Positions 1-64,000 of a stretch of DNA of 64,000 bases are shown here, piece by piece. Under the pieces are notes generated by a model that was not told the DNA's origin, did not search any database, and saw only the letters and a list, made by a program, of their open reading frames with translations. Source of the DNA: Chryseosolibacter histidinae. Lineage in GTDB: Bacteria; Bacteroidota; Bacteroidia; Cytophagales; Cyclobacteriaceae. Made by a program: the position numbers and the translations under genes. The stretch lies in the NCBI RefSeq assembly GCF_018598225.1, contig NZ_JAHESF010000014.1, positions 124,001 to 188,000 on the forward strand, written 5' to 3'. Positions within the stretch are counted from its first letter, which is position 1. Each line of letters starts with the position of its first letter.

Positions 1-785
1 GAATAAAATATAAGGGCAATAAAAAATACCGTGGCAATAACTTTGTGTTTCTTAAAACCAAAAAGTCCATACACCACATGCCCGCCATCCAGCTGCCCGA
101 TAGGCAAAAGATTGAGACACGTAACGAACAATGCAAAGTAACAGGCCATCAGCACGGGATAGTGCATGATCTCGTGTGGATTGGGAATGCGCGCGGGATC
201 TGTCGCCACCTGCTGAAAAAGCCAGGTGATCAGGCTTGATCCGATCTGTACGTCGATCGCCTTTTGCTCTTTCATGATCTGAGGGTCGTAAGCATGCGAA
301 GCGTAATCCAGTCCGTACTGTTTATATTCCGGATGAAATTGAAATATGTACTCCGCCGGAGGCAACGTTCTGTAGGCGTAGAATAAAGCAAGGAGCGCCA
401 CAACGAATCCGGCCAACGGTCCGGCCAGACCAATATCAAAATTCTGAAGGTTGCTTTTCGGTCTGCTGCGAAGTCTGATCAATGCCCCCATGGTACCGAA
501 GTTCAACAGGAAGACCGGGATCGGCGGTATGGGAATATAATAAGGCAGCGACGTGCGCACCTTATGATACATGGCAGTAAAGTAGTGACCAAATTCATGC
601 ACCGTGAGGATCAGCAGCAAGGGAACAGAGAACTGCAGTCCGCTAAGGAAAGTATTCCAGCTGTAGTTCGGATTAAAAGACAGCGGGAGCCCGCTGGCAA
701 ATTCCGAACCTGCCAGCGTGGTGGTGATGAAGGTTATAACGAATAATACGACCTGGAAAATGATCTGCTTAGTCTTTCTGCTCAT
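1..785 (-). CDS. Membrane-embedded zinc metalloprotease, peptidase M50 (site-2 protease) family, partial
   Basis: The reading frame runs from an ATG at 785 leftward and is still open at the window edge, so the C-terminus is missing. It has hydrophobic segments at about residues 8-26 and 50-66. The zinc motif HEFGH lies at residues 63-67, and the second M50 signature LDGGH is near residue 233. These two motifs inside membrane segments define the site-2 protease family, which cuts substrates within the membrane. The substrate cannot be told from sequence. The start overlaps the last 17 bases of the upstream HAD gene on the same strand, so the two are probably co-transcribed and translationally coupled. 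Confidence 0.85.
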   Translation of the reverse strand, partial: MSRKTKQIIFQVVLFVITFITTTLAGSEFASGLPLSFNPNYSWNTFLSGLQFSVPLLLILTVHEFGHYFTAMYHKVRTSLPYYIPIPPIPVFLLNFGTMGALIRLRSRPKSNLQNFDIGLAGPLAGFVVALLALFYAYRTLPPAEYIFQFHPEYKQYGLDYASHAYDPQIMKEQKAIDVQIGSSLITWLFQQVATDPARIPNPHEIMHYPVLMACYFALFVTCLNLLPIGQLDGGHVVYGLFGFKKHKVIATVFFIALIFY

Positions 786-1401
786 GGAAATAATCTAGAA
801 TAAGGTCGGGTGTGGTTACATGTACTGTTTTAATACCTACGGACTGTGCGCCTGTTACGTTTGATGCGTTGTCGTCGAGAAAAAGTGTCTCTGCTGGGTC
901 GAGGTTGTTCTCGTCCAGCACACGTTCGAAGATCTCGGCGTCGGGCTTGCGCATCAGCATGCGGTGAGAGTAGTAGGCTTTGTGAAAATAAACATCAAGC
1001 GAGCTTTCTTTCGATACTTCGGGAAGCATCACCTGGTTGATGTAGCTCAGGTGGATGTCGTTGGTGTTGCTCAGCAGGTAGACGTTATATTTTTTCTTCA
1101 GGCTCAGCAGCAGGGAGAGCTTTACTGCCGGCAGTCCGCGGAGCATGGCATTCCAGCAGGAGTCGATCTCGCCGTCAGTAACATTCACGGCGTAGATCTG
1201 TTTCAAGTATTGCCGGAAGGCATCATCGTCCATGCCACCCTTTTCATACGTATTGAAACCTGGTGAGCTGATAAAGATCTCCTGCACTTTCTGACGCGGA
1301 ATGCCTGAAAGATCGGAGAAAGCCTGCAATGTATGATCCACCGACAGGTCCAGAATAACACCTCCAAGATCGAAAATAAGATTTTTGACAGCCAATGCCA
1401 C
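769..1401 (-). CDS. HAD-IA family hydrolase (phosphatase-like)
   Basis: This is a 210-residue haloacid-dehalogenase-type hydrolase, probably a cytosolic phosphatase. Motif I is FDLGGV (nucleophile Asp11; the usual second Asp of DxD is Gly, as in many YihX-like members). Motif II is LLSNT near residue 110, the motif III lysine is in RKPD near 152, and motif IV is LFLDDN near 172-177. The length is normal for the family. The start is GTG at 1401; no ATG precedes motif I, and a TTG two codons downstream is an alternative. It overlaps the M50 protease gene by 17 bases. The substrate is unknown. Confidence 0.88.
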   Translation of the reverse strand: MALAVKNLIFDLGGVILDLSVDHTLQAFSDLSGIPRQKVQEIFISSPGFNTYEKGGMDDDAFRQYLKQIYAVNVTDGEIDSCWNAMLRGLPAVKLSLLLSLKKKYNVYLLSNTNDIHLSYINQVMLPEVSKESSLDVYFHKAYYSHRMLMRKPDAEIFERVLDENNLDPAETLFLDDNASNVTGAQSVGIKTVHVTTPDLILDYFHEQKD

Positions 1402-1622
1402 AGTTTATGAATTTAGGCTGTAAAGCTAATAGATTTGAGATATTAGTCCCGATAGCCGTAGCGGGAGATTTGAAACAGATTATATTTTCTCTCATTCAAT
1501 CGGGATCATTATCTGTAACAAGCGTCTGCTAAACTGCATTTTTTCGATAGAACGTTTTGCGTGATAACTATTTTTGGTGTGATTCCGTTGTTTAACAGAC
1601 TGATTGTTTATAACTTATCTGT

Positions 1623-2165
1623 ATGTTCGGCTTGTCACAATCACAAAAAACGAAGGAGCTTGTTCTTTACATCGCTCACCGGTTCGCATCACAGGATAAC
1701 TACGGGCTTACTTTGCTTAATAAGAGTCTCTACTTTATCGACAACATTTCCTATCTGAAAAGAGGAAAGCGTATCTCGGATCTCACCTACATCAAACAAG
1801 CATTTGGTCCTACGCCCGAGCCACGTCAATTCCTGTCGATAAGAGATCAAATGGTCGGTTCAGGAGACATTGAAGTAATTGAATCGGGATTTTTCGGACG
1901 GATTCAAAAACGATTCATTGCTAAAAGACCACCCAGGATTGATGTGTTTCTCGCGGAAGAGATCGTGATCATTGACGAGGTCTTATCCAGCATAGGCGAT
2001 CTTAACGGCTCACAAATAAGTGATCTGTCGCATCAATTCCCCGCCTGGAAAGCTGCATCCGACAGAGAGGAATTGCCGTTCTTTACTTTTTTACTATCCT
2101 TCACTACCCCATCTGAAAGAGACATCGATTGGGCAAAAGCAGCCATTAAGGAGTGTACACAGTAA
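1623..2165 (+). CDS. Panacea (DUF4065/SocA-like) domain protein, putative antitoxin
   Basis: This 180-residue protein matches the Panacea pattern: an N-terminal helix with LLNKSLYFID, a following TYIKQAFGP-type strand/turn, then a helical tail. Panacea proteins (PanA) are known as antitoxin modules that pair with many unrelated toxins. Here the stop codon overlaps the start of a 92-residue RelE/ParE-like gene by 13 bases, the usual overlap of an antitoxin-toxin operon. The family assignment is from remembered sequence pattern; the antitoxin role is inference from the pairing. A TATTTTTG element at 1569-1576 could be a -7 box, but no good -33 element sits at the right distance. Confidence 0.72.
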   Translation: MFGLSQSQKTKELVLYIAHRFASQDNYGLTLLNKSLYFIDNISYLKRGKRISDLTYIKQAFGPTPEPRQFLSIRDQMVGSGDIEVIESGFFGRIQKRFIAKRPPRIDVFLAEEIVIIDEVLSSIGDLNGSQISDLSHQFPAWKAASDREELPFFTFLLSFTTPSERDIDWAKAAIKECTQ

Positions 2166-2431
2166 CACCGACCAAGAAATTCATACAACAATTAAAACAA
2201 CTATATTCTTCTCATCCGAGAATGGATGAGTTTAAGAATGCTATAACATGGTTTTTGAGCAGAACGCCAAGGTCAAAACTATGCTTTAATATTCTTGATG
2301 ATCATTTCCTGTGGGTCACGGATCAACTTCCGATCAAAACGATTTCTAAAGTCAGGATCGTTTATCACGTCAACGATGAAAAGCAGGTTGTGAAGCTGAT
2401 CTCAATTGCCGAACACATCGATCAGCCATAA
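2153..2431 (+). CDS. Putative RelE/ParE-like toxin partner of the Panacea gene
   Basis: This 92-residue protein begins with a basic, helical stretch (TKKFIQQLKQL) and ends in beta-strand-like segments (VRIVYHV, VVKLISI), the layout of RelE/ParE/YafQ toxins. The start is probably GTG at 2153, inside the end of the Panacea gene; AAGGAG lies directly against it, and the next methionine would remove a quarter of the protein. RelE-type toxins cut mRNA on the ribosome and ParE-type toxins act on gyrase; nothing in this sequence separates them. Fold assignment is by pattern only. The overlap with the Panacea gene is the stronger evidence. Confidence 0.6.
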   Translation: MYTVTPTKKFIQQLKQLYSSHPRMDEFKNAITWFLSRTPRSKLCFNILDDHFLWVTDQLPIKTISKVRIVYHVNDEKQVVKLISIAEHIDQP

Positions 2432-2597
2432 AGGCCCAACCCAAGCGGCAAGGTAACTTAAGACAGGGATTTCAGAACATAAGGCGTTGTCACTTTAATC
2501 CCAGCCTGTTAAAAAACAAATAAATCTTATCCCGAACTGTCCAATTCAAGGCATCTCATTTGACATGGAGTTAGTACAAGCAAAACCAAAAACTATT

Positions 2598-3161
2598 ATG
2601 AGCAAGGTAAATGTATTTAACTTCATCACACTGAACGGCTTTTACAAGGGGCCGGCAGAGGACATCAGCTGGCACATCCATGGCAGCGAGGGCAGCGAAC
2701 TGGCCATTGAAGGACTGGGCTCCGGGGCTACCATTCTTTTTGGACGCGTCACTTACACCATGATGGCAAGCTATTGGCCAACATCTGAAGCGCTCCGGGA
2801 TAATCCAGGGGTGGCGGAAGGAATGAACAGTGCCGAAAAGATCGTTTTTTCAAGGACGCTGAAAAAACCTTTATGGAACAATACGAAGGTGATGAGCGGC
2901 AACCTTGTGGCGGAGGTGAAGAAACTTAAACAGGATTCAGATAAAGATATGGTGATCCTGGGCAGCGGCAGCATTACGGCGCAGCTTGCCGAATACGGGC
3001 TCATCGATGAATACCAGTTTATGGTTGATCCCGTAGCCCTCGGCGATGGCACCCCCATATTCAAGGGCATCAGCCACGAGCTCGACCTGAAACTCAAAAA
3101 AACGCAAGCTTTCAGAAATGGCGCGGTGCTGCTTACATACCAGGCGGTAAAAAAAGTTTAA
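2598..3161 (+). CDS. Dihydrofolate-reductase-like (RibD C-terminal domain) protein
   Basis: This protein of about 187 residues is related to the reductase half of RibD and to stand-alone YyaP/YwjB-type proteins. Visible marks are FNFITLNGF at the start, GATILFGRVTYTMM, and the late strand MVILGSGSITAQL that forms the NADPH-binding end. The ATG at 2598 (before SKVNVFN) matches the family start better than the upstream ATG at 2565. It is followed by a YCII protein and an ECF42 sigma factor, a neighbourhood in which such reductases are common. The substrate is unknown. The stop codon lies inside the first heptad repeats of the array at 3153. Confidence 0.85.
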   Translation: MSKVNVFNFITLNGFYKGPAEDISWHIHGSEGSELAIEGLGSGATILFGRVTYTMMASYWPTSEALRDNPGVAEGMNSAEKIVFSRTLKKPLWNNTKVMSGNLVAEVKKLKQDSDKDMVILGSGSITAQLAEYGLIDEYQFMVDPVALGDGTPIFKGISHELDLKLKKTQAFRNGAVLLTYQAVKKV

Positions 3162-3238
3162 GGTTTAAAGTTGAAAGTTATAAGTTTAAAGTTGAGGGTC
3201 GTGCGGCGCCCAACTTTAAACCTTAAATTTTAAATTTG
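3153..3238. repeat. Inverted heptad-repeat array, word AAAGTTT
   Basis: Left arm 3153-3194 is six consecutive 7-base units (AAAGTTT, AAGGTTT, AAAGTTG, AAAGTTA, TAAGTTT, AAAGTTG). The core is 3195-3210. The right arm 3211-3238 is four units of the reverse complement (CAACTTT, AAACCTT, AAATTTT, AAATTTG). An 11-base perfect inverted repeat (3184-3194 against 3211-3221) closes the core. The array starts inside the last codons of the reductase gene. Confidence 0.85.
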
Positions 3239-3277
3239 AAACTAACCACTTCTAAAATTAAAACATCGAATCAATTT

Positions 3278-3634
3278 ATGGACGAATATCTCATCATCAT
3301 GCGCCTTGACCTGATCACAAAAGCAGCGCAACCCTCTCCCGAGCAAATGCAGGTCTACATGAAACAATACCAGGATTGGGTTGGCGGCATTGCGGCCCAA
3401 AACAAATTCGTGGGTGGCAAAGGCTTATCAACCGAAGGCAAGGTGATCAAATCAGGCAGCGCCATAACAGACGGCCCGTTTGCCGAGATCAAAGAATCAA
3501 TAGCTGGCTTCATTATCGTCAAGGCAAAAGACTTTGACGAGGCTTCCGGTTTTGCGAATGCATGCCCTATTCTTCGTGGACCAGGCAACAGCGTGGAAGT
3601 GAGAAAGGTAGTTTCGGTACACAACGGGGGTTGA
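3278..3634 (+). CDS. YCII/DGPF domain protein, ECF42 partner
   Basis: This is a small cytosolic protein of 118 residues from ATG 3278. The longer reading frame from 3236 would start inside the repeat array and is not favoured. The DGPF motif (ITDGPFAE) and the C-terminal VEVRKV mark the YCII-related DGPF family. Such proteins are known genomic partners of ECF42 sigma factors, and the next gene, 52 bases on, is one. The biochemical role of DGPF proteins is not settled. The stop codon TGA lies within the first unit of the heptad array that fills the gap to the sigma gene. Confidence 0.88.
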   Translation: MDEYLIIMRLDLITKAAQPSPEQMQVYMKQYQDWVGGIAAQNKFVGGKGLSTEGKVIKSGSAITDGPFAEIKESIAGFIIVKAKDFDEASGFANACPILRGPGNSVEVRKVVSVHNGG

Positions 3635-3688
3635 AGTTTCAAGTTTAAGGTTTCAAGTTTAAAGTTTAAAGTTTAAAGTTTGAAGGGT
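3633..3688. repeat. Direct heptad-repeat array, word AAAGTTT
   Basis: Eight consecutive 7-base units in one register and one orientation: GAAGTTT, CAAGTTT, AAGGTTT, CAAGTTT, three AAAGTTT, GAAGGGT. The array starts on the stop codon of the DGPF gene and ends on the start codon of the sigma-factor gene, so it is the whole intergenic spacer. Unlike the other arrays there is no inverted arm. Confidence 0.88.
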
Positions 3689-4922
3689 GTTGATACCTCA
3701 TTTGTTTAGGACCGAGTACAGGAAGATCGTGGCCGTGCTTTGCAAGCGCTTTGGCTTCGAACGTATGGAGGTGGCCGAAGACATTGCCAGCGACACCTTC
3801 CTCACCGCCATGCAAACGTGGGGCATAGAAGGTATTCCTGAGAACCCAACGGCGTGGTTATACAGGGTCTCCTCGAACAAGGCGAAGAACTACCTGCAGC
3901 GCAGCACCACCTTTGGACAAAAAGTTATCCCGGAACTTGCGAAAGACATTGTTACCGGCACGGCTGAACTTGACATAGATCTGTCGCCGCAGAACATCAA
4001 CGACAGCCAGCTGCAGATGATGTTCGCCATCTGCCATCCTTCCATTGCACCCGAAGCGCAGGTAGGACTGTCGCTCCGCATTCTCTGCGGCTTCGGCGTG
4101 GAAGAGATCGCAGATGCTTTTCTCACCAGCAAAGACACCATCAATAAACGATTGTTCAGGGCCAGAGAAAGATTACGGGAGGAGAAGATCAGCATCGGGC
4201 TTCCCGCTGCATCGGAGCTCGACGAGCGGCTTGCTCCGGTGCTCACCACGCTCTACCTGCTATTCAACGAAGGCTACTACTCCATCAGCCAGGAGAAAAC
4301 CGTTCGCAAAGAGCTTTGCCTGGAGGCCATGCGCCTTTGCACCATGCTGGTGGAGAACCCCGGCACCAACAAACCACAGGTAAATGCGTTGCTGGCGCTG
4401 ATGTGTTTTCACGCATCGAGGTTTGATGCACGCACCGGCAAAAACGGCGAGATCATTCTCTACCAGGAGCAGGATACGGGACTCTGGAATACAGACCTCA
4501 TCAGCAAGGGCGGATATTTTCTTCATTGCGCCACCACCGGCGACAAGATCTCAAGGTATCACCTCGAGGCCGGCATCGCTTACTGGAACACTCAACGACC
4601 CGACACACAAGAGAAATGGGAAAACATCCTGCAACTCTATAACCGCCTGTTGCAGATAGAATACTCGCCCGTGGCGGCGCTGAACCGGACCTATGCGTTC
4701 TCGAAGGCCAATGGAAAACAGCAAGCCATCGCGGAAGCAGAGAAACTGGAACTGATAGACAATCACTTTTACTTCGCCTTGCTCGGTGAGCTGTATACTG
4801 GCATTGATAACCGCAAGGCACAGCAACATTTTCAAAAAGCGCTATCAATGGCCCAGACAACAGCGGATGTCAGTGCTATTCAAAAGAAGATCCTGGAAAT
4901 AAGAGGTCAGACTGGGGAGTAA
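3687..4922 (+). CDS. RNA polymerase sigma factor, ECF42 type with long C-terminal TPR-like extension
   Basis: This 411-residue protein has an ECF sigma core of about 180 residues: region 2 with DIASDTFLTAM and AWLYRVSSNKAKNYL, and region 4 with LCGFGVEEIADAFLTSKDTINKRLFRARE. It then has a helical extension of about 230 residues with YLLFNEGYY and repeated AALNRTYAF-type helices. This is the ECF42 architecture, whose extension is required for activity in studied members. No classical anti-sigma gene is adjacent. The start is GTG at 3687 (or TTG at 3690). The DGPF gene upstream is the expected partner. Confidence 0.9.
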   Translation: MLIPHLFRTEYRKIVAVLCKRFGFERMEVAEDIASDTFLTAMQTWGIEGIPENPTAWLYRVSSNKAKNYLQRSTTFGQKVIPELAKDIVTGTAELDIDLSPQNINDSQLQMMFAICHPSIAPEAQVGLSLRILCGFGVEEIADAFLTSKDTINKRLFRARERLREEKISIGLPAASELDERLAPVLTTLYLLFNEGYYSISQEKTVRKELCLEAMRLCTMLVENPGTNKPQVNALLALMCFHASRFDARTGKNGEIILYQEQDTGLWNTDLISKGGYFLHCATTGDKISRYHLEAGIAYWNTQRPDTQEKWENILQLYNRLLQIEYSPVAALNRTYAFSKANGKQQAIAEAEKLELIDNHFYFALLGELYTGIDNRKAQQHFQKALSMAQTTADVSAIQKKILEIRGQTGE

Positions 4923-4928
4923 GCAGTA

Positions 4929-5022
4929 AGTACGAGGGACGAGGTACGACGTACGATCTTGTGCTGCGTAGGGGCTACGATCAGGGCGCTACGTACCTCG
5001 TAAATCGTACTTCGTACTTCTG
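4929..5022. repeat. Inverted heptad-repeat array, word GTACGAN
   Basis: Left arm 4929-4956 has units AGTACGA, GGGACGA, GGTACGA, CGTACGA. Right arm about 4988-5022 has GCTACGT, ACCTCGT, AAATCGT, ACTTCGT, ACTTCTG, which read as the same word on the other strand. A core of about 31 bases separates them. The array begins seven bases after the sigma-factor stop codon. Confidence 0.82.
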
Positions 5023-5082
5023 AGAGATTGGGAATCTGGTGATTTATGAATATGTTGAGCATCATTTTCAATTGTTTTCCAG

Positions 5083-6222
5083 ATGACGGATGTAACCAGG
5101 TTTCACATACTCGCGCATATCATTACTTCGTTTACGGGGGCGTTGCTGTTACTGGCAATCTGGTACAATATCAGCGATCGTTTCAAACAGATCCTGCAGG
5201 AGGATAACTCTCCCCAACGGGTCGATAAAGGTTTGCAGCATTTAAGTCTTGCCATCTTTGTATGGGTGGTTGCCGGCTGCTGGGCCTACCTGGGCAATGA
5301 ATTCCGTTTCGATCAAACGTCCTACTACAAAACCGGGAATAATCTATTCTCCATCATCAACGACCTCTTTTTGTTTCTTGCGCTGTGCTACGCCGATCAT
5401 GCGCCCCAATTCATTCAAAAGAATAAAAAGAACAGTACCCGCATCGTTGTTCTGATCTTTATCATGGCGCTGCTTACATGCCTGATACCACCATCGCTGG
5501 GCGAACACGATGAGATGCACGGTCTCAGGATCAGCGCCCTCCCCGACCTCATCTTATCCGGTTTTTTAACTTTTCTGTTGATCGTTACTTTTTACCGGAC
5601 GTTCGCAAACCGGGGACTAAAGCTCGTAGCCGTCATTTCCGTTATCGCCATTGTATTCATCTTCATCTCCATCCTTCCCGATGTTTTCCCTGACCTGTAC
5701 GGTGACTTTGCAAAGGAGCTGATCAAGATCACCGCCAAAACTTCGTTCATCGCCATTACACTTGTGTTGGCAACCAGCTGGGTCATTCAACTGGCCAACA
5801 CACCCAAGCCAAACGAGATGATGATCAGCTTTATGGACTGGTCGTTGATCAAGCTTACCATTCCGTCGAAAAAGGTATTCGGAGCAACCATTGAGTTCGG
5901 CTCCAAGACCACGCAGTATATCAACCTCTTTAAATTTGCCATCAGAAGAAAATTCGGCAACGAGAACGCTCAAAGTATCCTGATCGGCCTGGGTGGTGAG
6001 ATCAACAACCAAACCTATCTCAGCCGGATCATCGATAACATCAATGAAATACTGCAGCTGGAAGAGGACCAGAAGCTCGACCGGAAGGATCTCTTTACCT
6101 TCATTGGCCAGGGAAAGTACCGCCTCCGGATCATTCCCGAGAATATCAAAATTGATGAAACGTTGCTGCGGGAATTCATCAACACACCTGTAAATCAGGA
6201 GTATAAGTCCATTGTAACTTAG
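5083..6222 (+). CDS. Seven-pass membrane protein of unknown function
   Basis: I do not recognise this 379-residue protein. Seven hydrophobic segments are visible at about residues 8-28, 52-72, 88-105, 120-140, 158-178, 182-205 and 222-240. They are followed by a soluble C-terminal part of about 135 residues, with charged helices (EEDQKLDRKDLF) and a short strand FIGQGKYRLRIIP. The layout, an N-terminal 7TM module with a cytosolic tail, resembles a sensor or receptor, but no kinase, GGDEF or HTH motif is present. It lies alone between the ECF42 group and an amino-acid permease on the same strand. Confidence 0.75.
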   Translation: MTDVTRFHILAHIITSFTGALLLLAIWYNISDRFKQILQEDNSPQRVDKGLQHLSLAIFVWVVAGCWAYLGNEFRFDQTSYYKTGNNLFSIINDLFLFLALCYADHAPQFIQKNKKNSTRIVVLIFIMALLTCLIPPSLGEHDEMHGLRISALPDLILSGFLTFLLIVTFYRTFANRGLKLVAVISVIAIVFIFISILPDVFPDLYGDFAKELIKITAKTSFIAITLVLATSWVIQLANTPKPNEMMISFMDWSLIKLTIPSKKVFGATIEFGSKTTQYINLFKFAIRRKFGNENAQSILIGLGGEINNQTYLSRIIDNINEILQLEEDQKLDRKDLFTFIGQGKYRLRIIPENIKIDETLLREFINTPVNQEYKSIVT

Positions 6223-6338
6223 TGTAACTGCAGTTACAGATCGTTTCTTACGGTTACTTTTTACGATTCTTTACAACAGCGCTGGACGCACAGGCCGGGT
6301 GCCGGATACATTTGGACAACACCAAAAGTCAAACGATC

Positions 6339-7817
6339 ATGGCAAATATCTGGCTCAAAAAGAATATCCATCAGCTGGTGGACGAGGCTTCTGACAATGG
6401 AAAAGGCCTGAAGCGAACCATCGGCACCCTGGGGCTTATTTCCCTGGGCATCGGCGCCATCATAGGAGCCGGATTATTTACCAGCACGGCGGAAGCGATC
6501 GCCAACCATACAGGCCCCGCCGTATCCATCAGCTTTATCATCGCTGGCATTGGCTGCGCGCTGGCCGGTTTATGTTATGCGGAGTTCGCTTCCATGATCC
6601 CCATCGCGGGAAGCGCCTATACCTACGCTTATGCCACCATGGGCGAATGCATTGCCTGGATCATCGGGTGGGACCTGGTGCTGGAGTACGGGGTTGCTTC
6701 GGCCAAAGTAGCTACATCGTGGTCTGAATACCTGAACAGGCTGCTGAACAATGTTTTTCATTTTCAGATCCCGTATGAGCTTTCACATTCACCCTTTCAA
6801 GCTTCGGCCGACGGTGTGCAGGGCATTATCAATCTGCCAGCCTTGCTCATCATTCTGTTATTATCGCTTGTATTGATCAGAGGGGTCAAAGGATCATCAC
6901 TGGTGAACAGCATCATTGTGATCATCAAAGTAGGCATTGTGTTGCTGTTCATCGGCTTCGGCTGGTCGTATATCAATCCGGCTAACTATGATCCCTACAT
7001 CCCTGCAAACACAACCGGCGTATCCGGTGAGTTAGGCTGGACGGGGCTTCTGGCCGGAGCAGGTGTGGTGTTCTTTGCTTTCATTGGATTTGATGCTGTA
7101 TCCACCGCGGCGCAGGAAGCGAAAAATCCTCAACGTGACATGCCCAAAGGTATCCTGCTGTCGCTGTCCATTTGTGTGGTGTTATATATTCTCTTTGCGC
7201 ATGTGCTGGCCGGCGTTGCGAACTATACTGAATTCAGAACGGTGGGTCAGGAGGCTTCCATTACCTATGTGATCGATACTTACATGAAGGGTTATGGATG
7301 GCTTTCTACTCTTGTCACGGTTGCTATCCTCGCCGGGTTTTCGTCGGTGATACTGGTGATGCTCATGGGACAATCGCGGGTGTTCTTTTCCATGTCAAAA
7401 GACGGACTGGTACCCGGGATCTTCTCTCAACTTCACGCCAGGTTCAAAACACCCTGGAAATCAAATCTGCTGTTCTTTGTTTTTGTGGGAATCATTGCAG
7501 CGTTTGTTCCTGCGTCTATCATATCAGACATGACCGTGATCGGGACACTGTTTGCTTTTGTATTGGTTTGCCTTGGGATCATCGTTTTACGAAAAACAGA
7601 TCCGTCGATCCCCAGACCATTCCGCACGCCCTGGGTGCCCGTGGTGCCTATCCTGGGCATCCTCGTCTGCACGGGATTGATGTACTCCCTCGGCCCGGCC
7701 AACTGGCTGCGGCTGATCATCTGGCTGGCCATAGGTGCTGTCATTTACGTTTTTTACGGAATTAAAAACAGCAGGCTTCAGAAAGGCACTGTGAAAAAGC
7801 AGCTGCAGCAATATTGA
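6339..7817 (+). CDS. APC-superfamily amino acid permease (cationic amino acid transporter type)
   Basis: This integral membrane transporter has about 492 residues and roughly 12 predicted membrane segments. The first segment contains the helix-breaking substrate motif GIGAIIGAGLF, typical of APC transporters. PIAGSAYTYAY and the middle segment VFFAFIGFDAVSTAAQEAKNP with a following DMPKGI are characteristic of the YfnA/CAT-like branch. The specific amino acid cannot be told. The ATG at 6339 is chosen over an upstream TTG at 6312, which would add only nine residues. It precedes a tRNA gene. Confidence 0.9.
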   Translation: MANIWLKKNIHQLVDEASDNGKGLKRTIGTLGLISLGIGAIIGAGLFTSTAEAIANHTGPAVSISFIIAGIGCALAGLCYAEFASMIPIAGSAYTYAYATMGECIAWIIGWDLVLEYGVASAKVATSWSEYLNRLLNNVFHFQIPYELSHSPFQASADGVQGIINLPALLIILLLSLVLIRGVKGSSLVNSIIVIIKVGIVLLFIGFGWSYINPANYDPYIPANTTGVSGELGWTGLLAGAGVVFFAFIGFDAVSTAAQEAKNPQRDMPKGILLSLSICVVLYILFAHVLAGVANYTEFRTVGQEASITYVIDTYMKGYGWLSTLVTVAILAGFSSVILVMLMGQSRVFFSMSKDGLVPGIFSQLHARFKTPWKSNLLFFVFVGIIAAFVPASIISDMTVIGTLFAFVLVCLGIIVLRKTDPSIPRPFRTPWVPVVPILGILVCTGLMYSLGPANWLRLIIWLAIGAVIYVFYGIKNSRLQKGTVKKQLQQY

Positions 7818-7828
7818 GCCTGGCTGCT

Positions 7829-7859
7829 TTTGTGAATTCGGCCCAAATCCTTAAAATTG
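7829..7859 (+). promoter_or_regulatory. Bacteroidota-type promoter of the CAU tRNA
   Basis: TTTG at 7829-7832, a 19-base spacer, then TAAAATTG at 7852-7859, one mismatch from the TAnnTTTG -7 element. The tRNA starts 12 bases downstream, a fitting distance for a short leader. Confidence 0.55.
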
Positions 7860-7871
7860 CACTCCTTTTCA

Positions 7872-7945
7872 GGGCCCATAGCTCAGCTGGTTAGAGCACC
7901 TGACTCATAATCAGGGGGTCGCAGGATCGTGCCCTGCTGGGCCCA
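7872..7945 (+). tRNA. tRNA with CAU anticodon (elongator Met or Ile2)
   Basis: A 74-base cloverleaf: acceptor GGGCCCA/TGGGCCC with A73, D stem GCTC/GAGC, anticodon stem CCTGA/TCAGG with loop CTCATAA, T stem GCAGG/CCTGC. No CCA is encoded. The first pair is G-C and the anticodon stem lacks three G-C pairs, so it is not the initiator. Met and Ile2 cannot be separated here. The T loop is ATCGTGC instead of TTCRANY: positions 54 and 58 are A and T rather than T and A. Confidence 0.93.
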
Positions 7946-7952
7946 CATAATC

Positions 7953-7982
7953 AAGCAGTTACAAAACGTAACTGCTTTTTTT
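7953..7982 (+). terminator. Rho-independent terminator after the CAU tRNA
   Basis: A perfect 10-base stem (AAGCAGTTAC with GTAACTGCTT) around a five-base loop, followed directly by a T run, eight bases after the tRNA. Confidence 0.9.
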
Positions 7983-8022
7983 GTGAATAAGTCGCAGCGT
8001 TGTTAACTACAAACGGCTAAGC

Positions 8023-8637
8023 TCAGACGGCCGGATGATCTTTACTTAATTCACGCGGCGTAAAATATCCCTTGATGCAGTTAGGATTGCATATGCAAAT
8101 TTGAATGTGGTCTTTTTCCCGAAATCCGGCATCTGGATAGAGGCTGTCACCTTCCCAAAACACACCTCTTACGGAATCATAAGCTGGCGCACCATTTTGC
8201 TTTCTAAGACTGTGCACTGTCTGAATGACGGCGCAATCAAGTTCCCGGATAAGCAAATCGGGTCCGCCTTTAGTGACTCTGTTTTTTGGAAGAGAGATGG
8301 AAAATTTGGAGTTCTCAACTGTTTGCTTAAAGAATTTATAAGCTTCCTTTACCTCAGTGAGATTTTGGTAGTCGAGCAAATCGAGGCAACGCCCCAAGTC
8401 AATAACGGCACCAAGCGCAGCTGGTTTGGTAATCGTTGGATCTGTTTTCTTCGACAACGCCTTGGCAAACTCCAGTGCTCTGGAGGGGCTGTATTCCCAA
8501 AAGTATATACCGTGGCCTAGCCAATCCCATGAATTTGTACTGGCCTTTAACGACTTGTTCTTCTGAATTACCTGATTTAAAACCTTCTTATCACATCCAT
8601 GAAAGGCCAGAGTCAGGCCTGTTCTTGAGGAATACAT
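8023..8637 (-). CDS. ADP-ribosyltransferase-like protein, putative toxin of a two-gene module
   Basis: This 204-residue protein has no signal peptide. It shows AFHGCD (His13), GHGIYFWE (Tyr45), RALEFA, VIDLGRCLDLLD, RELDCAVI, VRGVFWEGDSLYP and HIQICICNPNCIKGYF. I recall this combination from a widespread family of hypothetical proteins. The spacing of His-Gly and the later GxYF resembles the H-Y core of ADP-ribosyltransferase/DUF3990-type folds, but this is inference; the glutamate of H-Y-E is not clearly placed. The ATG at 8637 lies inside a 57-residue upstream gene (25-base overlap) with its own promoter. Placement beside a tRNA suits an accessory or defence module. Confidence 0.6.
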   Translation of the reverse strand: MYSSRTGLTLAFHGCDKKVLNQVIQKNKSLKASTNSWDWLGHGIYFWEYSPSRALEFAKALSKKTDPTITKPAALGAVIDLGRCLDLLDYQNLTEVKEAYKFFKQTVENSKFSISLPKNRVTKGGPDLLIRELDCAVIQTVHSLRKQNGAPAYDSVRGVFWEGDSLYPDAGFREKDHIQICICNPNCIKGYFTPRELSKDHPAV

Positions 8638-8786
8638 AGATGCTTATATGGCTTGCGGAGATTACCGTTTTTGGTAAAAACGCCCAACTCGATCAGGAAA
8701 CGTTGAGACGCGCCTTTGCTTGATAAAACCCGCTTTTTGTAGGTTTCTAGTGACTTATTATACTGTTTCTTTTCCTGATCGCTCAT
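8613..8786 (-). CDS. Small 57-residue protein upstream of the ART-like gene, putative antitoxin or partner
   Basis: The frame runs ATG 8786 to TGA 8613. The product begins MSDQEKKQYNKSLETYKK, continues with SSKGASQRFLIELGVFTKNG, and ends LCIPQEQA. It is charged and probably one long helix followed by a short helix-turn unit. Its end overlaps the start of the ART-like gene by 25 bases in another frame, which suggests translational coupling. A good promoter lies 18 bases before the ATG, so this gene is first in the operon. The family looks familiar from mobile-element neighbourhoods, but I cannot name a function; antitoxin is inferred from order, size and overlap. Confidence 0.65.
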   Translation of the reverse strand: MSDQEKKQYNKSLETYKKRVLSSKGASQRFLIELGVFTKNGNLRKPYKHLCIPQEQA

Positions 8787-8803
8787 GTCACTGTTACTTT
8801 AGT

Positions 8804-8834
8804 CAAATATATGTACTATACCAATACTAATCAA
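8804..8834 (-). promoter_or_regulatory. Promoter of the ART-like two-gene operon
   Basis: Read on the minus strand: TTGA (8834-8831), 19-base spacer, TATATTTG (8811-8804). The -7 box is a perfect TAnnTTTG. It lies 18 bases before the ATG at 8786 and supports that start codon. Confidence 0.55.
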
Positions 8835-9194
8835 CCTTATACCTGCTCAAGAGTGCATAGCTACAAGAACATGTGCAACGCTACTGTTCATAAACTGTAA
8901 CGATATCAGCTGGTTTAGAAGTTCCACCCCTGGCCGAGAGGGTACGCTGCTGAATGTTACATCATTGTTAGCCCTCTAGTGGTTGATCTACCACGCGAAC
9001 GTGGTCTACGGGCTATTACTTTCATCCCCCTAGCCACAGCCAGCGAGCGAGTAAGGTTTTTCCAAAAACATTCTCTTTTTCAGTCCAGTTATTCGGCATA
9101 GTGGATAAACTCACTTGAAACGACCTTTTTCAACGTGTTTAGATAAATTTGGTATCGTATAAGCGCAAGATCAAAAACACGGATGAATGCGTAT
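8835..9194. other. Intergenic stretch without a gene
   Basis: No convincing reading frame on either strand. It holds a small hairpin (ACCACG-CGAA-CGTGGT, near 8990-9005). A TAAATTTG box at 9144-9151 may be the -7 element of the following gene, although no -33 element sits at the right distance. Nothing else seen. Confidence 0.5.
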
Positions 9195-9899
9195 ATGAAA
9201 AAACTGACTATCATATTTCTGTTGATGTTTGGCAACTTAACCCTGGCGGTATTTGCCCAAAGCAGCTCACGAGAACTTATCGCCATCGACATCCTGGTTC
9301 AGCCAGATGCCCAAATGATCAAAACCGCCGTGGAGGTCAATAAAGGATTACACAAAGATTATCCAAAAGGCTTTGTGCTGGATACGGCCCATCCACCCCA
9401 CATCACCCTGGTGCAGCGGTTCATCCACCGCGATCAGTTGGACGAGGTCATCAACGCGGTCAAGAAAGTAGTTACAGAGCAACATCCGCTTCCCTTCAAG
9501 CTGGTGACAACCGGCTATCTTACTTCTGTATGGAATTATACCGGGATACTTGGTTACGAAGTTGAGCCCACTTCGGAGCTGGATCAATTTGAAAGAAAGA
9601 TCGTATCCGCTACGCAACCTTTCTCCGTACATGGTGGCACGGAGGCCGCCTTTGTGAAAGAAACGGCTGAGCAGATCAACACCGAAACGATCCGGTACGT
9701 GGAGACATTTGTTCCCAGCTCGTCGGGAAACAATTTCACCCCGCACATCACGATCGGCACAGCTCACCCCGCGTTCCTGAAAAAAATAGAATCGGAGCCG
9801 TTCAGAAGTTTTTCATTCGCCGGAACAAGCATTGCCATTTACCAGCTGGGCAATTTTGGAACGGCACAGAAAAAGCTTTGGATCTCGGAAGCAAAATGA
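9195..9899 (+). CDS. Secreted 2H phosphoesterase (2'-5' RNA ligase/LigT-like family)
   Basis: This protein of about 234 residues has an N-terminal signal peptide (MKKLTIIFLLMFG, cleavage after VFAQ). The two defining motifs of the 2H superfamily are present: HPPHITLV in the first half and FTPHITIG in the second. Cytosolic members act on 2'-5' or cyclic phosphodiester bonds of RNA or nucleotides. Export of this one suggests a periplasmic nucleotide or other phosphodiester substrate, but that is inference. ATG 9195 is chosen over 9183 because it gives a standard signal peptide. Confidence 0.85.
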   Translation: MKKLTIIFLLMFGNLTLAVFAQSSSRELIAIDILVQPDAQMIKTAVEVNKGLHKDYPKGFVLDTAHPPHITLVQRFIHRDQLDEVINAVKKVVTEQHPLPFKLVTTGYLTSVWNYTGILGYEVEPTSELDQFERKIVSATQPFSVHGGTEAAFVKETAEQINTETIRYVETFVPSSSGNNFTPHITIGTAHPAFLKKIESEPFRSFSFAGTSIAIYQLGNFGTAQKKLWISEAK

Positions 9900-9940
9900 C
9901 GGGAAACGGTACCGGATATTCCACAAAGTCTGGACTTTAA

Positions 9941-10291
9941 CTATTTAGATTCACGCCGGCGCTTCTTTAAAAGCCAGTGATAAACGTTTTGCTGTCCTAC
10001 CGTAACAACATACGCTTGAACAAACTCCCATCCATCACTCCCCATGTAGTTCAGGGCATCAACCATTGAATTGAAAATTCGCACCTTGCCCGTCTGTTCG
10101 TCCCTAACCCTGTTGTCAAGCCACACGTTTTTCGCCTCTCCGAAGTCAATATCAATCGTGACTTTGTTACTGAAAAGCCGGGCCGTTCCTATAAGCTCGC
10201 AATAGGAATACTTAACTGTGTCAGGCTGCGCCCTCAACAGCAGTGGTGAACATATAAAAATTGTGATAAAGAGAATGGTAAGTGGTTTCAT
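9941..10291 (-). CDS. Small secreted protein of unknown function
   Basis: This 116-residue protein starts with a clear signal peptide (MKPLTILFITIFICSPLLLRAQ). The mature part has alternating strands (KVTIDIDFGEAKNVW) and a helix-strand end, FNSMVDALNYMGSDGWEFVQAYVV, with a basic tail KKRRRESK. The pattern 'ALNYMGSDGWEFV' followed by a hydrophobic strand recurs in many uncharacterised Bacteroidota proteins, so this is a real gene, but no function is known to me. It is convergent with the 2H phosphoesterase gene. Confidence 0.75.
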   Translation of the reverse strand: MKPLTILFITIFICSPLLLRAQPDTVKYSYCELIGTARLFSNKVTIDIDFGEAKNVWLDNRVRDEQTGKVRIFNSMVDALNYMGSDGWEFVQAYVVTVGQQNVYHWLLKKRRRESK

Positions 10292-10512
10292 GTTGGTGAC
10301 AGGCGGTAAAAAGAACTATGTTAAAACATAAAACCCATCCATCCACTTAACTGAGAGCGGAGAATGGGCTTCCTATAGTTAAAGATAAGAGAATTTAATC
10401 CTGATAATCAAGGGCGTCACGTGTGTGAGGATTATGTTTTTTAGAGAAAACCGTAAACCCTTCCCCGAAGATTTAGTTATCTTTCCTTTCCATGTACCCT
10501 ACCCTTTAGTCT

Positions 10513-12786
10513 ATGATCAAGTTCGTAAAGTGTGCCCTAGCCATTGGCGTTGTAACCCCGCGTCTCCTGATAATGACGATCGTATGCCTCGGCATCATCT
10601 CCTGCCAGCAAAACGAAACGTATCGTGATGAGATCTATGATAAGCCAACGGTCACCATCGATCCCGCTATTAAAAACCTGACGCCGGAACAAAGCCTTGG
10701 CGCGATGCATCTTCCAAAAGGTTTTCATATCGAGCTCGTGGCCAGCGAACCGATGATCCATGAACCCGTAGCCATTGCGTGGGATGGGAACGGAAGAATG
10801 TATGTGGCGCAGATGGTCACCTACATGCAAGACATCGATGGCACCGATGAGAATGAGCCCTGGAGCCGGATCTCCTTGCTCGAAGATACCACCGGTGACG
10901 GCGTGATAGACAAAAGCAGCATTTTTCTCGATAGCCTGATCCTGCCGCGCATCATGCTTCCCCTGGATGACCGTGTCATTGTTGGAGAAACCTATAACAG
11001 AAGTCTTTATTCTTACCGGGATACCAATGGAGACGGAACAGCAGACGAAAAAACTCTTTTGCTGGCCGATACCCTGAAAGACAACCGTAATCTTGAACAC
11101 CAGGACGCCAACCTGTTGTGGAGCATTGACAATTGGCTTTATGTGACCAACAAAGCATTTCGTTTTCGTTTCACCAACGGCACGTTTGTGAGGGATACGA
11201 TGCCTGAGTCGGCGCCAGGTCAATGGGGCCTCACGCAGGATGAAACAGGGCGCCTCTTCTTTTCACGCGCAGGTGCGGAAATTCCCGCGCTTGGTTTTCA
11301 GCAACACCCGGCCTACGGCAGCCTTGAAGTACCAGGGAAATGGGATGAGTCGTTCCTGGAGCCGTGGCCCATCGTTGGAACCCTCGATGCACAAGGCGGT
11401 AAGCGCAGACTGAAGGCTGGCGACAGCACGCTCAACAGGTTCACCGGGGTGGCAGGCCAGGAAGTATTTTTAGGTGATAAAATGCCGCCTGCTTATGGTG
11501 ATCTTTTTATTCCGGAACCGGTTGGCAGGTTGATACGCCGCGCAAAAATTGAGCACCAAAATGGAAAGATCGTTCTCTCCAATGCGTACCACCAGGCCGA
11601 GTTCCTGGCTTCAACCGATCCGTTGTTCAGGCCTGTGATGGCGGCTACGAGTCCCGATGGATGTCTATACGTAGTAGACATGTACAGAGGCATTATCCAG
11701 GAAGGTCAATGGGTGGGCGAAGGCAGTTACCTGAGAGAAGTGGTGAAGAAGAAAGGGTATGACAAGTTCGTTGGCATGGGAAGGATCTACCGGATTTACC
11801 ATGAATCACAGAAACCCGGCCCGAAGCCTGACCTCCTGAAAAAATCTCCGAAGGAGCTGCTCGCGTACCTGAGTCACCCGAATGGCTGGTGGCGTTATAC
11901 CGCACAAAAGCTCATCGTATTGAAACAGGATAAATCAATTGTGCCCGATCTTATAGAAACCGTTGAAGGCAATGAAGGTCTCTTCTCCGGAATTTTTGGA
12001 GCTGATCAAGATTACGGTCTTGAAAGGCTTCACGCGCTTTGGACCCTGGAAGGGTTGGACGAGATCAACAAAGATCTGCTGCTGACAGCTTTTAAAGATG
12101 AAGATGCCCGCGTGCGGGTTGCGGCGATCCGGATCAGTGACCGTTTTGTAAAACAACGGGATGCAGCCATGATAGAAGCGTTAAGAGCGCTGACAAATGA
12201 CACTGATGCCGAGGTGCTGCAACAGCTGATCCTTACCTTTAGGATCATCAACAATGAAACAAAAGATCTGGTACAATCCATCGCCAACCGGTATCCCGAC
12301 AACGATGTGATCAAGGCAACGGCTGCGGAGAATTTAAACCCGGCCTTTTCTGAGGTACAGGCACTCCGGGATAAATTCAGACTTCGCGGCGGCGATGCTG
12401 CCAGCCAGATCATAAACGGTTACAAGATCTTTAAAGAGTACTGCTCAACGTGTCACGGTCCTGAAGGAAAAGGCATTCCACAACTTGCACCTCCCCTTGT
12501 CGGATCACCCCGTGTTACCGGAGACCCCGAGGTCCCGATAAAAATATTGCTGCACGGCTTAACGGGACCGGTAGACGGCGTGGAATACAACGGACCGATG
12601 GCTTCCGTTGCCCAGCAGAATGACGAATACATCGCTGATGTGGTTAGCTACATCCGGGCGCAGCTGAACAATGAAAAAGACCTGGTGTGGCGGGGACGTG
12701 TGAGAACCATCCGTGAAAAGAATGCGGAAAGAAAAAATTACTGGACCCTGAAAGAGCTGGCGTCAGACAAACAAAACACCCAATAG
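10513..12786 (+). CDS. Lipoprotein with membrane-bound dehydrogenase (PVC-type) domain and C-terminal cytochrome c
   Basis: This 757-residue lipoprotein has a lipobox at GIISC. From about residue 60 to 440 it forms a beta-propeller-like domain typical of the TIGR02604 'membrane-bound dehydrogenase' family (GFHIELVASEP, IAWDGNGRMYVAQM, a DTNGDG calcium-like loop). HEAT-like helices follow at about 460-620. A cytochrome c module with haem motif CSTCH sits at about 644-648, with an axial methionine candidate in GPMASV. It probably oxidises a sugar or alcohol in the periplasm and passes electrons to the respiratory chain. The ATG at 10573 gives a shorter, more typical lipoprotein signal and may be the true start. 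Confidence 0.85.
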   Translation: MIKFVKCALAIGVVTPRLLIMTIVCLGIISCQQNETYRDEIYDKPTVTIDPAIKNLTPEQSLGAMHLPKGFHIELVASEPMIHEPVAIAWDGNGRMYVAQMVTYMQDIDGTDENEPWSRISLLEDTTGDGVIDKSSIFLDSLILPRIMLPLDDRVIVGETYNRSLYSYRDTNGDGTADEKTLLLADTLKDNRNLEHQDANLLWSIDNWLYVTNKAFRFRFTNGTFVRDTMPESAPGQWGLTQDETGRLFFSRAGAEIPALGFQQHPAYGSLEVPGKWDESFLEPWPIVGTLDAQGGKRRLKAGDSTLNRFTGVAGQEVFLGDKMPPAYGDLFIPEPVGRLIRRAKIEHQNGKIVLSNAYHQAEFLASTDPLFRPVMAATSPDGCLYVVDMYRGIIQEGQWVGEGSYLREVVKKKGYDKFVGMGRIYRIYHESQKPGPKPDLLKKSPKELLAYLSHPNGWWRYTAQKLIVLKQDKSIVPDLIETVEGNEGLFSGIFGADQDYGLERLHALWTLEGLDEINKDLLLTAFKDEDARVRVAAIRISDRFVKQRDAAMIEALRALTNDTDAEVLQQLILTFRIINNETKDLVQSIANRYPDNDVIKATAAENLNPAFSEVQALRDKFRLRGGDAASQIINGYKIFKEYCSTCHGPEGKGIPQLAPPLVGSPRVTGDPEVPIKILLHGLTGPVDGVEYNGPMASVAQQNDEYIADVVSYIRAQLNNEKDLVWRGRVRTIREKNAERKNYWTLKELASDKQNTQ

Positions 12787-12798
12787 TGGTAAAGAAAA

Positions 12799-12827
12799 AA
12801 AAGCGCCCCCTTTCGGCAGGCGCTTTC
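12799..12827 (-). terminator. Terminator of the GH5-like gene
   Basis: Stem AAAGCGCC (12800-12807) with GGCGCTTT (12819-12826). On the minus strand it is followed by a run of Ts, so it ends transcription of the gene starting at 13949. It also lies just after the convergent dehydrogenase gene. Confidence 0.8.
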
Positions 12828-12854
12828 CAACAACAAACCTATAAACACCAAAAC

Positions 12855-13949
12855 TTAAATCGATTGTCGTGAGCCGCGGTTTTTGAACTGCGAGAGATAG
12901 TGGATCTCTTCTTCCCGGTAGGGCGTTCCGTCGGCGCGGAAAATATCGTGAAACCAGAGTGAAGGTTCGCCATCGTAGGTGACCGTCCATGAATCCCACG
13001 GATAGCTGGTCTGGGTCTTGCCGGCTACGAGCCCCCAGTTGTAACCGCTTACATTGTGTTTCCTAAAAACAGGCAGAATACTTTCGAACGTGTTGTTAAA
13101 GCCACGGGCCATATATTCTGTGCACAGGATCGGGCGGTTGAACCGTTGTAAGATCCTGATCCTTCGCTCCATCTCTTCAGGCGATTCGTAATTATGGAAT
13201 GTGATCACATCCGAGCTCTCGAGCATATAGCGGTCGAGCGCCTTGATCTTGTCATCAGTCCACTCTCCTATCCACACTCCTGCCGTCAGTGGTTGTGAGG
13301 GGTTCACTTCACGCGCCCAGGTAAAGGTCTTCTTCAGCAGCGCAAGGCTCAGGTCTGCCTTATTCTTCGGCTCGTAAGCGCCGTATGAAGAACCATTGGT
13401 ATTGCAGGGCTCGTTGAAGAGGTCCCACACGTGAATGCGACGGTCATTGGCAAAATGGCCGATCACACCTTTCACATAACCTTCAAGCTGATCGTGCTTG
13501 CGCGAATCTTTCAGGATCTCGATACCAGGGCTTTGCAGCCAGCCGGAGTTATGAACTCCGATCTTATACTCACGTTTGCCCGGTTCGGGAAACGGATTCC
13601 AGACACTGTCAAAAAGTACGAACATGACACCGATGCAGTGCTTGTCAGCCAGCGTCAGGAAAGTCTCCATGCGCTGCTTCAGTCCTTCTGCATCATGCTC
13701 CCACAACAGGTGGTGCAGAAACACGCGGATGGAATTAAAGCCAAGGCCTTCTGCCCAGCCCAACTCGCGGTCTATGGTAAGGGAATCGAACGAATCGGCT
13801 TCCCACATTTCAAGCTGGTTCACCGCAGATGAAGGTGCATAGTTACAGCCAAGCAGCCAGCCTTTCTCTGCGTACCAGTCGTTAATTCTTTGTATTGTCC
13901 ATTGCTCCCCTGCCAGCGCAGGCTCGCCATTAACTTTACTTGTGCTCAT
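12855..13949 (-). CDS. Glycoside hydrolase, clan GH-A (GH5-like cellulase/xylanase fold)
   Basis: This 364-residue protein has no signal peptide and folds as a TIM-barrel glycosidase. The acid/base glutamate is in VWDLFNEP (strand 4). The nucleophile glutamate is probably in ILCTEYMARG (strand 7). Also visible are SIRVFLHHLLW near the start and the aromatic WGLVAGKTQTSYPWDSW near the end, which shapes the sugar site. Such proteins are often labelled 1,4-beta-xylanase or cellulase without proof. Cytosolic location suggests it acts on imported oligosaccharides, but the substrate cannot be read from sequence. A clear terminator follows at 12799-12827. Confidence 0.82.
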   Translation of the reverse strand: MSTSKVNGEPALAGEQWTIQRINDWYAEKGWLLGCNYAPSSAVNQLEMWEADSFDSLTIDRELGWAEGLGFNSIRVFLHHLLWEHDAEGLKQRMETFLTLADKHCIGVMFVLFDSVWNPFPEPGKREYKIGVHNSGWLQSPGIEILKDSRKHDQLEGYVKGVIGHFANDRRIHVWDLFNEPCNTNGSSYGAYEPKNKADLSLALLKKTFTWAREVNPSQPLTAGVWIGEWTDDKIKALDRYMLESSDVITFHNYESPEEMERRIRILQRFNRPILCTEYMARGFNNTFESILPVFRKHNVSGYNWGLVAGKTQTSYPWDSWTVTYDGEPSLWFHDIFRADGTPYREEEIHYLSQFKNRGSRQSI

Positions 13950-14624
13950 ATAGGGTGTTGGAAGTTGTTCTTATCAGTTGATCTTTGTGTTAAGAAAAAC
14001 AGGGACGCTAAGATTGATCGCCTGCTGCGGATCATTGTCCCTTGCACATTACAAAGGTCATCAAAATCCGTGCAGGGTTTTGTACTGTTAAAACAACAAA
14101 TGCTGATGTGTAATATTTACAGAATATGTACTGTAATCTGAAGCAGCCGTATTATTCCGTGCGATGCGTATGATCAGCTGTGAATGATAAAAAGCATGTC
14201 GCCAGGATCTTAGAAGCAGCTATAATCACAAGATGGTGAAAGAAGATCCAAAGCAGGTATTGCGTGTGGCGGTAATTACGCACAGGATGAAAGTGAGAGA
14301 AGGTCTTTTCTGTAAACAAAAACAAAACATTATTTGACTAACCTTATATTTCTTACGATGCCCAAGCGCATCGCAAAGAAAAGGGCTCTCTTTTCAGAAA
14401 GCCCCCATTCTCTTTTTTCAATTCATCTATGTGCCGTATGATCCGGTTGAGACTTCAAGCATGTATTTTCAGCTTTTATATATTTTCAATAGAAGATCCA
14501 GTACACGCTCATTGAAAAAAGATTGTACATAAATCGTTAAAAACTGCATGCCAGTATCACCGGCTGCACAGCTCAATGATTTTCGCACGCATGACTCTAT
14601 GATATCGGCGTAATGATACGAACG
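13950..14624. other. 675-base gap between convergent-facing upstream and downstream ends
   Basis: This gap lies between the start of the GH5-like gene and the end of the SDR gene. A 34-codon ATG frame at about 14233 is too short and featureless to call. A hairpin at 14383-14404 is the probable SDR terminator. I see nothing else. Confidence 0.5.
14375..14406 (-). terminator. Probable terminator downstream of the SDR gene
   Basis: On the minus strand, GGGCTTTCT pairs with AGAGAGCCC (nine pairs, one G-U) around a GAAA loop, followed by TTTTCTTT. It lies about 220 bases after the SDR stop codon. Confidence 0.65.
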
Positions 14625-15488
14625 TTACCCATTGATGATCTCACCACCGTTGACGTGAATGAATTGTCCTGTCACATACGACGCATCGCCGCAGGCCAGG
14701 AACAGGTACGCGGGTGCAACTTCAGAGGGCTCGCCTGCCCGCTCCATGGGCACATCGCTGCCGAAGCTTGCTACCTTGTCGCCATCGAACGTTGACGCGA
14801 TCAGGGGTGTCCATATAGGTCCGGGTGCCACACCGTTCACCCTAATTTTTTTCTTTACCAGGTTTGCCGAGAGGCTTCGCGTAAAGCTCACGATAGCGCC
14901 CTTGGTTGACGCATAGTCGATGAGGGAAGGGCTGCCGCGATAGGCCGTAACGGAAGAAGTGTTGATGATGACACCACCTTCGGGGATATGAGGCAACGCC
15001 GCCTGCGTAACCCAGAAGTATGAAAAGAAATTATTGGCAAAAGTAGTGACCAGCTGATCGGAAGTGATGTCTTCGAAATTCTTCTCTTCCCAGTGCAATG
15101 CTGCATTGTTGACGAGGATATCGATGCGTCCGAATTTTTTGATCGTTTTGCTCACAGCGCTTTTACAGTTAGCCTCTTTGCTCAGGTCGCCCGAAATGAT
15201 GATACAGTCCTGGCCTGTTTCCTGCACCATGCCCATGGTCTCGCGTGCATCGCGGTGCTCGTTCAGGTATGCGATGGCAATGCTGGCGCCTTCCTTGGCG
15301 AAGAGCACGGCCACCGCCCTGCCGATACCACTGTCTCCGCCGGTGATGAGGGCCACCTTGTCTTTGAGTCGTCCAGAGCCAGGATATTCATTGTGCACTT
15401 CAGGCCTGGGCTGCATCTTGTGCTCCTTCCCTGGCCTGGCTTGTGTCTGGGGCTTGCGCAGTGTTTTTTTCTTTCCTCCCTTTTGCAT
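14625..15488 (-). CDS. SDR-family oxidoreductase (YghA/glucose-1-dehydrogenase-like)
   Basis: This is a classical short-chain dehydrogenase of about 287 residues. The nucleotide motif is ITGGDSGIGRA, NNAA follows (IDILVNNAALHW), and the catalytic Ser-Tyr-Lys is complete (INTSSVTA, then YASTKGA). The long basic N-terminal tail (MQKGGKKKTLRKPQTQ) and the PEVHNEYPGSGRLKDKVALI segment are typical of the YghA-like subgroup, which is often stress-linked. ATG 15488 is chosen because the longer frame to 15614 is made by reading through heptad repeats. The substrate is unknown. Confidence 0.9.
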   Translation of the reverse strand: MQKGGKKKTLRKPQTQARPGKEHKMQPRPEVHNEYPGSGRLKDKVALITGGDSGIGRAVAVLFAKEGASIAIAYLNEHRDARETMGMVQETGQDCIIISGDLSKEANCKSAVSKTIKKFGRIDILVNNAALHWEEKNFEDITSDQLVTTFANNFFSYFWVTQAALPHIPEGGVIINTSSVTAYRGSPSLIDYASTKGAIVSFTRSLSANLVKKKIRVNGVAPGPIWTPLIASTFDGDKVASFGSDVPMERAGEPSEVAPAYLFLACGDASYVTGQFIHVNGGEIING

Positions 15489-15530
15489 GTCTGTTGTTTT
15501 CCAAGTGTGTACAAAATTTCCATTCCAATC

Positions 15531-15577
15531 GGTTGCCGGTTCGGTTGCCAGTTGCCAGTTACCGGTTGCCGGTTCAG
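15531..15577. repeat. Heptad-repeat arm, word GGTTGCC
   Basis: Units GGTTGCC, GGTTC (two bases missing), GGTTGCC, AGTTGCC, AGTTACC, GGTTGCC, GGTTCAG. It lies just upstream of the SDR start and is in opposite orientation to the array at 15702-15838, so the two form inverted arms around a core of about 125 bases. Confidence 0.85.
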
Positions 15578-15621
15578 AGCGGTGTGACTCTACATATGAC
15601 GTGCTCCGGGTCAAGTGAACT

Positions 15622-15649
15622 AGATACGAGATGTGAGATGAGATATGAG
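15622..15649. repeat. Short heptad-repeat array, word AGATGAG
   Basis: Four consecutive 7-base units: AGATACG, AGATGTG, AGATGAG, ATATGAG. It lies inside the core between the two large arms. The word differs from its neighbours but the period is the same. Confidence 0.7.
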
Positions 15650-15701
15650 ACAGCCAACCTCAGCTTGATTTGAAATACACCAGTAAAAGCGCACCCTTCC
15701 T

Positions 15702-15838
15702 CAACTTTAAACTTTAAACTTTAACCCCTCAACTGGCAACTGGCAACCGGTAACCGGCAACTTTAAACCTTAAACTTTAAACCTCAAACCTCAACCTCCC
15801 CCTCAACTGGCAACTGGTAACCGGCAACTAGCAACTGT
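15702..15838. repeat. Long heptad-repeat array mixing words AAACTTT and CAACTGG in one register
   Basis: Nineteen 7-base units with one four-base slip at 15800-15803: CAACTTT, two AAACTTT, AACCCCT, two CAACTGG, CAACCGG, TAACCGG, CAACTTT, AAACCTT, AAACTTT, two AAACCTC, AACCTCC, then two CAACTGG, TAACCGG, CAACTAG, CAACTGT. The two words alternate without a change of phase (general form nAACYnn). The array covers the last 12 or so codons and the stop of the GH1-like gene. Confidence 0.9.
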
Positions 15839-17152
15839 TACACATCTCGGCTGCGCATCATACAACCTCCGGTTTTCATGCTGCCACCATCCTTTTTGCT
15901 CAAGGGCGGGATGGTGATGGTTGGGATTGCTTGATAAGGCGCGCAAAAAATCAACAAGCGGTGTTGGCTCCGGGGTGCCGGTGCGCAGATCGAAGGCCCC
16001 GTGCTCGTAATGATCGTTTGGTTTGGTCAGCAGTTGGTTCCATCCATAGGAGCCCAGCAGTGCCCAGGCTGTAACGGCGGGAATGTTGAGCCCTTCGTTG
16101 TTCAGCGTCACGCAAATATCCCAGACTTCCTTAAACCACCGGATCTGGTCATCGTTGTGTCCATTGATATGAACCTCCGTTACCGCGATGGGAATGTTGT
16201 ATCGCTCCCAGCACTCCTTCAGCAACACTTTCAACCCTGAAGGCGACGGATGGTTCACCCGCATGGCCTCCACATCGGCATACCGGTGCTTGTGGTTGCC
16301 GCCCCAATAGTGCTCCGGATACAGCTTGAACTTCTGGTCGAGGAACCGCTCCGACGTAAGATAGTGATCGGCGCCGATCAGGTCAGGGGTGCAGGGATTG
16401 TCCAGGAAAAAATTCAGCATCCTGTCGGGCACCTTCAGCCATTTGAAATAATCCCACAGGGCATGATCCCGATTAAGCAAGCCGGACAAAATATCGAAGG
16501 TAAGCCACCGTCTTTCGTTTTCGAAATCGGCCTGGTATTGAAGCAACGAGGTGCTGTAAGTTTTGCTCAGGTCTTCGGTCTGCAGCAACCTGGCATCGGG
16601 GTTGATCTTGCGGATCTCCGCCATGGCCAGCACAATGGCCTTCATCTGGTTTAACAAAATTACGGCGAACGCGCCGGCCCTTTTACGATGCGGATACCAT
16701 AGACCATACAACCCGCTGAACCTTGCTGTGGTCAGCGGCTCATTGATGGGTGTGTACCACTCGAGCCATGGAAATTTCTCCGCCACACTTCCGGCATACG
16801 CCGCAAAAAGATCGGGAAGATCAGGGCTCATCAGGCTGGTGAACGACGGACCGTTGCCGTGATGCATGAGTCCGGCAATAGGTTTGATACGATGTCTGTT
16901 CAGGGCGTTGAGCTGCCGTTCTGTCCATGACCAGTCGATGGTTGCATGAGGCGAAAACTGGTGCCGTTCCCAGATCACCGGGTACCGGATGGCGCGGATG
17001 CCTGTTGCAGCAAAACGTTCGATATCCGCTTCACCCCGCTGGTAATGCCCGGTGTAGTGAAGCTGGTCCATGAACAGATCGCCCACCCTGTTAAACGAAC
17101 ACTCTATCCCACCCCAGATCTCAGGTATGCAGCTGGAAGACCTTTTGTCCAT
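15803..17152 (-). CDS. GH1-like glycoside hydrolase, last gene of a galactofuranose-linked operon
   Basis: This 449-residue cytosolic protein is related to family 1 beta-glycosidases. The acid/base motif is WYTPINEPLTT and the nucleophile motif is AVTEVHING. Conserved AIRYPVIWER and HHGN near the start also fit. Its start overlaps the end of glf by 32 bases, so it is co-translated with UDP-galactopyranose mutase and a glycosyltransferase. That setting suggests a role in making or editing a surface glycan rather than catabolism. The C-terminal residues VASCRLPVAS are encoded by heptad repeats, so the stop codon was probably acquired inside the array. Confidence 0.8.
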   Translation of the reverse strand: MDKRSSSCIPEIWGGIECSFNRVGDLFMDQLHYTGHYQRGEADIERFAATGIRAIRYPVIWERHQFSPHATIDWSWTERQLNALNRHRIKPIAGLMHHGNGPSFTSLMSPDLPDLFAAYAGSVAEKFPWLEWYTPINEPLTTARFSGLYGLWYPHRKRAGAFAVILLNQMKAIVLAMAEIRKINPDARLLQTEDLSKTYSTSLLQYQADFENERRWLTFDILSGLLNRDHALWDYFKWLKVPDRMLNFFLDNPCTPDLIGADHYLTSERFLDQKFKLYPEHYWGGNHKHRYADVEAMRVNHPSPSGLKVLLKECWERYNIPIAVTEVHINGHNDDQIRWFKEVWDICVTLNNEGLNIPAVTAWALLGSYGWNQLLTKPNDHYEHGAFDLRTGTPEPTPLVDFLRALSSNPNHHHPALEQKGWWQHENRRLYDAQPRCVTVASCRLPVAS

Positions 17153-18260
17153 TCACATGTTTTTCGGACTGACGTTGCGTGATCTTCTCGAACAGCGATA
17201 AAGATTGGGCAACCACCTGATCCATGTTGTAATAACGATAAGTAGCCAGTCTGCCTGTAAAATATGTATTGGTCATTGCGTTGGCCAGCTGCTGATACTT
17301 CTTGTAGATCTCCGCGTTCTCCGGCCGTGGTATCGGGTAATAGGGATCGCCATCGGCCTGCGGGTATTCATACACCACAGAAGTTTTCGGATGCTTCTGA
17401 CCCGTCAGGTATTTGAACTCCGTGATCCGCGTATAGGCATGCTCGTTGGGAAAGTTGATGGTGCCCGTAGACTGGAAAACATCGGATTCTATGGTTTCGA
17501 ACTTGAATTCGATAGACCTGTAGGGAAGCCTTCCGTAACAATAGTTGAAGAAGCTGTCGATCGGCCCGGTGTAGATCATGTTCCTGTAAGGGATCACATC
17601 GATGATCTCTTTGTAGTCGGTGTTGAGCATGATCTTGATGTTGGGATGCGAGAGCATCTTCTGGAACATGCGCGTATAACCGAACAGCGGCATCGCCTGG
17701 TATGTATCGGTGAAGTAGCGGTCGTCGCGGTTAGTACGTGTAGGCACGCGCGCGGTTACCGATGCATCGAGCTCGGAGGGATCGAGATCCCATTGCTTAC
17801 GCGTATATCCCCTGAAGAATTTCTCATACAGCTCCCGGCCCACCTTGCTCACCACCACGTCTTCGGAGGTGATGATCCGATCGATCTTCTCTGCCTTTGA
17901 TTCGAAGAAATCGTTCAGCTGGTGACAGCTGAGCTGAAGGCCGTAAAGCTTATTGATGGTGTTCAGGTTGATGGGAATGGGCACCAGCTGCCCGTCAACG
18001 CTGGCCAGCACCCGATGCTCATAGGGACGCCACGCCGTAAAATGGCCCAGATAATCGAAAACCTTTTTCGAATTGGTGTGAAATATGTGAGGGCCGTATT
18101 TATGGATGAGGATACCATCCTTGTTATAATAGTCGTAAGCGTTTCCTCCTATATGATCACGTTGGTCTATAATTAAAACTTTTTGGTCTGCGATAGAAGC
18201 CAGCCGCTCTGCCAGAACACTTCCGGCGAAACCGGCCCCTACAATCAAAAAATCAAACAT
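17121..18260 (-). CDS. glf: UDP-galactopyranose mutase
   Basis: This 379-residue flavoenzyme converts UDP-galactopyranose to UDP-galactofuranose, the donor for galactofuranose-containing surface glycans. The FAD motif VGAGFAGSVLAE is at the N-terminus, followed by HIGGNAYDYY and GPHIFHTN. Later marks include FRGYTRKQW, RDDRYFTDTYQAMP and the C-terminal GRLATYRYYNMDQ, all typical of bacterial Glf; the length is normal. It overlaps the preceding glycosyltransferase by eight bases and the following GH1-like gene by 32, forming a tight three-gene operon. Confidence 0.95.
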   Translation of the reverse strand: MFDFLIVGAGFAGSVLAERLASIADQKVLIIDQRDHIGGNAYDYYNKDGILIHKYGPHIFHTNSKKVFDYLGHFTAWRPYEHRVLASVDGQLVPIPINLNTINKLYGLQLSCHQLNDFFESKAEKIDRIITSEDVVVSKVGRELYEKFFRGYTRKQWDLDPSELDASVTARVPTRTNRDDRYFTDTYQAMPLFGYTRMFQKMLSHPNIKIMLNTDYKEIIDVIPYRNMIYTGPIDSFFNYCYGRLPYRSIEFKFETIESDVFQSTGTINFPNEHAYTRITEFKYLTGQKHPKTSVVYEYPQADGDPYYPIPRPENAEIYKKYQQLANAMTNTYFTGRLATYRYYNMDQVVAQSLSLFEKITQRQSEKHVNGQKVFQLHT

Positions 18261-19404
18261 ATACTTGCTCCTTTACATTAGTGGTTCGTTTCAGTTTATC
18301 GTTCAGTTTTCTTGTAATCAAATACATCATACGTTGCCAGGTTTTATCCCAGGAGTTCTGGGAAAGAAATTCATTGACGTGCTGCAGCCACTCATCACGG
18401 TCTGTATTTTCCAGTTCTAATGATGCAACTCTTACAAATTCTTCAGGAGTGCCTGCAATGTTCACCAAGCCGTTCCGTCCGTACTGACGCAGCACGTCGA
18501 TGATCGGCGTTGAGATCACAGGCCTTCCGGCAGCCAGGTATTCCGGTGTTTTCGTAGGGCTTATGTAACGGGTCGACTCATTATGCGCAAATGGCATCAT
18601 GGCGATATCCCATCCGGAAATGTAGGAAGGCAGTTCGCTATATTGTTTCATGCCCAGGTAATGGATGTTGGGCAGCTTCGGCAACGTATCCGGACTGATC
18701 TTGGCCGTGGGGCCGATCATCACGAGATGCCACTCGGGCTTACGTCTTGCAATGCCCTCGATCAGTGAAAGATCAATGCGCTCGTCGATCACGCCAAAGT
18801 ACCCGATCCGCGGATGCGGGATACCGGCCTGATCAGAAGGATCAACGGTATAGAGCCTTGCCTTGAAGTAGTGTTCTGTATCGATGCTGCTCGGGAACGG
18901 ATGAACATCAGGGTGACGGTGCTTCTTTGCCTCGTACAGGCTATAGCCTCCGGTAAATACCATGTCGGCCTTTGTAAAGAGCTCGTTCTCCTTGTCTTTC
19001 AAACACTGCGGAGCGAACTTGAAAGCCGAGAGCTCATCCATACAATCATATATTGTCATGGCTGGATTGAACTGATCGCTCACGTTCAGCATCATAGGTG
19101 TATAGTACCAGAAGATATAATCGGTGATGTTGCGTTCGATGAACAGGCCCGATATCAATTCCTTCTGGTGCGCAATGGCCGCGTCGTCGCGCAGGCCTTC
19201 CCTCAGGTGAGGCACCACCACCCACAGGTTTTCGGCGGGGGTTGAGATGTCGAGATAGTCAGCCGATGCATCGAACAAAGGCTCCTCGATAAAATAAACT
19301 TTAAAATGCCTTGCAAACCTGCTCAACAAATGCTGAGGTCTCTGGTACACGAAGTTCCAACGCAGGTGTGAGAAGCATACAAGGTGGGTGATAGCCGTTG
19401 TCAT
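18253..19404 (-). CDS. Glycosyltransferase (GT-B, group 1-like)
   Basis: This 383-residue protein is the first gene of the operon. It begins with HLVCFSHLRWNFVYQRPQHLL, a signature of a glycosyltransferase group often found with Glf. The C-terminal GT-B half shows GYFGVIDERIDLSLI, HYLGMKQYSELPSYI and the donor-site stretch STRYISPTKTPEYLAAGRPVI. It probably transfers a sugar, possibly galactofuranose made by the next gene product, to a surface or storage glycan. The acceptor is unknown. No membrane segment is seen. Confidence 0.87.
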   Translation of the reverse strand: MTTAITHLVCFSHLRWNFVYQRPQHLLSRFARHFKVYFIEEPLFDASADYLDISTPAENLWVVVPHLREGLRDDAAIAHQKELISGLFIERNITDYIFWYYTPMMLNVSDQFNPAMTIYDCMDELSAFKFAPQCLKDKENELFTKADMVFTGGYSLYEAKKHRHPDVHPFPSSIDTEHYFKARLYTVDPSDQAGIPHPRIGYFGVIDERIDLSLIEGIARRKPEWHLVMIGPTAKISPDTLPKLPNIHYLGMKQYSELPSYISGWDIAMMPFAHNESTRYISPTKTPEYLAAGRPVISTPIIDVLRQYGRNGLVNIAGTPEEFVRVASLELENTDRDEWLQHVNEFLSQNSWDKTWQRMMYLITRKLNDKLKRTTNVKEQVYV

Positions 19405-19631
19405 AAGGATAAATTTGTAACGTTTATAATGATATTCTTATGCCAGAGTTTTATCCGCTGCTTTTGGTTCTTAACCGGTAGTTTAATGTGTAATTAAATA
19501 CCCATGAACCCGGCTTGGGGAAGAAAAAATGCGCGTATTTGCCACTGTAAACGCCACTTTTGACCGTCTGCCCGCTGCTTGCCGCAAGGTCGTACGGCCG
19601 CTTGCCAACGGCTGACAATATGACCTTAAAA

Positions 19632-19661
19632 CAAAAAAAGCCTCCTTCATTTCAGGAGGCT
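19632..19661 (-). terminator. Terminator of the DUF4142 gene
   Basis: Stem AGCCTCCT (19639-19646) with AGGAGGCT (19654-19661) around a seven-base loop. On the minus strand a T7 run follows. It lies about 40 bases after the stop codon at 19702. Confidence 0.88.
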
Positions 19662-19701
19662 CCAGCCTTGTTCAATTATAGTCAGATCCGTTAGAACATA
19701 C

Positions 19702-20298
19702 CTAGGTGTTGGTGTCTTTGATCTTGTCATGAACCATCTTCAGATGGTCGCGGTGATTTCTCAGAACAGGAAGTGTTTTGCTGATCCATGCTTTAAGCTC
19801 GGCATCCTCCGTTTTTTCCATCCGGTTCTCGAACTTGCGGATAGACTCGTCGTGCCGGTCGATCATTTCGTTGCACCACTTTTTATCAAAGTCTTTTCCG
19901 GCCTCGTCACTGAACCTTTCAGTTTTTCTCCTTGCTTCATCATCTTCTTCAACTGGAACAGTGATGGACTTCGACTGCGCCAGTGTTTTCAGCTCGTTCA
20001 ATGCCTTGGTGTGATCTTCCACCATCATGGCAGCGGCTTTCTTCACTTCAGGGTTGGCAGACCGTTGTGTGGCAAGACCTGCAAATTTTATTTCACCGTA
20101 GTTGGCGGCAACGGTATTGGCCACGAAGTCCGCATCGTTCTCCATGCTCTTATCGTCAAACTTTTCGTCGTTCGCTTCTTCAGCCACTTCCTTGCTGTCT
20201 TCATTGTCATTTGTGTCACTGTCGCTCTCTCTCCTGGTATCACAGGCAAGCATCAGCACCAGGGAAGCCAATGTCAATATTCTGAAAATCCGTTTCAT
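19702..20298 (-). CDS. DUF4142 lipoprotein
   Basis: This 198-residue lipoprotein has a lipobox at LMLAC (residues 15-19). After an acidic linker (DSDTNDNEDSKEVAEE) comes a helical DUF4142 domain with DADFVANTVAANYGEI, a VKKAAAMMVEDHTKALNEL helix and a C-terminal HRDHLKMVH. DUF4142 proteins have a ferritin-like four-helix shape and are common in Bacteroidota envelopes. Their function is not established, and no metal-binding set of residues is obvious here. It is transcribed divergently from the DNA ligase gene. Confidence 0.88.
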   Translation of the reverse strand: MKRIFRILTLASLVLMLACDTRRESDSDTNDNEDSKEVAEEANDEKFDDKSMENDADFVANTVAANYGEIKFAGLATQRSANPEVKKAAAMMVEDHTKALNELKTLAQSKSITVPVEEDDEARRKTERFSDEAGKDFDKKWCNEMIDRHDESIRKFENRMEKTEDAELKAWISKTLPVLRNHRDHLKMVHDKIKDTNT

Positions 20299-20502
20299 AA
20301 AAATTGGTTTTTAGTTTCTGAAGGGCATGGAAAAACCATTCCAACGCGCTGAACAGGCGAAGAGGTCGTGCCCCTTGCATCAACTGCTGTTTCGAATGTG
20401 TAACTTCGTACACATTAAAAGGCTGCTATCGGTCGCTCACCGGCGCATGACAGCCAATGCAAGGCATGTGTTTTTGAGAATAAGACTCAATTGATCAGCA
20501 CC

Positions 20503-21648
20503 ATGAAACTGACTCGCAGCCGCATCAAACGCAAAACATCACGTGATACTGCAGACGCATCGCACGACAACGCTTATCAAAAAAGTTTAGCGGAAAACCG
20601 GATGCGATCAGTTCGCGGCAGCGGCAGGATCAAACTCACCGACTACATCACACCCATGCTGGCGAGCGTTGGCGACAGTGCTTTCGACGACGAGCAGTGG
20701 ATCTTCGAGATCAAGTGGGACGGATACCGGGCCGTTGCAGAGATCGGCGACACCGTGAGGTTGTACTCGCGCAACGGTCTCTCGTTCCTGCCCTTGTATC
20801 CGGCAGTAGCGGAGGCGCTCAGCAAGATCAAAACCCATGCAGTGCTCGATGGTGAGATCGTTGCCCTGAACAAGCAAAACAAACCCGACTTTCAAAAACT
20901 GCAGCAGTATGACAGCCACCGATCGCTTCGCCTTGTCTATTACGTCTTCGACTGTCTCTTTTACAAGGGGAAATCGCTGATGCATCTGCCTGTGACTGAA
21001 CGAAAAAAATACGCACAGAAAGCGATCGCCGGCAGCAGCAGCATGATCAAATACTCGGATCATATACAGCAATGGGGGAAAGAGGTTTTTGCCAAGGCGG
21101 CGGAGATGGGTCTCGAAGGAGTCATCGCCAAAAGAGCCGACAGCTTATACACGCCCGGGAAACGAACCCGCGACTGGCTGAAGATCAAACATCACAACAT
21201 CCAGGAAGCGATCATTGCCGGGTATACGGCACCACGCGAAAGCCGTCCGTACTTCGGAGCGCTGGTGCTGGCCGTGATGGATCACGGTAAGCTCAGGTAC
21301 ATCGGCCATACGGGCACCGGCTTCACACAGGAGACGCTGAAGACCATGTACAAAAAATTGCAGGAGTTGAAAAGGCCAACCTCCCCTTTCGATCAAAAGA
21401 TCGCTGTGAATTCTCCCGTCACCTGGGTAGAACCCGCGCTGGTGTGCAACATCAAATACTCAGAAGTTACAGAAGATGGAATACTGCGACATCCTGTTTT
21501 TATGGGGCTTCGCATCGACAAAGCTCCTGAGGAGACAACCGTAACGGATGTTCTGCCAAAAAAACAAAAAGCTGCCGCAACGAAAGTTGCCAGGAACACG
21601 GTCGCGCCACCCGCAGAAAAAAAACAGCGAAAAAAACCGATCTCGTGA
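20503..21648 (+). CDS. Stand-alone ATP-dependent DNA ligase (LigD ligase-domain type)
   Basis: This protein of about 381 residues carries the nucleotidyltransferase motif FEIKWDGYRA, with adenylated Lys71 counted from the ATG at 20503. Further ligase motifs are RLYSRNGLSF (III), VLDGEIVAL (IIIa), EGVIAKRADSLYTPGKR (IV) and DWLKIKH (V), followed by an OB-fold with GFTQETL. The basic C-terminal tail (KKQRKKPIS) probably binds DNA. It corresponds to the ligase part of LigD, but the polymerase and phosphoesterase domains and a Ku gene are absent from the window. The upstream TTG at 20491 is rejected. Confidence 0.92.
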   Translation: MKLTRSRIKRKTSRDTADASHDNAYQKSLAENRMRSVRGSGRIKLTDYITPMLASVGDSAFDDEQWIFEIKWDGYRAVAEIGDTVRLYSRNGLSFLPLYPAVAEALSKIKTHAVLDGEIVALNKQNKPDFQKLQQYDSHRSLRLVYYVFDCLFYKGKSLMHLPVTERKKYAQKAIAGSSSMIKYSDHIQQWGKEVFAKAAEMGLEGVIAKRADSLYTPGKRTRDWLKIKHHNIQEAIIAGYTAPRESRPYFGALVLAVMDHGKLRYIGHTGTGFTQETLKTMYKKLQELKRPTSPFDQKIAVNSPVTWVEPALVCNIKYSEVTEDGILRHPVFMGLRIDKAPEETTVTDVLPKKQKAAATKVARNTVAPPAEKKQRKKPIS

Positions 21649-21752
21649 AATGCCTCAAAACCTGGGCGCGTACTGCGTTGTAACACATAGTGAGGCACAA
21701 CATGGTTAAAAAACTTACATGGGGTAGCCAATAAGTATCCATCGGCTCCTTT

Positions 21753-23075
21753 TTGTCGCTTATTTTGACTAATTTTCGTGTCCTACTAGCCCTTGATTAT
21801 ACGTTGAAACACTTTTGGAAATGCCTCTTGCTGGCATTGATGTTTTTACCCGAGGTTGTCGACGCACAGAACATCTATGCGCGGAAAGGCTTTCTCGATC
21901 TCAGGCAATGGGATTTTGAGCAAAGCCACATCCCGCTCAACGGCGAATGGGAGTTCTATATGAGCGAGCTGATCGCACCCAACGACTTCAGCAACAAAGT
22001 AAAATTTCCTCAAGATTATATCGACTTTCCGGCTACCTGGAATGAGCTCAGCAGGGGGCGCAGGCCTGGCGACGGCTATGCCACGTACCACCTGAAAGTG
22101 CTGATCAAAGCACCGGCCTCGCTGGCGCTGGAGCTTCCTCACTTCTATTCGAATTACAACCTGTGGATCAACGCGGAGCTGATCGCCGCCAACGGGCAGG
22201 TAGGTACCACAGAAAAAACATCGAAGCCGCAATGGCGCCCACAGACCGTTAGTTTCAACGCTACCTCCGATACACTCGACATTGTGATCCAGGCGTCGAA
22301 CTTTCATCACGCCAAAGGTGGTGTAAGGGAACTGTTGCTGCTGGGCGACGCCAGGAAGCTGGAGTTCAAGAAAAAAGTTGCCAGCATCAGCAACCTTACG
22401 GAATTCGGTGGCCTTGCCGTTACCACGCTGTTCTTCGTTTTCCTGTTCCTGTTCTCACGCCCTGAAAGGTCACTGCTTTACTTCGCAGGATTGTGCCTCA
22501 CATGGGCTATCCGGTCAATGTTCTCCAACCGGTACGTTGCCATTTCGTTCTTTCCCGATTTCCCCTGGGAGATCTGCGTCAAGATCGAATACATTACCCT
22601 TTACCTGATGATGATCATGGCCATTCTTTTCATTGCCAGGCTTTTTAAGAACGAAGTGAACTCGGCATCCAAATATCTTTTCTGCCTGTTCAACAGCATC
22701 TTTATATTGTTAACGTTGTTCTTCACAGCTTCACTGTACACACAGTTCCTGCCGGTTTACCTTTCCTTTGCTGCCGTGCTGCTCGTGTACGTGGTGTACA
22801 TCCTCATCCGGGCTCTCGTCTATGAGCGCGAAGGTGTGTGGTTCATGATCAGCTGCATGTTCCTGGGCGTGATCATGTTCTCTTACGACATCGTTTCCTA
22901 CCAGGGGTTTGCCACCTTCAACCCGGTGATCCTCAGCGTAGGTTATTTTATCATGTACATGCTCATGGGCGTCGGCCTGCTCTTCCAGCTTGGGTACCTG
23001 AAAAGGCCAACAGGTCACGTGAGTGTGCTCACGTACGAAGACCTGTATGGTGATGGTAAAAAAGAGAAACGTTAA
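21753..23075 (+). CDS. 7TM-DISM receptor without an output domain
   Basis: This is a 440-residue membrane protein. After a signal peptide comes a jelly-roll extracellular domain (about residues 35-205; INGEWEFY-like LNGEWEFYMSEL, YATYHLKV, YNLWINAELIAANG), which resembles the sugar-binding domain of GH2 enzymes and is known as 7TMR-DISMED. Seven membrane segments follow (about 215-425). The protein ends after only about 15 cytosolic residues, so it lacks the usual histidine kinase or GGDEF domain. It may signal through a partner. The start is TTG: either 21753, or more likely 21804, which gives a better signal peptide. Confidence 0.8.
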   Translation: MSLILTNFRVLLALDYTLKHFWKCLLLALMFLPEVVDAQNIYARKGFLDLRQWDFEQSHIPLNGEWEFYMSELIAPNDFSNKVKFPQDYIDFPATWNELSRGRRPGDGYATYHLKVLIKAPASLALELPHFYSNYNLWINAELIAANGQVGTTEKTSKPQWRPQTVSFNATSDTLDIVIQASNFHHAKGGVRELLLLGDARKLEFKKKVASISNLTEFGGLAVTTLFFVFLFLFSRPERSLLYFAGLCLTWAIRSMFSNRYVAISFFPDFPWEICVKIEYITLYLMMIMAILFIARLFKNEVNSASKYLFCLFNSIFILLTLFFTASLYTQFLPVYLSFAAVLLVYVVYILIRALVYEREGVWFMISCMFLGVIMFSYDIVSYQGFATFNPVILSVGYFIMYMLMGVGLLFQLGYLKRPTGHVSVLTYEDLYGDGKKEKR

Positions 23076-23079
23076 AAGA

Positions 23080-26000
23080 TCACCTGACAAGCTGAAGCCA
23101 GCTTTTGCAGGCATCGTGATCCTGCACGGAGATCTCGTAATAGTAAACACCTGCCGCCAGCCCCTCGCCTGACCAGTCGTACTGGTAATCATCGTTCTTG
23201 TATAATACAGTACCCCAGCGGTTGTAGATGGTGACCGAAGTTTTGAAACCGAAATCCGCCGGTGTGACGCCCTCGGTGTTTCCGTATTGCACGGTGAGCA
23301 CGTCGTTCAGTCCCTCCGAGCCCGAAGGTGTAATGACATTCGGAACCTTGACGGTAAAAATAGGAACATCAGCCGTCTTCTCATACACGCAGCCGTAGCG
23401 CGCTGCCACCAGGCGCACGCGGTAGACGCCATCTGCTTCATAATGATGGTCGGCTTGTGGCACATCGGAGGTCTGGCCGTCGCCAAAATCAAAGAACATG
23501 GTGTCATCGCTCCTCAGGCTGTCGGTAAGATTGGTGAGGCGTACGAAGGGACGGTCGAAACAACCCGACTGCCTGGCAATTTGAAAACTTGTGTTGATGG
23601 CTGGCACCACGTTGATGCGCACACTGTCGTCATAAAAACAACCGTTGTGCGCCGTGACCCTTACAAAATACGTGGTGGTATCAGCCGGGCTTACTACCGG
23701 GTTGGCTTGAGTCGAAACCAGTGTATGATCTCTCGTACGCCAGTCATAAAACACACCCCCATCGGCCTTGAGCTGATACGGTTCGCCTGCACACACGTGA
23801 TCGTTCTCTTGCACGGTGGCATAGATGGTGTTCACCGTTACCACCGTTGATGTGGAATCCACGACCTTACAGGTACCGGGATCGATGGCCTTCAGCTTTA
23901 CGAGGTAGTTGCCTGTGCTGCCATACAGGTGCGTGATGGATGTGAGATCCGTTTTTACAGGCTTCGCTCCGTCTCCCAGGTCCCATTCAAAGGTCTCTCC
24001 TCCCGTGCTGAAATTCTGGAACACGATCGTGTCGCCGAGGCAAATTTTGTTCAGGCCGGGCATGTTCAGCTTTACGGAGTTGGTCTGAATTTTTGCATCC
24101 AGGGAAGAGAGGTCGAACTTGAAGGCTGCGTTGTTGCAGTTCTTGCTCCGGTTCACCCTTGACCATACCCCTGCCGTTGTAGGGAAGTCTGACGTAGGCC
24201 CCTGGGTTTCGTTTAAAGATGTGCACCCGGAACAAACGGCATGATACACGATGCCACCTTTATCGAAACGACTGGTGCCACCATCCACATGGGTACGCGA
24301 TTGATTGCCCCCCAGGTAAGTAGCGTACAGGAGCTTCGAGGCATCATCGGTAAGCACAATGAAATAAAAATCGGAGCCGCTCGTGGTTCTCTGAATGGCA
24401 TCGGGCGTTACCGGCATGCCGCGGGTAGAGCTATTCCAGAATCCACTCTCGCTGTTGATCTCACCGCCCCAGCCTGCCATGTACAGGTTGTTGCATTCAT
24501 TGACCAGGAACGCCGTTGGGGAAATATCGGGTATGATACCGCCTGAGCCGAACACAGTGGAAAAGATCCGGGCATTCAGTGTATGGTTATACTTCTGAAC
24601 AAACTGGCCACTGCGGGGATTACTGAAAATACCGGGAGTCCGGACAAAGCTATTACCGGCGGTGGTTTGACCATACACATACACTTCGTCGTTCTCATCC
24701 AGATCCAGAAAATATACCTGTTCATATGAATTGGTGGGAGCTGTTCCTACAAATGTGCTATTGAGGATCGCCGATCCGTCGGCCGCGATCTTCGCGATCC
24801 ATCCGTCAGCAGTGCCAGCCGAACCCGCTTTTGCAGGCTGAAAGCCACCAGGCGCAGCGGGAAAATCTACACTCGCTGTACCTCCTGCGATAAAGATATC
24901 GCCATGGGAGTCGAGCTTGAGCGTGTAGGCCGCGTCTTCCCGGCTTCCACCGAGATAAGTACCCCACGCTATCTGCGAAAGATCGGGAGAAAGCTTTAAG
25001 AGGACGGCGTCGGTAAGCCCGTTATTATACGTCAGATCGAATCCGTTCGTGAACCCGGGAGGAAAAAAATCGGGAGACGCCGTGACGGAGCTGATATAAA
25101 TATTTCCATTGGCGTCTGTGATCACATCGCCCCTGAGCTCATCGCCGTAGTTGGCCACCATCCACCCGTTGATATCATTCAAACCGTCGTTCTCGGCACC
25201 GCCTAAAAATGTCGAATTGATAAGCATCGTACCCTCGCGGCTGATGCGTGCCACAAAAATATCCGAGCCATTGTCGTAGTCGATCACGTTTCTATTGAAG
25301 TCCCCTCCACCAAAAGACCGGTCGAAAGCTCCCGTCGTGGTTGGAAAATCCGGAGAGCTTGTGGTACCCAATACGATCAGCTCTTCGTTGGCGTTCATCA
25401 CCAGGCTGTGAGGTGATTCTCCAAAATCGCCACCGAGAAACGTGGAATAAAGAAGGTTCGCTCCTGTTGAATCGTATTTCAAAATCCCCACATCGTAATC
25501 GCCACCATACGTGCGCTGGAATGCGCCCACGGTAGTGGTGAAGATGCCGCCGTGTGTGGCCTGGTTGGTCACACCTGACGAATAGAGGTTGCCATGCTCT
25601 CCCGGCGTAGCGGTGCTGCCCCAGTTGTCGGCCGTAAATCCCGAATAAGTGGAGAAGATCAGCAGCGGATCGATGGTAAGCCCGGCGCAGGGATCGTAAC
25701 CTTCCGGGAAACAGAATGAGAGCAGGTTTCCCTGCAGATCGAATTCACAACGCACATATTTCTTTTTACCGTCAACATACTGCCAGGCTACGGGACGTTT
25801 CTCGATGATATCGGCGAGCGACGTTTTGATGGTCAGGTCGCCCTGCGAGATGCGCACGTCATCCGCGCCATCATAGCGCACTGCGATCTGCGACGGGTCA
25901 CCTCCCGGCGCAACAATAAAATCGTACTTCAGATTCGAGCCGGCGGCGTATACTTTGAGATCGACATCGCGGTAGAAAGCAGGGTACAACATGCCACTGT

Positions 26001-26427
26001 AGGCATAGGCCATAGACCTCCACTTTTCAGGATCGTTTCCCAGGAAGTAGTTGAAATAATCGGATGATCGCCCGAAAGGCAAGGGCTGCGCGTTTGTATT
26101 GGCACCGATAAAAGTAACCTGCACGGCATGCTCTTTCACCTGCCAGTCGGTACCAGCATCGGGCTGCTGGCGGTGGTGGCGAAGCTCGTGAAGCTCCTGG
26201 AGGCGGGCTCCGTCCCTGAAATGGTATTTGAAGAATCCGGGGCCTATGATCATGTTACCGCCACCCGGTAGTTGGGCAGCAAAATGTACATTTCCGGGCC
26301 ACTGGTCTTTGTTCTCGATAAACCTGATGCCGGGTTCAGGCTCCGTGCAATATCCCCAGGTTGGGGCTAAAAATCCGGCAATGAACAGGAACACAGGGAG
26401 AAACTTCCTGCACAAACACATTGTCAT
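23080..26427 (-). CDS. Large secreted protein with SBBP beta-propeller, PKD and gliding-motility C-terminal (T9SS) domains
   Basis: This 1115-residue protein starts with a signal peptide. An N-terminal DUF7948-like domain (FIENKDQWPGNVHFAA, SSDYFNYFLG) is followed from about residue 265 to 720 by repeated SBBP units of the form DILKYDSTGANLLYSTFLGG. A PKD domain (FEWDLGDG) comes next, and the protein ends in a CHU_C domain (VTIYNRWGTVLYKN, then GVYYYEISVQD). The CHU_C domain marks cargo of the type IX secretion system. It probably sits on the cell surface and may serve adhesion; the ligand is unknown. It is convergent with the 7TM-DISM gene, four bases apart. Confidence 0.88.
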   Translation of the reverse strand: MTMCLCRKFLPVFLFIAGFLAPTWGYCTEPEPGIRFIENKDQWPGNVHFAAQLPGGGNMIIGPGFFKYHFRDGARLQELHELRHHRQQPDAGTDWQVKEHAVQVTFIGANTNAQPLPFGRSSDYFNYFLGNDPEKWRSMAYAYSGMLYPAFYRDVDLKVYAAGSNLKYDFIVAPGGDPSQIAVRYDGADDVRISQGDLTIKTSLADIIEKRPVAWQYVDGKKKYVRCEFDLQGNLLSFCFPEGYDPCAGLTIDPLLIFSTYSGFTADNWGSTATPGEHGNLYSSGVTNQATHGGIFTTTVGAFQRTYGGDYDVGILKYDSTGANLLYSTFLGGDFGESPHSLVMNANEELIVLGTTSSPDFPTTTGAFDRSFGGGDFNRNVIDYDNGSDIFVARISREGTMLINSTFLGGAENDGLNDINGWMVANYGDELRGDVITDANGNIYISSVTASPDFFPPGFTNGFDLTYNNGLTDAVLLKLSPDLSQIAWGTYLGGSREDAAYTLKLDSHGDIFIAGGTASVDFPAAPGGFQPAKAGSAGTADGWIAKIAADGSAILNSTFVGTAPTNSYEQVYFLDLDENDEVYVYGQTTAGNSFVRTPGIFSNPRSGQFVQKYNHTLNARIFSTVFGSGGIIPDISPTAFLVNECNNLYMAGWGGEINSESGFWNSSTRGMPVTPDAIQRTTSGSDFYFIVLTDDASKLLYATYLGGNQSRTHVDGGTSRFDKGGIVYHAVCSGCTSLNETQGPTSDFPTTAGVWSRVNRSKNCNNAAFKFDLSSLDAKIQTNSVKLNMPGLNKICLGDTIVFQNFSTGGETFEWDLGDGAKPVKTDLTSITHLYGSTGNYLVKLKAIDPGTCKVVDSTSTVVTVNTIYATVQENDHVCAGEPYQLKADGGVFYDWRTRDHTLVSTQANPVVSPADTTTYFVRVTAHNGCFYDDSVRINVVPAINTSFQIARQSGCFDRPFVRLTNLTDSLRSDDTMFFDFGDGQTSDVPQADHHYEADGVYRVRLVAARYGCVYEKTADVPIFTVKVPNVITPSGSEGLNDVLTVQYGNTEGVTPADFGFKTSVTIYNRWGTVLYKNDDYQYDWSGEGLAAGVYYYEISVQDHDACKSWLQLVR

Positions 26428-26481
26428 ACCACGTCAGCTTTCATTAGGGCTCTGACGCGTAAGATACGCATAAAAATCCAA

Positions 26482-29049
26482 TCAGCTCTCTTTGCGCAGC
26501 ACCTGCAGCGGTGGCGTGTTGATCACCTCACGTGAGTTGAACCAGCCGATGGCCACGGTCAGCAGCACCACGCCGGCGCCGATGATGAGCAGCTCGAGCC
26601 AGTCGAACGCAAACGTGATCTCGAAGAAGAAACGTGTGAGCAGCCAGCCTCCTCCCAGGGAGAGGATCATGCCCGTGAGCGCCGAGAACAGACCGAGGTA
26701 GGCGTATTCGATCAGCGTAATTTTTGTGATCTGCCGGGTGCGCGCGCCTACGGTACGAAGCAGTACATTTTCGCGGATGCGCACAAATTTGCTGTTGATC
26801 ACCGCGCCTGCCAGCACCACCAGCCCGGTAACGATGCTGAACAATGCCAGGAACCGGATGATGAGTCCCAGCTTATCAAAAAGCTCGTTAACAGTGCTGA
26901 GGATCAGGCGCAGGTCTATCAATGAAACGTTCGGGAACTGCATCACCAGGGCCTGCTGAAAACGGTTGGCCTGCTGCTGATCGTTGATACGCGTAGCCGT
27001 CACGAAGATCTGCGGTGCGTTCTCCAGCACATCGGGTGGAAACACAAAAATGAAATTCGGCGGATCTTTGGGCCACTCCACCTTGCGCACGCCACCGATA
27101 TAGGCTTTCACGGGCACACCCTGCATGTCGAACACCAGCGAATCGCCCAGCTTCACCTCAAGGTTCTCTTCCATACCTTCCGAAATGGTAACCCACACCG
27201 AATCACGTGACGTTTTCTTTTTCTGGATCTCGCCCTTGATCAGGGTCTCTGAACGGTGCAGGCTATCGCGATACGTAACCCGGTATTCGCGTGTAAGCGC
27301 CCAGTTGGGGATCTTGTCGGTAGTGTCTTTCTGCAGCGATTCGATAGATCTTCCCTTCAGCTCGCTCAGCCTGCAGGTGATGATGGGCACCACCTGGTTC
27401 ACTTCCAGCTTGTTGTCTTTCATCAGCTTCACCACGCCATCGCGCTGTGACGGCTGAATATCGAACAGGATGGTGTTGGACTGATTCTCCTGTCCGGTGA
27501 ACTCTACCTGGCCCAGCATGCTGCGCTCAACGATGTTCAGCGTGGAGATGATAAATGCGCCCAGCCCTATGGTGACCATGAGCACACGCGTCTGGTTATT
27601 GGGCCTGAACAGGCTCGACAGTGAGTGCCGCCAGATAAAACCAGCCCGGTAAGGGAAGAATTTTTTCACGAGCATGAGCAGCAGCATGGCAACGCCGGTG
27701 AGGCAGATCAGCGCCGCCACCAGTCCCGCAAAGAACATGAGTCCTGTGAGCCAGCTCCGGGTCTGCAATGCGGCAAAGGCTACGGGAAAAATGCCGATCA
27801 GCACCAGCGCCGTGATCTTGGTCTTGGAGAAGATGCGGCCCGCCTGAAAATCAGTACGCAACACCGTGAGCGGCGGAACAAACCTGACGGACACAAGCGG
27901 AAGTATGGAAAAGAGCACGGACACCACAGCGCCCAGTCCCAATCCCATCAGCAACGATTTCCATGAAAGGGTGAAACCGATCTCGAAGGGAACCACACCC
28001 TTCAAAAAGAGCGGTATGAGCTGCTGAATGCCTACCCCCAGAAAGGAGCCGACAATGCTGCCGATGATACCGAGAATGAAGATCTGGATGAAAAAGATAT
28101 TGAATGCCTGCCACCCTGACGACCCGATGCATCGCAGCACGGCCACCTCTTCGCGCTTCTCACGGGCGTAAATGTGCACGGAGCTCGCTACCCCGATACA
28201 GCCCAGGATCAACGCAATAAATGCCAGCAGTGAAAAGAACTGATAAATGGAAAGAAATCCCCTGCCCAATCCTTCTTTCCTGCCTTCCACCGTCTCCCAG
28301 GAGTAGCCGTGCTTGCGGATGAGTGGTTTGATCTTGTCAACGGTTTCCTTCGTCTGTTTTTCAGAGGCGATGCGGAAATATTGTTTGTAGTTCACACGGC
28401 TTCCGTACTGTACCAGTCCCGTTGAATCAAGATCATCCAGCGAGATATAGACCGAGGGCGTGAACGTAGCCATGAGACCACCGCCACCAGGGATCTTGCT
28501 TACCACGCCAGAGACCTTGAACACGCTGTTGCCGATGCGGATGGAGTCGCCTGAGCTTACTTCGTATTGGCTCGCCAACGTTTCATCCATCATGGCATAA
28601 CTCCCCTGCTTCATGCGGCTGTAGGCGTCAGCGGGTTGTGTTTCTATCTTGCCATAAAAAGGAAAATCGCCTTTCACTGCTACCAGCCGGATGAGCCTTG
28701 ACTGCCCGTTATGCAGGAACAGCACCATAGAAGCCATGTCCGCTTCGGAAGCCTGCGGATAATCGAGCGAATCAAAAACGGTCTGAAGCTCCTTGTTGAA
28801 TTTCTTTTCACCATTCACCACCAGGTCGGCGCCCAGCAGCTCTTTGGCGTTGTTGTTGATATCGGCCTGCAGCGAATAGTTGATGGAATCGAGCGCCACA
28901 ACGGCCGCGATACCCGTGATCAGCGATGCCGTGAATAGAAATAGCCGCGAATAATTATGACGCGCATCACGCCAGGCCATCCGCCACACCCATGCATCGC
29001 GGAAAATAGATTTTGTTTTGCGTTTGATCTTGATGACGTACTCAATCAT
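26482..29049 (-). CDS. ABC transporter permease, YbbP/FtsX family
   Basis: This 855-residue inner-membrane protein has an N-terminal membrane segment, a periplasmic MacB_PCD-like domain (about 60-250), and then two FtsX-type four-helix units (about 265-400 and 745-850) with extra helices between. The EEVAVLRCIGSSGWQ and ENVLLRTVGARTRQI stretches are the cytosolic coupling helices that contact the ATPase. It is the permease partner of the YbbA-like ATPase encoded just upstream. The YbbAP group is conserved beside TesA in many bacteria; its substrate is not agreed, with lipid or lysophospholipid handling often proposed. Confidence 0.9.
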   Translation of the reverse strand: MIEYVIKIKRKTKSIFRDAWVWRMAWRDARHNYSRLFLFTASLITGIAAVVALDSINYSLQADINNNAKELLGADLVVNGEKKFNKELQTVFDSLDYPQASEADMASMVLFLHNGQSRLIRLVAVKGDFPFYGKIETQPADAYSRMKQGSYAMMDETLASQYEVSSGDSIRIGNSVFKVSGVVSKIPGGGGLMATFTPSVYISLDDLDSTGLVQYGSRVNYKQYFRIASEKQTKETVDKIKPLIRKHGYSWETVEGRKEGLGRGFLSIYQFFSLLAFIALILGCIGVASSVHIYAREKREEVAVLRCIGSSGWQAFNIFFIQIFILGIIGSIVGSFLGVGIQQLIPLFLKGVVPFEIGFTLSWKSLLMGLGLGAVVSVLFSILPLVSVRFVPPLTVLRTDFQAGRIFSKTKITALVLIGIFPVAFAALQTRSWLTGLMFFAGLVAALICLTGVAMLLLMLVKKFFPYRAGFIWRHSLSSLFRPNNQTRVLMVTIGLGAFIISTLNIVERSMLGQVEFTGQENQSNTILFDIQPSQRDGVVKLMKDNKLEVNQVVPIITCRLSELKGRSIESLQKDTTDKIPNWALTREYRVTYRDSLHRSETLIKGEIQKKKTSRDSVWVTISEGMEENLEVKLGDSLVFDMQGVPVKAYIGGVRKVEWPKDPPNFIFVFPPDVLENAPQIFVTATRINDQQQANRFQQALVMQFPNVSLIDLRLILSTVNELFDKLGLIIRFLALFSIVTGLVVLAGAVINSKFVRIRENVLLRTVGARTRQITKITLIEYAYLGLFSALTGMILSLGGGWLLTRFFFEITFAFDWLELLIIGAGVVLLTVAIGWFNSREVINTPPLQVLRKES

Positions 29050-29053
29050 ATAT

Positions 29054-29184
29054 CAGTTGCCGGTTGCCAGTTACCGGTTGCCGGTTAGACTGGGCGCTGG
29101 CGTTTCACATTTACGGTTCTGATTCTACAGGTCTAAAAGCATTATCTCACGGTACCGAAACTGGCAACCGGTAACTGGCAACTA
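29054..29184. repeat. Inverted heptad-repeat array, word CGGTTGC
   Basis: Left arm 29054-29088 (CAGTTGC, CGGTTGC, CAGTTAC, CGGTTGC, CGGTTAG), core 29089-29156, right arm 29157-29184 (GAAACTG, GCAACCG, GTAACTG, GCAACTA). The arms fill the gap between the permease start and the ATPase stop, and the last right-arm unit contains the stop codon. Confidence 0.85.
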
Positions 29185-29886
29185 ATGCCCGATGCCGAAT
29201 GCCTGGCTGTAAACTTCCTGAACAAGCTTGCCTCCCTTCATGCGCAGGATCCTTTGCGTGCGCTGGGCAAGCTCCAGGTTGTGTGTGACCAGCACCAGCG
29301 TTGTGCCCTGCTCCTTGTTCATGCCGAAGAGCAGCTCGGTGATGTGGTGTGCATTTTCTTCGTCGAGGTTGCCGGTGGGCTCGTCGGCAAACAATATTTT
29401 AGGATCGGTAATGAAAGCGCGCGCCATGGCTACACGCTGCTGCTCCCCACCCGAAAGCTGCGATGGGTAATGCTGCATCCGGGCGGCAAGTCCCACGCGG
29501 TTAAGGAGGTCTTTGGCCTTGTCAGCCACATTTTTTTCGCCCCTGAGCTCCAGTGGCACCATTACGTTCTCCAGTGCCGTGAGTGTAGACAGCAGCTGAA
29601 AATTCTGGAATACAAAACCCACATACAGGTTGCGGATGTATGCCCGGTCGTCTTCGCTCATGGTATTCAGCCTGAATCCCATCAGTGAGATTACACCACT
29701 GGAAGGTGTATCCAGGCCGGCGCAGAGCCCCAGCAGGGTAGTTTTGCCGCTTCCCGATGGGCCGATAATAGAGATAGAGTTGCCCTGCTCAACCGAAAAG
29801 GAGATCTGGTCCAGCACCACCAGCTGATTTTCTGCCGAACGGTAGATTTTTGTGAGATTCTCTGCCTGAAGCACTATTTGTGACAT
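29182..29886 (-). CDS. ABC transporter ATP-binding protein, YbbA/LolD type
   Basis: This 234-residue ATPase has Walker [11 protein letters not shown]-loop VFQNFQLL, signature [14 protein letters not shown] and Walker [13 protein letters not shown], with a switch histidine in VTHN. The fold and loops match the LolD/MacB/YbbA group, which powers FtsX-type permeases. The permease gene follows after 132 bases that are almost entirely heptad repeats. The gene diverges from tesA, the arrangement known from Escherichia coli (tesA facing ybbA-ybbP). Confidence 0.93.
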
Positions 29887-29950
29887 GGTTTTTGTAATAT
29901 CCCGTTTAATTTTAAATCGTTTATCGGGTAAAATTGTTACACCGAGAGAT

Positions 29951-30017
29951 TTAAAGTTTAAGGTTTAAAGTTGGGCGTCCCTAAACTTGAAACTTGAAAC
30001 TTTTAACCTGAAACTAG
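29951..30017. repeat. Inverted heptad-repeat array between ybbA-like and tesA
   Basis: Left arm 29951-29971 (TTAAAGT, TTAAGGT, TTAAAGT), short core (TGGGCGT plus CCCT), right arm 29983-30017 (AAACTTG, AAACTTG, AAACTTT, TAACCTG, AAACTAG). It lies in the divergent promoter region of the YbbA-like ATPase and tesA, ending 13 bases before the tesA start. Confidence 0.85.
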
Positions 30018-30030
30018 CAATCTTTTGATC

Positions 30031-30633
30031 ATGGTCGCAAAAAAGCTGCTCATTATTGCATTTACACTGGTTTTTCAATCTTCCCCTAAAACAATCCTGT
30101 TCTTTGGAGACAGCCTTACCGCCGGCTATGGCCTGTCGCCGGAAGAGGCCTTCCCTGCCCTGGTAGAACAAAAGCTGGCGAAAAATGGCAAGCCGAGCAA
30201 GGTTGTGAATGCCGGTTTGAGCGGCGAAACTTCCGCGGGCGGCCTGACGAGGATCGACTGGATCCTGCGCCAGCCAGTGGATATCTTTGTGCTCGAGCTG
30301 GGCGCTAATGACGGGCTTCGCGGCCTGCCACCCGACCAAACACAAAAGAACCTGCAGGCCATCATCGATAAAGTGAAGGCCAAATATCCGAAGGTACGTG
30401 TGGTGGTGGCCGGTATGATGGTGCCACCCAACATGGGTCAGGATTATACCACCAAGTTCAGAAAGATCTTTCCCGAGATCGCCAAAAAGAACAATGCAAC
30501 ACTGATACCGTTCCTGCTCCAGGATGTTGCCGGCAACGAGAAGCTGAACCAGGCCGACGGGATCCATCCCAACGTTGAAGGGCACCGCATCGTTGCTGAT
30601 AATGTATACAAGGTGATCAGCAACCTCTGGTAG
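30031..30633 (+). CDS. tesA: Arylesterase / lysophospholipase, SGNH family (TesA-like)
   Basis: This protein of about 200 residues has a short signal peptide (MVAKKLLIIAFTLVF). All SGNH blocks are present: FFGDSLTAGYG (catalytic Ser), NAGLSGETSAGG (Gly), ELGANDGLRG (Asn) and DGIHPN (Asp-His). TesA-type enzymes hydrolyse thioesters, lysophospholipids and aryl esters in the periplasm. Its divergent placement against YbbA-YbbP genes, conserved over very distant bacteria, supports a shared task in lipid handling. ATG 30031 is chosen over TTG 30025. Confidence 0.93.
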   Translation: MVAKKLLIIAFTLVFQSSPKTILFFGDSLTAGYGLSPEEAFPALVEQKLAKNGKPSKVVNAGLSGETSAGGLTRIDWILRQPVDIFVLELGANDGLRGLPPDQTQKNLQAIIDKVKAKYPKVRVVVAGMMVPPNMGQDYTTKFRKIFPEIAKKNNATLIPFLLQDVAGNEKLNQADGIHPNVEGHRIVADNVYKVISNLW

Positions 30634-30729
30634 CGCATAGCCCCGCGGACCTCATCAGTTTCAGTCGCGTAAGTTTTCGGCTCAAATTCCAGTCTCCGGA
30701 AAATCCATTGCTGTTATATTTACCTGCGT

Positions 30730-31107
30730 ATGAATTTACTCAGGTCCATATTACCACTCCGGGCAGTAGTGTTTCTCCTGTCTGTGGAAGTATTGAACCT
30801 GAGCATCGACCCTCCTGACCTGCGGCCCTATCATCCCGAAGACCTGTCTGTAAACGATATTGAAAGCATCGCCGAGCTGGTGCTCGAAAACGTATTTGGT
30901 GTGCAGAACGCAGTGAAAGAGCTTGAAGACCAGGACACACCCGATGGTAGTCCGTTTACTTTGAAGGTCGATCTTTATTCATCCCTGTCGGCAAAGCTTC
31001 ATCCAAAACCTTGTTTCTTCATCGTCAAAAAATCTTACCAGGAACTTCAAAAGAACCGGTTCAATGCTGTGTTCTCCGAGATCGCCTCTCCTCCACCGAA
31101 AGCTTAA
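30730..31107 (+). CDS. Conserved hypothetical protein, Bacteroidota type
   Basis: This 125-residue protein has a hydrophobic N-terminus (ILPLRAVVFLLSVEVLNLS) that may be a signal or anchor. The SIDPPD motif is followed by NDIESIAELVLENVFG, an acidic helix, and a late hydrophobic strand PCFFIVKKSYQELQ. The pattern, including the SIDPPD and 'ESI-ELV-E' part, recurs in uncharacterised Bacteroidota proteins. I cannot assign a function. A TATATTTA box upstream of the start may be a weak promoter. Confidence 0.65.
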   Translation: MNLLRSILPLRAVVFLLSVEVLNLSIDPPDLRPYHPEDLSVNDIESIAELVLENVFGVQNAVKELEDQDTPDGSPFTLKVDLYSSLSAKLHPKPCFFIVKKSYQELQKNRFNAVFSEIASPPPKA

Positions 31108-31172
31108 GCACCGCCTGACCGAATAAAGCTCTTTCGTAATCGATTCCCTAAAACCTCACTGTACTAATTATC

Positions 31173-31280
31173 ATGAAAGGTCCGGACAAAAAAAGTTTTT
31201 GGCTCAATCTCATATTCCTGCTCGTTATCATTACCATCGGCGTTGTGACCATTATCGTGTCACTGATCCTGGGCAATTGA
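31173..31280 (+). CDS. Small single-pass membrane protein, 35 residues
   Basis: The frame runs ATG 31173 to TGA 31278-31280. The product begins MKGPDKKSFWLNL and then holds one uninterrupted hydrophobic helix (LIFLLVIITIGVVTIIVSLI) ending LGN. Positive residues before the helix suggest an N-in orientation. It lies 65 bases after the SIDPPD protein gene on the same strand. The clean charge and helix pattern supports a real gene, but length alone gives little statistical weight. Confidence 0.45.
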   Translation: MKGPDKKSFWLNLIFLLVIITIGVVTIIVSLILGN

Positions 31281-31343
31281 GATTTACCGGAAGTGGGCAC
31301 GGGCGGAGCAGTTTTGCAGATTCAGCCTGTGCTCACGATCCGG

Positions 31344-32096
31344 TTATTTTTTTGATTGTCGGGCCGACCATTCAATGGCCTGCCCCATCAGCTTCCTGAA
31401 ATTAGGGTTGGAGAAAGCGGAAGGTCCGTGGCCCAGCTGTATGTAGGTAACATCTGATTTGCCATAATGGTTGATCCACGCCAGGTAGCGCATGCTCTTG
31501 GGGTGTGTGGTGCTGAGCAAAGGTTTAACACCCGGTAAGATCTCAACGTCGCCATACACTTCGTCGAAGATCTCAAAATCACCGAGGCCCCTGGTTACGG
31601 GATGTTTTTTGTCTTCTACCTTCACGGGAATGGTAACATCGTGCTCATAATTGGCTTTTAGGGTATCGCCCTTCACCACCACGGGATGGGTATGGTACTG
31701 GCCACCGACGATCCGGATGAATTCGGGCCAGTCCTGATACGATACCAGCGCATGATGCAGAAAGATCATGGATGCGCCTTTTTTCAACAGGGCAATGTAG
31801 GCGTCCTGCTGCGCGGGCGTGATGGTATCGAACATATCATAGAACAGCAGCACGTCATAGCGGCTCACCTCGGCTGAAGCGATGAGGGCATTGGCCTCCG
31901 GTTGCACCAGGGTGTCGTACACTATGGAGGGAATGGAATTAAAAACGTCATAGAACGGCTTGTGCTTAAAGCCGTGCCCGCCGGTTACGATCAGTACACG
32001 TATCTTTTTTGACTGTGCAAGAGCGGCCTGGATGGAGATGGTAAGTGTAAAGGCCAGCAGGAAACCGATGACAAAGGGTAAACGGACATTTCTCAT
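31344..32096 (-). CDS. Secreted ThuA-domain protein
   Basis: This protein of about 250 residues has a signal peptide (MRNVRLPFVIGFLLAFTLTI, cleavage near ALAQ). It is a ThuA-like (class I glutamine amidotransferase-like) domain: VLIVTGGHGFKHKPFY at the start, DVLLFYDMFD, GASMIFLHHALVSYQDWPEF, and the end YIQLGHGPSAFSNPNFRKLM. ThuA proteins occur with sugar or glycoside metabolism in Bacteroidota, and some act on keto-disaccharides; the substrate here is unknown. The start at 32096 gives a normal signal peptide; the frame to 32168 is rejected. Confidence 0.88.
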   Translation of the reverse strand: MRNVRLPFVIGFLLAFTLTISIQAALAQSKKIRVLIVTGGHGFKHKPFYDVFNSIPSIVYDTLVQPEANALIASAEVSRYDVLLFYDMFDTITPAQQDAYIALLKKGASMIFLHHALVSYQDWPEFIRIVGGQYHTHPVVVKGDTLKANYEHDVTIPVKVEDKKHPVTRGLGDFEIFDEVYGDVEILPGVKPLLSTTHPKSMRYLAWINHYGKSDVTYIQLGHGPSAFSNPNFRKLMGQAIEWSARQSKK

Positions 32097-32180
32097 ACCT
32101 ATAAAAAATACAAATTTCGTTCGGGGAAGTCTATACCCTTTGACGTATGGATCTTTACCATCCCGCACTGGCTGTGACTA

Positions 32181-32212
32181 TTTATTAATCCGCCACATTA
32201 TTTTTATCTTTG
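32181..32212 (+). promoter_or_regulatory. Promoter of tRNA-Ser
   Basis: TTTA (32181-32184, one mismatch from TTTG), 20-base spacer, then a perfect TAnnTTTG box TATCTTTG at 32205-32212. It ends 19 bases before the tRNA. Confidence 0.55.
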
Positions 32213-32231
32213 GCACCGGTTCACAACCCAT

Positions 32232-32318
32232 GGAGAGATGCCAGAGTGGCCGAATGGGGCGGTCTCGAAAACCGTTATTCACGCAAGTGGATCCAGGGTT
32301 CGAATCCCTGTCTCTCCG
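32232..32318 (+). tRNA. tRNA-Ser (CGA anticodon)
   Basis: An 87-base class II tRNA: acceptor GGAGAGA/TCTCTCC with G73, anticodon loop CTCGAAA (anticodon CGA), a long variable arm, and T arm CAGGG-TTCGAAT-CCCTG. CCA is not encoded. Its last 17 bases are repeated at 32476-32492. Confidence 0.95.
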
Positions 32319-32492
32319 CAAACCAAGCAACGCCCTTGACGACAGTCAAGGGCATTTTTGTTTTGGAGCGTTGCCGAGCGCCTCGCTCGAGCATAAGCGC
32401 AAAAACAAAAATGCAAAGAGAGCACAGCGAACGGCGTTGATTGGTTTAAGCCTCCCCTTCAGGGATCACGTGAGTAATCCCTGTCTCTCCGC
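32303..32492 (+). repeat. Direct duplication of the tRNA-Ser 3' end (att-like)
   Basis: The 17-mer AATCCCTGTCTCTCCGC occurs at 32303-32319 (T arm and acceptor of the tRNA) and again at 32476-32492. In both copies it is followed by AAACCA, with one extra C in the second. The second copy is preceded by AGGGATCACGTGAGT, like a T arm with inserted bases. A repeated tRNA 3' end is the usual scar of tyrosine-integrase insertion. Confidence 0.75.
32332..32364 (+). terminator. Terminator after tRNA-Ser
   Basis: Perfect nine-base stem GCCCTTGAC / GTCAAGGGC with a GACA loop, followed by ATTTTTGTTTT. Confidence 0.9.
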
Positions 32493-32856
32493 CAAACCAT
32501 CAAAAATAAAGGGAGCAGAACGGGCTAAACGCCCCTTTGTAACTATCACCGCAGCCTCTCTCCCGAGGGATAAACTTCTGCCGCCTTACTAAAAAATGTA
32601 GCACATAGTGCTATTGTGTGTATCCAAGAACCGATACTGGCGGGCTTGAACGGAAGCGGGAAGTCCCATGATCTCAATCTTCTATCGTTTTTGCCACTAA
32701 ATTTATTCCTTGTCAAATGTTGCACCCCAAATTCATCTTATTATCTTAGTAAAGATTCCCCGCCCCACCTGATCCACTCGATCGCAAGCCCACTTGGAGT
32801 CGCACCTTTCGCTTTATATACCTTGGACAGTTTTATCGAATTTAGGACTATTTAGA
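32365..32856. other. Gene-free stretch holding the tRNA-end duplication
   Basis: Apart from the second tRNA-end copy and a G/C-rich hairpin-like segment near 32508-32540 (AAAGGG ... CCCTTT, no T tract), no gene or integrase remnant is seen. Confidence 0.5.
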
Positions 32857-34230
32857 ATGGCATTAAAATTTGAGTTTAGCCTTCCAATTGAGCACGCTGA
32901 CTTGCAATCGGAGGATGTTCGGAGCATCCTAAAAAAAGTAGACATTCTAATTGTTACTGTCAATGAGGCCGAGCGAGCCAGTATCTTCAGACTGCTACTC
33001 CCGATCCCTGAAAAAAATTCTATTTTGAGCATTAACCACCAAAGTTATACCTACCGCATAGGCCGGCTCGGCTACCACCTGGTAGCGCATGTCCAGTCCC
33101 AAATGGGATCTATACAACCCAATGCGTCGCTATTAACTGTATCAACCGCAATTGATGTGATCAAACCCAAAGCTGTTATTATGGTTGGAGTAGCGTTTGG
33201 CATAAATCCAGATAAGCAATTCAAAGGAGACGTGCTCATTTCACGTTCAGTATCCTATTATGAAGTTGCAAGGATCAATGAAAAACAATGGGACATAACA
33301 CAAAGAGGCATTACACCGATTAGCGGCAATTTACTTTACAATAGTTTTGTCAATATTATAGATTGGGGATTTTATGTTACCCGCAAGCGAAAAGCAAGAC
33401 CTCTTGCGGGCGATCTTCTGTCAGGCGAAAAATTGATTGACAATCTTGATTACAGAAACTTTTTACGGGATAAATTTCCTACCGCAATTGGTGGTGAAAT
33501 GGAAGGTTCAGGCTTGTCCAGTGCGTGCATTAGTAAGGGGCTTAACGAGTGGATAATCATCAAAGGTATTTGCGACTGGGGGGATGGAAAAAAGGATAAA
33601 AAATTCCAACCCAAAGCCGCAGCAGCATCAATGTCATTGGTTTTTCACGCCCTATCAATTCCGACAATTTTCAACGGTCTCGAAATAAGTGTACTTGACC
33701 ACCACACGGTAATAGCAGAAAAAGAAAAGTATACGCTAAATGCAAGAAAAGGATCTCCACTCTGGGTTTTAAACCGCATTAAATCAGATGCGTTGTCAAA
33801 GCTTATCGCAGATATCGAGTTCGTTAGTAAGACAGGATATCCCGACAATATTGCCGATGCGGTAATGCGCGACTTAAATCTGCTGTATGACGAAGTCCTG
33901 GATCTGCCTGCACTTTATGAAGGGAATGCGGAACTAAGGAATTTATTCACAGATTTTCTGAACACCTTTAAATCATGGCGAACGATTACCAACGCTCAGC
34001 CATTTGCCGAGCAGCGCCGGAATAAATTATCTCTGAAGCTAAGTGGCATTCGAGAGAACATCGCCAGACATCTTTCACAAACTCAAAAAAGCCTTAGCTA
34101 CAATGTAGCTGATGTGAATCCCGAGAATTTCATTAATCTTCTAGGAATAACCGAGGAGTTTCCCGATCTCTTTCCTAATCTAAAAAAAGCGACAAAGAAA
34201 ATTAAAAGGGGCATAGATTCAACCAAGTAA
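32857..34230 (+). CDS. Nucleoside-phosphorylase (MTAN/PNP-like) domain protein with helical C-terminal extension
   Basis: This protein of about 457 residues has no signal peptide. The N-terminal part (to about 270) shows the PNP/MTAN fold: VDILIVTVNEAERASI, VIMVGVAFGINPDKQ, GDVLISRSVSYYE, GGEMEGSGLSSACI (the purine-contacting Glu) and ICDWGDGKKDK with a following AAAASMSLVF helix. The remaining 190 residues are helical with no known motif. Housekeeping nucleosidases are about 230 residues; long fused forms occur as effectors in phage-defence proteins, some cleaving ATP. Location behind a duplicated tRNA end and visibly higher A+T content than the neighbours suit an acquired defence gene. That role is inference. 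Start ATG 32857 rather than 32794. Confidence 0.75.
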   Translation: MALKFEFSLPIEHADLQSEDVRSILKKVDILIVTVNEAERASIFRLLLPIPEKNSILSINHQSYTYRIGRLGYHLVAHVQSQMGSIQPNASLLTVSTAIDVIKPKAVIMVGVAFGINPDKQFKGDVLISRSVSYYEVARINEKQWDITQRGITPISGNLLYNSFVNIIDWGFYVTRKRKARPLAGDLLSGEKLIDNLDYRNFLRDKFPTAIGGEMEGSGLSSACISKGLNEWIIIKGICDWGDGKKDKKFQPKAAAASMSLVFHALSIPTIFNGLEISVLDHHTVIAEKEKYTLNARKGSPLWVLNRIKSDALSKLIADIEFVSKTGYPDNIADAVMRDLNLLYDEVLDLPALYEGNAELRNLFTDFLNTFKSWRTITNAQPFAEQRRNKLSLKLSGIRENIARHLSQTQKSLSYNVADVNPENFINLLGITEEFPDLFPNLKKATKKIKRGIDSTK

Positions 34231-34274
34231 GGCGTGAGATGTTAGACCGCGCAACTGGCAATATAATTTACAAA

Positions 34275-34640
34275 TTATTTCATTGCTTCCCCGCATGGGC
34301 TGGCACATTCGCACAACCGATCGATAGGTTTGCGATGAATATTCGAATTAATCGTTATCGACGATATTTTCGTGAAGAGTAAACAAAATAAAAGATGAAG
34401 TAACCGGCAAACACTCTCATGAAAAAATCTATCTGGCTTCCAATTGGTTGTATTTAAAGGTGAAACGAATTTATCGGTATCCCCTGGACCTAAAAATCCC
34501 AAGAGAACTATCTTACCTTCGATATCGGATTTTTTCACCTTGCCACTACGCAAATCTAACCCAGAGGATATTTTAAAGTCATGGTTTCTTGCTCTGAAAT
34601 CTACGTCAACTATTTGGGGATGACCATCAATCTACTTCAT
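34275..34640 (-). pseudogene. CHASE2-domain relic
   Basis: On the minus strand the segment DLRSGKVKKSDIEGKIVLLG followed by GPGDTDKFVSPLN and KPD matches the end of a CHASE2 sensor domain, where a strand-loop pattern of 'gKIVLLGf...D.f.TPLn...pdmyG' is expected. Immediately after KPD the frame loses the pattern, and the remaining 50 codons are unrelated. Upstream, a partial sensible frame (VDVDFRARNHDF) reaches about 34600 before stops. No start, membrane anchor or output domain is present. I read this as the remains of a CHASE2 membrane sensor. The 92-codon frame at 34275-34553 is not an intact gene. Confidence 0.55.
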
Positions 34641-34975
34641 GTTTTCATACTGTCAATGGTGGCCGCCCATTTGATGCTGTGGTTACTGGCGGAGGTAATG
34701 CCGGATTGCTGTTGCTGCTAAAAGATGCCCGGTTGTTGTAGAAGGCTTTGCAGCCGAAAGTCAGCGATAACTGGTATTAAGCTATTTCGGCAGTGATTTT
34801 CCACAGCTTAGCAGCAAATAATCAAACCAATAGCCTGATGAATAGGAAAGCAGGATTAAAACGTTAACTTTGATTAACTTATTCGATCGGATCAGGCACT
34901 CCTTTGGTTTCTCAATCGAGAGAAACAGGTTCTAGTCTCCATGGGTTCAATAAGGAGTTTCTACTCCAGACTACC
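34641..34975. other. Gene-free stretch
   Basis: No coding frame with recognisable content. It may be part of the same decayed region as the CHASE2 relic. Nothing else seen. Confidence 0.4.
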
Positions 34976-35200
34976 ATGGAAAACAACGACTTCGGCACCA
35001 TTCCTTCATCTGCCCTTTCACAAAACATTTCAATGACAAAAATCCACCTCGCGTTATCAGCGGAACAGCTATCAAGCCTTCACGAAGGTATTAACATAAA
35101 TACAGCGCTGGTGGAAGAAAGTAGAAAAGCAATTGCGGAGTCGCTCATAATTCTCAAAAAGTTCGGATCTAAAGGCCTTTACCTTGATGAGAAATGGTAA
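34976..35200 (+). CDS. Small hypothetical protein
   Basis: From the ATG at 34976 the product has 74 residues: a polar start (MENNDFGTIPSS), then TKIHLALSAEQLSSLHEGI and a C-terminal helix EESRKAIAESLIILKKFGSK. A TTG at 34904 would add 24 residues without clear meaning. No family is recognised. The amphipathic helical end is protein-like, so the gene is plausible but not certain. It sits at the right border of the decayed region after tRNA-Ser. Confidence 0.4.
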   Translation: MENNDFGTIPSSALSQNISMTKIHLALSAEQLSSLHEGININTALVEESRKAIAESLIILKKFGSKGLYLDEKW

Positions 35201-35434
35201 AGCGCTCCAACGGTAGCCCGATCAGGCTAAAAAAATCGATTGAAGAAAGTCCTTCTTTGAGCAAGCAGTCACGGTCTGCGCCGTTCTTTGGTTGGCAAGC
35301 GTGATTCACGGTATTTAACTATCCTTTCGTATGATTTAAAGGTAACTATGCAACCATGCTTCGCACCCAGGTGCTGCATGAGGCCACCCGTTAAACTCAC
35401 CTCGATCGTGCACCACGCCATGCCAATGATGCAG

Positions 35435-36349
35435 ATGACATATCGCAACGCCCAAATAATGGTTCTGCTAGTCACGGTGATGATCAGCGTAATTACTGCC
35501 ACCGCGCAGCCTGAGAAAAAGCGACTTCAGCCTGGAAAACTCTACGAATCCGGAGAGGTCATCTACGCTCCTTTCTATGGCTTCTCCAGCACCGTTCCCG
35601 CGAATTGGAAGGGCACATTACCGATTGACATGGAGATCTTTTTACTATTACCCGACACCACCGGTATCTGTGGCGAGATCTACACTTTTGCAAGCGAAAA
35701 AAATGACCTGTCGTCATTGCAAAAACACTGGTTACGCGGGGTGTCATTCTCACCATCCATTAAAGTCAGGGCAACTGATATCACCCTGGAGAACGACATG
35801 ATCATGGCTGAAGTAGTACCTGAGGGTGATGCCGTCAATACCGGGAACAAAGGATTTGCCATGGCGAGATGCGGCCCCTTTGGCTATTGCATTACTTGTT
35901 TGGCAATCGGTCCTGTACAATGCTACGATGAAATGAAGATGGCAGTAGAAAATTTCATGCGCAAAGCACTGTTCACACAGCCATCCGATGTCTCGATATA
36001 TGTTGACTTTAACTGGAAGGAATTCCTGTCAAATAAATCGTTGATCACCTTTTCCATGATCGAGCAATCATCGGGTTCAGGCAGCAAAGAAAATACTTTT
36101 AACCTCTGCGGTGATGGTACCTTCAACGGGCAGATCAAGAAGAAAGGAAGTATGAAACAGCTCAACGCAAGCTACAAGGGTTATCAATCGGGTTCCTGGT
36201 CGACTGAGAGCATCGGTGAAACGGGTGTTCTTAAACTTGCTTTCAAAAAACTTCCAGCCGCAGAATTACAGATGAGCATCAAAGACGATCGTATTTATGT
36301 GAATGGTGAGCGTTATTTTGTTGCAGAATCGGCGAAATGTAAACAATAA
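35435..36349 (+). CDS. Secreted protein of unknown function
   Basis: This protein of about 304 residues has a signal peptide (MTYRNAQIMVLLVTVMISVI, cleavage near TATAQ). The mature part starts PGKLYESGEVIYAPFYGFSSTVPANW, reminiscent of PsbP/serine-protease-associated lipoprotein folds. The last third (about 215-300) is a beta-rich domain, FNLCGDGTFNGQI ... GSWSTE ... LKLAF, typical of small lipocalin-like 'response' domains in secreted Bacteroidota proteins. I cannot name a function. The 49-codon N-terminal extension to 35288 is rejected because it lacks a signal peptide. Confidence 0.7.
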   Translation: MTYRNAQIMVLLVTVMISVITATAQPEKKRLQPGKLYESGEVIYAPFYGFSSTVPANWKGTLPIDMEIFLLLPDTTGICGEIYTFASEKNDLSSLQKHWLRGVSFSPSIKVRATDITLENDMIMAEVVPEGDAVNTGNKGFAMARCGPFGYCITCLAIGPVQCYDEMKMAVENFMRKALFTQPSDVSIYVDFNWKEFLSNKSLITFSMIEQSSGSGSKENTFNLCGDGTFNGQIKKKGSMKQLNASYKGYQSGSWSTESIGETGVLKLAFKKLPAAELQMSIKDDRIYVNGERYFVAESAKCKQ

Positions 36350-36364
36350 AAGATTAAATTCTTC

Positions 36365-36856
36365 TTATTGAAGCGGCATATCACAAGCGCTCATATCCCT
36401 TAAGACAACATAGTTACCATTTCTCTTTTCGAATAGAACCATGTAATGTCCGGTATTAATAGAAACATTGGTGGAGTCCGCTAAGTTGTAATAACCGATT
36501 TCCACAACCTGATTACCGTCGTTGGATATAAAAACCTCGTTGGTAGTGAATGCGATCTTATTACCCCTGGAGGAAGAATCGATGCCAGCTCTGAGATATT
36601 CTATAATGGCCGGCTTCCCGACCAGGGGCGCCTTGTTTTGAGAAAACGATATGGCATCCTCCGCGTAATAACCAATGCTTTTCAATTGCCCTGTGTTATA
36701 TAGCTCTGCAAATTTATTTTCCTTAGCCTGAATCTCTTTTTTGATCTTGTCTTTATCAATTGGTGATGCTATGGACTCTTCTTGCTTGGAACCGCAGGTT
36801 ATGACTAAAGGTATCAAACATGCCAGTAATGCCACATCGATCAGTCTTTTTTCCAT
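36365..36856 (-). CDS. Lipoprotein with NTF2-like (SnoaL/DUF4440) domain
   Basis: This protein of about 163 residues starts MEKRLIDVALLACLIPLVITC, a lipoprotein signal with the lipid-bearing Cys in VITC. The rest is a small NTF2-like fold: a helix KKEIQAKENKFAELYNTG, then YYAEDAISFSQNKAPLVGKPAIIEYL, and strands ending GHYMVLFEKRNGNYVVLRDM. Such domains bind small ligands or act as putative hydrolase-like proteins; function here is unknown. The longer frame to 37192 is rejected because its first 112 codons read the low-complexity end of the upstream gene in another frame. Confidence 0.82.
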   Translation of the reverse strand: MEKRLIDVALLACLIPLVITCGSKQEESIASPIDKDKIKKEIQAKENKFAELYNTGQLKSIGYYAEDAISFSQNKAPLVGKPAIIEYLRAGIDSSSRGNKIAFTTNEVFISNDGNQVVEIGYYNLADSTNVSINTGHYMVLFEKRNGNYVVLRDMSACDMPLQ

Positions 36857-36875
36857 AATTGTATCAGTTGAAATT

Positions 36876-37982
36876 TTACCGTCTTCGGCCACCGCCTCCT
36901 CTTGAACCACCTCCACTAAAACCGCCGCCTCTCGAGCCGCCTCCGTACCCGCCACTGTAACGGGATGCTCCGGCTGAACTGGGTTTGGATCGCTGGGAAG
37001 AAAAGTCCGACTGACGGTTGGAAGGCAATGAACCGGCAGCTTCGCGTGTAGGTCTTGCCTGACGTGTGGATGGCGATGCTCCGCCGGCCTGCCGATTGGA
37101 GGACTGCCGGCCACCGGATTCACGTGTAGCGGGCGATGCTCCTCCTGATGGGCGTGTCGATGGACGCGTTGATACACCATTGCTTCTATCATAATTACCG
37201 CTGGCCTTATTACGATTTACCGTGTTGGAAGTATTTCGCGTCCTGTTATAATTGTTAAAATTGTTAGTATTATGAATTACCGTGGTGTTGCCATGATACC
37301 CGTAGCCATGATGGTGATAATGAGCGTGACTACCCCAGTATACGCCGATTGCCATTACAGTAAATGCAGCAAAATAAGGCGGGTAATAACCATAATGGTA
37401 TGGCGGATAATAGGGTACATAAGCTGGAGAGTATACGTATTGCACAATGGGAGCTTGTTCGACCACTACTGTTGTGGTTTGTGCAGGCACAGTAACAATT
37501 TTAACAGTGTCCGGACCCTGGTATCCTGGATTGGCGGTAACTGGCGGCGTGGAAGACTCCCTTAGCTCAACAATATAATTCTTGCCATACAGATCTTCAT
37601 CGCCTACGATCTGCATGGAAATTTTTTTATCCTTATCCTTCGATACTAAGATCACGGCAACATCCTGGGTTTCAGTTTCACTTACCGCTACCTGAAGAAT
37701 AAATGTAAAATCCTCTTTCTCCTGCTTCGTTACAACCTTGATGAAATCGACCTTTTTATCCAAATCCAAATCCAGGTTGTTAATTCCCGTTTTTTCAAGG
37801 TTCAATGATTTTTCAAATTCTTCAATGGTCCTGGATTTTTGAAAAAGATCCAGAACAGCATAAAGGTCGAGGTTATCTCCCGGCAAGCCTAATAATGTCG
37901 AATCGGCCACTGATTGAGAAAAAGCAGGCGCGTTCAACAGACTCATTGCTACGACTGCATAGGGCAAAATATGTTTTTCCAT
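36876..37982 (-). CDS. Secreted low-complexity protein with Tyr/Pro-rich segment and RGG tail
   Basis: This protein of about 368 residues has a signal peptide (MEKHILPYAVVAMSLLNAPAFS). A folded part of about 130 residues (LDLYAVLDLFQKSRTIEEFE, VDFIKVVTKQEKEDFTFILQ) is followed by a Tyr/Pro/His-rich stretch (YVPYYPPYHYGYYPPYF, HAHYHHHGYGYHG). An Asn/Arg/Ser/Gly-rich tail ends in repeated GGGSRGGG-type RGG motifs. The layout resembles Bacteroidota envelope proteins of the DUF3300-like type. The disordered, basic tail may bind polyanions outside the cell. It precedes the NTF2-like lipoprotein by 19 bases, so the two are probably an operon. Confidence 0.75.
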   Translation of the reverse strand: MEKHILPYAVVAMSLLNAPAFSQSVADSTLLGLPGDNLDLYAVLDLFQKSRTIEEFEKSLNLEKTGINNLDLDLDKKVDFIKVVTKQEKEDFTFILQVAVSETETQDVAVILVSKDKDKKISMQIVGDEDLYGKNYIVELRESSTPPVTANPGYQGPDTVKIVTVPAQTTTVVVEQAPIVQYVYSPAYVPYYPPYHYGYYPPYFAAFTVMAIGVYWGSHAHYHHHGYGYHGNTTVIHNTNNFNNYNRTRNTSNTVNRNKASGNYDRSNGVSTRPSTRPSGGASPATRESGGRQSSNRQAGGASPSTRQARPTREAAGSLPSNRQSDFSSQRSKPSSAGASRYSGGYGGGSRGGGFSGGGSRGGGGRRR

Positions 37983-38332
37983 AACAGCTCCGCCTTGCAA
38001 CAGATTTATAAGTAAATTATAAATATCTGCCACCAGTCGTAAGTGTTTCACTGGGTACCGCCAGGTGTCTCACGGGGATGGAAGATGGCACATTTTTGCA
38101 GGTTACGGCGGACGCGTAGATCCAACAGATCACGTTCATTCAACGGGCGTTAATGACGCTGCAAAACCACGTGGCAGAGCAAACTTTGTGTTCGGGAGCG
38201 TCCATGGTAAAAGAAAGGAACGTTGTTATACCACTCCGGTTCCCATTACCCGGCTCATAGTCACCAGGTGTTGCGAATACATCTCTTCACGAAAAGAGGC
38301 GGAATTTAGACGTCGAACCCACCAGCGGATCA
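37983..38332. other. Gene-free stretch
   Basis: This lies between the GH29 end and the low-complexity protein start. It should hold the promoter of the latter on the minus strand, but I see no clear box. No coding content. Confidence 0.4.
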
Positions 38333-39868
38333 TTAGAACTCTACCCTGAACACCGTAGCCAGCGGATCCATGTCAGCGGCCTCAGGTGTGTGGAAGGTGA
38401 GCTTGTTTGCTTTGACCGACCACTTCAAATCTGCTTCACTGCCCACCACCGAGACCCGTTTTATTTTACCCTCTATTGCCGGTCGGATTTCAATGGCAGA
38501 ATTGGGTGCAGGCTGGCCCAATGAATACACATACAAACGCTTGCCATCCTTCGATTGGGTAAAGCGGATATCCTTTTCGTTGTAAGCCGTCGTGGCGGAT
38601 TGCCCCCCAAAATCACCTTTCTTGAAGGCCGCTTCCCCGTAACCATACGTTGAGAAGGCCCTCGTTTCATATACAGCTTCTTTGTGCCTATCGATCCATT
38701 TCCCGATGGAAGTCAAAATGTTGCGCTGCTCATCGTTAATGATCCCGTCGGCCCGGGGTGAGATATTCAGCAATACAATTCCTTTCTTACTCCAAACATC
38801 GATCATATTCCGGATCACCAGCGCCGGATCCTTATACGTTTGGCCATTGACATAACACCAGCTGGAGTGACTTAGCGTAATATCGGTCAGCCAGTAGTCG
38901 CCGGAGATCTCGGTCTTGCCTCCCTGTTCGATATCCAGGATACCCACATTGGCAGGCAAGTCCTCCTGCTTATAGGCAACGATCGGTTTCTGTCCTCTCG
39001 AGACCGCTGTATTAAAATGGTGCGCCACCATTTTTTGACGGTAGTTCTCGGGTATCCTGTCAAGCCAGGAATCGAACCAGATGATATCAGGGGCGTAGTT
39101 ATCCACCACCTCATTCGTCTGATTCAACCAATACTCGTAGAATTCGGCTTCGGGAATATTTCCATACAGGAGCCGGAGCCTGGGATCTGTAGTTGAGGTT
39201 ACATAGTCGGGATGGTACGGGAAATGGCTATCGTCTCCCGGATCGGGCGTATTCTGCGCCCACTGTGCCGTGTCGTTCGCATATCTTTGAAGAAGCCTCT
39301 CATGGTGGAACGTTGCAATTGTCTTCATGTCGTTCTTCTTTAGCTCCGCGAAGAGCTCGCCAAGAATGTCTTTCTTCGGTCCCATATCTTTGGCGTTCCA
39401 GGGATTCAGCTTGCTGGCCCACATGGCGAATCCGTCATGGTGCTGCGCCACGGGGCCTGCGAATCTGGCGCCCGACCTTTTAAACAGATCTGCCCACTCC
39501 CTGGCATCGAAATGCTCGCCTGTGAACATCGGTATAAAATCGTGGTAGTTGAATTGAGATACAGGCCCGAAGGTTTTCTGGTGATGTTCGAACACTTCTC
39601 CTCCCCAATCTTTCCTGCCTGGCGCATACATCCACCTCGGATACCATTCAGAACTATAGGCAGGTACGCTATATACACCCCAGTGGAAATAGATCCCGAA
39701 CTTCGCATCCTTGAACCACTCCGGCTCTCTTTCTATTGTGGATAGCGAATGCCATGTTTCTTCAAATTTATTTTCCGCCTCCGGGGTTTTGGTTTCCGGG
39801 GAATTCCTGCATGAAACGAGTCCTGCGGCTATACACAGGATGAAGACTACACGATCTGTTTTTGTCAT
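38333..39868 (-). CDS. Alpha-L-fucosidase, GH29, lipoprotein
   Basis: This 511-residue lipoprotein has a lipobox at GLVSC (about residue 20). GH29 marks are EWFKDAKFGIYFHWGVYSVPAY near the N-terminus, AQHHDGFAMWASKLNPWNA, and DIIWFDSWLDRIPE, where the Asp of WFD is the catalytic nucleophile of the family. A C-terminal beta domain follows from about residue 420. It removes alpha-linked fucose, probably at the cell surface or in the periplasm. It lies about 7 kb from the GH95-containing SusCD locus, which also targets fucose, so the two may act on the same glycan, although they are not in one operon. Confidence 0.92.
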   Translation of the reverse strand: MTKTDRVVFILCIAAGLVSCRNSPETKTPEAENKFEETWHSLSTIEREPEWFKDAKFGIYFHWGVYSVPAYSSEWYPRWMYAPGRKDWGGEVFEHHQKTFGPVSQFNYHDFIPMFTGEHFDAREWADLFKRSGARFAGPVAQHHDGFAMWASKLNPWNAKDMGPKKDILGELFAELKKNDMKTIATFHHERLLQRYANDTAQWAQNTPDPGDDSHFPYHPDYVTSTTDPRLRLLYGNIPEAEFYEYWLNQTNEVVDNYAPDIIWFDSWLDRIPENYRQKMVAHHFNTAVSRGQKPIVAYKQEDLPANVGILDIEQGGKTEISGDYWLTDITLSHSSWCYVNGQTYKDPALVIRNMIDVWSKKGIVLLNISPRADGIINDEQRNILTSIGKWIDRHKEAVYETRAFSTYGYGEAAFKKGDFGGQSATTAYNEKDIRFTQSKDGKRLYVYSLGQPAPNSAIEIRPAIEGKIKRVSVVGSEADLKWSVKANKLTFHTPEAADMDPLATVFRVEF

Positions 39869-40114
39869 TAGCTTATCACCATTGTTTAATTACGGTTTCC
39901 TGCATTCAGATATCCCGGCAGCGAAAGCGCTTCCTATAAAGGTTTAAAATATGCTTCTGAGGACAGGCATCTTCTGCTGGCTTTATCGAATGCGCCAAAC
40001 CAATATTAGTGTAAACATGACAATTATTAGCAACGAACCTTAAGTTTTTTCTCCATTGCGCTCGCCATGAGCCTGCCCCGGAGGGACGGAGGTTCCTGAA
40101 AAGTACCGGCACGC

Positions 40115-40906
40115 TTAATTGATCACCAACCCAGCGGTGAGATTCAATATGGTTCCGGTCATGGCTTTTCCCTCATCAGAGGCAGCAAAAACTGCTGCGT
40201 TTGCCAGGTCATTGATAGACGCGAGCCTTTTGGTATGTGTTCTTCCTTCCATGCCGGCATGGAATTGCTTGTAATCAATATTGTGCGCCCTGGCATGCAA
40301 GCTGTATACTTCATCGATCAATGGCGTATCCGGCATCGCCGAGGTAAGGATGCATACTGAACGCACACCAGAAGGCCCCAATTCAGCCGAAATGGTGCGA
40401 CTTAAAGCTTCTATTGATGACCATGTAGATGGCATGCCTCCCATGAACGGAACACTAACCCTGCTCGGGCTTGGTGTGTTCATTAAGATAACCCCATGCT
40501 TCTGAGCCACCATTCGCCTGGCCGCAGCCTTTGCCGTTATAAAGTGAGATTGCGAATAGGCAGTAATTGGGTGTAGAAAATTTTCAAGCGAGAGCTCAAT
40601 CAAAGCTGTTCCCTGATGACCCGTTTGAGGCAGCCCGACGGCATTGAAAGAAATATCAACCTTTCCAGCCTTCCTGATAAGTTCCTCCATATGTCTTTCG
40701 ACTGAATCTTCGCACATAGCATCAACCTGGGCGATCTCAATACTTCCACCCATTGATGTGATTTGTTCAGCCACCGTCTCGAGCTTACTCCACGTGCGGC
40801 CTGTCAAATACACGTGCGCTCCTTCCCTGGCAAATGATTTTGCGACTGTTGCCCCTACTGCCCCGTTGCCATAGATCACCGCCACTTTGTTCTCCAGCCT
40901 TTTCAT
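40115..40906 (-). CDS. SDR-family protein lacking the YxxxK catalytic motif
   Basis: This protein of about 263 residues has a Rossmann SDR fold. The nucleotide motif is VIYGNGAVGATVA instead of TGxxxGIG, followed by YLTGRTWSKLE and a NAVG in place of NNAG. At the catalytic site, where YxxxK is expected, the sequence reads STWSSIEALSRTISAELGPSG; neither Tyr nor Lys is in register. The protein may therefore be a divergent reductase or a non-catalytic member. It lies downstream of the PEP-mutase-like gene, separated by 40 bases, and faces the AraC-type regulator. Confidence 0.8.
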   Translation of the reverse strand: MKRLENKVAVIYGNGAVGATVAKSFAREGAHVYLTGRTWSKLETVAEQITSMGGSIEIAQVDAMCEDSVERHMEELIRKAGKVDISFNAVGLPQTGHQGTALIELSLENFLHPITAYSQSHFITAKAAARRMVAQKHGVILMNTPSPSRVSVPFMGGMPSTWSSIEALSRTISAELGPSGVRSVCILTSAMPDTPLIDEVYSLHARAHNIDYKQFHAGMEGRTHTKRLASINDLANAAVFAASDEGKAMTGTILNLTAGLVIN

Positions 40907-40946
40907 TGTATGTCCTGTTTGTTGGTTTCTTTTTGCAATTGAATGA

Positions 40947-41690
40947 TCAGTTAAATAGTGGCTCAAACGAATTTCCATTGAGAACTTCGCTCGCCATCGC
41001 TTCCATTTTATGGTAGGTTGCCCTATATAAAAAAACGGCCATGCTGATGCGCTTGACGCCACTGGTTGCCAGCATAGGCATAGAGAGCTTTGGAATACCA
41101 ACCACATTTACCGGCAATGAAGTGCCAGCAACAATTTTCCTGATCAGCTCGGCATCGCTAACGGCTGTTACAAACAATCCATCGGCGCCTGCATCTTTAT
41201 ACCTCGTTGCTCTACTTAAAACAATTTCCAAAGGACCAGGAAGCTTTTGCAGGAAAGCATCGGTTCGGGCGTTGATGAAGAGCTGTTGACCTGTTTTAAC
41301 AAGGTAGTTTTTTATACTATCCAGTTTTCTTAAAAAGCCATCCTCACCTTGTGCATCCTCCAGGTTTATTCCGGCAACACCGGTATCGATCAGGTTTTGA
41401 ATATGATCATTCAAAACAGACAGATCATCCGTGTATCCTCTTTCCAAGTCAACTGATAACGGAATGCCTGTACACAACTTTATTCTCTTAACAACATACA
41501 GCAACTCAGGAAAAGGGATCTCTTCGCCATCTCTATAACCAAGGGATTCAGCGATGGCTCCACTGGATGTGGCCATCGCTTTAAAGCCACAGGCCTCGAC
41601 AACCTTTGCACTTTTTACGTTCCACACGTTAGCCAGGATGAAAGGCGTTGTTTGGTAATGCAACTGATGAAATGTTTCAAAATTAGTCAT
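40947..41690 (-). CDS. Isocitrate lyase / PEP mutase superfamily protein
   Basis: This is a TIM-barrel protein of about 247 residues. It shows PFILANVWNVKSAKVVEACGF, MATSSGAIAESLGYRDGE, PLSVDLERGYTD (metal-binding DxE region), GINLEDAQGE and INARTDAFL, all characteristic of the PEP mutase/ICL superfamily branch with oxaloacetate-hydrolase or carboxyphosphonoenolpyruvate-mutase-like members. The exact C-C or C-P bond acted on is unknown. ATG 41690 is chosen; the frame to 41768 lacks family similarity. It is transcribed away from the GlxA-like regulator at 41910, which probably controls it. Confidence 0.87.
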   Translation of the reverse strand: MTNFETFHQLHYQTTPFILANVWNVKSAKVVEACGFKAMATSSGAIAESLGYRDGEEIPFPELLYVVKRIKLCTGIPLSVDLERGYTDDLSVLNDHIQNLIDTGVAGINLEDAQGEDGFLRKLDSIKNYLVKTGQQLFINARTDAFLQKLPGPLEIVLSRATRYKDAGADGLFVTAVSDAELIRKIVAGTSLPVNVVGIPKLSMPMLATSGVKRISMAVFLYRATYHKMEAMASEVLNGNSFEPLFN

Positions 41691-41909
41691 ATGGATATAC
41701 TTACTGTTTTTTAGTGATCGCTGGCGCTCTGCTTCCAGTAACCTGGATATGGAGGAACGGCCACGCATTTTGCCTGCACTTGTTTTTAATCTGAATTCAA
41801 ATTCGAATGCAAAGCTATGACCTTAACATTACCTTCAGGGGGTGTAATAGAGACATTATGGTGGGTTGTTTAAGACAACGGGAATCCCAACATTGCAAGA
41901 AAAATACAC

Positions 41910-42908
41910 ATGAAACACATAGCCATTGTTGCGCCCTGCGGTCAAAGTAATATGTCGAGTGTAGCATGCATTGTTGGCGCCTTTGAAATTTTATCTGATG
42001 CCAATTTGTTTTGGAAAAAGAAGGGAGGCCGTGACAGTTACAAAATTGAAATTGTTGGTATATCTGACAGAACAGAATTCAGCAACGGCCTGGTAACCAT
42101 CAAGCCTCATGCTGACATCAATACCCTTCAGAAGACAAACCTGGTAGTTATCCCATCATTGATCCGCGACTATGAACAAGCCCTGGAGGGAAACAAACTT
42201 ATTGTAGACTGGATAACCCGGCAGTATAAGCAAGGTGCTGAAATAGCATCGATGTGTACGGGTGCTTTTATGCTGGCAGCCGCGGGTTTGCTGAATGGAA
42301 AAAATTGTTCAACGCATTGGTCTGCCGAGAATACCTTCAGAACATTGTTCCCCGGTGTTCATTTAAAGACGCATAGTACAATCACCTACGAGGCCGGGAT
42401 CTATACGAATGGCGGCGCCTATTCTTTTCTGAACTTGCTGATCTACCTAATTGAAAAATATTATGACAGGCAAACGGCCATTTATTGTTCGAAGCTTTTT
42501 CAAATTGAGATCGACAGACAATACCAATCGGGTTTCAGTATCTTCAGCGGGCAAAAATTGCATGACGACGAGGAGATTAGAAGAGCACAGGAATATATCG
42601 AAAGTAAGATCAGTGAGAAGATCTCTATTGACGAGATCTCATCACGGCTGTCGATAGGACGGAGAAATTTCGATCGCAGATTTATAAAAGCGACCGGAAA
42701 TTCTCCTCTAGAATATGCGCAACGTGTAAAAGTCGAAGCTGCGAAAAAAGCGTTTGAAAACTCACGCAAAACCATCCATGAAGTAATGTATGAAGTCGGT
42801 TACTCTGATCTGAAGGCATTCAGGGAAGTATTCAGAAAAATTACCGGCATGTCACCCCTGGCCTATAGGAGCAGGTATAACAAGGAAATCGATGTTCCGC
42901 GAAAGTAA
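41910..42908 (+). CDS. GlxA-family transcriptional regulator (DJ-1/PfpI domain plus AraC HTH)
   Basis: This 332-residue protein has an N-terminal DJ-1/PfpI-like domain (about 1-190; IAIVAPCGQSNM, AEIASMCTGAFMLAAAGLLNG, CSTHW) and a C-terminal AraC/XylS double helix-turn-helix (about 225-325; SIDEISSRLSIGRRNFDRRFIKATG and ETGYSD-like VGYSDLKAFREVFRKITGMSP). GlxA-type proteins are transcription regulators, often of one-carbon or amine metabolism. It is divergent from the PEP-mutase-like and SDR genes, its likely targets. Confidence 0.92.
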   Translation: MKHIAIVAPCGQSNMSSVACIVGAFEILSDANLFWKKKGGRDSYKIEIVGISDRTEFSNGLVTIKPHADINTLQKTNLVVIPSLIRDYEQALEGNKLIVDWITRQYKQGAEIASMCTGAFMLAAAGLLNGKNCSTHWSAENTFRTLFPGVHLKTHSTITYEAGIYTNGGAYSFLNLLIYLIEKYYDRQTAIYCSKLFQIEIDRQYQSGFSIFSGQKLHDDEEIRRAQEYIESKISEKISIDEISSRLSIGRRNFDRRFIKATGNSPLEYAQRVKVEAAKKAFENSRKTIHEVMYEVGYSDLKAFREVFRKITGMSPLAYRSRYNKEIDVPRK

Positions 42909-42928
42909 CATCCGCGGGCAACGGTGAA

Positions 42929-43936
42929 TCAAAAGCTGAGCACTATTTTCCCAAATGCCTTTCCTGATTTTAGTCTATGGAAAGCATCCTGCACTTCTCC
43001 GATAGCGTAGACACTATCTATTACAGGTTTGATGTTATTCTTTTCGATGGCGTTTACAAGCTCCGCCAGCTGCTGCGCATTGCCAACAGAATATGCCTGC
43101 AGCCGGACATAGTTTGTAATCAATGGGATCAGATCTATGGTGAGCTTTGTGCCTGTCAGTAAACCGATCAATCCGACAAAGCCGTGTTGTTTTACCGAGA
43201 GAATACTTTGTTCGATGGTATCAGTCCCGGCCACATCCAACGTCACATCCACCCCAATACCGCCATTGAGACGCTTTACTTCATTGCTCCACTGCGGAAA
43301 CGCTTTATAATTTATCACCTCATCTGCTCCGAGGTCTTTTAGCCGTTTCATTTTTTCCTGGCTACTGGTTGTAGCGATCACTTTCAGACCAAATATTTTG
43401 GCTACCTGCAATGCAAACAGGGAAACACCACCAGTGCCCTGAATTAAAATAGATTGCCCAGCCCGGATGTTTGCCTGCTCAGCCAGAATAGCCCATACCG
43501 TCAGTCCGCCAACAGGTAATGGTGCTGCTTCTTCATCACTGATATTGTTGGGCGTTCTCACCAGGGTGTTCTCGGGCTGAACGCTATATTCTGCCAACAC
43601 GCCGGAACGGGAGAAACCGGTTCGCAACTGATCGTGGTAAGGTGTATTTTTCCCGGCCTCCCAGCGGGCAATAAAAGGAATCATCACACGGTCGCCTTTC
43701 TTCCAGCGGGTTACTTTACTGCCAACGTCCTCCACAACCCCTACGCCTTGAGAAACCGGAATGTGTGGAAGGGGAATACCAAAAGGTATGGTGTTCTCCA
43801 CGACAATTGAGTCGTGGTACTCCAATGCTACCGCAGTCGTCTTTACCAATACCTCGTTCTCGCCCATGGCAGGCACGGGAATATCTCTCAGTTGCAAATG
43901 CTCGATGCCAAACTGTTCTAACAATATTGCTTTCAC
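42929..43936 (-). CDS. NAD(P)-dependent quinone oxidoreductase, zinc-less MDR family
   Basis: This 335-residue medium-chain dehydrogenase/reductase has the GroES-like half with LQLRDIPVPAMGENEVLVK and HIPVSQGVGVVEDVGSKV, and the Rossmann half with ILIQGTGGVSLFALQVAK. The structural zinc cysteines are absent, as in quinone oxidoreductases and related enoyl reductases. It reduces quinones or activated alkenes with NAD(P)H; the substrate is unknown. It follows the ArsR gene by 11 bases on the same strand, so it is probably part of the ArsR-controlled operon. Confidence 0.9.
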   Translation of the reverse strand: MKAILLEQFGIEHLQLRDIPVPAMGENEVLVKTTAVALEYHDSIVVENTIPFGIPLPHIPVSQGVGVVEDVGSKVTRWKKGDRVMIPFIARWEAGKNTPYHDQLRTGFSRSGVLAEYSVQPENTLVRTPNNISDEEAAPLPVGGLTVWAILAEQANIRAGQSILIQGTGGVSLFALQVAKIFGLKVIATTSSQEKMKRLKDLGADEVINYKAFPQWSNEVKRLNGGIGVDVTLDVAGTDTIEQSILSVKQHGFVGLIGLLTGTKLTIDLIPLITNYVRLQAYSVGNAQQLAELVNAIEKNNIKPVIDSVYAIGEVQDAFHRLKSGKAFGKIVLSF

Positions 43937-43947
43937 TTTATTGATAT

Positions 43948-44271
43948 TTAATTTGATAATTTGTTGTTTAACAGGGTCTCCAACTTCTTCAATTTCGTTG
44001 TCCAGAATTTATCGAAGTAGGAGATCCAGGACTGGAGCTCTTCGAAACCATCCTTTTTCAAGGTGCAATGCCGCTCCCGGCCGATATTCGTGATGGATAT
44101 AAACCCCGCACCGTATAACATTTTAACATGCTTTGAAACAGCTGGGCGGCTCATCTTGAAATTGTCTGCCAGGCCGTTGATGGTCATGCTCTTTTTTGAT
44201 AACAGCATCAACATTTTGCGTCTGCTGGGATCTCCTATCACCTGAAATGCGTCAAGCGTTGGCTGCGTCAT
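43948..44271 (-). CDS. ArsR-family winged-helix repressor
   Basis: This 107-residue protein has the ArsR winged helix: FQVIGDPSRRKMLMLLSKKSMTINGLADNF, then the recognition helix MSRPAVSKHVKML and the wing GRERHCTL. No metal-binding ELCVCD motif is present, so it belongs to the non-metal group usually found with SRPBCC/AHSA1 proteins. Its ATG overlaps the stop of the SRPBCC gene (ATGA). Two palindromes in front of the operon are its likely operators, implying autorepression. Confidence 0.92.
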   Translation of the reverse strand: MTQPTLDAFQVIGDPSRRKMLMLLSKKSMTINGLADNFKMSRPAVSKHVKMLYGAGFISITNIGRERHCTLKKDGFEELQSWISYFDKFWTTKLKKLETLLNNKLSN

Positions 44272-44704
44272 TTTGATTCAACATTTAAAAGTTTATCGAT
44301 ATTGTTCAACTTCTCTAGCCAACCATGCATTAAGCCGTTGTAAAAATTCAGGTTTTCCTCCTTTGCAAAACCACTGTGCTCCAGGAACAGGTCTGTGCCT
44401 TTATCTTTGGCTTCAGCTTCCACGTGACGACCGAGTCAAGTGTGATCTGTCCATCACCCGGGCCACTCTTCCATGAATAGGAAAGCTTTTTAAAGGGAAC
44501 AACCTCCAATACTTTGCAATAGAAGATGCCGTCGAAATCAAGGGCGGGTATCGGATCTGTTCTGAACTGAAAGTCATGCCCCACTACTGGCTGGAAATCA
44601 TTTTTCATCAGCCATAGCTCCATTAGATCCGATCTTGTCAGGTATTCCCAAATCGCTTCAGGGGGATGCGGATAAAAAAATTTGTGCTTAATTACGTTGG
44701 TCAT
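44268..44704 (-). pseudogene. SRPBCC/AHSA1-like protein, frameshifted
   Basis: The first frame gives KHKFFYPHPPEAIWEYLT ... LDFDGIFYCKVLEV ... SYSWKSGPG and TLDSVVTWKL, then turns to nonsense. One base out of phase the family pattern resumes: KDKGTDLFLEHSGF and FYNGLMHGWLEKLNNIDKLL, ending in a TGA that overlaps the ArsR ATG. Restoring one G (CTGAAGCC to CTGGAAGCC, about 44424) would give an intact 145-residue AHSA1-type protein with the segment LEAKDKG. SRPBCC proteins bind hydrophobic ligands and often sense the ligand of the linked ArsR. The deletion may be a real mutation or a sequencing error. Confidence 0.85.
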
Positions 44705-44708
44705 ACAG

Positions 44709-44752
44709 GTAACTTAAAAGTTACCCAAATATATACGTAACTTTTAAGTTAC
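44709..44752 (-). promoter_or_regulatory. Twin palindromic operator, probable ArsR binding sites
   Basis: Two 16-base palindromes with the same half-sites, GTAACTTAAAAGTTAC (44709-44724) and GTAACTTTTAAGTTAC (44737-44752), centres 28 bases apart. One lies in the promoter spacer and the other over the start region, an arrangement that would block RNA polymerase. Confidence 0.85.
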
Positions 44753-44757
44753 TCAAA
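44726..44757 (-). promoter_or_regulatory. Promoter of the SRPBCC-ArsR operon
   Basis: Minus strand: TTTG (44757-44754), 20-base spacer, TATATTTG (44733-44726). Both boxes match the Bacteroidota consensus exactly. The ATG is 22 bases downstream. Confidence 0.8.
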
Positions 44758-44856
44758 CTATTTTTACATTTTTAAATGTGCATTAAAAATGGACTGAATA
44801 CAGCACAAAGCTGAATTTCCTGGCAACAAGGGCGGAGAAAGTTGGCGGGAAACCTG

Positions 44857-49310
<4,454 letters not shown>

Positions 49311-49395
49311 CCCTTAAAATATGTCGGCCAAATTGCTTTCAAAAAAAGAGCGTGACCGGATTACATTTCCAGTCACACTCAAACACAAAACTTTC

Positions 49396-51087
49396 TTATT
49401 GACCCCATCCCGGAGTCTGTTGCAGATAACCTTTATTGCGGAGGATCTCATTTGCCTCAATGGGCAGTAAGTACATCCGCTCGTCAAACTTGCGCTGCAA
49501 TAATTGTATGGGCGTATAGGTCTTGGTGCCCGTTGCCGTATTTTTTATGATGTCCATTCCCATGATCGGCCGGTTCTCAACGTCTGTTCCGATCTTCCAC
49601 CGTCTTACGTCCCAGAACCTGTGCTCTTCAAACGCGAGCTCGATCCTTCTTTCATTATACAATCTTCTTCTCAGCTCCTGTCCTGTTACGGTTGCCGGTA
49701 TCGCTGGCATGCCCACCCTTGCCCTGATCCGGCTCAGGTATTCGCGACAGGTCACTTCATCGCCAAGCTCAAATTTTGCCTCAGCATAGTTCAGGTAGAT
49801 CTCCCCCAGCCTGAACACGATCCAGGGATTGGTGTAAGGTTGCTGCCAGTTCAGCGGAACGCCGTCACCCGGCATAAATTTCCGAAGCACATAATTGGAG
49901 CGGGGGTTGTCACCGCTTTGTTTGTAGGAGTCGAATCCCCAGGTTTTGCCATCGGTGGCTACCCACATTTCAAAAGTGTCGCCGTGGTATACCGAGCCAT
50001 CGTGGATGATGGTGGCTTCGAAACGCGGGTCGCGGTCTTTATAAGGTTGTTGTGGGTCATATCCTGAGGCGGGATTCACAGTTTTTACACCGCCGGGATA
50101 AATGAATGCAGGCTCACCGTTGATCATGTCATAGTCGTCAACCAGGTTTTGTGAAGGGCCGTTACTTGCCCACCATCCGCCATAAGCGCCATACCTGCGC
50201 CCAAGGTTGTGCATGGGTGCCTGATGAAAGTTTGTGGTTGAAAAGCTTCGCACGAAGATCATTTCATTGTTGGCCGTTCCACTGGGCTGATTAAAAAGCG
50301 TTGTGTAATTGGGATGCAATGAATATCCGCTGTTCAGCAACGCCTCGGCAGCGTCGGCAGCTTTTTGCCACCGGGCCTTGTCGTTAGCCGGGTTGAACAA
50401 TGGAGACGCAGCATATAAATACATGCGTGAACGCAATGCCTTGCATGCATCCTGTGTTGCCCTGCCAAAGTTACTATTGGATGATTCATATTTCGCAGGC
50501 AGGTCCGGTGTAGCCTCGTTCAGGTCCTGGTCGATAAAAGCCACGCATTGGTCGAACGTGCTGCGTTCAAACTTTTCTTCTTCACCGAGCTCATAACTCC
50601 GGGTAACGATCGGCACACCGCCGAACCTTTCCAGAAGGATGAAGTAGTTGTAGGCTCTTAAAAATTTTGCCTCGGCAACCAATCTTGCTTTATCCGTCAA
50701 TGCCACGGTGCTCGTCTGCATTTTTTCCAGGAACACGTTGATCTTTCTGATATCCTGGTAGGCGGTGTTCCATACGTAAATGTTGCCGCCCCCGGTCCAG
50801 TGTGTATTGGCAACCGATGTTACGTTATCGGCAGTGAGGTTACCATTGGGAACATTGCCGATATCCCAGCTGATGGCGCAATGTGCTTCGTCTGTTGCTT
50901 TTGACTGCATGTGTATGTTGAATCCATGAAGAACAGAAGTATACAGTCCGTTGTGATAGGCCCTGATCAGGCTTTCATCGGTCCAGACGGCAGTTTCTGC
51001 GATCCGGTCTCTTGGCGGAACATCCAGCACGCTGTCATCGCACGCAAGGAAGGATATCAGTGATATGATTAAAATAAACCTTTTCAT
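49396..51087 (-). CDS. SusD/RagB-family nutrient-binding lipoprotein
   Basis: This 563-residue lipoprotein has its lipobox at ISFLAC (residue 16). Typical SusD features are DVPPRDRIAETAVWTDE, TPR-like helices with ARLVAEAKFLRAYNYFILLERFGGVP, and the C-terminal FRLGEIYLNYAEA ... IELAFEEHRFWDVRRWKIG. It binds the oligosaccharide at the cell surface and forms a lid on the SusC transporter encoded immediately upstream (four bases between). The glycan bound cannot be read directly; the GH95 and esterase genes suggest a fucosylated, esterified plant polysaccharide. Confidence 0.95.
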   Translation of the reverse strand: MKRFILIISLISFLACDDSVLDVPPRDRIAETAVWTDESLIRAYHNGLYTSVLHGFNIHMQSKATDEAHCAISWDIGNVPNGNLTADNVTSVANTHWTGGGNIYVWNTAYQDIRKINVFLEKMQTSTVALTDKARLVAEAKFLRAYNYFILLERFGGVPIVTRSYELGEEEKFERSTFDQCVAFIDQDLNEATPDLPAKYESSNSNFGRATQDACKALRSRMYLYAASPLFNPANDKARWQKAADAAEALLNSGYSLHPNYTTLFNQPSGTANNEMIFVRSFSTTNFHQAPMHNLGRRYGAYGGWWASNGPSQNLVDDYDMINGEPAFIYPGGVKTVNPASGYDPQQPYKDRDPRFEATIIHDGSVYHGDTFEMWVATDGKTWGFDSYKQSGDNPRSNYVLRKFMPGDGVPLNWQQPYTNPWIVFRLGEIYLNYAEAKFELGDEVTCREYLSRIRARVGMPAIPATVTGQELRRRLYNERRIELAFEEHRFWDVRRWKIGTDVENRPIMGMDIIKNTATGTKTYTPIQLLQRKFDERMYLLPIEANEILRNKGYLQQTPGWGQ

Positions 51088-51091
51088 AATG

Positions 51092-54000
51092 CTAAAATTT
51101 TACGTTGACACCAAGGTTGAGAACACGTTGCTGCGGATAGTAGAGATATCCACCGCTTTGCTCAGGGTCGGTCCATTTTATTTCTTTGGCCCAGGTGAGC
51201 ACGTTGAATCCGCTCACATAGAATCGCACATTGCTCAGGCCAAGACGGGAAATAACCGGTGATGGTATGGAATAACCGAGCTCGAGCGTTTTGAGCCTGA
51301 CGAACGTAGCATCGAACAACCAGTTTGTGTTGTTTCCAGGGGCCAGGTCTTCAGCCCGCGGCATGGTGCCATTGGGGTTCTCGGTTGTCCACCGGTTTTC
51401 AGCGCGATACACGGAGGCGTTGTCGAAAGCCGAGCTTCCCAGCACGCCAAAACGATCGTCGAAATTATAAGCGTTGGTTTGCCCCTGGAAGAACAGGTTC
51501 AGGTCAAAGTTTTTGTATCCGAAATCAAATGTAATTCCGAAAACATGCTGGGCACCGCGGTATAATCAAACCTGAACTGGTCCGCTCCGTTGATCAGGTT
51601 ATCGTTGTTCAGGTCAACAATTTTTGTATCCCCCACCTGGGCGTTGGCGAGGTGCGGATAGGCGTCCAGCTCCTCTTGTGTATTGAACACGCCGTCTGCT
51701 TTGTAATACAGGCCTGCGCCCACCGGGTGACCTGTTCTATTTTTGTAAGGCTCGTCCTGCGGCACTTCGTCCATAAAAACGATCTTGCTGCGGGTGAAAG
51801 CTGTATTTGCGGAGATCCTGTAGTCTACGCTGCCGATCTTGCTCTTGTGTGTAAGCACCAATTCAAACCCGCTGTTTTCGGCTTTTCCTAAGTTCTCATA
51901 AGGCAATCCGGGAAAGCCGTAGACATTGCTTACCGATACGTTTCTTGGAACAAGGATATTGGATCGTTTTGATTGAAAGCGTGTGACGTCAACACCCAGC
52001 AAGCCGTTCCAGAAAGTACCCTCGATGCCAAAGTCTGTTTGCCTGGCAACCTCCCACGTAATGTTCGGGTTCGGCATCACACCGGGATAAATGCCGGGCA
52101 CGTCAGCAGATCCGAAAACATAATTATCCCCGAAAGAAAAGGACTGAAGATACTGGTAAGCGCCTACCCGGTCATTGCCCGACTCGCCATAGGACGCCCT
52201 GACCTTAAGGTTATTGATAAAAGTCAGGCTTTTCAAAAACGACTCCTCCGATAAACGCCAGCCGGCTGAAACACCGGGGAAGAATCCATAACGCTTTCCC
52301 TCGGGAAAGATCTGTGAACCATCGTAGCGGAACAGGAATTCCACCAGGTATCTTTCAGAGAAGTTGTAGTTTAAACGGCCAAGATAATTCTGGTAAGCGC
52401 TTGCGCCGGAAGAGCCACCGTTATTCCGGTCGGCGGGAGCCGTGCTGCCAACATCGATCTGCTCAATGGCGGTGCTCACAAAATTTTTGCGGTAGGCCGA
52501 TGCCCACGAATTTTCCGATTTCTGCCTTTCAATTCCCAGCATTACGCCGATGAAATGTTTATCGAAGGTCTTGTCGTAGTTGATCCTGAAGTTGCTCAGT
52601 ATCGTGGTCCACTTCCGGTAAGTGTCGGTTAGCTCCGCCGTTGACGAACCAGTGCCCTGCTTTTTGATATATTCACCTGTAACGACATTATATTCGTGAT
52701 AAAAATATGGCTTGATCCAGCGTTTCTCAAATTGATTGTTCAGGTCATAGTTGTACGTGCCGGTGAGCTTCAAACCTTTCACAAAAGGAACGTTGTAGGT
52801 GGCCGTGAAAGAAGAAAACAGCGGAGAGCTTTGTACCCTGTTGTATCCACGCTGATCCAAAAGAAGCGGGTTCTCTCCCAGGCGGCCCGGTGCGATCAGG
52901 CCGTTGGGATAACGGGCAACCAGGGTCGGGTTGGCGTGGAGTATGTTATAAAAGTCCACCCGTTCATCGTTGTTCTGGTTATCCTGGGTTGAAGACGATC
53001 GCTTATCGTTTATGATCCCGGAGATGTTGGCGCCAAGTGTAAGATTCTTCGTGAGGTTGACATCAACATTCAGGCGCACGTTGTACTGGCGGTAAGAATT
53101 TGGCGCATGCTTCAGAATACCTTCCTGGTTCGTGGCGCCAAACGACAGGAAATACCTTACAGATTCACCCCCGCCCGTAGCCGAAAGGTTAAACCGCTGC
53201 TGCACTGAGGCCGACTTGAAAACTTCATCCACCCAGTTTGTGTTGGGGTATAAAACAGGATCAGAGCCATCGCGGTACTTCTGGATTGCTTCATTGGAGT
53301 AAAAAGGAGTCCAGGTAGCCGGCCTGCCTGCCCTGTACCATTCCGCTTCGTTAAATGCTTCTGCGAACGTGGCGGCATCGAGCACGTCCATTACTTTGGT
53401 AGGCTGCGAAAATGCATGATTAAAAGAAAGATCAAAAACCGGCTTACCCTTCACGCCTTTTTTAGTGGTGATCAGGATAACGCCATTGGCAGCGCGCGCG
53501 CCATAAATTGATGCGGAGGCATCCTTCAGCACGGAGATACTTTCTATGTCCTGTGGATTCAGCCTGGTCATGTATGCCCTGGGCACGCCGTCTATCACGA
53601 TCAGCGGAGCACTGGCCGTTGAGCTTGCATCACCGTCGGCGCCGAATGTTCCATAACCACGCACCAAGATACCGGGATCGTCCTGCCCGGGCTCGCCGGA
53701 GCGCTGGTTGACAATCAGACCGGGCAGCTTCCCTGCGAGGGAGTTGCCAACGTTGGTCGATGGACTTTTCACAATTTCCTTTCCGGAAATATTGGCAACG
53801 GATCCTGTGAGCGTTTCTTTTTTCTGCTCACCGTATCCCACAACAACTACTTCTCCTAATGTTGTAACATCGCCAACGATCGAAATATCAAAGTTGGTCC
53901 GGTCGCCCACCCTGACCTCCTGTGTGGCATAGCCGATAAAACTGAACACAATGACAGCGTTCTCATCACGCACGTTCATACTGAACATACCGTCAATATC

Positions 54001-54495
54001 CGTGGTGGTGCCGTTCGTTGTTCCCTTTTCTATCACGTTGACGCCTGGCACCGGCTGACCCGATTCATCCGTGACTTTTCCCTTCACAGGCCGTTCCTGG
54101 GTGATCGCAGATTCCGCCGGCGCGAGACCGGACTTCGGCTTCAGCACGATCTCTTCTTCTTCTTCAACGATGATCAGTGAAACATGAGAGTCGAAAAGAC
54201 GGTCAAGAACTTCCTTCAGTGAAGCTTCTTCCAGTTTCATTGAAACCCTGTCTAACGATCTGATGAACTTGTCTCTGTACGTGAACTCCACCGATGTCTG
54301 TTTTTCAATTTCAGACAAAACGCTTTGCACTTCCCTTTGATTTACGTCGAGGGAGACTTTCCTGTCCAGTATGCCTTGCCCATTCAAGTGAGCGGCGGAT
54401 ACCAGCGAGGTCAGCGCGGTCATCAATAGCATCTGTGTAAAGGTGATTCTCATAATGGCATAGAATACCTGTTGAATAGGTCTGGGTTTATTCAT
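51092..54495 (-). pseudogene. SusC/RagA TonB-dependent transporter, single-base frameshift near its end
   Basis: The gene starts at ATG 54495. After a signal region come an STN domain (about 40-115; DRKVSLDVNQREVQSVLSE), a carboxypeptidase-like domain (VKGKVTDESGQPVPGVNV), the plug with TLGEVVVVGYGEQKKE and a 22-strand barrel. The frame breaks at about 51540-51543 after YTAVPSM. One base out of phase it continues as GITFDFGYKNFDLNLFFQGQ and ends normally in LNLGVNVKF at 51092. Restoring one T in a run (TTTT to TTTTT) repairs it to about 1,134 residues. Everything else is intact, so a sequencing error or very recent mutation is likely. The STN domain fits regulation by the neighbouring FecR. 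Confidence 0.92.
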
Positions 54496-54538
54496 ACCTT
54501 TAAATAGTTTTTGTTAGTGAAACAGCAAAAACGAGCTT

Positions 54539-54558
54539 TTCCCCGATCCGTCGGGGAA
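54539..54558. other. Stem-loop in the FecR-SusC gap
   Basis: A perfect eight-base stem TTCCCCGA / TCGGGGAA with a TCCG loop, 44 bases before the SusC start. There is no T tract directly after it on the minus strand, so it is a leader structure or a processing/attenuation site rather than a standard terminator. Confidence 0.5.
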
Positions 54559-54667
54559 GGGATCAAAGGCCGGTGGTGCGTCAACATCATCGGCTTTCTT
54601 ATGATGGCAGGTTATGTAGAATTGACCATAGGCATTTTGTTTTCAGTCTGGAAATTCACTTGTAATG

Positions 54668-55675
54668 CTAATCACATCCGGCCCCACTGATCACGATCCT
54701 GTTCTCCTTCAATTCATATTTCGCTCCAATGGCGCTGGTGATAATATCGAGCCTGTTGTAGAGACCTCCCTCCGATATCGACGTTGTCAATGTGCAGGAA
54801 GAGAATAACATCTCATCAAACTCGATATCCACGCCATAAGCTTTCTCGATCGCCTCGAAGATCACCTTTGCCGGCGCGCCCTTGAAACGCATGCGTTTTA
54901 TTTCTGCAGCCGGCAACACCGGCACAGGTGTTTCCACCAATTTTTGTAAGATCTTTTCGTCCCGTTTATTGTAGACAACTTCCTGATTAGGCGTGAGGAT
55001 CAGGGAAGCCTTTTGATCGATGCTGTTCTCGCGTTCTGCAGATACGGACACCCGGCCCGTTCTTACGGCAACCGTAACATCTGCATCTTCTTTGAACGCC
55101 CGCACACCAAAACTAGTACCTAATACTTTTGCGGTTACCTTGTGCGCATATACAATGAAGGGTTGTTGTTCGTTATGAGCAACTTCGAAGAACGCCGCTC
55201 CCTCGAGCCTTACCTCTCTGCCCGATCTGTTAAAAAATGGCGACAACTTTATTACGCTTTGGGGCTCCAGCAACACACTACTTCCATCCTGTAACCTGAA
55301 TCGCTGCGCTGTATTTTTCGCGTTTGCAATTGCTGTCCATTCCAACGCTGCGTCCGCTTTCGAGGCAACAGACCGTTCAGCTGCGCCTGTTTTACTATTT
55401 TGCCAATAAATGAAAGCCATTAAGGCTATGGTCACCGAAGCGGCTATTCCGGTAGCAGTCCATAAAAAGACGTTCCGGCCTCCGGACTTCCGAATGTGAG
55501 GGGCCACCGATGACCAGTAACGTTTCTCCAACGCTTCTTCTTTCTCTTCGCTTAACAATGTATCGGGTTGCCTGTTCATGGCATCAAACCACGCATCTAT
55601 CATTTTCACCTCTTCTGGTGAAGCCTGGCCCTGCCTGTATTTTTTCAGAACTCGGTTAAAATCTTTTTGCTCCAT
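54668..55675 (-). CDS. FecR-family anti-sigma factor
   Basis: This protein of about 335 residues has a cytosolic N-terminal helical part (MEQKDFNRVLKKYRQGQASPEE), one membrane segment (VFLWTATGIAASVTIALMAF), the FecR domain (AQRFRLQDGSSVLLEPQSVIKL, REVRLEGAAFFEVAHNEQQPF, VLGTSFGVRAF) and a C-terminal DUF4974/STN-like domain (FKGAPAKVIFEAIEKAYGVDIEF). It relays the state of the SusC transporter to the ECF sigma factor at 55912. ATG 55675 is preferred over 55708. The two genes are divergent, whereas sigma and fecR are usually in one operon. Confidence 0.93.
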   Translation of the reverse strand: MEQKDFNRVLKKYRQGQASPEEVKMIDAWFDAMNRQPDTLLSEEKEEALEKRYWSSVAPHIRKSGGRNVFLWTATGIAASVTIALMAFIYWQNSKTGAAERSVASKADAALEWTAIANAKNTAQRFRLQDGSSVLLEPQSVIKLSPFFNRSGREVRLEGAAFFEVAHNEQQPFIVYAHKVTAKVLGTSFGVRAFKEDADVTVAVRTGRVSVSAERENSIDQKASLILTPNQEVVYNKRDEKILQKLVETPVPVLPAAEIKRMRFKGAPAKVIFEAIEKAYGVDIEFDEMLFSSCTLTTSISEGGLYNRLDIITSAIGAKYELKENRIVISGAGCD

Positions 55676-55851
55676 ATATATCTCAGTAGGAAAGCGCAAT
55701 CCGGACATAAGCCTGACAGCTGACGCTGAATTGATCCGTCAGTCAGGATTTATCGATCCCAATTCTACCATGTTATTAGTTAAGACAGTTGCCGGGTCAC
55801 ATTGTCTAAACCGGGCCAGAAGTTTTTGTCAAACGATTCCACAATCGAAAC

Positions 55852-55880
55852 TTGACTTTTTAAAGGGGTTGGGTTATAAT
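55852..55880 (+). promoter_or_regulatory. Possible promoter of the ECF sigma gene, Escherichia coli-like
   Basis: TTGACT (55852-55857), 17-base spacer, TATAAT (55875-55880). This matches the sigma-70 consensus of Proteobacteria rather than the Bacteroidota one. It lies 31 bases before the start codon. It may be a coincidence. Confidence 0.4.
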
Positions 55881-55911
55881 TGTTTAAATAACACTTTAAA
55901 CGAGCCCGATA

Positions 55912-56487
55912 TTGTCTGTTTCTACTTTCACTGATAGCGAATTACTGCAGGCTATTCAACAGAACGATGAAAAAGCTTTTGCCGAGCTATTCAGACGTTA
56001 CTGGAAGAAGGTTCATCATTTGACTTACAAAAGCGTACGCTCGGAAGAAGCCGCACAAGAAATAGTGCAGGATCTTTTTATATCGCTTTGGAATAAGCGC
56101 GCGTCCCTGGCCATTCATCATTTACCTTCGTATCTGTATTCGGCAGTAAAAAACAGGGCGTTGAATTACATTGCGTCGCAAACAACGCAAAAAAAGCATT
56201 GGGACTACTATAAGCGTTTCATCCCGGTGCAGGATGTTGTCACGGAAAACGACGTTGAGGTAAATGAGCTCCTGGGCGCCATTGAAAATGAGATCGAGCA
56301 CCTTCCCGAAAAAACAAAAAAAGTTTTCAAGCTCAATATATTGGAGGGGCATTCCATTACTGACATCGCCCACACCTTAAATCTTTCCGAAAAAGCCATT
56401 CAATATCACCTCACCCAATCGATAAAAAAGGTTCGGTTTCATTTGAAGAACTTCATACTGGTTCTTTTGCTGGCCTGCTTGGGGTAG
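55912..56487 (+). CDS. ECF RNA polymerase sigma-70 factor, SusCD-linked
   Basis: This 191-residue protein has sigma region 2 (AFAELFRRYWKKVHHLTYKSV, EEAAQEIVQDLFISLWNKR) and region 4 (LPEKTKKVFKLNILEGHSITDIAHTLNLSEKAIQYHLTQSIKKVR). It ends in a hydrophobic tail LVLLLACLG, seen in many Bacteroidota ECF factors and perhaps used for membrane contact with FecR. The start is TTG at 55912; there is no ATG before region 2. It probably drives the SusCD locus when FecR releases it. Confidence 0.92.
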   Translation: MSVSTFTDSELLQAIQQNDEKAFAELFRRYWKKVHHLTYKSVRSEEAAQEIVQDLFISLWNKRASLAIHHLPSYLYSAVKNRALNYIASQTTQKKHWDYYKRFIPVQDVVTENDVEVNELLGAIENEIEHLPEKTKKVFKLNILEGHSITDIAHTLNLSEKAIQYHLTQSIKKVRFHLKNFILVLLLACLG

Positions 56488-56775
56488 CAACTAAAATGTA
56501 TCATCTGTTCTGTCTGAACAAGCTGAACTCCCTTCTTTCCCTGTGACAAAGCAGATCCGCAATCGCTGCGGCACCTGATCTCATTTAACAGTTATTAACT
56601 ATGAATAACACAATTTCCACTGCGATCATTCTGTATTTTTAGTAATGGAATAACATTATCAAAAGAAAACAGGCCTTGCATTTTTCCAGCTGCAATAGTT
56701 TTTCAGTGCATCGTGGTAAAAGGTTGATCTGTGTTTGTAAATGAATGAGGGGATGTAGAAAAATAACTGTAAACA

Positions 56776-58035
56776 ATGGACGGTAAAAAAATTAAAAAAC
56801 TTGACTCGGCTTTGGTTCATGCGTCCGGAAAGATCCGTGTACTCAAAGCGCTTGAATGGCCATTGGACTCGGAAAAGATTTTCCTGGATAACTGGCGCAG
56901 AGGAAACTTACGCCTGCCAGAGGTTACGTTGCAACGACAGGATCTGACGTCGAGTATTACCAGCCTTGAAGCGATCGTAGCTTGTTGTGACAAGAATCAG
57001 GCAGTCGAGAAATTCCTGGCCGATACCGCGCAAAGCTATGCCGATTGTGCCCACATGTTAAGCCATATCGGAACGCCCGAATTTACGCGCTATTCCACCA
57101 AAATATACGGACGTCCTGATACGGTTTATAAACTTCAGGGCCAAAGCCCTGTTGACGGCGCCATCTTCTTCTTAAACGTCACTGATAAACTTATCGGAAA
57201 TGCAGACTTCCCACCGGCCATCAGCGATATTTCTGCGACAGCCTTCGCGGGATGGCTAAAAGCAGAAGTGGACGAATTTTTCGAAAAGGATTGTGTGGAA
57301 GTCGTGCTCGATCCGAACCTGGCGTCAAAGGCTCTTGCAGGCGCAACCCGCATCCGCCTTCGGGGCAGCGCCCTATTTTCATCACAAGACAATCAGCTGC
57401 TCTATCATGAAGCCTTTATACACACAGCAACGCTATTGAATGGAAAGAAACAGTCGAACCTGAGATCGCTCGGTTTGGGGGCACCCAGAACAACCCGCAC
57501 ACAGGAAGGACTGGCTGTTATGGCCGAGATCCTCACAAACGCCATAGACATCACGCGACTCCGCAGGATCGCTTTACGCGTAATCGCCGTGAAGAAAGCG
57601 CTTGACGGTGCCGACTTTGTGGAAATTTTTAAGTTCTTCCTCGATGCCGGTCAGCCTCCGGAAGAATCTGTTCGGTCAGCGCAACGCATTTTCAGGGGTG
57701 GCGATGTGAGAGGCGGGGTTGTTTTCACCAAAGATTCCGTTTACCTCGAAGGGCTTCTTGAAGTGCACACCTTCATGCGTGTGGCCATAAGAGATAACCG
57801 CCCTGGTTTAATCCGAAACCTCTTCGCCGGAAGGTTAACGATGGGTGACGCGCTTCGGCTTGATCCGTTCTTCCGGACAGGATGGCTTCAGCAACCTCTA
57901 TATGTTCCGGTATGGGCATCGGACATGACCAAACTTGCCGCCGCCATTAGTTTTGCTGTATACCTGAGCAATATAAAACTGGAAAAAGTATACCTGGAGC
58001 GCGCTATCGAATTTGAAGATGAAGTACACATTTGA
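56776..58035 (+). CDS. QEGLA/DUF1704 (MATCAP-like) metallopeptidase
   Basis: This 419-residue protein has no signal peptide. It carries HEAFIH at residues 211-216, an HExxxH zinc motif, and TQEGLA at 242-247, the signature of DUF1704, often labelled 'flavohemoglobin expression-modulating QEGLA motif protein'. Eukaryotic relatives (MATCAP1) are carboxypeptidases that remove the last tyrosine of tubulin; the bacterial substrates are unknown. The glutamate of QEGLA is the likely third zinc ligand. Downstream genes on the same strand are small secreted proteins with no evident link. Confidence 0.85.
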   Translation: MDGKKIKKLDSALVHASGKIRVLKALEWPLDSEKIFLDNWRRGNLRLPEVTLQRQDLTSSITSLEAIVACCDKNQAVEKFLADTAQSYADCAHMLSHIGTPEFTRYSTKIYGRPDTVYKLQGQSPVDGAIFFLNVTDKLIGNADFPPAISDISATAFAGWLKAEVDEFFEKDCVEVVLDPNLASKALAGATRIRLRGSALFSSQDNQLLYHEAFIHTATLLNGKKQSNLRSLGLGAPRTTRTQEGLAVMAEILTNAIDITRLRRIALRVIAVKKALDGADFVEIFKFFLDAGQPPEESVRSAQRIFRGGDVRGGVVFTKDSVYLEGLLEVHTFMRVAIRDNRPGLIRNLFAGRLTMGDALRLDPFFRTGWLQQPLYVPVWASDMTKLAAAISFAVYLSNIKLEKVYLERAIEFEDEVHI

Positions 58036-58105
58036 ACCGTGCAGCTTGGAAAAAACTCCTGCTGAGATCAGATGGAATTGAGCTATCGCGAATATGACAA
58101 CTGAA

Positions 58106-58630
58106 ATGAAGACTCGTCCAACAAAAAAGATCATGAGAACATTACTTGCATTTATCATCACCGGTATGGTGGCTGCTGCATGCGCCGTTGATGCCCAAAA
58201 GAAAATTGAAAAAGAAAACATTGCCGTGATACAGAAATATATCGAGGCCGTGCAAAAAAAGGACACACAAACGATGAGCGATCTGCTCGCCGATAATTAT
58301 ATCGGATATGGTCCCTCGTTTTCAGACTCCACCAATAAGCAACAGGCCATTGCCAGCTGGAAAGAGGCAGCAGAAAATCTTTATGACAAAATTGAATACA
58401 CACGCACGGTAAACATTGCGGCGGACGTAACAGACGGTCCGAACCCGGGGAATTTTGTTTCTGACTGGGCCAGTCTCAAGATCACTTATAAAGACGGACG
58501 CGGGCCGGTGTATCTGAACATGAACGCGATTTACCGGATCGAAAATGGAAAAATTACCCTGAGCCGCACTTTCTACAATGAAGCAGACGTTTTGCGGCAG
58601 CTTGGATACAAATTTATCACCAACAACTAA
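58106..58630 (+). CDS. Secreted NTF2-like (SnoaL-type) protein
   Basis: This protein of about 174 residues has an N-terminal signal region (MRTLLAFIITGMVAAACAVDAQ); the ATG could be 58094, 58106 or 58133, and the last gives the shortest signal. The rest is an NTF2-like fold: KENIAVIQKYIEAVQKKDTQTMSDLLADNYIGYG, ASWKEAAENLYDKIEY, and strands ending INGKITLSR-like IENGKITLSRTFYNEADVL. The family holds many ligand-binding or unassigned enzymes. It is 11 bases before the glycine-zipper protein gene, probably in one operon. Confidence 0.8.
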   Translation: MKTRPTKKIMRTLLAFIITGMVAAACAVDAQKKIEKENIAVIQKYIEAVQKKDTQTMSDLLADNYIGYGPSFSDSTNKQQAIASWKEAAENLYDKIEYTRTVNIAADVTDGPNPGNFVSDWASLKITYKDGRGPVYLNMNAIYRIENGKITLSRTFYNEADVLRQLGYKFITNN

Positions 58631-58641
58631 CTCAGGACGTT

Positions 58642-59145
58642 ATGAAAATGATACTCATCATAGGCATGATGCTGTTTTGCACCATGGGCTACGCACAAAC
58701 TGCCAAGCCAGCCACCACTACCTTTGCTAAAAATCTGGGCCTCTATGTGTTCCCCACCAAAAATCAGGATCAGGCAACACAGGAAAAAGATGACGCGGAC
58801 TGCTATCGTTGGGCGGTACAGGAATCCGGCATCGATCCGTTGAATCCCCCAAAAGTGGAAGCAGAGAAAGTGGATACATCTCCTGACGGAACCGCCGTGG
58901 TCGGTGCAGCAAAAGGAGCTGCCGCAGGCGTGGCGATCGGCGCCATTGCCGGTGACGCCGGAAAAGGTGCCGCTATTGGAGCTGTAGCGGGTGGCCTCGC
59001 AGGGCGAAGAGCAAAGAAAACCAATGAGGCACAACAGCAGGAAAAAAACAATGAGGCTGCCGCGCAACAAAAAACCGCCATTAGTGAAAGCTTTAAGAAA
59101 GCATTTTCGGTTTGTCTTGAAGGGAAAGGTTATACGGTAAAGTAA
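58642..59145 (+). CDS. Secreted glycine-zipper protein
   Basis: This 167-residue protein has a signal peptide (MKMILIIGMMLFCTMGYAQ). A soluble segment with DADCYRWAVQESGIDPLNPP is followed by a glycine zipper at about residues 90-118 (AAKGAAAGVAIGAIAGDAGKGAAIGAVAGGLAGRRA; regular GxxxG spacing). The tail is Gln/Asn/Lys-rich, with a last Cys-bearing segment AFSVCLEGKGYTV. Glycine-zipper helices insert in or cross the outer membrane in related proteins; the role here is unknown. Two cysteines could form a disulfide. Confidence 0.8.
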   Translation: MKMILIIGMMLFCTMGYAQTAKPATTTFAKNLGLYVFPTKNQDQATQEKDDADCYRWAVQESGIDPLNPPKVEAEKVDTSPDGTAVVGAAKGAAAGVAIGAIAGDAGKGAAIGAVAGGLAGRRAKKTNEAQQQEKNNEAAAQQKTAISESFKKAFSVCLEGKGYTVK

Positions 59146-59186
59146 GAAGTATCTCATGCTTGCAGAACGCAGGCAGCTGAACTTTT

Positions 59187-60470
59187 ATGCAATACATCCT
59201 GATATTCACATGGCTCACACTCTTCTCTTTTCTCGTCAGGGCACAAGATCAAACAACAAGCACCAGTGATACCGCATGCGTCCAAAGAGATCTGAGTGAT
59301 CTCATCCGGGGCATAATGAACAAACCCCCAAAGGCGGGCGACAATACCGGGTCTTTTTTTTTGATCCCGATTATTGGATCTAGTCCTGCCACGGGGTTCA
59401 TGGTGGGCGTTGGCCTCCAGTATGGTTTCAAAATGCCCGGCGCCGGTACCCGCTTTTCGATGGTGTCGGGAAGCGTTCAGTTCACCTCAAAAAACCAAAA
59501 GATCTTTCTGCTGAAAAATAACATCTACACAAAAAACAATAACATTTTCTTTACCGGCGATTGGCGGTACCTCATCTTCTCACAAGCCACTTACGGATTG
59601 GGCACGAATGCTCCCGAGGGAGGGATCCTGGAATATCAATACAACCTGAGCGGAGTCGAGACCTCCAGAGATTCCCTGGCCCAGCCATTGGATTTTAATT
59701 TCATCCGGTTATACCAGTCGGCATCATTCAGGATCCTGAAACGTCACGAAGGATTTTACCTGGGCGTGGGATACTGTCTCGACCGCTATACCAAAATTGT
59801 GGATGAAAAGTTACGACTCTCCCCTGGCGACTCCCTGATCACAAGTCACTATGCGTATAGTCAGCATTATGGATTCAACACCGATCATTACTCCTTATCG
59901 ACCTTCAATCTGAATTTTATCTGGGATACACGCGACAACATGATCAATCCGTATTCAGGTCACTACCTGATGGTCACATGGCGGGGTGGTCCGAGATTCC
60001 TGGGCAATAAAAATCCATCCAGCTTTGTACACCTGGAGTGGCGAAGTTTTCATCGCCTGTCACCTAAAAACCCGAGGCATCTGATCGCGTTCTGGCTGAT
60101 GGGTGAGTTCACGCCCGAAGGCAAATTCCCCTACATGGCACTGCCTGCTACAGCCTATGATCAGCGAAGCCGGAGCGCGCGTGGTTATTCACAGGGTCGC
60201 TTTCGCGGAAATAATCTTGTATATGGCGAAGCGGAATATCGTTTTCCCATCTCCCCTTGCGGAGGAATTCTGGGAGGCGTATTGTTTGTAAATGCAACTA
60301 CCGCCAGTAACAAGGCACAATCGCTCTCGTTATTCCAATCCGTAAAACCTGCCTATGGCCTGGGTGTGCGCTTAATGGTAGACAAAGCCACACGAACAAA
60401 CCTTGCGATTGATTTCGGGTTTGGCGATCAATCATCCGGGTTTTACCTGGCCGCTACAGAGACCTTTTAA
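59187..60470 (+). CDS. Outer-membrane beta-barrel protein, BamA/Omp85-like
   Basis: This 427-residue protein has a signal peptide (MQYILIFTWLTLFSFLVRAQ) and then alternating strands of a barrel to the C-terminal aromatic residue (AATETF). Marks of Omp85-type 'surface antigen' barrels are FIWDTRDNMINPYSGHYLMVTWRGGP and the ARGYSQGRFRGNN segment (the RGF/RGY-like loop). There are no POTRA domains, so it resembles short BamA/TamA-related proteins common in Bacteroidota. The transported or bound partner is unknown. Confidence 0.83.
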   Translation: MQYILIFTWLTLFSFLVRAQDQTTSTSDTACVQRDLSDLIRGIMNKPPKAGDNTGSFFLIPIIGSSPATGFMVGVGLQYGFKMPGAGTRFSMVSGSVQFTSKNQKIFLLKNNIYTKNNNIFFTGDWRYLIFSQATYGLGTNAPEGGILEYQYNLSGVETSRDSLAQPLDFNFIRLYQSASFRILKRHEGFYLGVGYCLDRYTKIVDEKLRLSPGDSLITSHYAYSQHYGFNTDHYSLSTFNLNFIWDTRDNMINPYSGHYLMVTWRGGPRFLGNKNPSSFVHLEWRSFHRLSPKNPRHLIAFWLMGEFTPEGKFPYMALPATAYDQRSRSARGYSQGRFRGNNLVYGEAEYRFPISPCGGILGGVLFVNATTASNKAQSLSLFQSVKPAYGLGVRLMVDKATRTNLAIDFGFGDQSSGFYLAATETF

Positions 60471-60482
60471 ACGCTGATTGTG

Positions 60483-60525
60483 CAGGATAACAGGATTAAC
60501 AGGATAACAGGATCAACAGGATTAA
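60483..60525. repeat. Tandem 8/9-base repeat, word CAGGATAA / CAGGATTAA
   Basis: Five consecutive units: CAGGATAA, CAGGATTAA, CAGGATAA, CAGGATCAA, CAGGATTAA. It lies just after the beta-barrel gene. The period differs from the heptad arrays. Confidence 0.85.
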
Positions 60526-60638
60526 AGACTGTCGTCGATACCGGATGTGGCAATAATCCACAAAAGAAAGGTATGCGGATTATTACTCAAAAAATTGAAA
60601 AAAGCATGGTTAGTTTCTGGAAGTAGGAAAAGCCCTCT

Positions 60639-61361
60639 CTATTTTATCGCCCCAAAAGCCGCAAAGCATGAGTTCTTATGCAAAACATCTATCTGGCTAA
60701 ATCCTACTTTCCCGAGCAACGCAAGCTGGTAATTCAAAGAACGGGGAGTGTCTTCATAACGTACATAGGCCCATACTTTCTCCCGGTACTCAACACCGCC
60801 CAGCGACTCTAAATAACTGGTGTATTTATCTTCAAACAACTTGTTGATAGCCTCGGAATGATGGCAAATGAAGTCAGATACCCAAAAGCTGCCGCCCGGT
60901 TTCAATGCTTTGTAAATTTTATTGAACATCAGTTCCCAATCGTCGTCATCGCGCAGGTGATGCAGTGTAGCCGCGGCAAGAATAATATCAAAGCGATCTG
61001 CTTCCAAGTTGAGGTTTCGCATATCACCCTGGATCAACGTAACCTTTCCCGTTGTCTGCGGCGCTACTCTTTCTTCAGCCTTTTGCAACATCGGAAGACT
61101 CAGGTCATTCAGCACGCAATTGAGATCTGGGATCTTACTCAACATTTTCAGTGTGTAATTACCGGCACCACATCCGATGTCCAGCAATTCCTTAGCCTGT
61201 GGGTTAGCATACCGTGCTGCTTCGGTGCACAGCTCCATTGTCAACGGTGCATCTATTGTGGTTTGTTGTCCCGTCTGAAGATTGGAAAAACGTTCGGTAT
61301 CCTTATCAAATCTTTCCCTGATCTCCTCGTTGGTCGCCTTGTTAGAATAATCTGCTTTCAT
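60639..61361 (-). CDS. Class I SAM-dependent methyltransferase
   Basis: This protein of about 240 residues has SAM motif I ELLDIGCGAGNYTLKML, then LNDLSLPMLQKAEER, VTLIQGDMRNLNL and FDIILAAATLHHL, ending in a beta-strand with FSQIDVLHKNSCFAAFGA. It methylates a small molecule or lipid that cannot be named. ATG 61361 is chosen; the upstream 71 codons of the open frame have no family similarity. It is divergent from the alpha/beta hydrolase gene. Confidence 0.9.
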   Translation of the reverse strand: MKADYSNKATNEEIRERFDKDTERFSNLQTGQQTTIDAPLTMELCTEAARYANPQAKELLDIGCGAGNYTLKMLSKIPDLNCVLNDLSLPMLQKAEERVAPQTTGKVTLIQGDMRNLNLEADRFDIILAAATLHHLRDDDDWELMFNKIYKALKPGGSFWVSDFICHHSEAINKLFEDKYTSYLESLGGVEYREKVWAYVRYEDTPRSLNYQLALLGKVGFSQIDVLHKNSCFAAFGAIK

Positions 61362-61575
61362 CTTCCGATTTTTTTTATTTATCAAACTTATCAATTTTTG
61401 CGGGGTAATCCACCGCTGGCGGACCAATCGCCTACCCGAATGATTGTTCGTTAGATTCACCCTCCGGGAGACTTGCTTCACTTGCGGCAATTTTGCACCT
61501 TTGATATGAGCCCATTGGGAAGGAGTTTTTCTTTCCGCGGGCTTTTTTGTTTTCTTCTCCGCTAAACAGGGCAAT

Positions 61576-62877
61576 ATGTTAAGACAAGCAGTTATAGTAA
61601 TTCACGGTATCGGTGAGCAAAAACCCATGAGCACACTGCGCGGTTTCGTGGACTCCGTGAGCGACTACAGGAACCAGGAAGACTGGATCCAGGTGTACAA
61701 TATTCCGGATACTTTCTCGGGCAGCTATGAATTGCGGCAGCTTACAATGTACAAAGGAAAGGAGCTTCGTACTGATTTCTTTGAGTATTACTGGGCATAC
61801 AATATGCGTGGAACAAAGCTGTCGTCGGTGTGGACCTGGTTGGTGCAGTTGATGTTCCGCAAACCAAAAAATATTCCAGGGAGGATCAGGTGGCTCTACG
61901 GCCTGTTGTGGCTGATCGCTGTTGGCTACATAGTGGTATTGATCACCGGCGTCCTCAACTGGTTTCAGCAACTGGAATGGACACAGCTCCCGATGGTCGT
62001 GCTGGCAGGGAACGCGGTTCTCAACATCTTCGCATTTGTGCTTACGGCTTTCCTGGGCGACGCAGCGCGTTATACATACGCATCACCCGAAAACATCGAG
62101 GAACGCGGCAAGATCCGTAAAGGAGGAATAGACTTGTTGCATCAGCTTCATGTGTCAAAAAAGTACACCAGGATTGTACTGGTGGGGCACAGCTTAGGAA
62201 GCATGATCGCTTACGACATGCTGAAACATTATTGGTCTCAGGTGTACAAGGACTACGAGGTTCGACCGGATTACCTGAGAAAACAGATGGACCAATACAA
62301 CGAAAAAAGTGTAGCCGGATTTTCCATGAAGAATGACGCGGAAGTTGCAGCATACATGAAGCTGCAGAGCCTGTTGTTTTCTGAACAGCGCAAGCGCGGA
62401 AACCCATGGCTCGTAACAGACCTTATAACATTAGGCAGCCCGTTGGCGCATGGTGAATTGCTGATGGCAGAAACCAAAGAGATGTTTAAGGAACGGAAAC
62501 GTGAAAGAGAACTGCCGTCCAATCCACCACAACAAGAGAAAAACAAAACCATCAGCTACTCACAACCTTTCTCGCGGGATCCTGATAGCACGGTCCGTGA
62601 TACACCTATGGAAATCATCCACCATGCGGGCCACTTTGCTTTCACGCGATGGCACAACCTGTATTACAAACGCGATTACGTGGGCGGCCCGGCACGCGAG
62701 ATCTTTGGCGCCGGTATGCTGGATAAACAATTGACTTCAACATCATGGAAAGACAGCCTGCCATTCCTCATGCACACCAACTATTGGGCGAATCCAAAGA
62801 AATCTAAAACGGCGGCTGCCGAAAGCATAGCGTACCTGAAGAAGGTCATTTTGGAAATGACAAAACCGGAACAATAA
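61576..62877 (+). CDS. Membrane alpha/beta hydrolase (lipase-like)
   Basis: This 433-residue protein starts AVIVIHGIGEQKP, the first strand and oxyanion region of lipase-like hydrolases. Two hydrophobic segments (about 113-132 and 140-160) sit inside the fold before the nucleophile elbow LVGHSLGS (about residue 210). A third marker, DLITLGSPLAHGE, follows, and HHAGHFAFTRW supplies candidate histidines. The insertion of membrane helices between the first strand and the elbow is unusual and suggests membrane anchoring near lipid substrates. Substrate unknown. Confidence 0.75.
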   Translation: MLRQAVIVIHGIGEQKPMSTLRGFVDSVSDYRNQEDWIQVYNIPDTFSGSYELRQLTMYKGKELRTDFFEYYWAYNMRGTKLSSVWTWLVQLMFRKPKNIPGRIRWLYGLLWLIAVGYIVVLITGVLNWFQQLEWTQLPMVVLAGNAVLNIFAFVLTAFLGDAARYTYASPENIEERGKIRKGGIDLLHQLHVSKKYTRIVLVGHSLGSMIAYDMLKHYWSQVYKDYEVRPDYLRKQMDQYNEKSVAGFSMKNDAEVAAYMKLQSLLFSEQRKRGNPWLVTDLITLGSPLAHGELLMAETKEMFKERKRERELPSNPPQQEKNKTISYSQPFSRDPDSTVRDTPMEIIHHAGHFAFTRWHNLYYKRDYVGGPAREIFGAGMLDKQLTSTSWKDSLPFLMHTNYWANPKKSKTAAAESIAYLKKVILEMTKPEQ

Positions 62878-62903
62878 CCATTTTTCTCCTGGAAATATCA
62901 CCA

Positions 62904-62938
62904 TGCTCCGGCTGCTCACCACCGGTGCATTTTTTTTT
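62904..62938 (+). terminator. Terminator after the alpha/beta hydrolase gene
   Basis: TGCTCCGG (62904-62911) pairs with CCGGTGCA (62922-62929), one mismatch, followed by a run of nine Ts. It starts 27 bases after the stop codon. Confidence 0.75.
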
Positions 62939-63006
62939 GCGTTGCTCCTATCTGTCGATTGCATTTAAGATGAATGATCCTATTTTAGTAAAAATTCTGA
63001 TCTACT

Positions 63007-64000
63007 ATGCAGCGACTTCTCCTTCCATTCATCATCCTGATCGTTGCCAGTGCCTTTTTGAGCGCGGCATGTATTCGTAAACAAGATGACTCCGATAACA
63101 ACATCACTGAATCACGTGACACCAGCATCACTGAATCAGGTGATCGCGCGGTCACTGATCCGCCTGAAGCAAAAAAGAATAAACCCATCTTAACCGGCGC
63201 AGACCAGCCCGAGCTGTATGTGCCCTATCTGAAAGGCAAAAGAGTAGCCATGCTGGCAAACCAAACTTCCATTATCGGCAAACGGCACCTGGTGGACAGC
63301 CTGAAAACCCTGGGCGTAAACATCGTCAAGGTATTCGGCCCCGAGCACGGATTCCGTGGTCAGGCCAGCGCAGGTGTTCACGTAGCGGATGAGGTAGACC
63401 CGACCTCAGGCATCAAGGTGATCTCGCTGTATGGCGCCAAGAACAAACCCTCTAATGAAGATCTCGCCGATGTTGATGTGGTGTTGTACGATCTCCAGGA
63501 TGTAGGTTGCCGCTTCTACACCAACATTAACGCACTCGTAAGGCTGATGGAAGCCTGCCAGGAAAACAACAAGGAGCTGTTGATCCTCGACCGGCCCAAT
63601 CCTAACGGATACCTGATCGATGGCCCCATCCTCGACATGAAATACAAGTCGGGCATCGGCATGTTTCCCATCCCCATGTCGCATGGTCTTACCGTTGCAG
63701 AGTTTGCCCAGATGGCCAACGGTGAAGGCTGGCTTACGAACAAGGCCAAATGCAAACTGAAGATCATCACCAATGCCAACTATGAGCACGACATGCCCTA
63801 TACCCTGCCCGTGCCGCCCTCGCCTAACCTGAGCACGCAACAAGGCATTATGCTGTACCCGTCAACCTGTATGTTCGAAGGTGTTTACGTGAACCACGGC
63901 CGCGGAACGCACTATGGGTTTACCCTGCTCGGCAGCCCGGCGTACAAAGGCATCTACGCCTTCTCGTACACACCCACCAGCATCAAAGGTATGGCCGAGT
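63007..64000 (+). CDS. DUF1343 lipoprotein, NamZ-like exo-beta-N-acetylmuramidase, partial
   Basis: The frame runs from ATG 63007 to the window edge, so the C-terminus is missing (331 codons seen). It starts with a lipoprotein signal (MQRLLLPFIILIVASAF, Cys in SAAC). Family marks are VAMLANQTSIIG, VFGPEHGFRGQASAG, VVLYDLQDVGCRFYTNI, LILDRPNPNG, PMSHGLTVAEFAQ and LPVPPSPNLSTQQGIMLYPS, with FEGVYVNHGRGT near the edge. NamZ enzymes cleave terminal N-acetylmuramic acid from cell-wall fragments, so a role in peptidoglycan recycling is likely. A short repeated segment (SITES) follows the lipid anchor. Confidence 0.93.
   Translation, partial: MQRLLLPFIILIVASAFLSAACIRKQDDSDNNITESRDTSITESGDRAVTDPPEAKKNKPILTGADQPELYVPYLKGKRVAMLANQTSIIGKRHLVDSLKTLGVNIVKVFGPEHGFRGQASAGVHVADEVDPTSGIKVISLYGAKNKPSNEDLADVDVVLYDLQDVGCRFYTNINALVRLMEACQENNKELLILDRPNPNGYLIDGPILDMKYKSGIGMFPIPMSHGLTVAEFAQMANGEGWLTNKAKCKLKIITNANYEHDMPYTLPVPPSPNLSTQQGIMLYPSTCMFEGVYVNHGRGTHYGFTLLGSPAYKGIYAFSYTPTSIKGMAE

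Follow-up and report, generated by a model that had tools for sequence, protein, structure and literature searches.

Paired inverted heptad arrays of near-fixed polarity lie at gene ends in Chryseosolibacter histidinae and carry other words in a sister species

The seven-base repeats at 15702-15838 of the window, the whole 64,000-nucleotide stretch that was analysed, form the right-hand part of an inverted repeat; its left arm lies at about 15530-15575. Elements of this kind recur in the source genome (G000), and each consists of an RGT-type left arm, a loop of about 20-200 bp and a reverse-complement ACY-type right arm. The counts reported here establish the pairing of the arms, their near-fixed polarity, the recurrence of a set of word classes, the placement at stop codons, a higher frequency in convergent than in divergent gaps, and the use of other words in a same-genus sister species (G002). 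This sister has the same architecture, and a third species of the genus (G001) is almost without it.

The original prediction described the array at 15702-15838 as nineteen units in one 7-base register with a single four-base slip, and both points were borne out. Nineteen AAC starts run from 15703 to 15833, with spacings of 7,7,6,8,7,7,7,7,7,7,7,7,6,12,7,7,7,7. The adjacent 6 and 8 add up to 14, which keeps the phase, and the later 6 and 12 add up to 18, or 14+4, which is the net slip. The lag-7 identity inside the array is 0.70, as compared with 0.41 at lag 6 and 0.38 at lag 8, and the highest identity in 1000 mononucleotide shuffles was 0.40 at lag 7 and 0.43 across lags 4-14. Tandem Repeats Finder splits the same array into several overlapping fragments. 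The two arms of this element match each other in inverted orientation over 38 nt at 76% and over 19 nt at 100%. In addition, the last ten or so codons of gene 15803-17086 (-), together with its stop codon, are supplied by the array; the product of this gene is glycosyl hydrolase family 1-like (Pfam). The window also holds further arrays (Table 1) and a nine-base tandem array, CAGGATTAA, at 60483-60525. The gene at 3702-4922 encodes a sigma-70-like protein with DUF6596 and has seven own-genome matches at E 0.001 or better.

Table 1. Arrays, elements and adjoining genes in the window
Position	Strand	Feature	Basis
3151..3244		Element with AAAGTTT-class left and AAACTTT-class right arm around a short loop; overlaps end of gene 2598-3161	RNA fold z -4.4
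3631..3692		AAGTTTA-class array between two genes, at stop codon of gene 3278-3634	Array listing, gene call
4927..5021		Paired GGTACGA / TCGTACT-class arrays, past stop codon of gene 3702-4922	Array listing, gene call
14625..15614	-	Neighbouring gene, SDR family oxidoreductase	Gene call and domain search
15530..15575	+	Left arm, GTTGCC-class heptads (RGT type)	Inverted match to 15719-15756, 15738-15769, 15731-15749, 15805-15823; lag-7 array 15540-15576
15619..15652		GAGATAT-class array in loop; no partner identified	Array listing
15702..15838	+	Right side of element, AAACTTT-class and CAACTGG-class heptads alternating, 19 units, one net four-base slip	Spacing count, inverted match
15803..15838	-	Array part serving as last codons and stop codon of gene 15803-17086	Gene call, translation ...VASCRLPVAS*
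29054..29182		GTTGCC-class element between two minus-strand genes	Array listing
29950..30015		Facing TTTAAAG and AAACTTG arrays	Tandem Repeats Finder, array listing

The source genome is an 8.04 Mb draft in 122 contigs, in which SusC/RagA and CHU_C (type IX secretion) domains were found; such domains point to Bacteroidota. In a 424 kb sample, composed of the window and 18 stretches picked by place, the intergenic autocorrelation was 0.2928 at lag 7 and thus higher than at lag 6 (0.2668) or lag 8 (0.2649), as the original prediction had required, and the coding DNA exhibited period 3 without a lag-7 excess. The arrays are not unique to the window either: with a criterion of 16/21 matches, 809 kb contained 177 lag-7 arrays versus 7 at lag 6 and 3 at lag 8, and the remaining lags from 4 to 16 gave at most 13 arrays each, except for lag 14 with 111. 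Genes were called by a dicodon script, on which the arrays-per-gap counts and the arm distances depend. Tiny contigs (L036-L037) were excluded, as were L110-L112 (runs of N) and L117 in G001, which inflated the counts for that species. Extrapolated to the whole genome, the sample corresponds to about 1,760 arrays and 556 two-armed elements. Both figures are rough, since it was its array that led to the choice of the window, and synteny was the reason for including many of the later stretches.

For the pairing of the arms, an inverted partner was found within 250 bp for 117/179 arrays, whereas the flanks of another array yielded a partner for 24/179 and the word reversed but uncomplemented for 15/179. 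The corresponding count in G002 was 65/111, against 5 and 9 in the two controls. Of 61 pairs formed by neighbouring arrays no more than 250 bp apart, 45 were reverse complements and 5 were direct repeats; random pairs were inverted in 155/1500 cases. The left arms were RGT-rich in 51 elements, ACY-rich in 1 and tied in 4, and the right arms were ACY-rich in 58, RGT-rich in 1 and tied in 2, the two arms of one element not being independent in these counts. The polarity in G002 was weaker (left, 12 vs 6 with 16 ties; right, 15 vs 2 with 14 ties). The 56 left-armed elements fell into the word classes AAAGTTT (14), GTTGCC (13), GTCCAC (13), AGGAGT (5), GGTACGA (4), GAGCTG (1), ATCGGT (1) and other (5). 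Terminal inverted repeats, which are a trait of MITEs, are thus present in these elements. The RNA fold z values were -4.4 and -3.3 for two elements in the window, and -6.1 to -11.4 for four further elements selected by eye.

The proposal that the AT-rich and GC-rich arrays belong to one family is partly supported, in that they have a common ACY core and one polarity. In 865 units the core positions were conserved at 0.83 (A), 0.85 (C) and 0.91 (Y), values that are inflated because the phase was picked to maximise ACY. Mixed arrays recur, since at least 14 own-genome matches extend over the AAACTTT block as well as the outer CAACTGG block in gapped alignments. As for the keeping of phase across a switch of word, only a modest tendency was seen: AACYGG and AACYTY units 6-15 bp apart were spaced by 7 or 14 in 24/70 pairs, where 14 were expected (p 0.006, the pairs not being independent). 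Words differing at 3 positions exhibited an excess at spacing 7 (59 vs 18-34 at the others, with 45 at spacing 14), and words differing at 4 or more positions exhibited none (36 vs 26-48). The further idea that the period and not the word is conserved did not hold, because a limited set of words recurs in the genome and the sister has other words and, in 860 kb, 21 arrays at lag 8 in addition to 93 at lag 7. Selection on the folded RNA, which had also been proposed, is possible.

These counts bear on plain replication slippage with a preferred seven-base step, without spread or function, which we regard as improbable. In many genomes no long simple repeat is as common as the heptamer, and the over-representation of heptamers has already been attributed to polymerase slippage, with a polymerase footprint proposed (Mrazek 2007, cited by both PMC4679880 and PMC4692102); few loops are alike, which also accords with slippage. 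However, slippage leaves the inverted partners, the near-fixed polarity, the same words at many sites and the placement at stop codons unexplained, and the lag-8 arrays of the sister strain a fixed step of seven.

The elements lie close to gene ends. The median distance to the stop codon was 3.5 bp for the stop-facing arm ends, with 45/58 within 15 bp or overlapping, and the start-facing arm ends had a median distance of 51.5 bp, with 8/40 within 15 bp or overlapping. These distances refer to 56 elements in G000, of which 4 spanned a called gene and 3 were without a flanking gene; among the 34 elements in G002, 1 spanned a gene and none or one was without a flanking gene (33/34 typed). In tandem gaps the element was closer to the stop codon in 26/30 cases, and in 19/23 in the sister. 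When all arrays were counted, 78 ends were near a stop codon and 23 near a start codon, and the sister had 52 and 5, respectively. Among gaps of at least 40 bp, arrays were present in 35/86 convergent, 66/262 tandem and 16/98 divergent gaps, and in G002 in 16/60, 50/293 and 6/103, respectively. Convergent and divergent gaps differed at p 0.0003 in both species; for tandem versus divergent gaps the values were p 0.09 in G000 and p 0.005 in G002.

Transcription of either strand would place a long RNA hairpin directly past the stop codon, and such a hairpin could affect mRNA ends through stability, termination or ribosome release. REP hairpins near stop codons can affect translation. U-tract terminator-like sites were equally frequent in G000 at gene ends with arrays (22/136) and without (48/279; p 0.89), and in G002 they were found at 9/82 and 61/308, respectively (p 0.075), which leans in the predicted direction. 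There is accordingly no sign in G000, and a weak one in G002, that the elements replace U-tract terminators. Sense-strand wobble pairs in the arms exhibited no clear preference (G-U 33, A-C 22). As a separate observation, convergent ends carried U-tract terminator-like sites more often in the array-poor G001 (22/56) than in G000 (35/168; p 0.008).

For the comparison across species, 207 reciprocal best hits between the sampled parts of G000 and G002 were used (median identity 68%). Among 119 orthologous gaps, arrays were present in both species in 5, here only in 9, in the sister only in 8 and in neither in 97. The one-sided counts include misses, as the sister gap opposite C21b 79022, counted as array-free, shows a weaker hairpin. 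The words differ between the species in the five doubly occupied gaps. In one of the five, the window gap 3635-3701, the words are related (AAGTTTC/AAGTTTA vs AAGTTCC/AAGATCC), and the two gaps are perhaps paralogous. Where only one species had an array (17 gaps), the array-bearing side was the longer one (median difference 86 bp, p 0.017), apart from two gaps with differences of -171 and -340 bp. G001 had 3 lag-7 arrays in 325 kb, and in twenty single stretches of relatives (10.8-20 kb) one G002 stretch had 2 lag-7 arrays and the others 0-1. A 311-base query of the array locus gave at least 84 matches in G000 (40/379 candidates scored), and 0 in G001, 3 in G002 and 1 in G017.

Arrays of other periods were also seen in the two relatives. 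In G002, L062 8771-8912, L063 8077-8267 and L094 289-833 hold inverted pairs of eight-base units of the CAATGTGC/GCACATTG and GTGTTAAT/CACATTAA classes. In G001, L113 13626-13761, L100 14432-14513 and L114 7935-7975 are intergenic 11-base arrays of the GCCTTAGAGAA class; these 11-base arrays (9 lag-11 arrays in 325 kb) have no inverted partner and lie mostly far from gene ends, and they were set aside.

A more daring proposal is that a dedicated copying activity, rather than ordinary slippage, writes the paired inverted heptad arrays at gene ends, measuring seven bases (sometimes eight), giving both arms one polarity and using a dictionary of words proper to each lineage. We give this little chance; if true, one hairpin design could occupy corresponding gaps of related species and yet be spelled with other letters.

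The loops are mostly unrelated in sequence, with lengths typical of the word class, so whole-element copying is not directly visible. Loop homology was assessed by masked hexamer counts, since BLAST of the loops is confounded by array words within them. The top hexamer tested, CTTCGA, occurred 16 times versus 1.3 expected (p 1.4e-12, uncorrected) and was present in 13/56 loops of several word classes; it was not enriched in the loops of G002 (1 vs 2.0 expected). Examples of the CTTCGA(T) enrichment are in L023 and L033 of G000. An excess of TGATCA in the sister loops was set aside, those loops being unmasked.

The arms hardly covary within a class here (rank 0.50, or 0.56 by exact run), and the covariation is stronger in the sister (0.63 and 0.71). 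An arm-permutation p of 0.0002 was discounted because the largest "class" (32/56) merges different word classes. Compensatory change of the arms is therefore absent to weak in this genome. The arms of one element matched each other better than any swapped pair in 3/48 elements here and in 3/26 in the sister; one of these, L026 8855-8940, has an unbroken 28-bp stem. Copying from arm to arm at birth, fading later, would fit these values.

It is possible, though doubtful, that we are dealing with selfish miniature elements without benefit to the cell, the arms being recognition sites of a putative moving enzyme and the sites at stop codons those of least harm. The recurring words with their near-fixed polarity, the hexamer common to loops of several word classes, the extra length of array-bearing gaps and the fast turnover across the orthologous gaps all favour such an origin. 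Conversely, the loops are without extended homology, and no target-site duplication was evident by eye at 17 loci. A link to flanking RAYT (Y1 transposase) genes was not found within about 1.5 kb on each side of 9 loci in G000 and G002, in that arrays lay near the Y1 transposase genes (PF01797) at 3/9 loci, no excess over the array density. In addition, double occupancy of orthologous gaps exceeded the random-insertion prediction (p 0.008; p 0.014 with both gaps of at least 40 bp; p 0.038 with the longer gap of at least 60 bp), a comparison that gap length confounds.

The reading that we prefer, and to which we give close to an even chance, is that of dispersed REPIN/BIME-like hairpins whose arms change via seven-base slippage. 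Like REPINs and BIMEs, the elements would spread as whole hairpins, and at the 3' ends of genes they would be tolerated or retained. Their arms would lengthen and shuffle by slippage in steps of seven bases, so that the register would be preserved even as words drift or arrive by copying. What we infer here is how the elements spread, the slippage by seven bases and an influence, if any, on mRNA ends; the tests of termination, wobble and arm covariation gave these points little or no support.

Tandem heptanucleotides of cyanobacteria go by the name STRR. They resemble the present arrays as tandem heptanucleotides of bacteria, and three in Calothrix are cited by PMC4692102. REP, REPIN and BIME sequences are likewise dispersed, species-specific hairpins with two inverted arms, some of them at stop codons or providing them, and REP/REPIN arms are described as ending in a GTAG or CGTC tag (PMC3733652). 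Unlike those, the arms here are tandem heptads. The TAACTGA repeats of Beggiatoaceae, Cyanobacteria and five Bacteroidetes are intergenic heptamers, sometimes with mixed words, and TAACTGA fits the ACY form; they differ in being mostly in one orientation and just upstream of start codons, with one inverted case reported in the main genome (PMC4679880).

The closest likeness is to the GGGAATC (GGGNATC) heptamers of Xanthomonas, which are dispersed tandem heptamers in close facing pairs (Rehm et al. 2015, PMC4692102), with 70 such pairs reported in Xcc and 75 in Xac. Paired heptamers close to stop codons are thus already published, and both those repeats and the present elements lie near or overlap stop codons and are scarce between divergent genes (PMC4692102). 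Most of the Xanthomonas repeats have the same flanking genes in both of two related species, whereas here arrays were present in both species in 5/22 array-bearing orthologous gaps. A single G-rich word is explained there by quadruplexes (PMC4692102), and a reading as quadruplex-forming repeats, as proposed for Xanthomonas and Nostoc, is favoured by the same pairing and placement at stop codons that are reported there. However, the several words here have no quadruplex potential: four runs of three G or C were present in 0/180 arrays here and in 3/114 in the sister. Quadruplexes therefore cannot explain this genome, being refuted by the words themselves, and we consider such a reading hardly credible. 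Transcript ends in Xanthomonas are reported to be commoner at quadruplex-capable than at control heptamers (PMC4692102), which favours G-runs over hairpins there and counts against the hairpin reading.

In Geobacter metallireducens, "global regulator binding sites" of classes 1-3 are tandem octa- or heptanucleotides in opposite-strand pairs at variable distance, and are described as absent from a related species (PMC2700814). By analogy with IHF/HU proposed there, the arms here might be candidate paired sites of a global DNA- or RNA-binding protein, for which the same paired arrangement at variable distance speaks. This is very unlikely, since one genome has several unrelated words and the sister others, and divergent gaps, the home of promoters, are avoided. 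The scale differs as well, with about 8-24 pairs per class reported in G. metallireducens (PMC2700814) and several hundred elements estimated here.

Heptamer repeats have so far been explained piecemeal, as quadruplexes in Xanthomonas, a regulator site in Geobacter, a translational signal for TAACTGA, or slippage. The present genome displays a common skeleton of facing heptad arms, one polarity and placement at stop codons, with non-quadruplex words that differ between species of one genus, and the combination of several non-G words with different words within a genus was not found in searches of the open-licence literature. It thereby becomes testable whether the hairpin, the period or the word is copied and kept.

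A scan of other genomes for three CAACYGG units gave at least 119 stretches in many phyla. For 126 arrays in the stretches listed, an inverted partner was found upstream in 16 and downstream in 3, with 0 in the shuffled upstream control, so that the polarity is the same as in this genome (p 0.004, some stretches being from one genome). Of these arrays, 83/126 sit in an open frame of at least 150 codons, and the CAACYGG word alone is therefore not a mark of the element. In Acidobacteriaceae bacterium isolate Bin6.3, the CAACYGG arrays of L174 and L177 have inverted partners, and their loops share the same beginning (ACGAGGTAC.GCATGG), which may point to an element copied recently.
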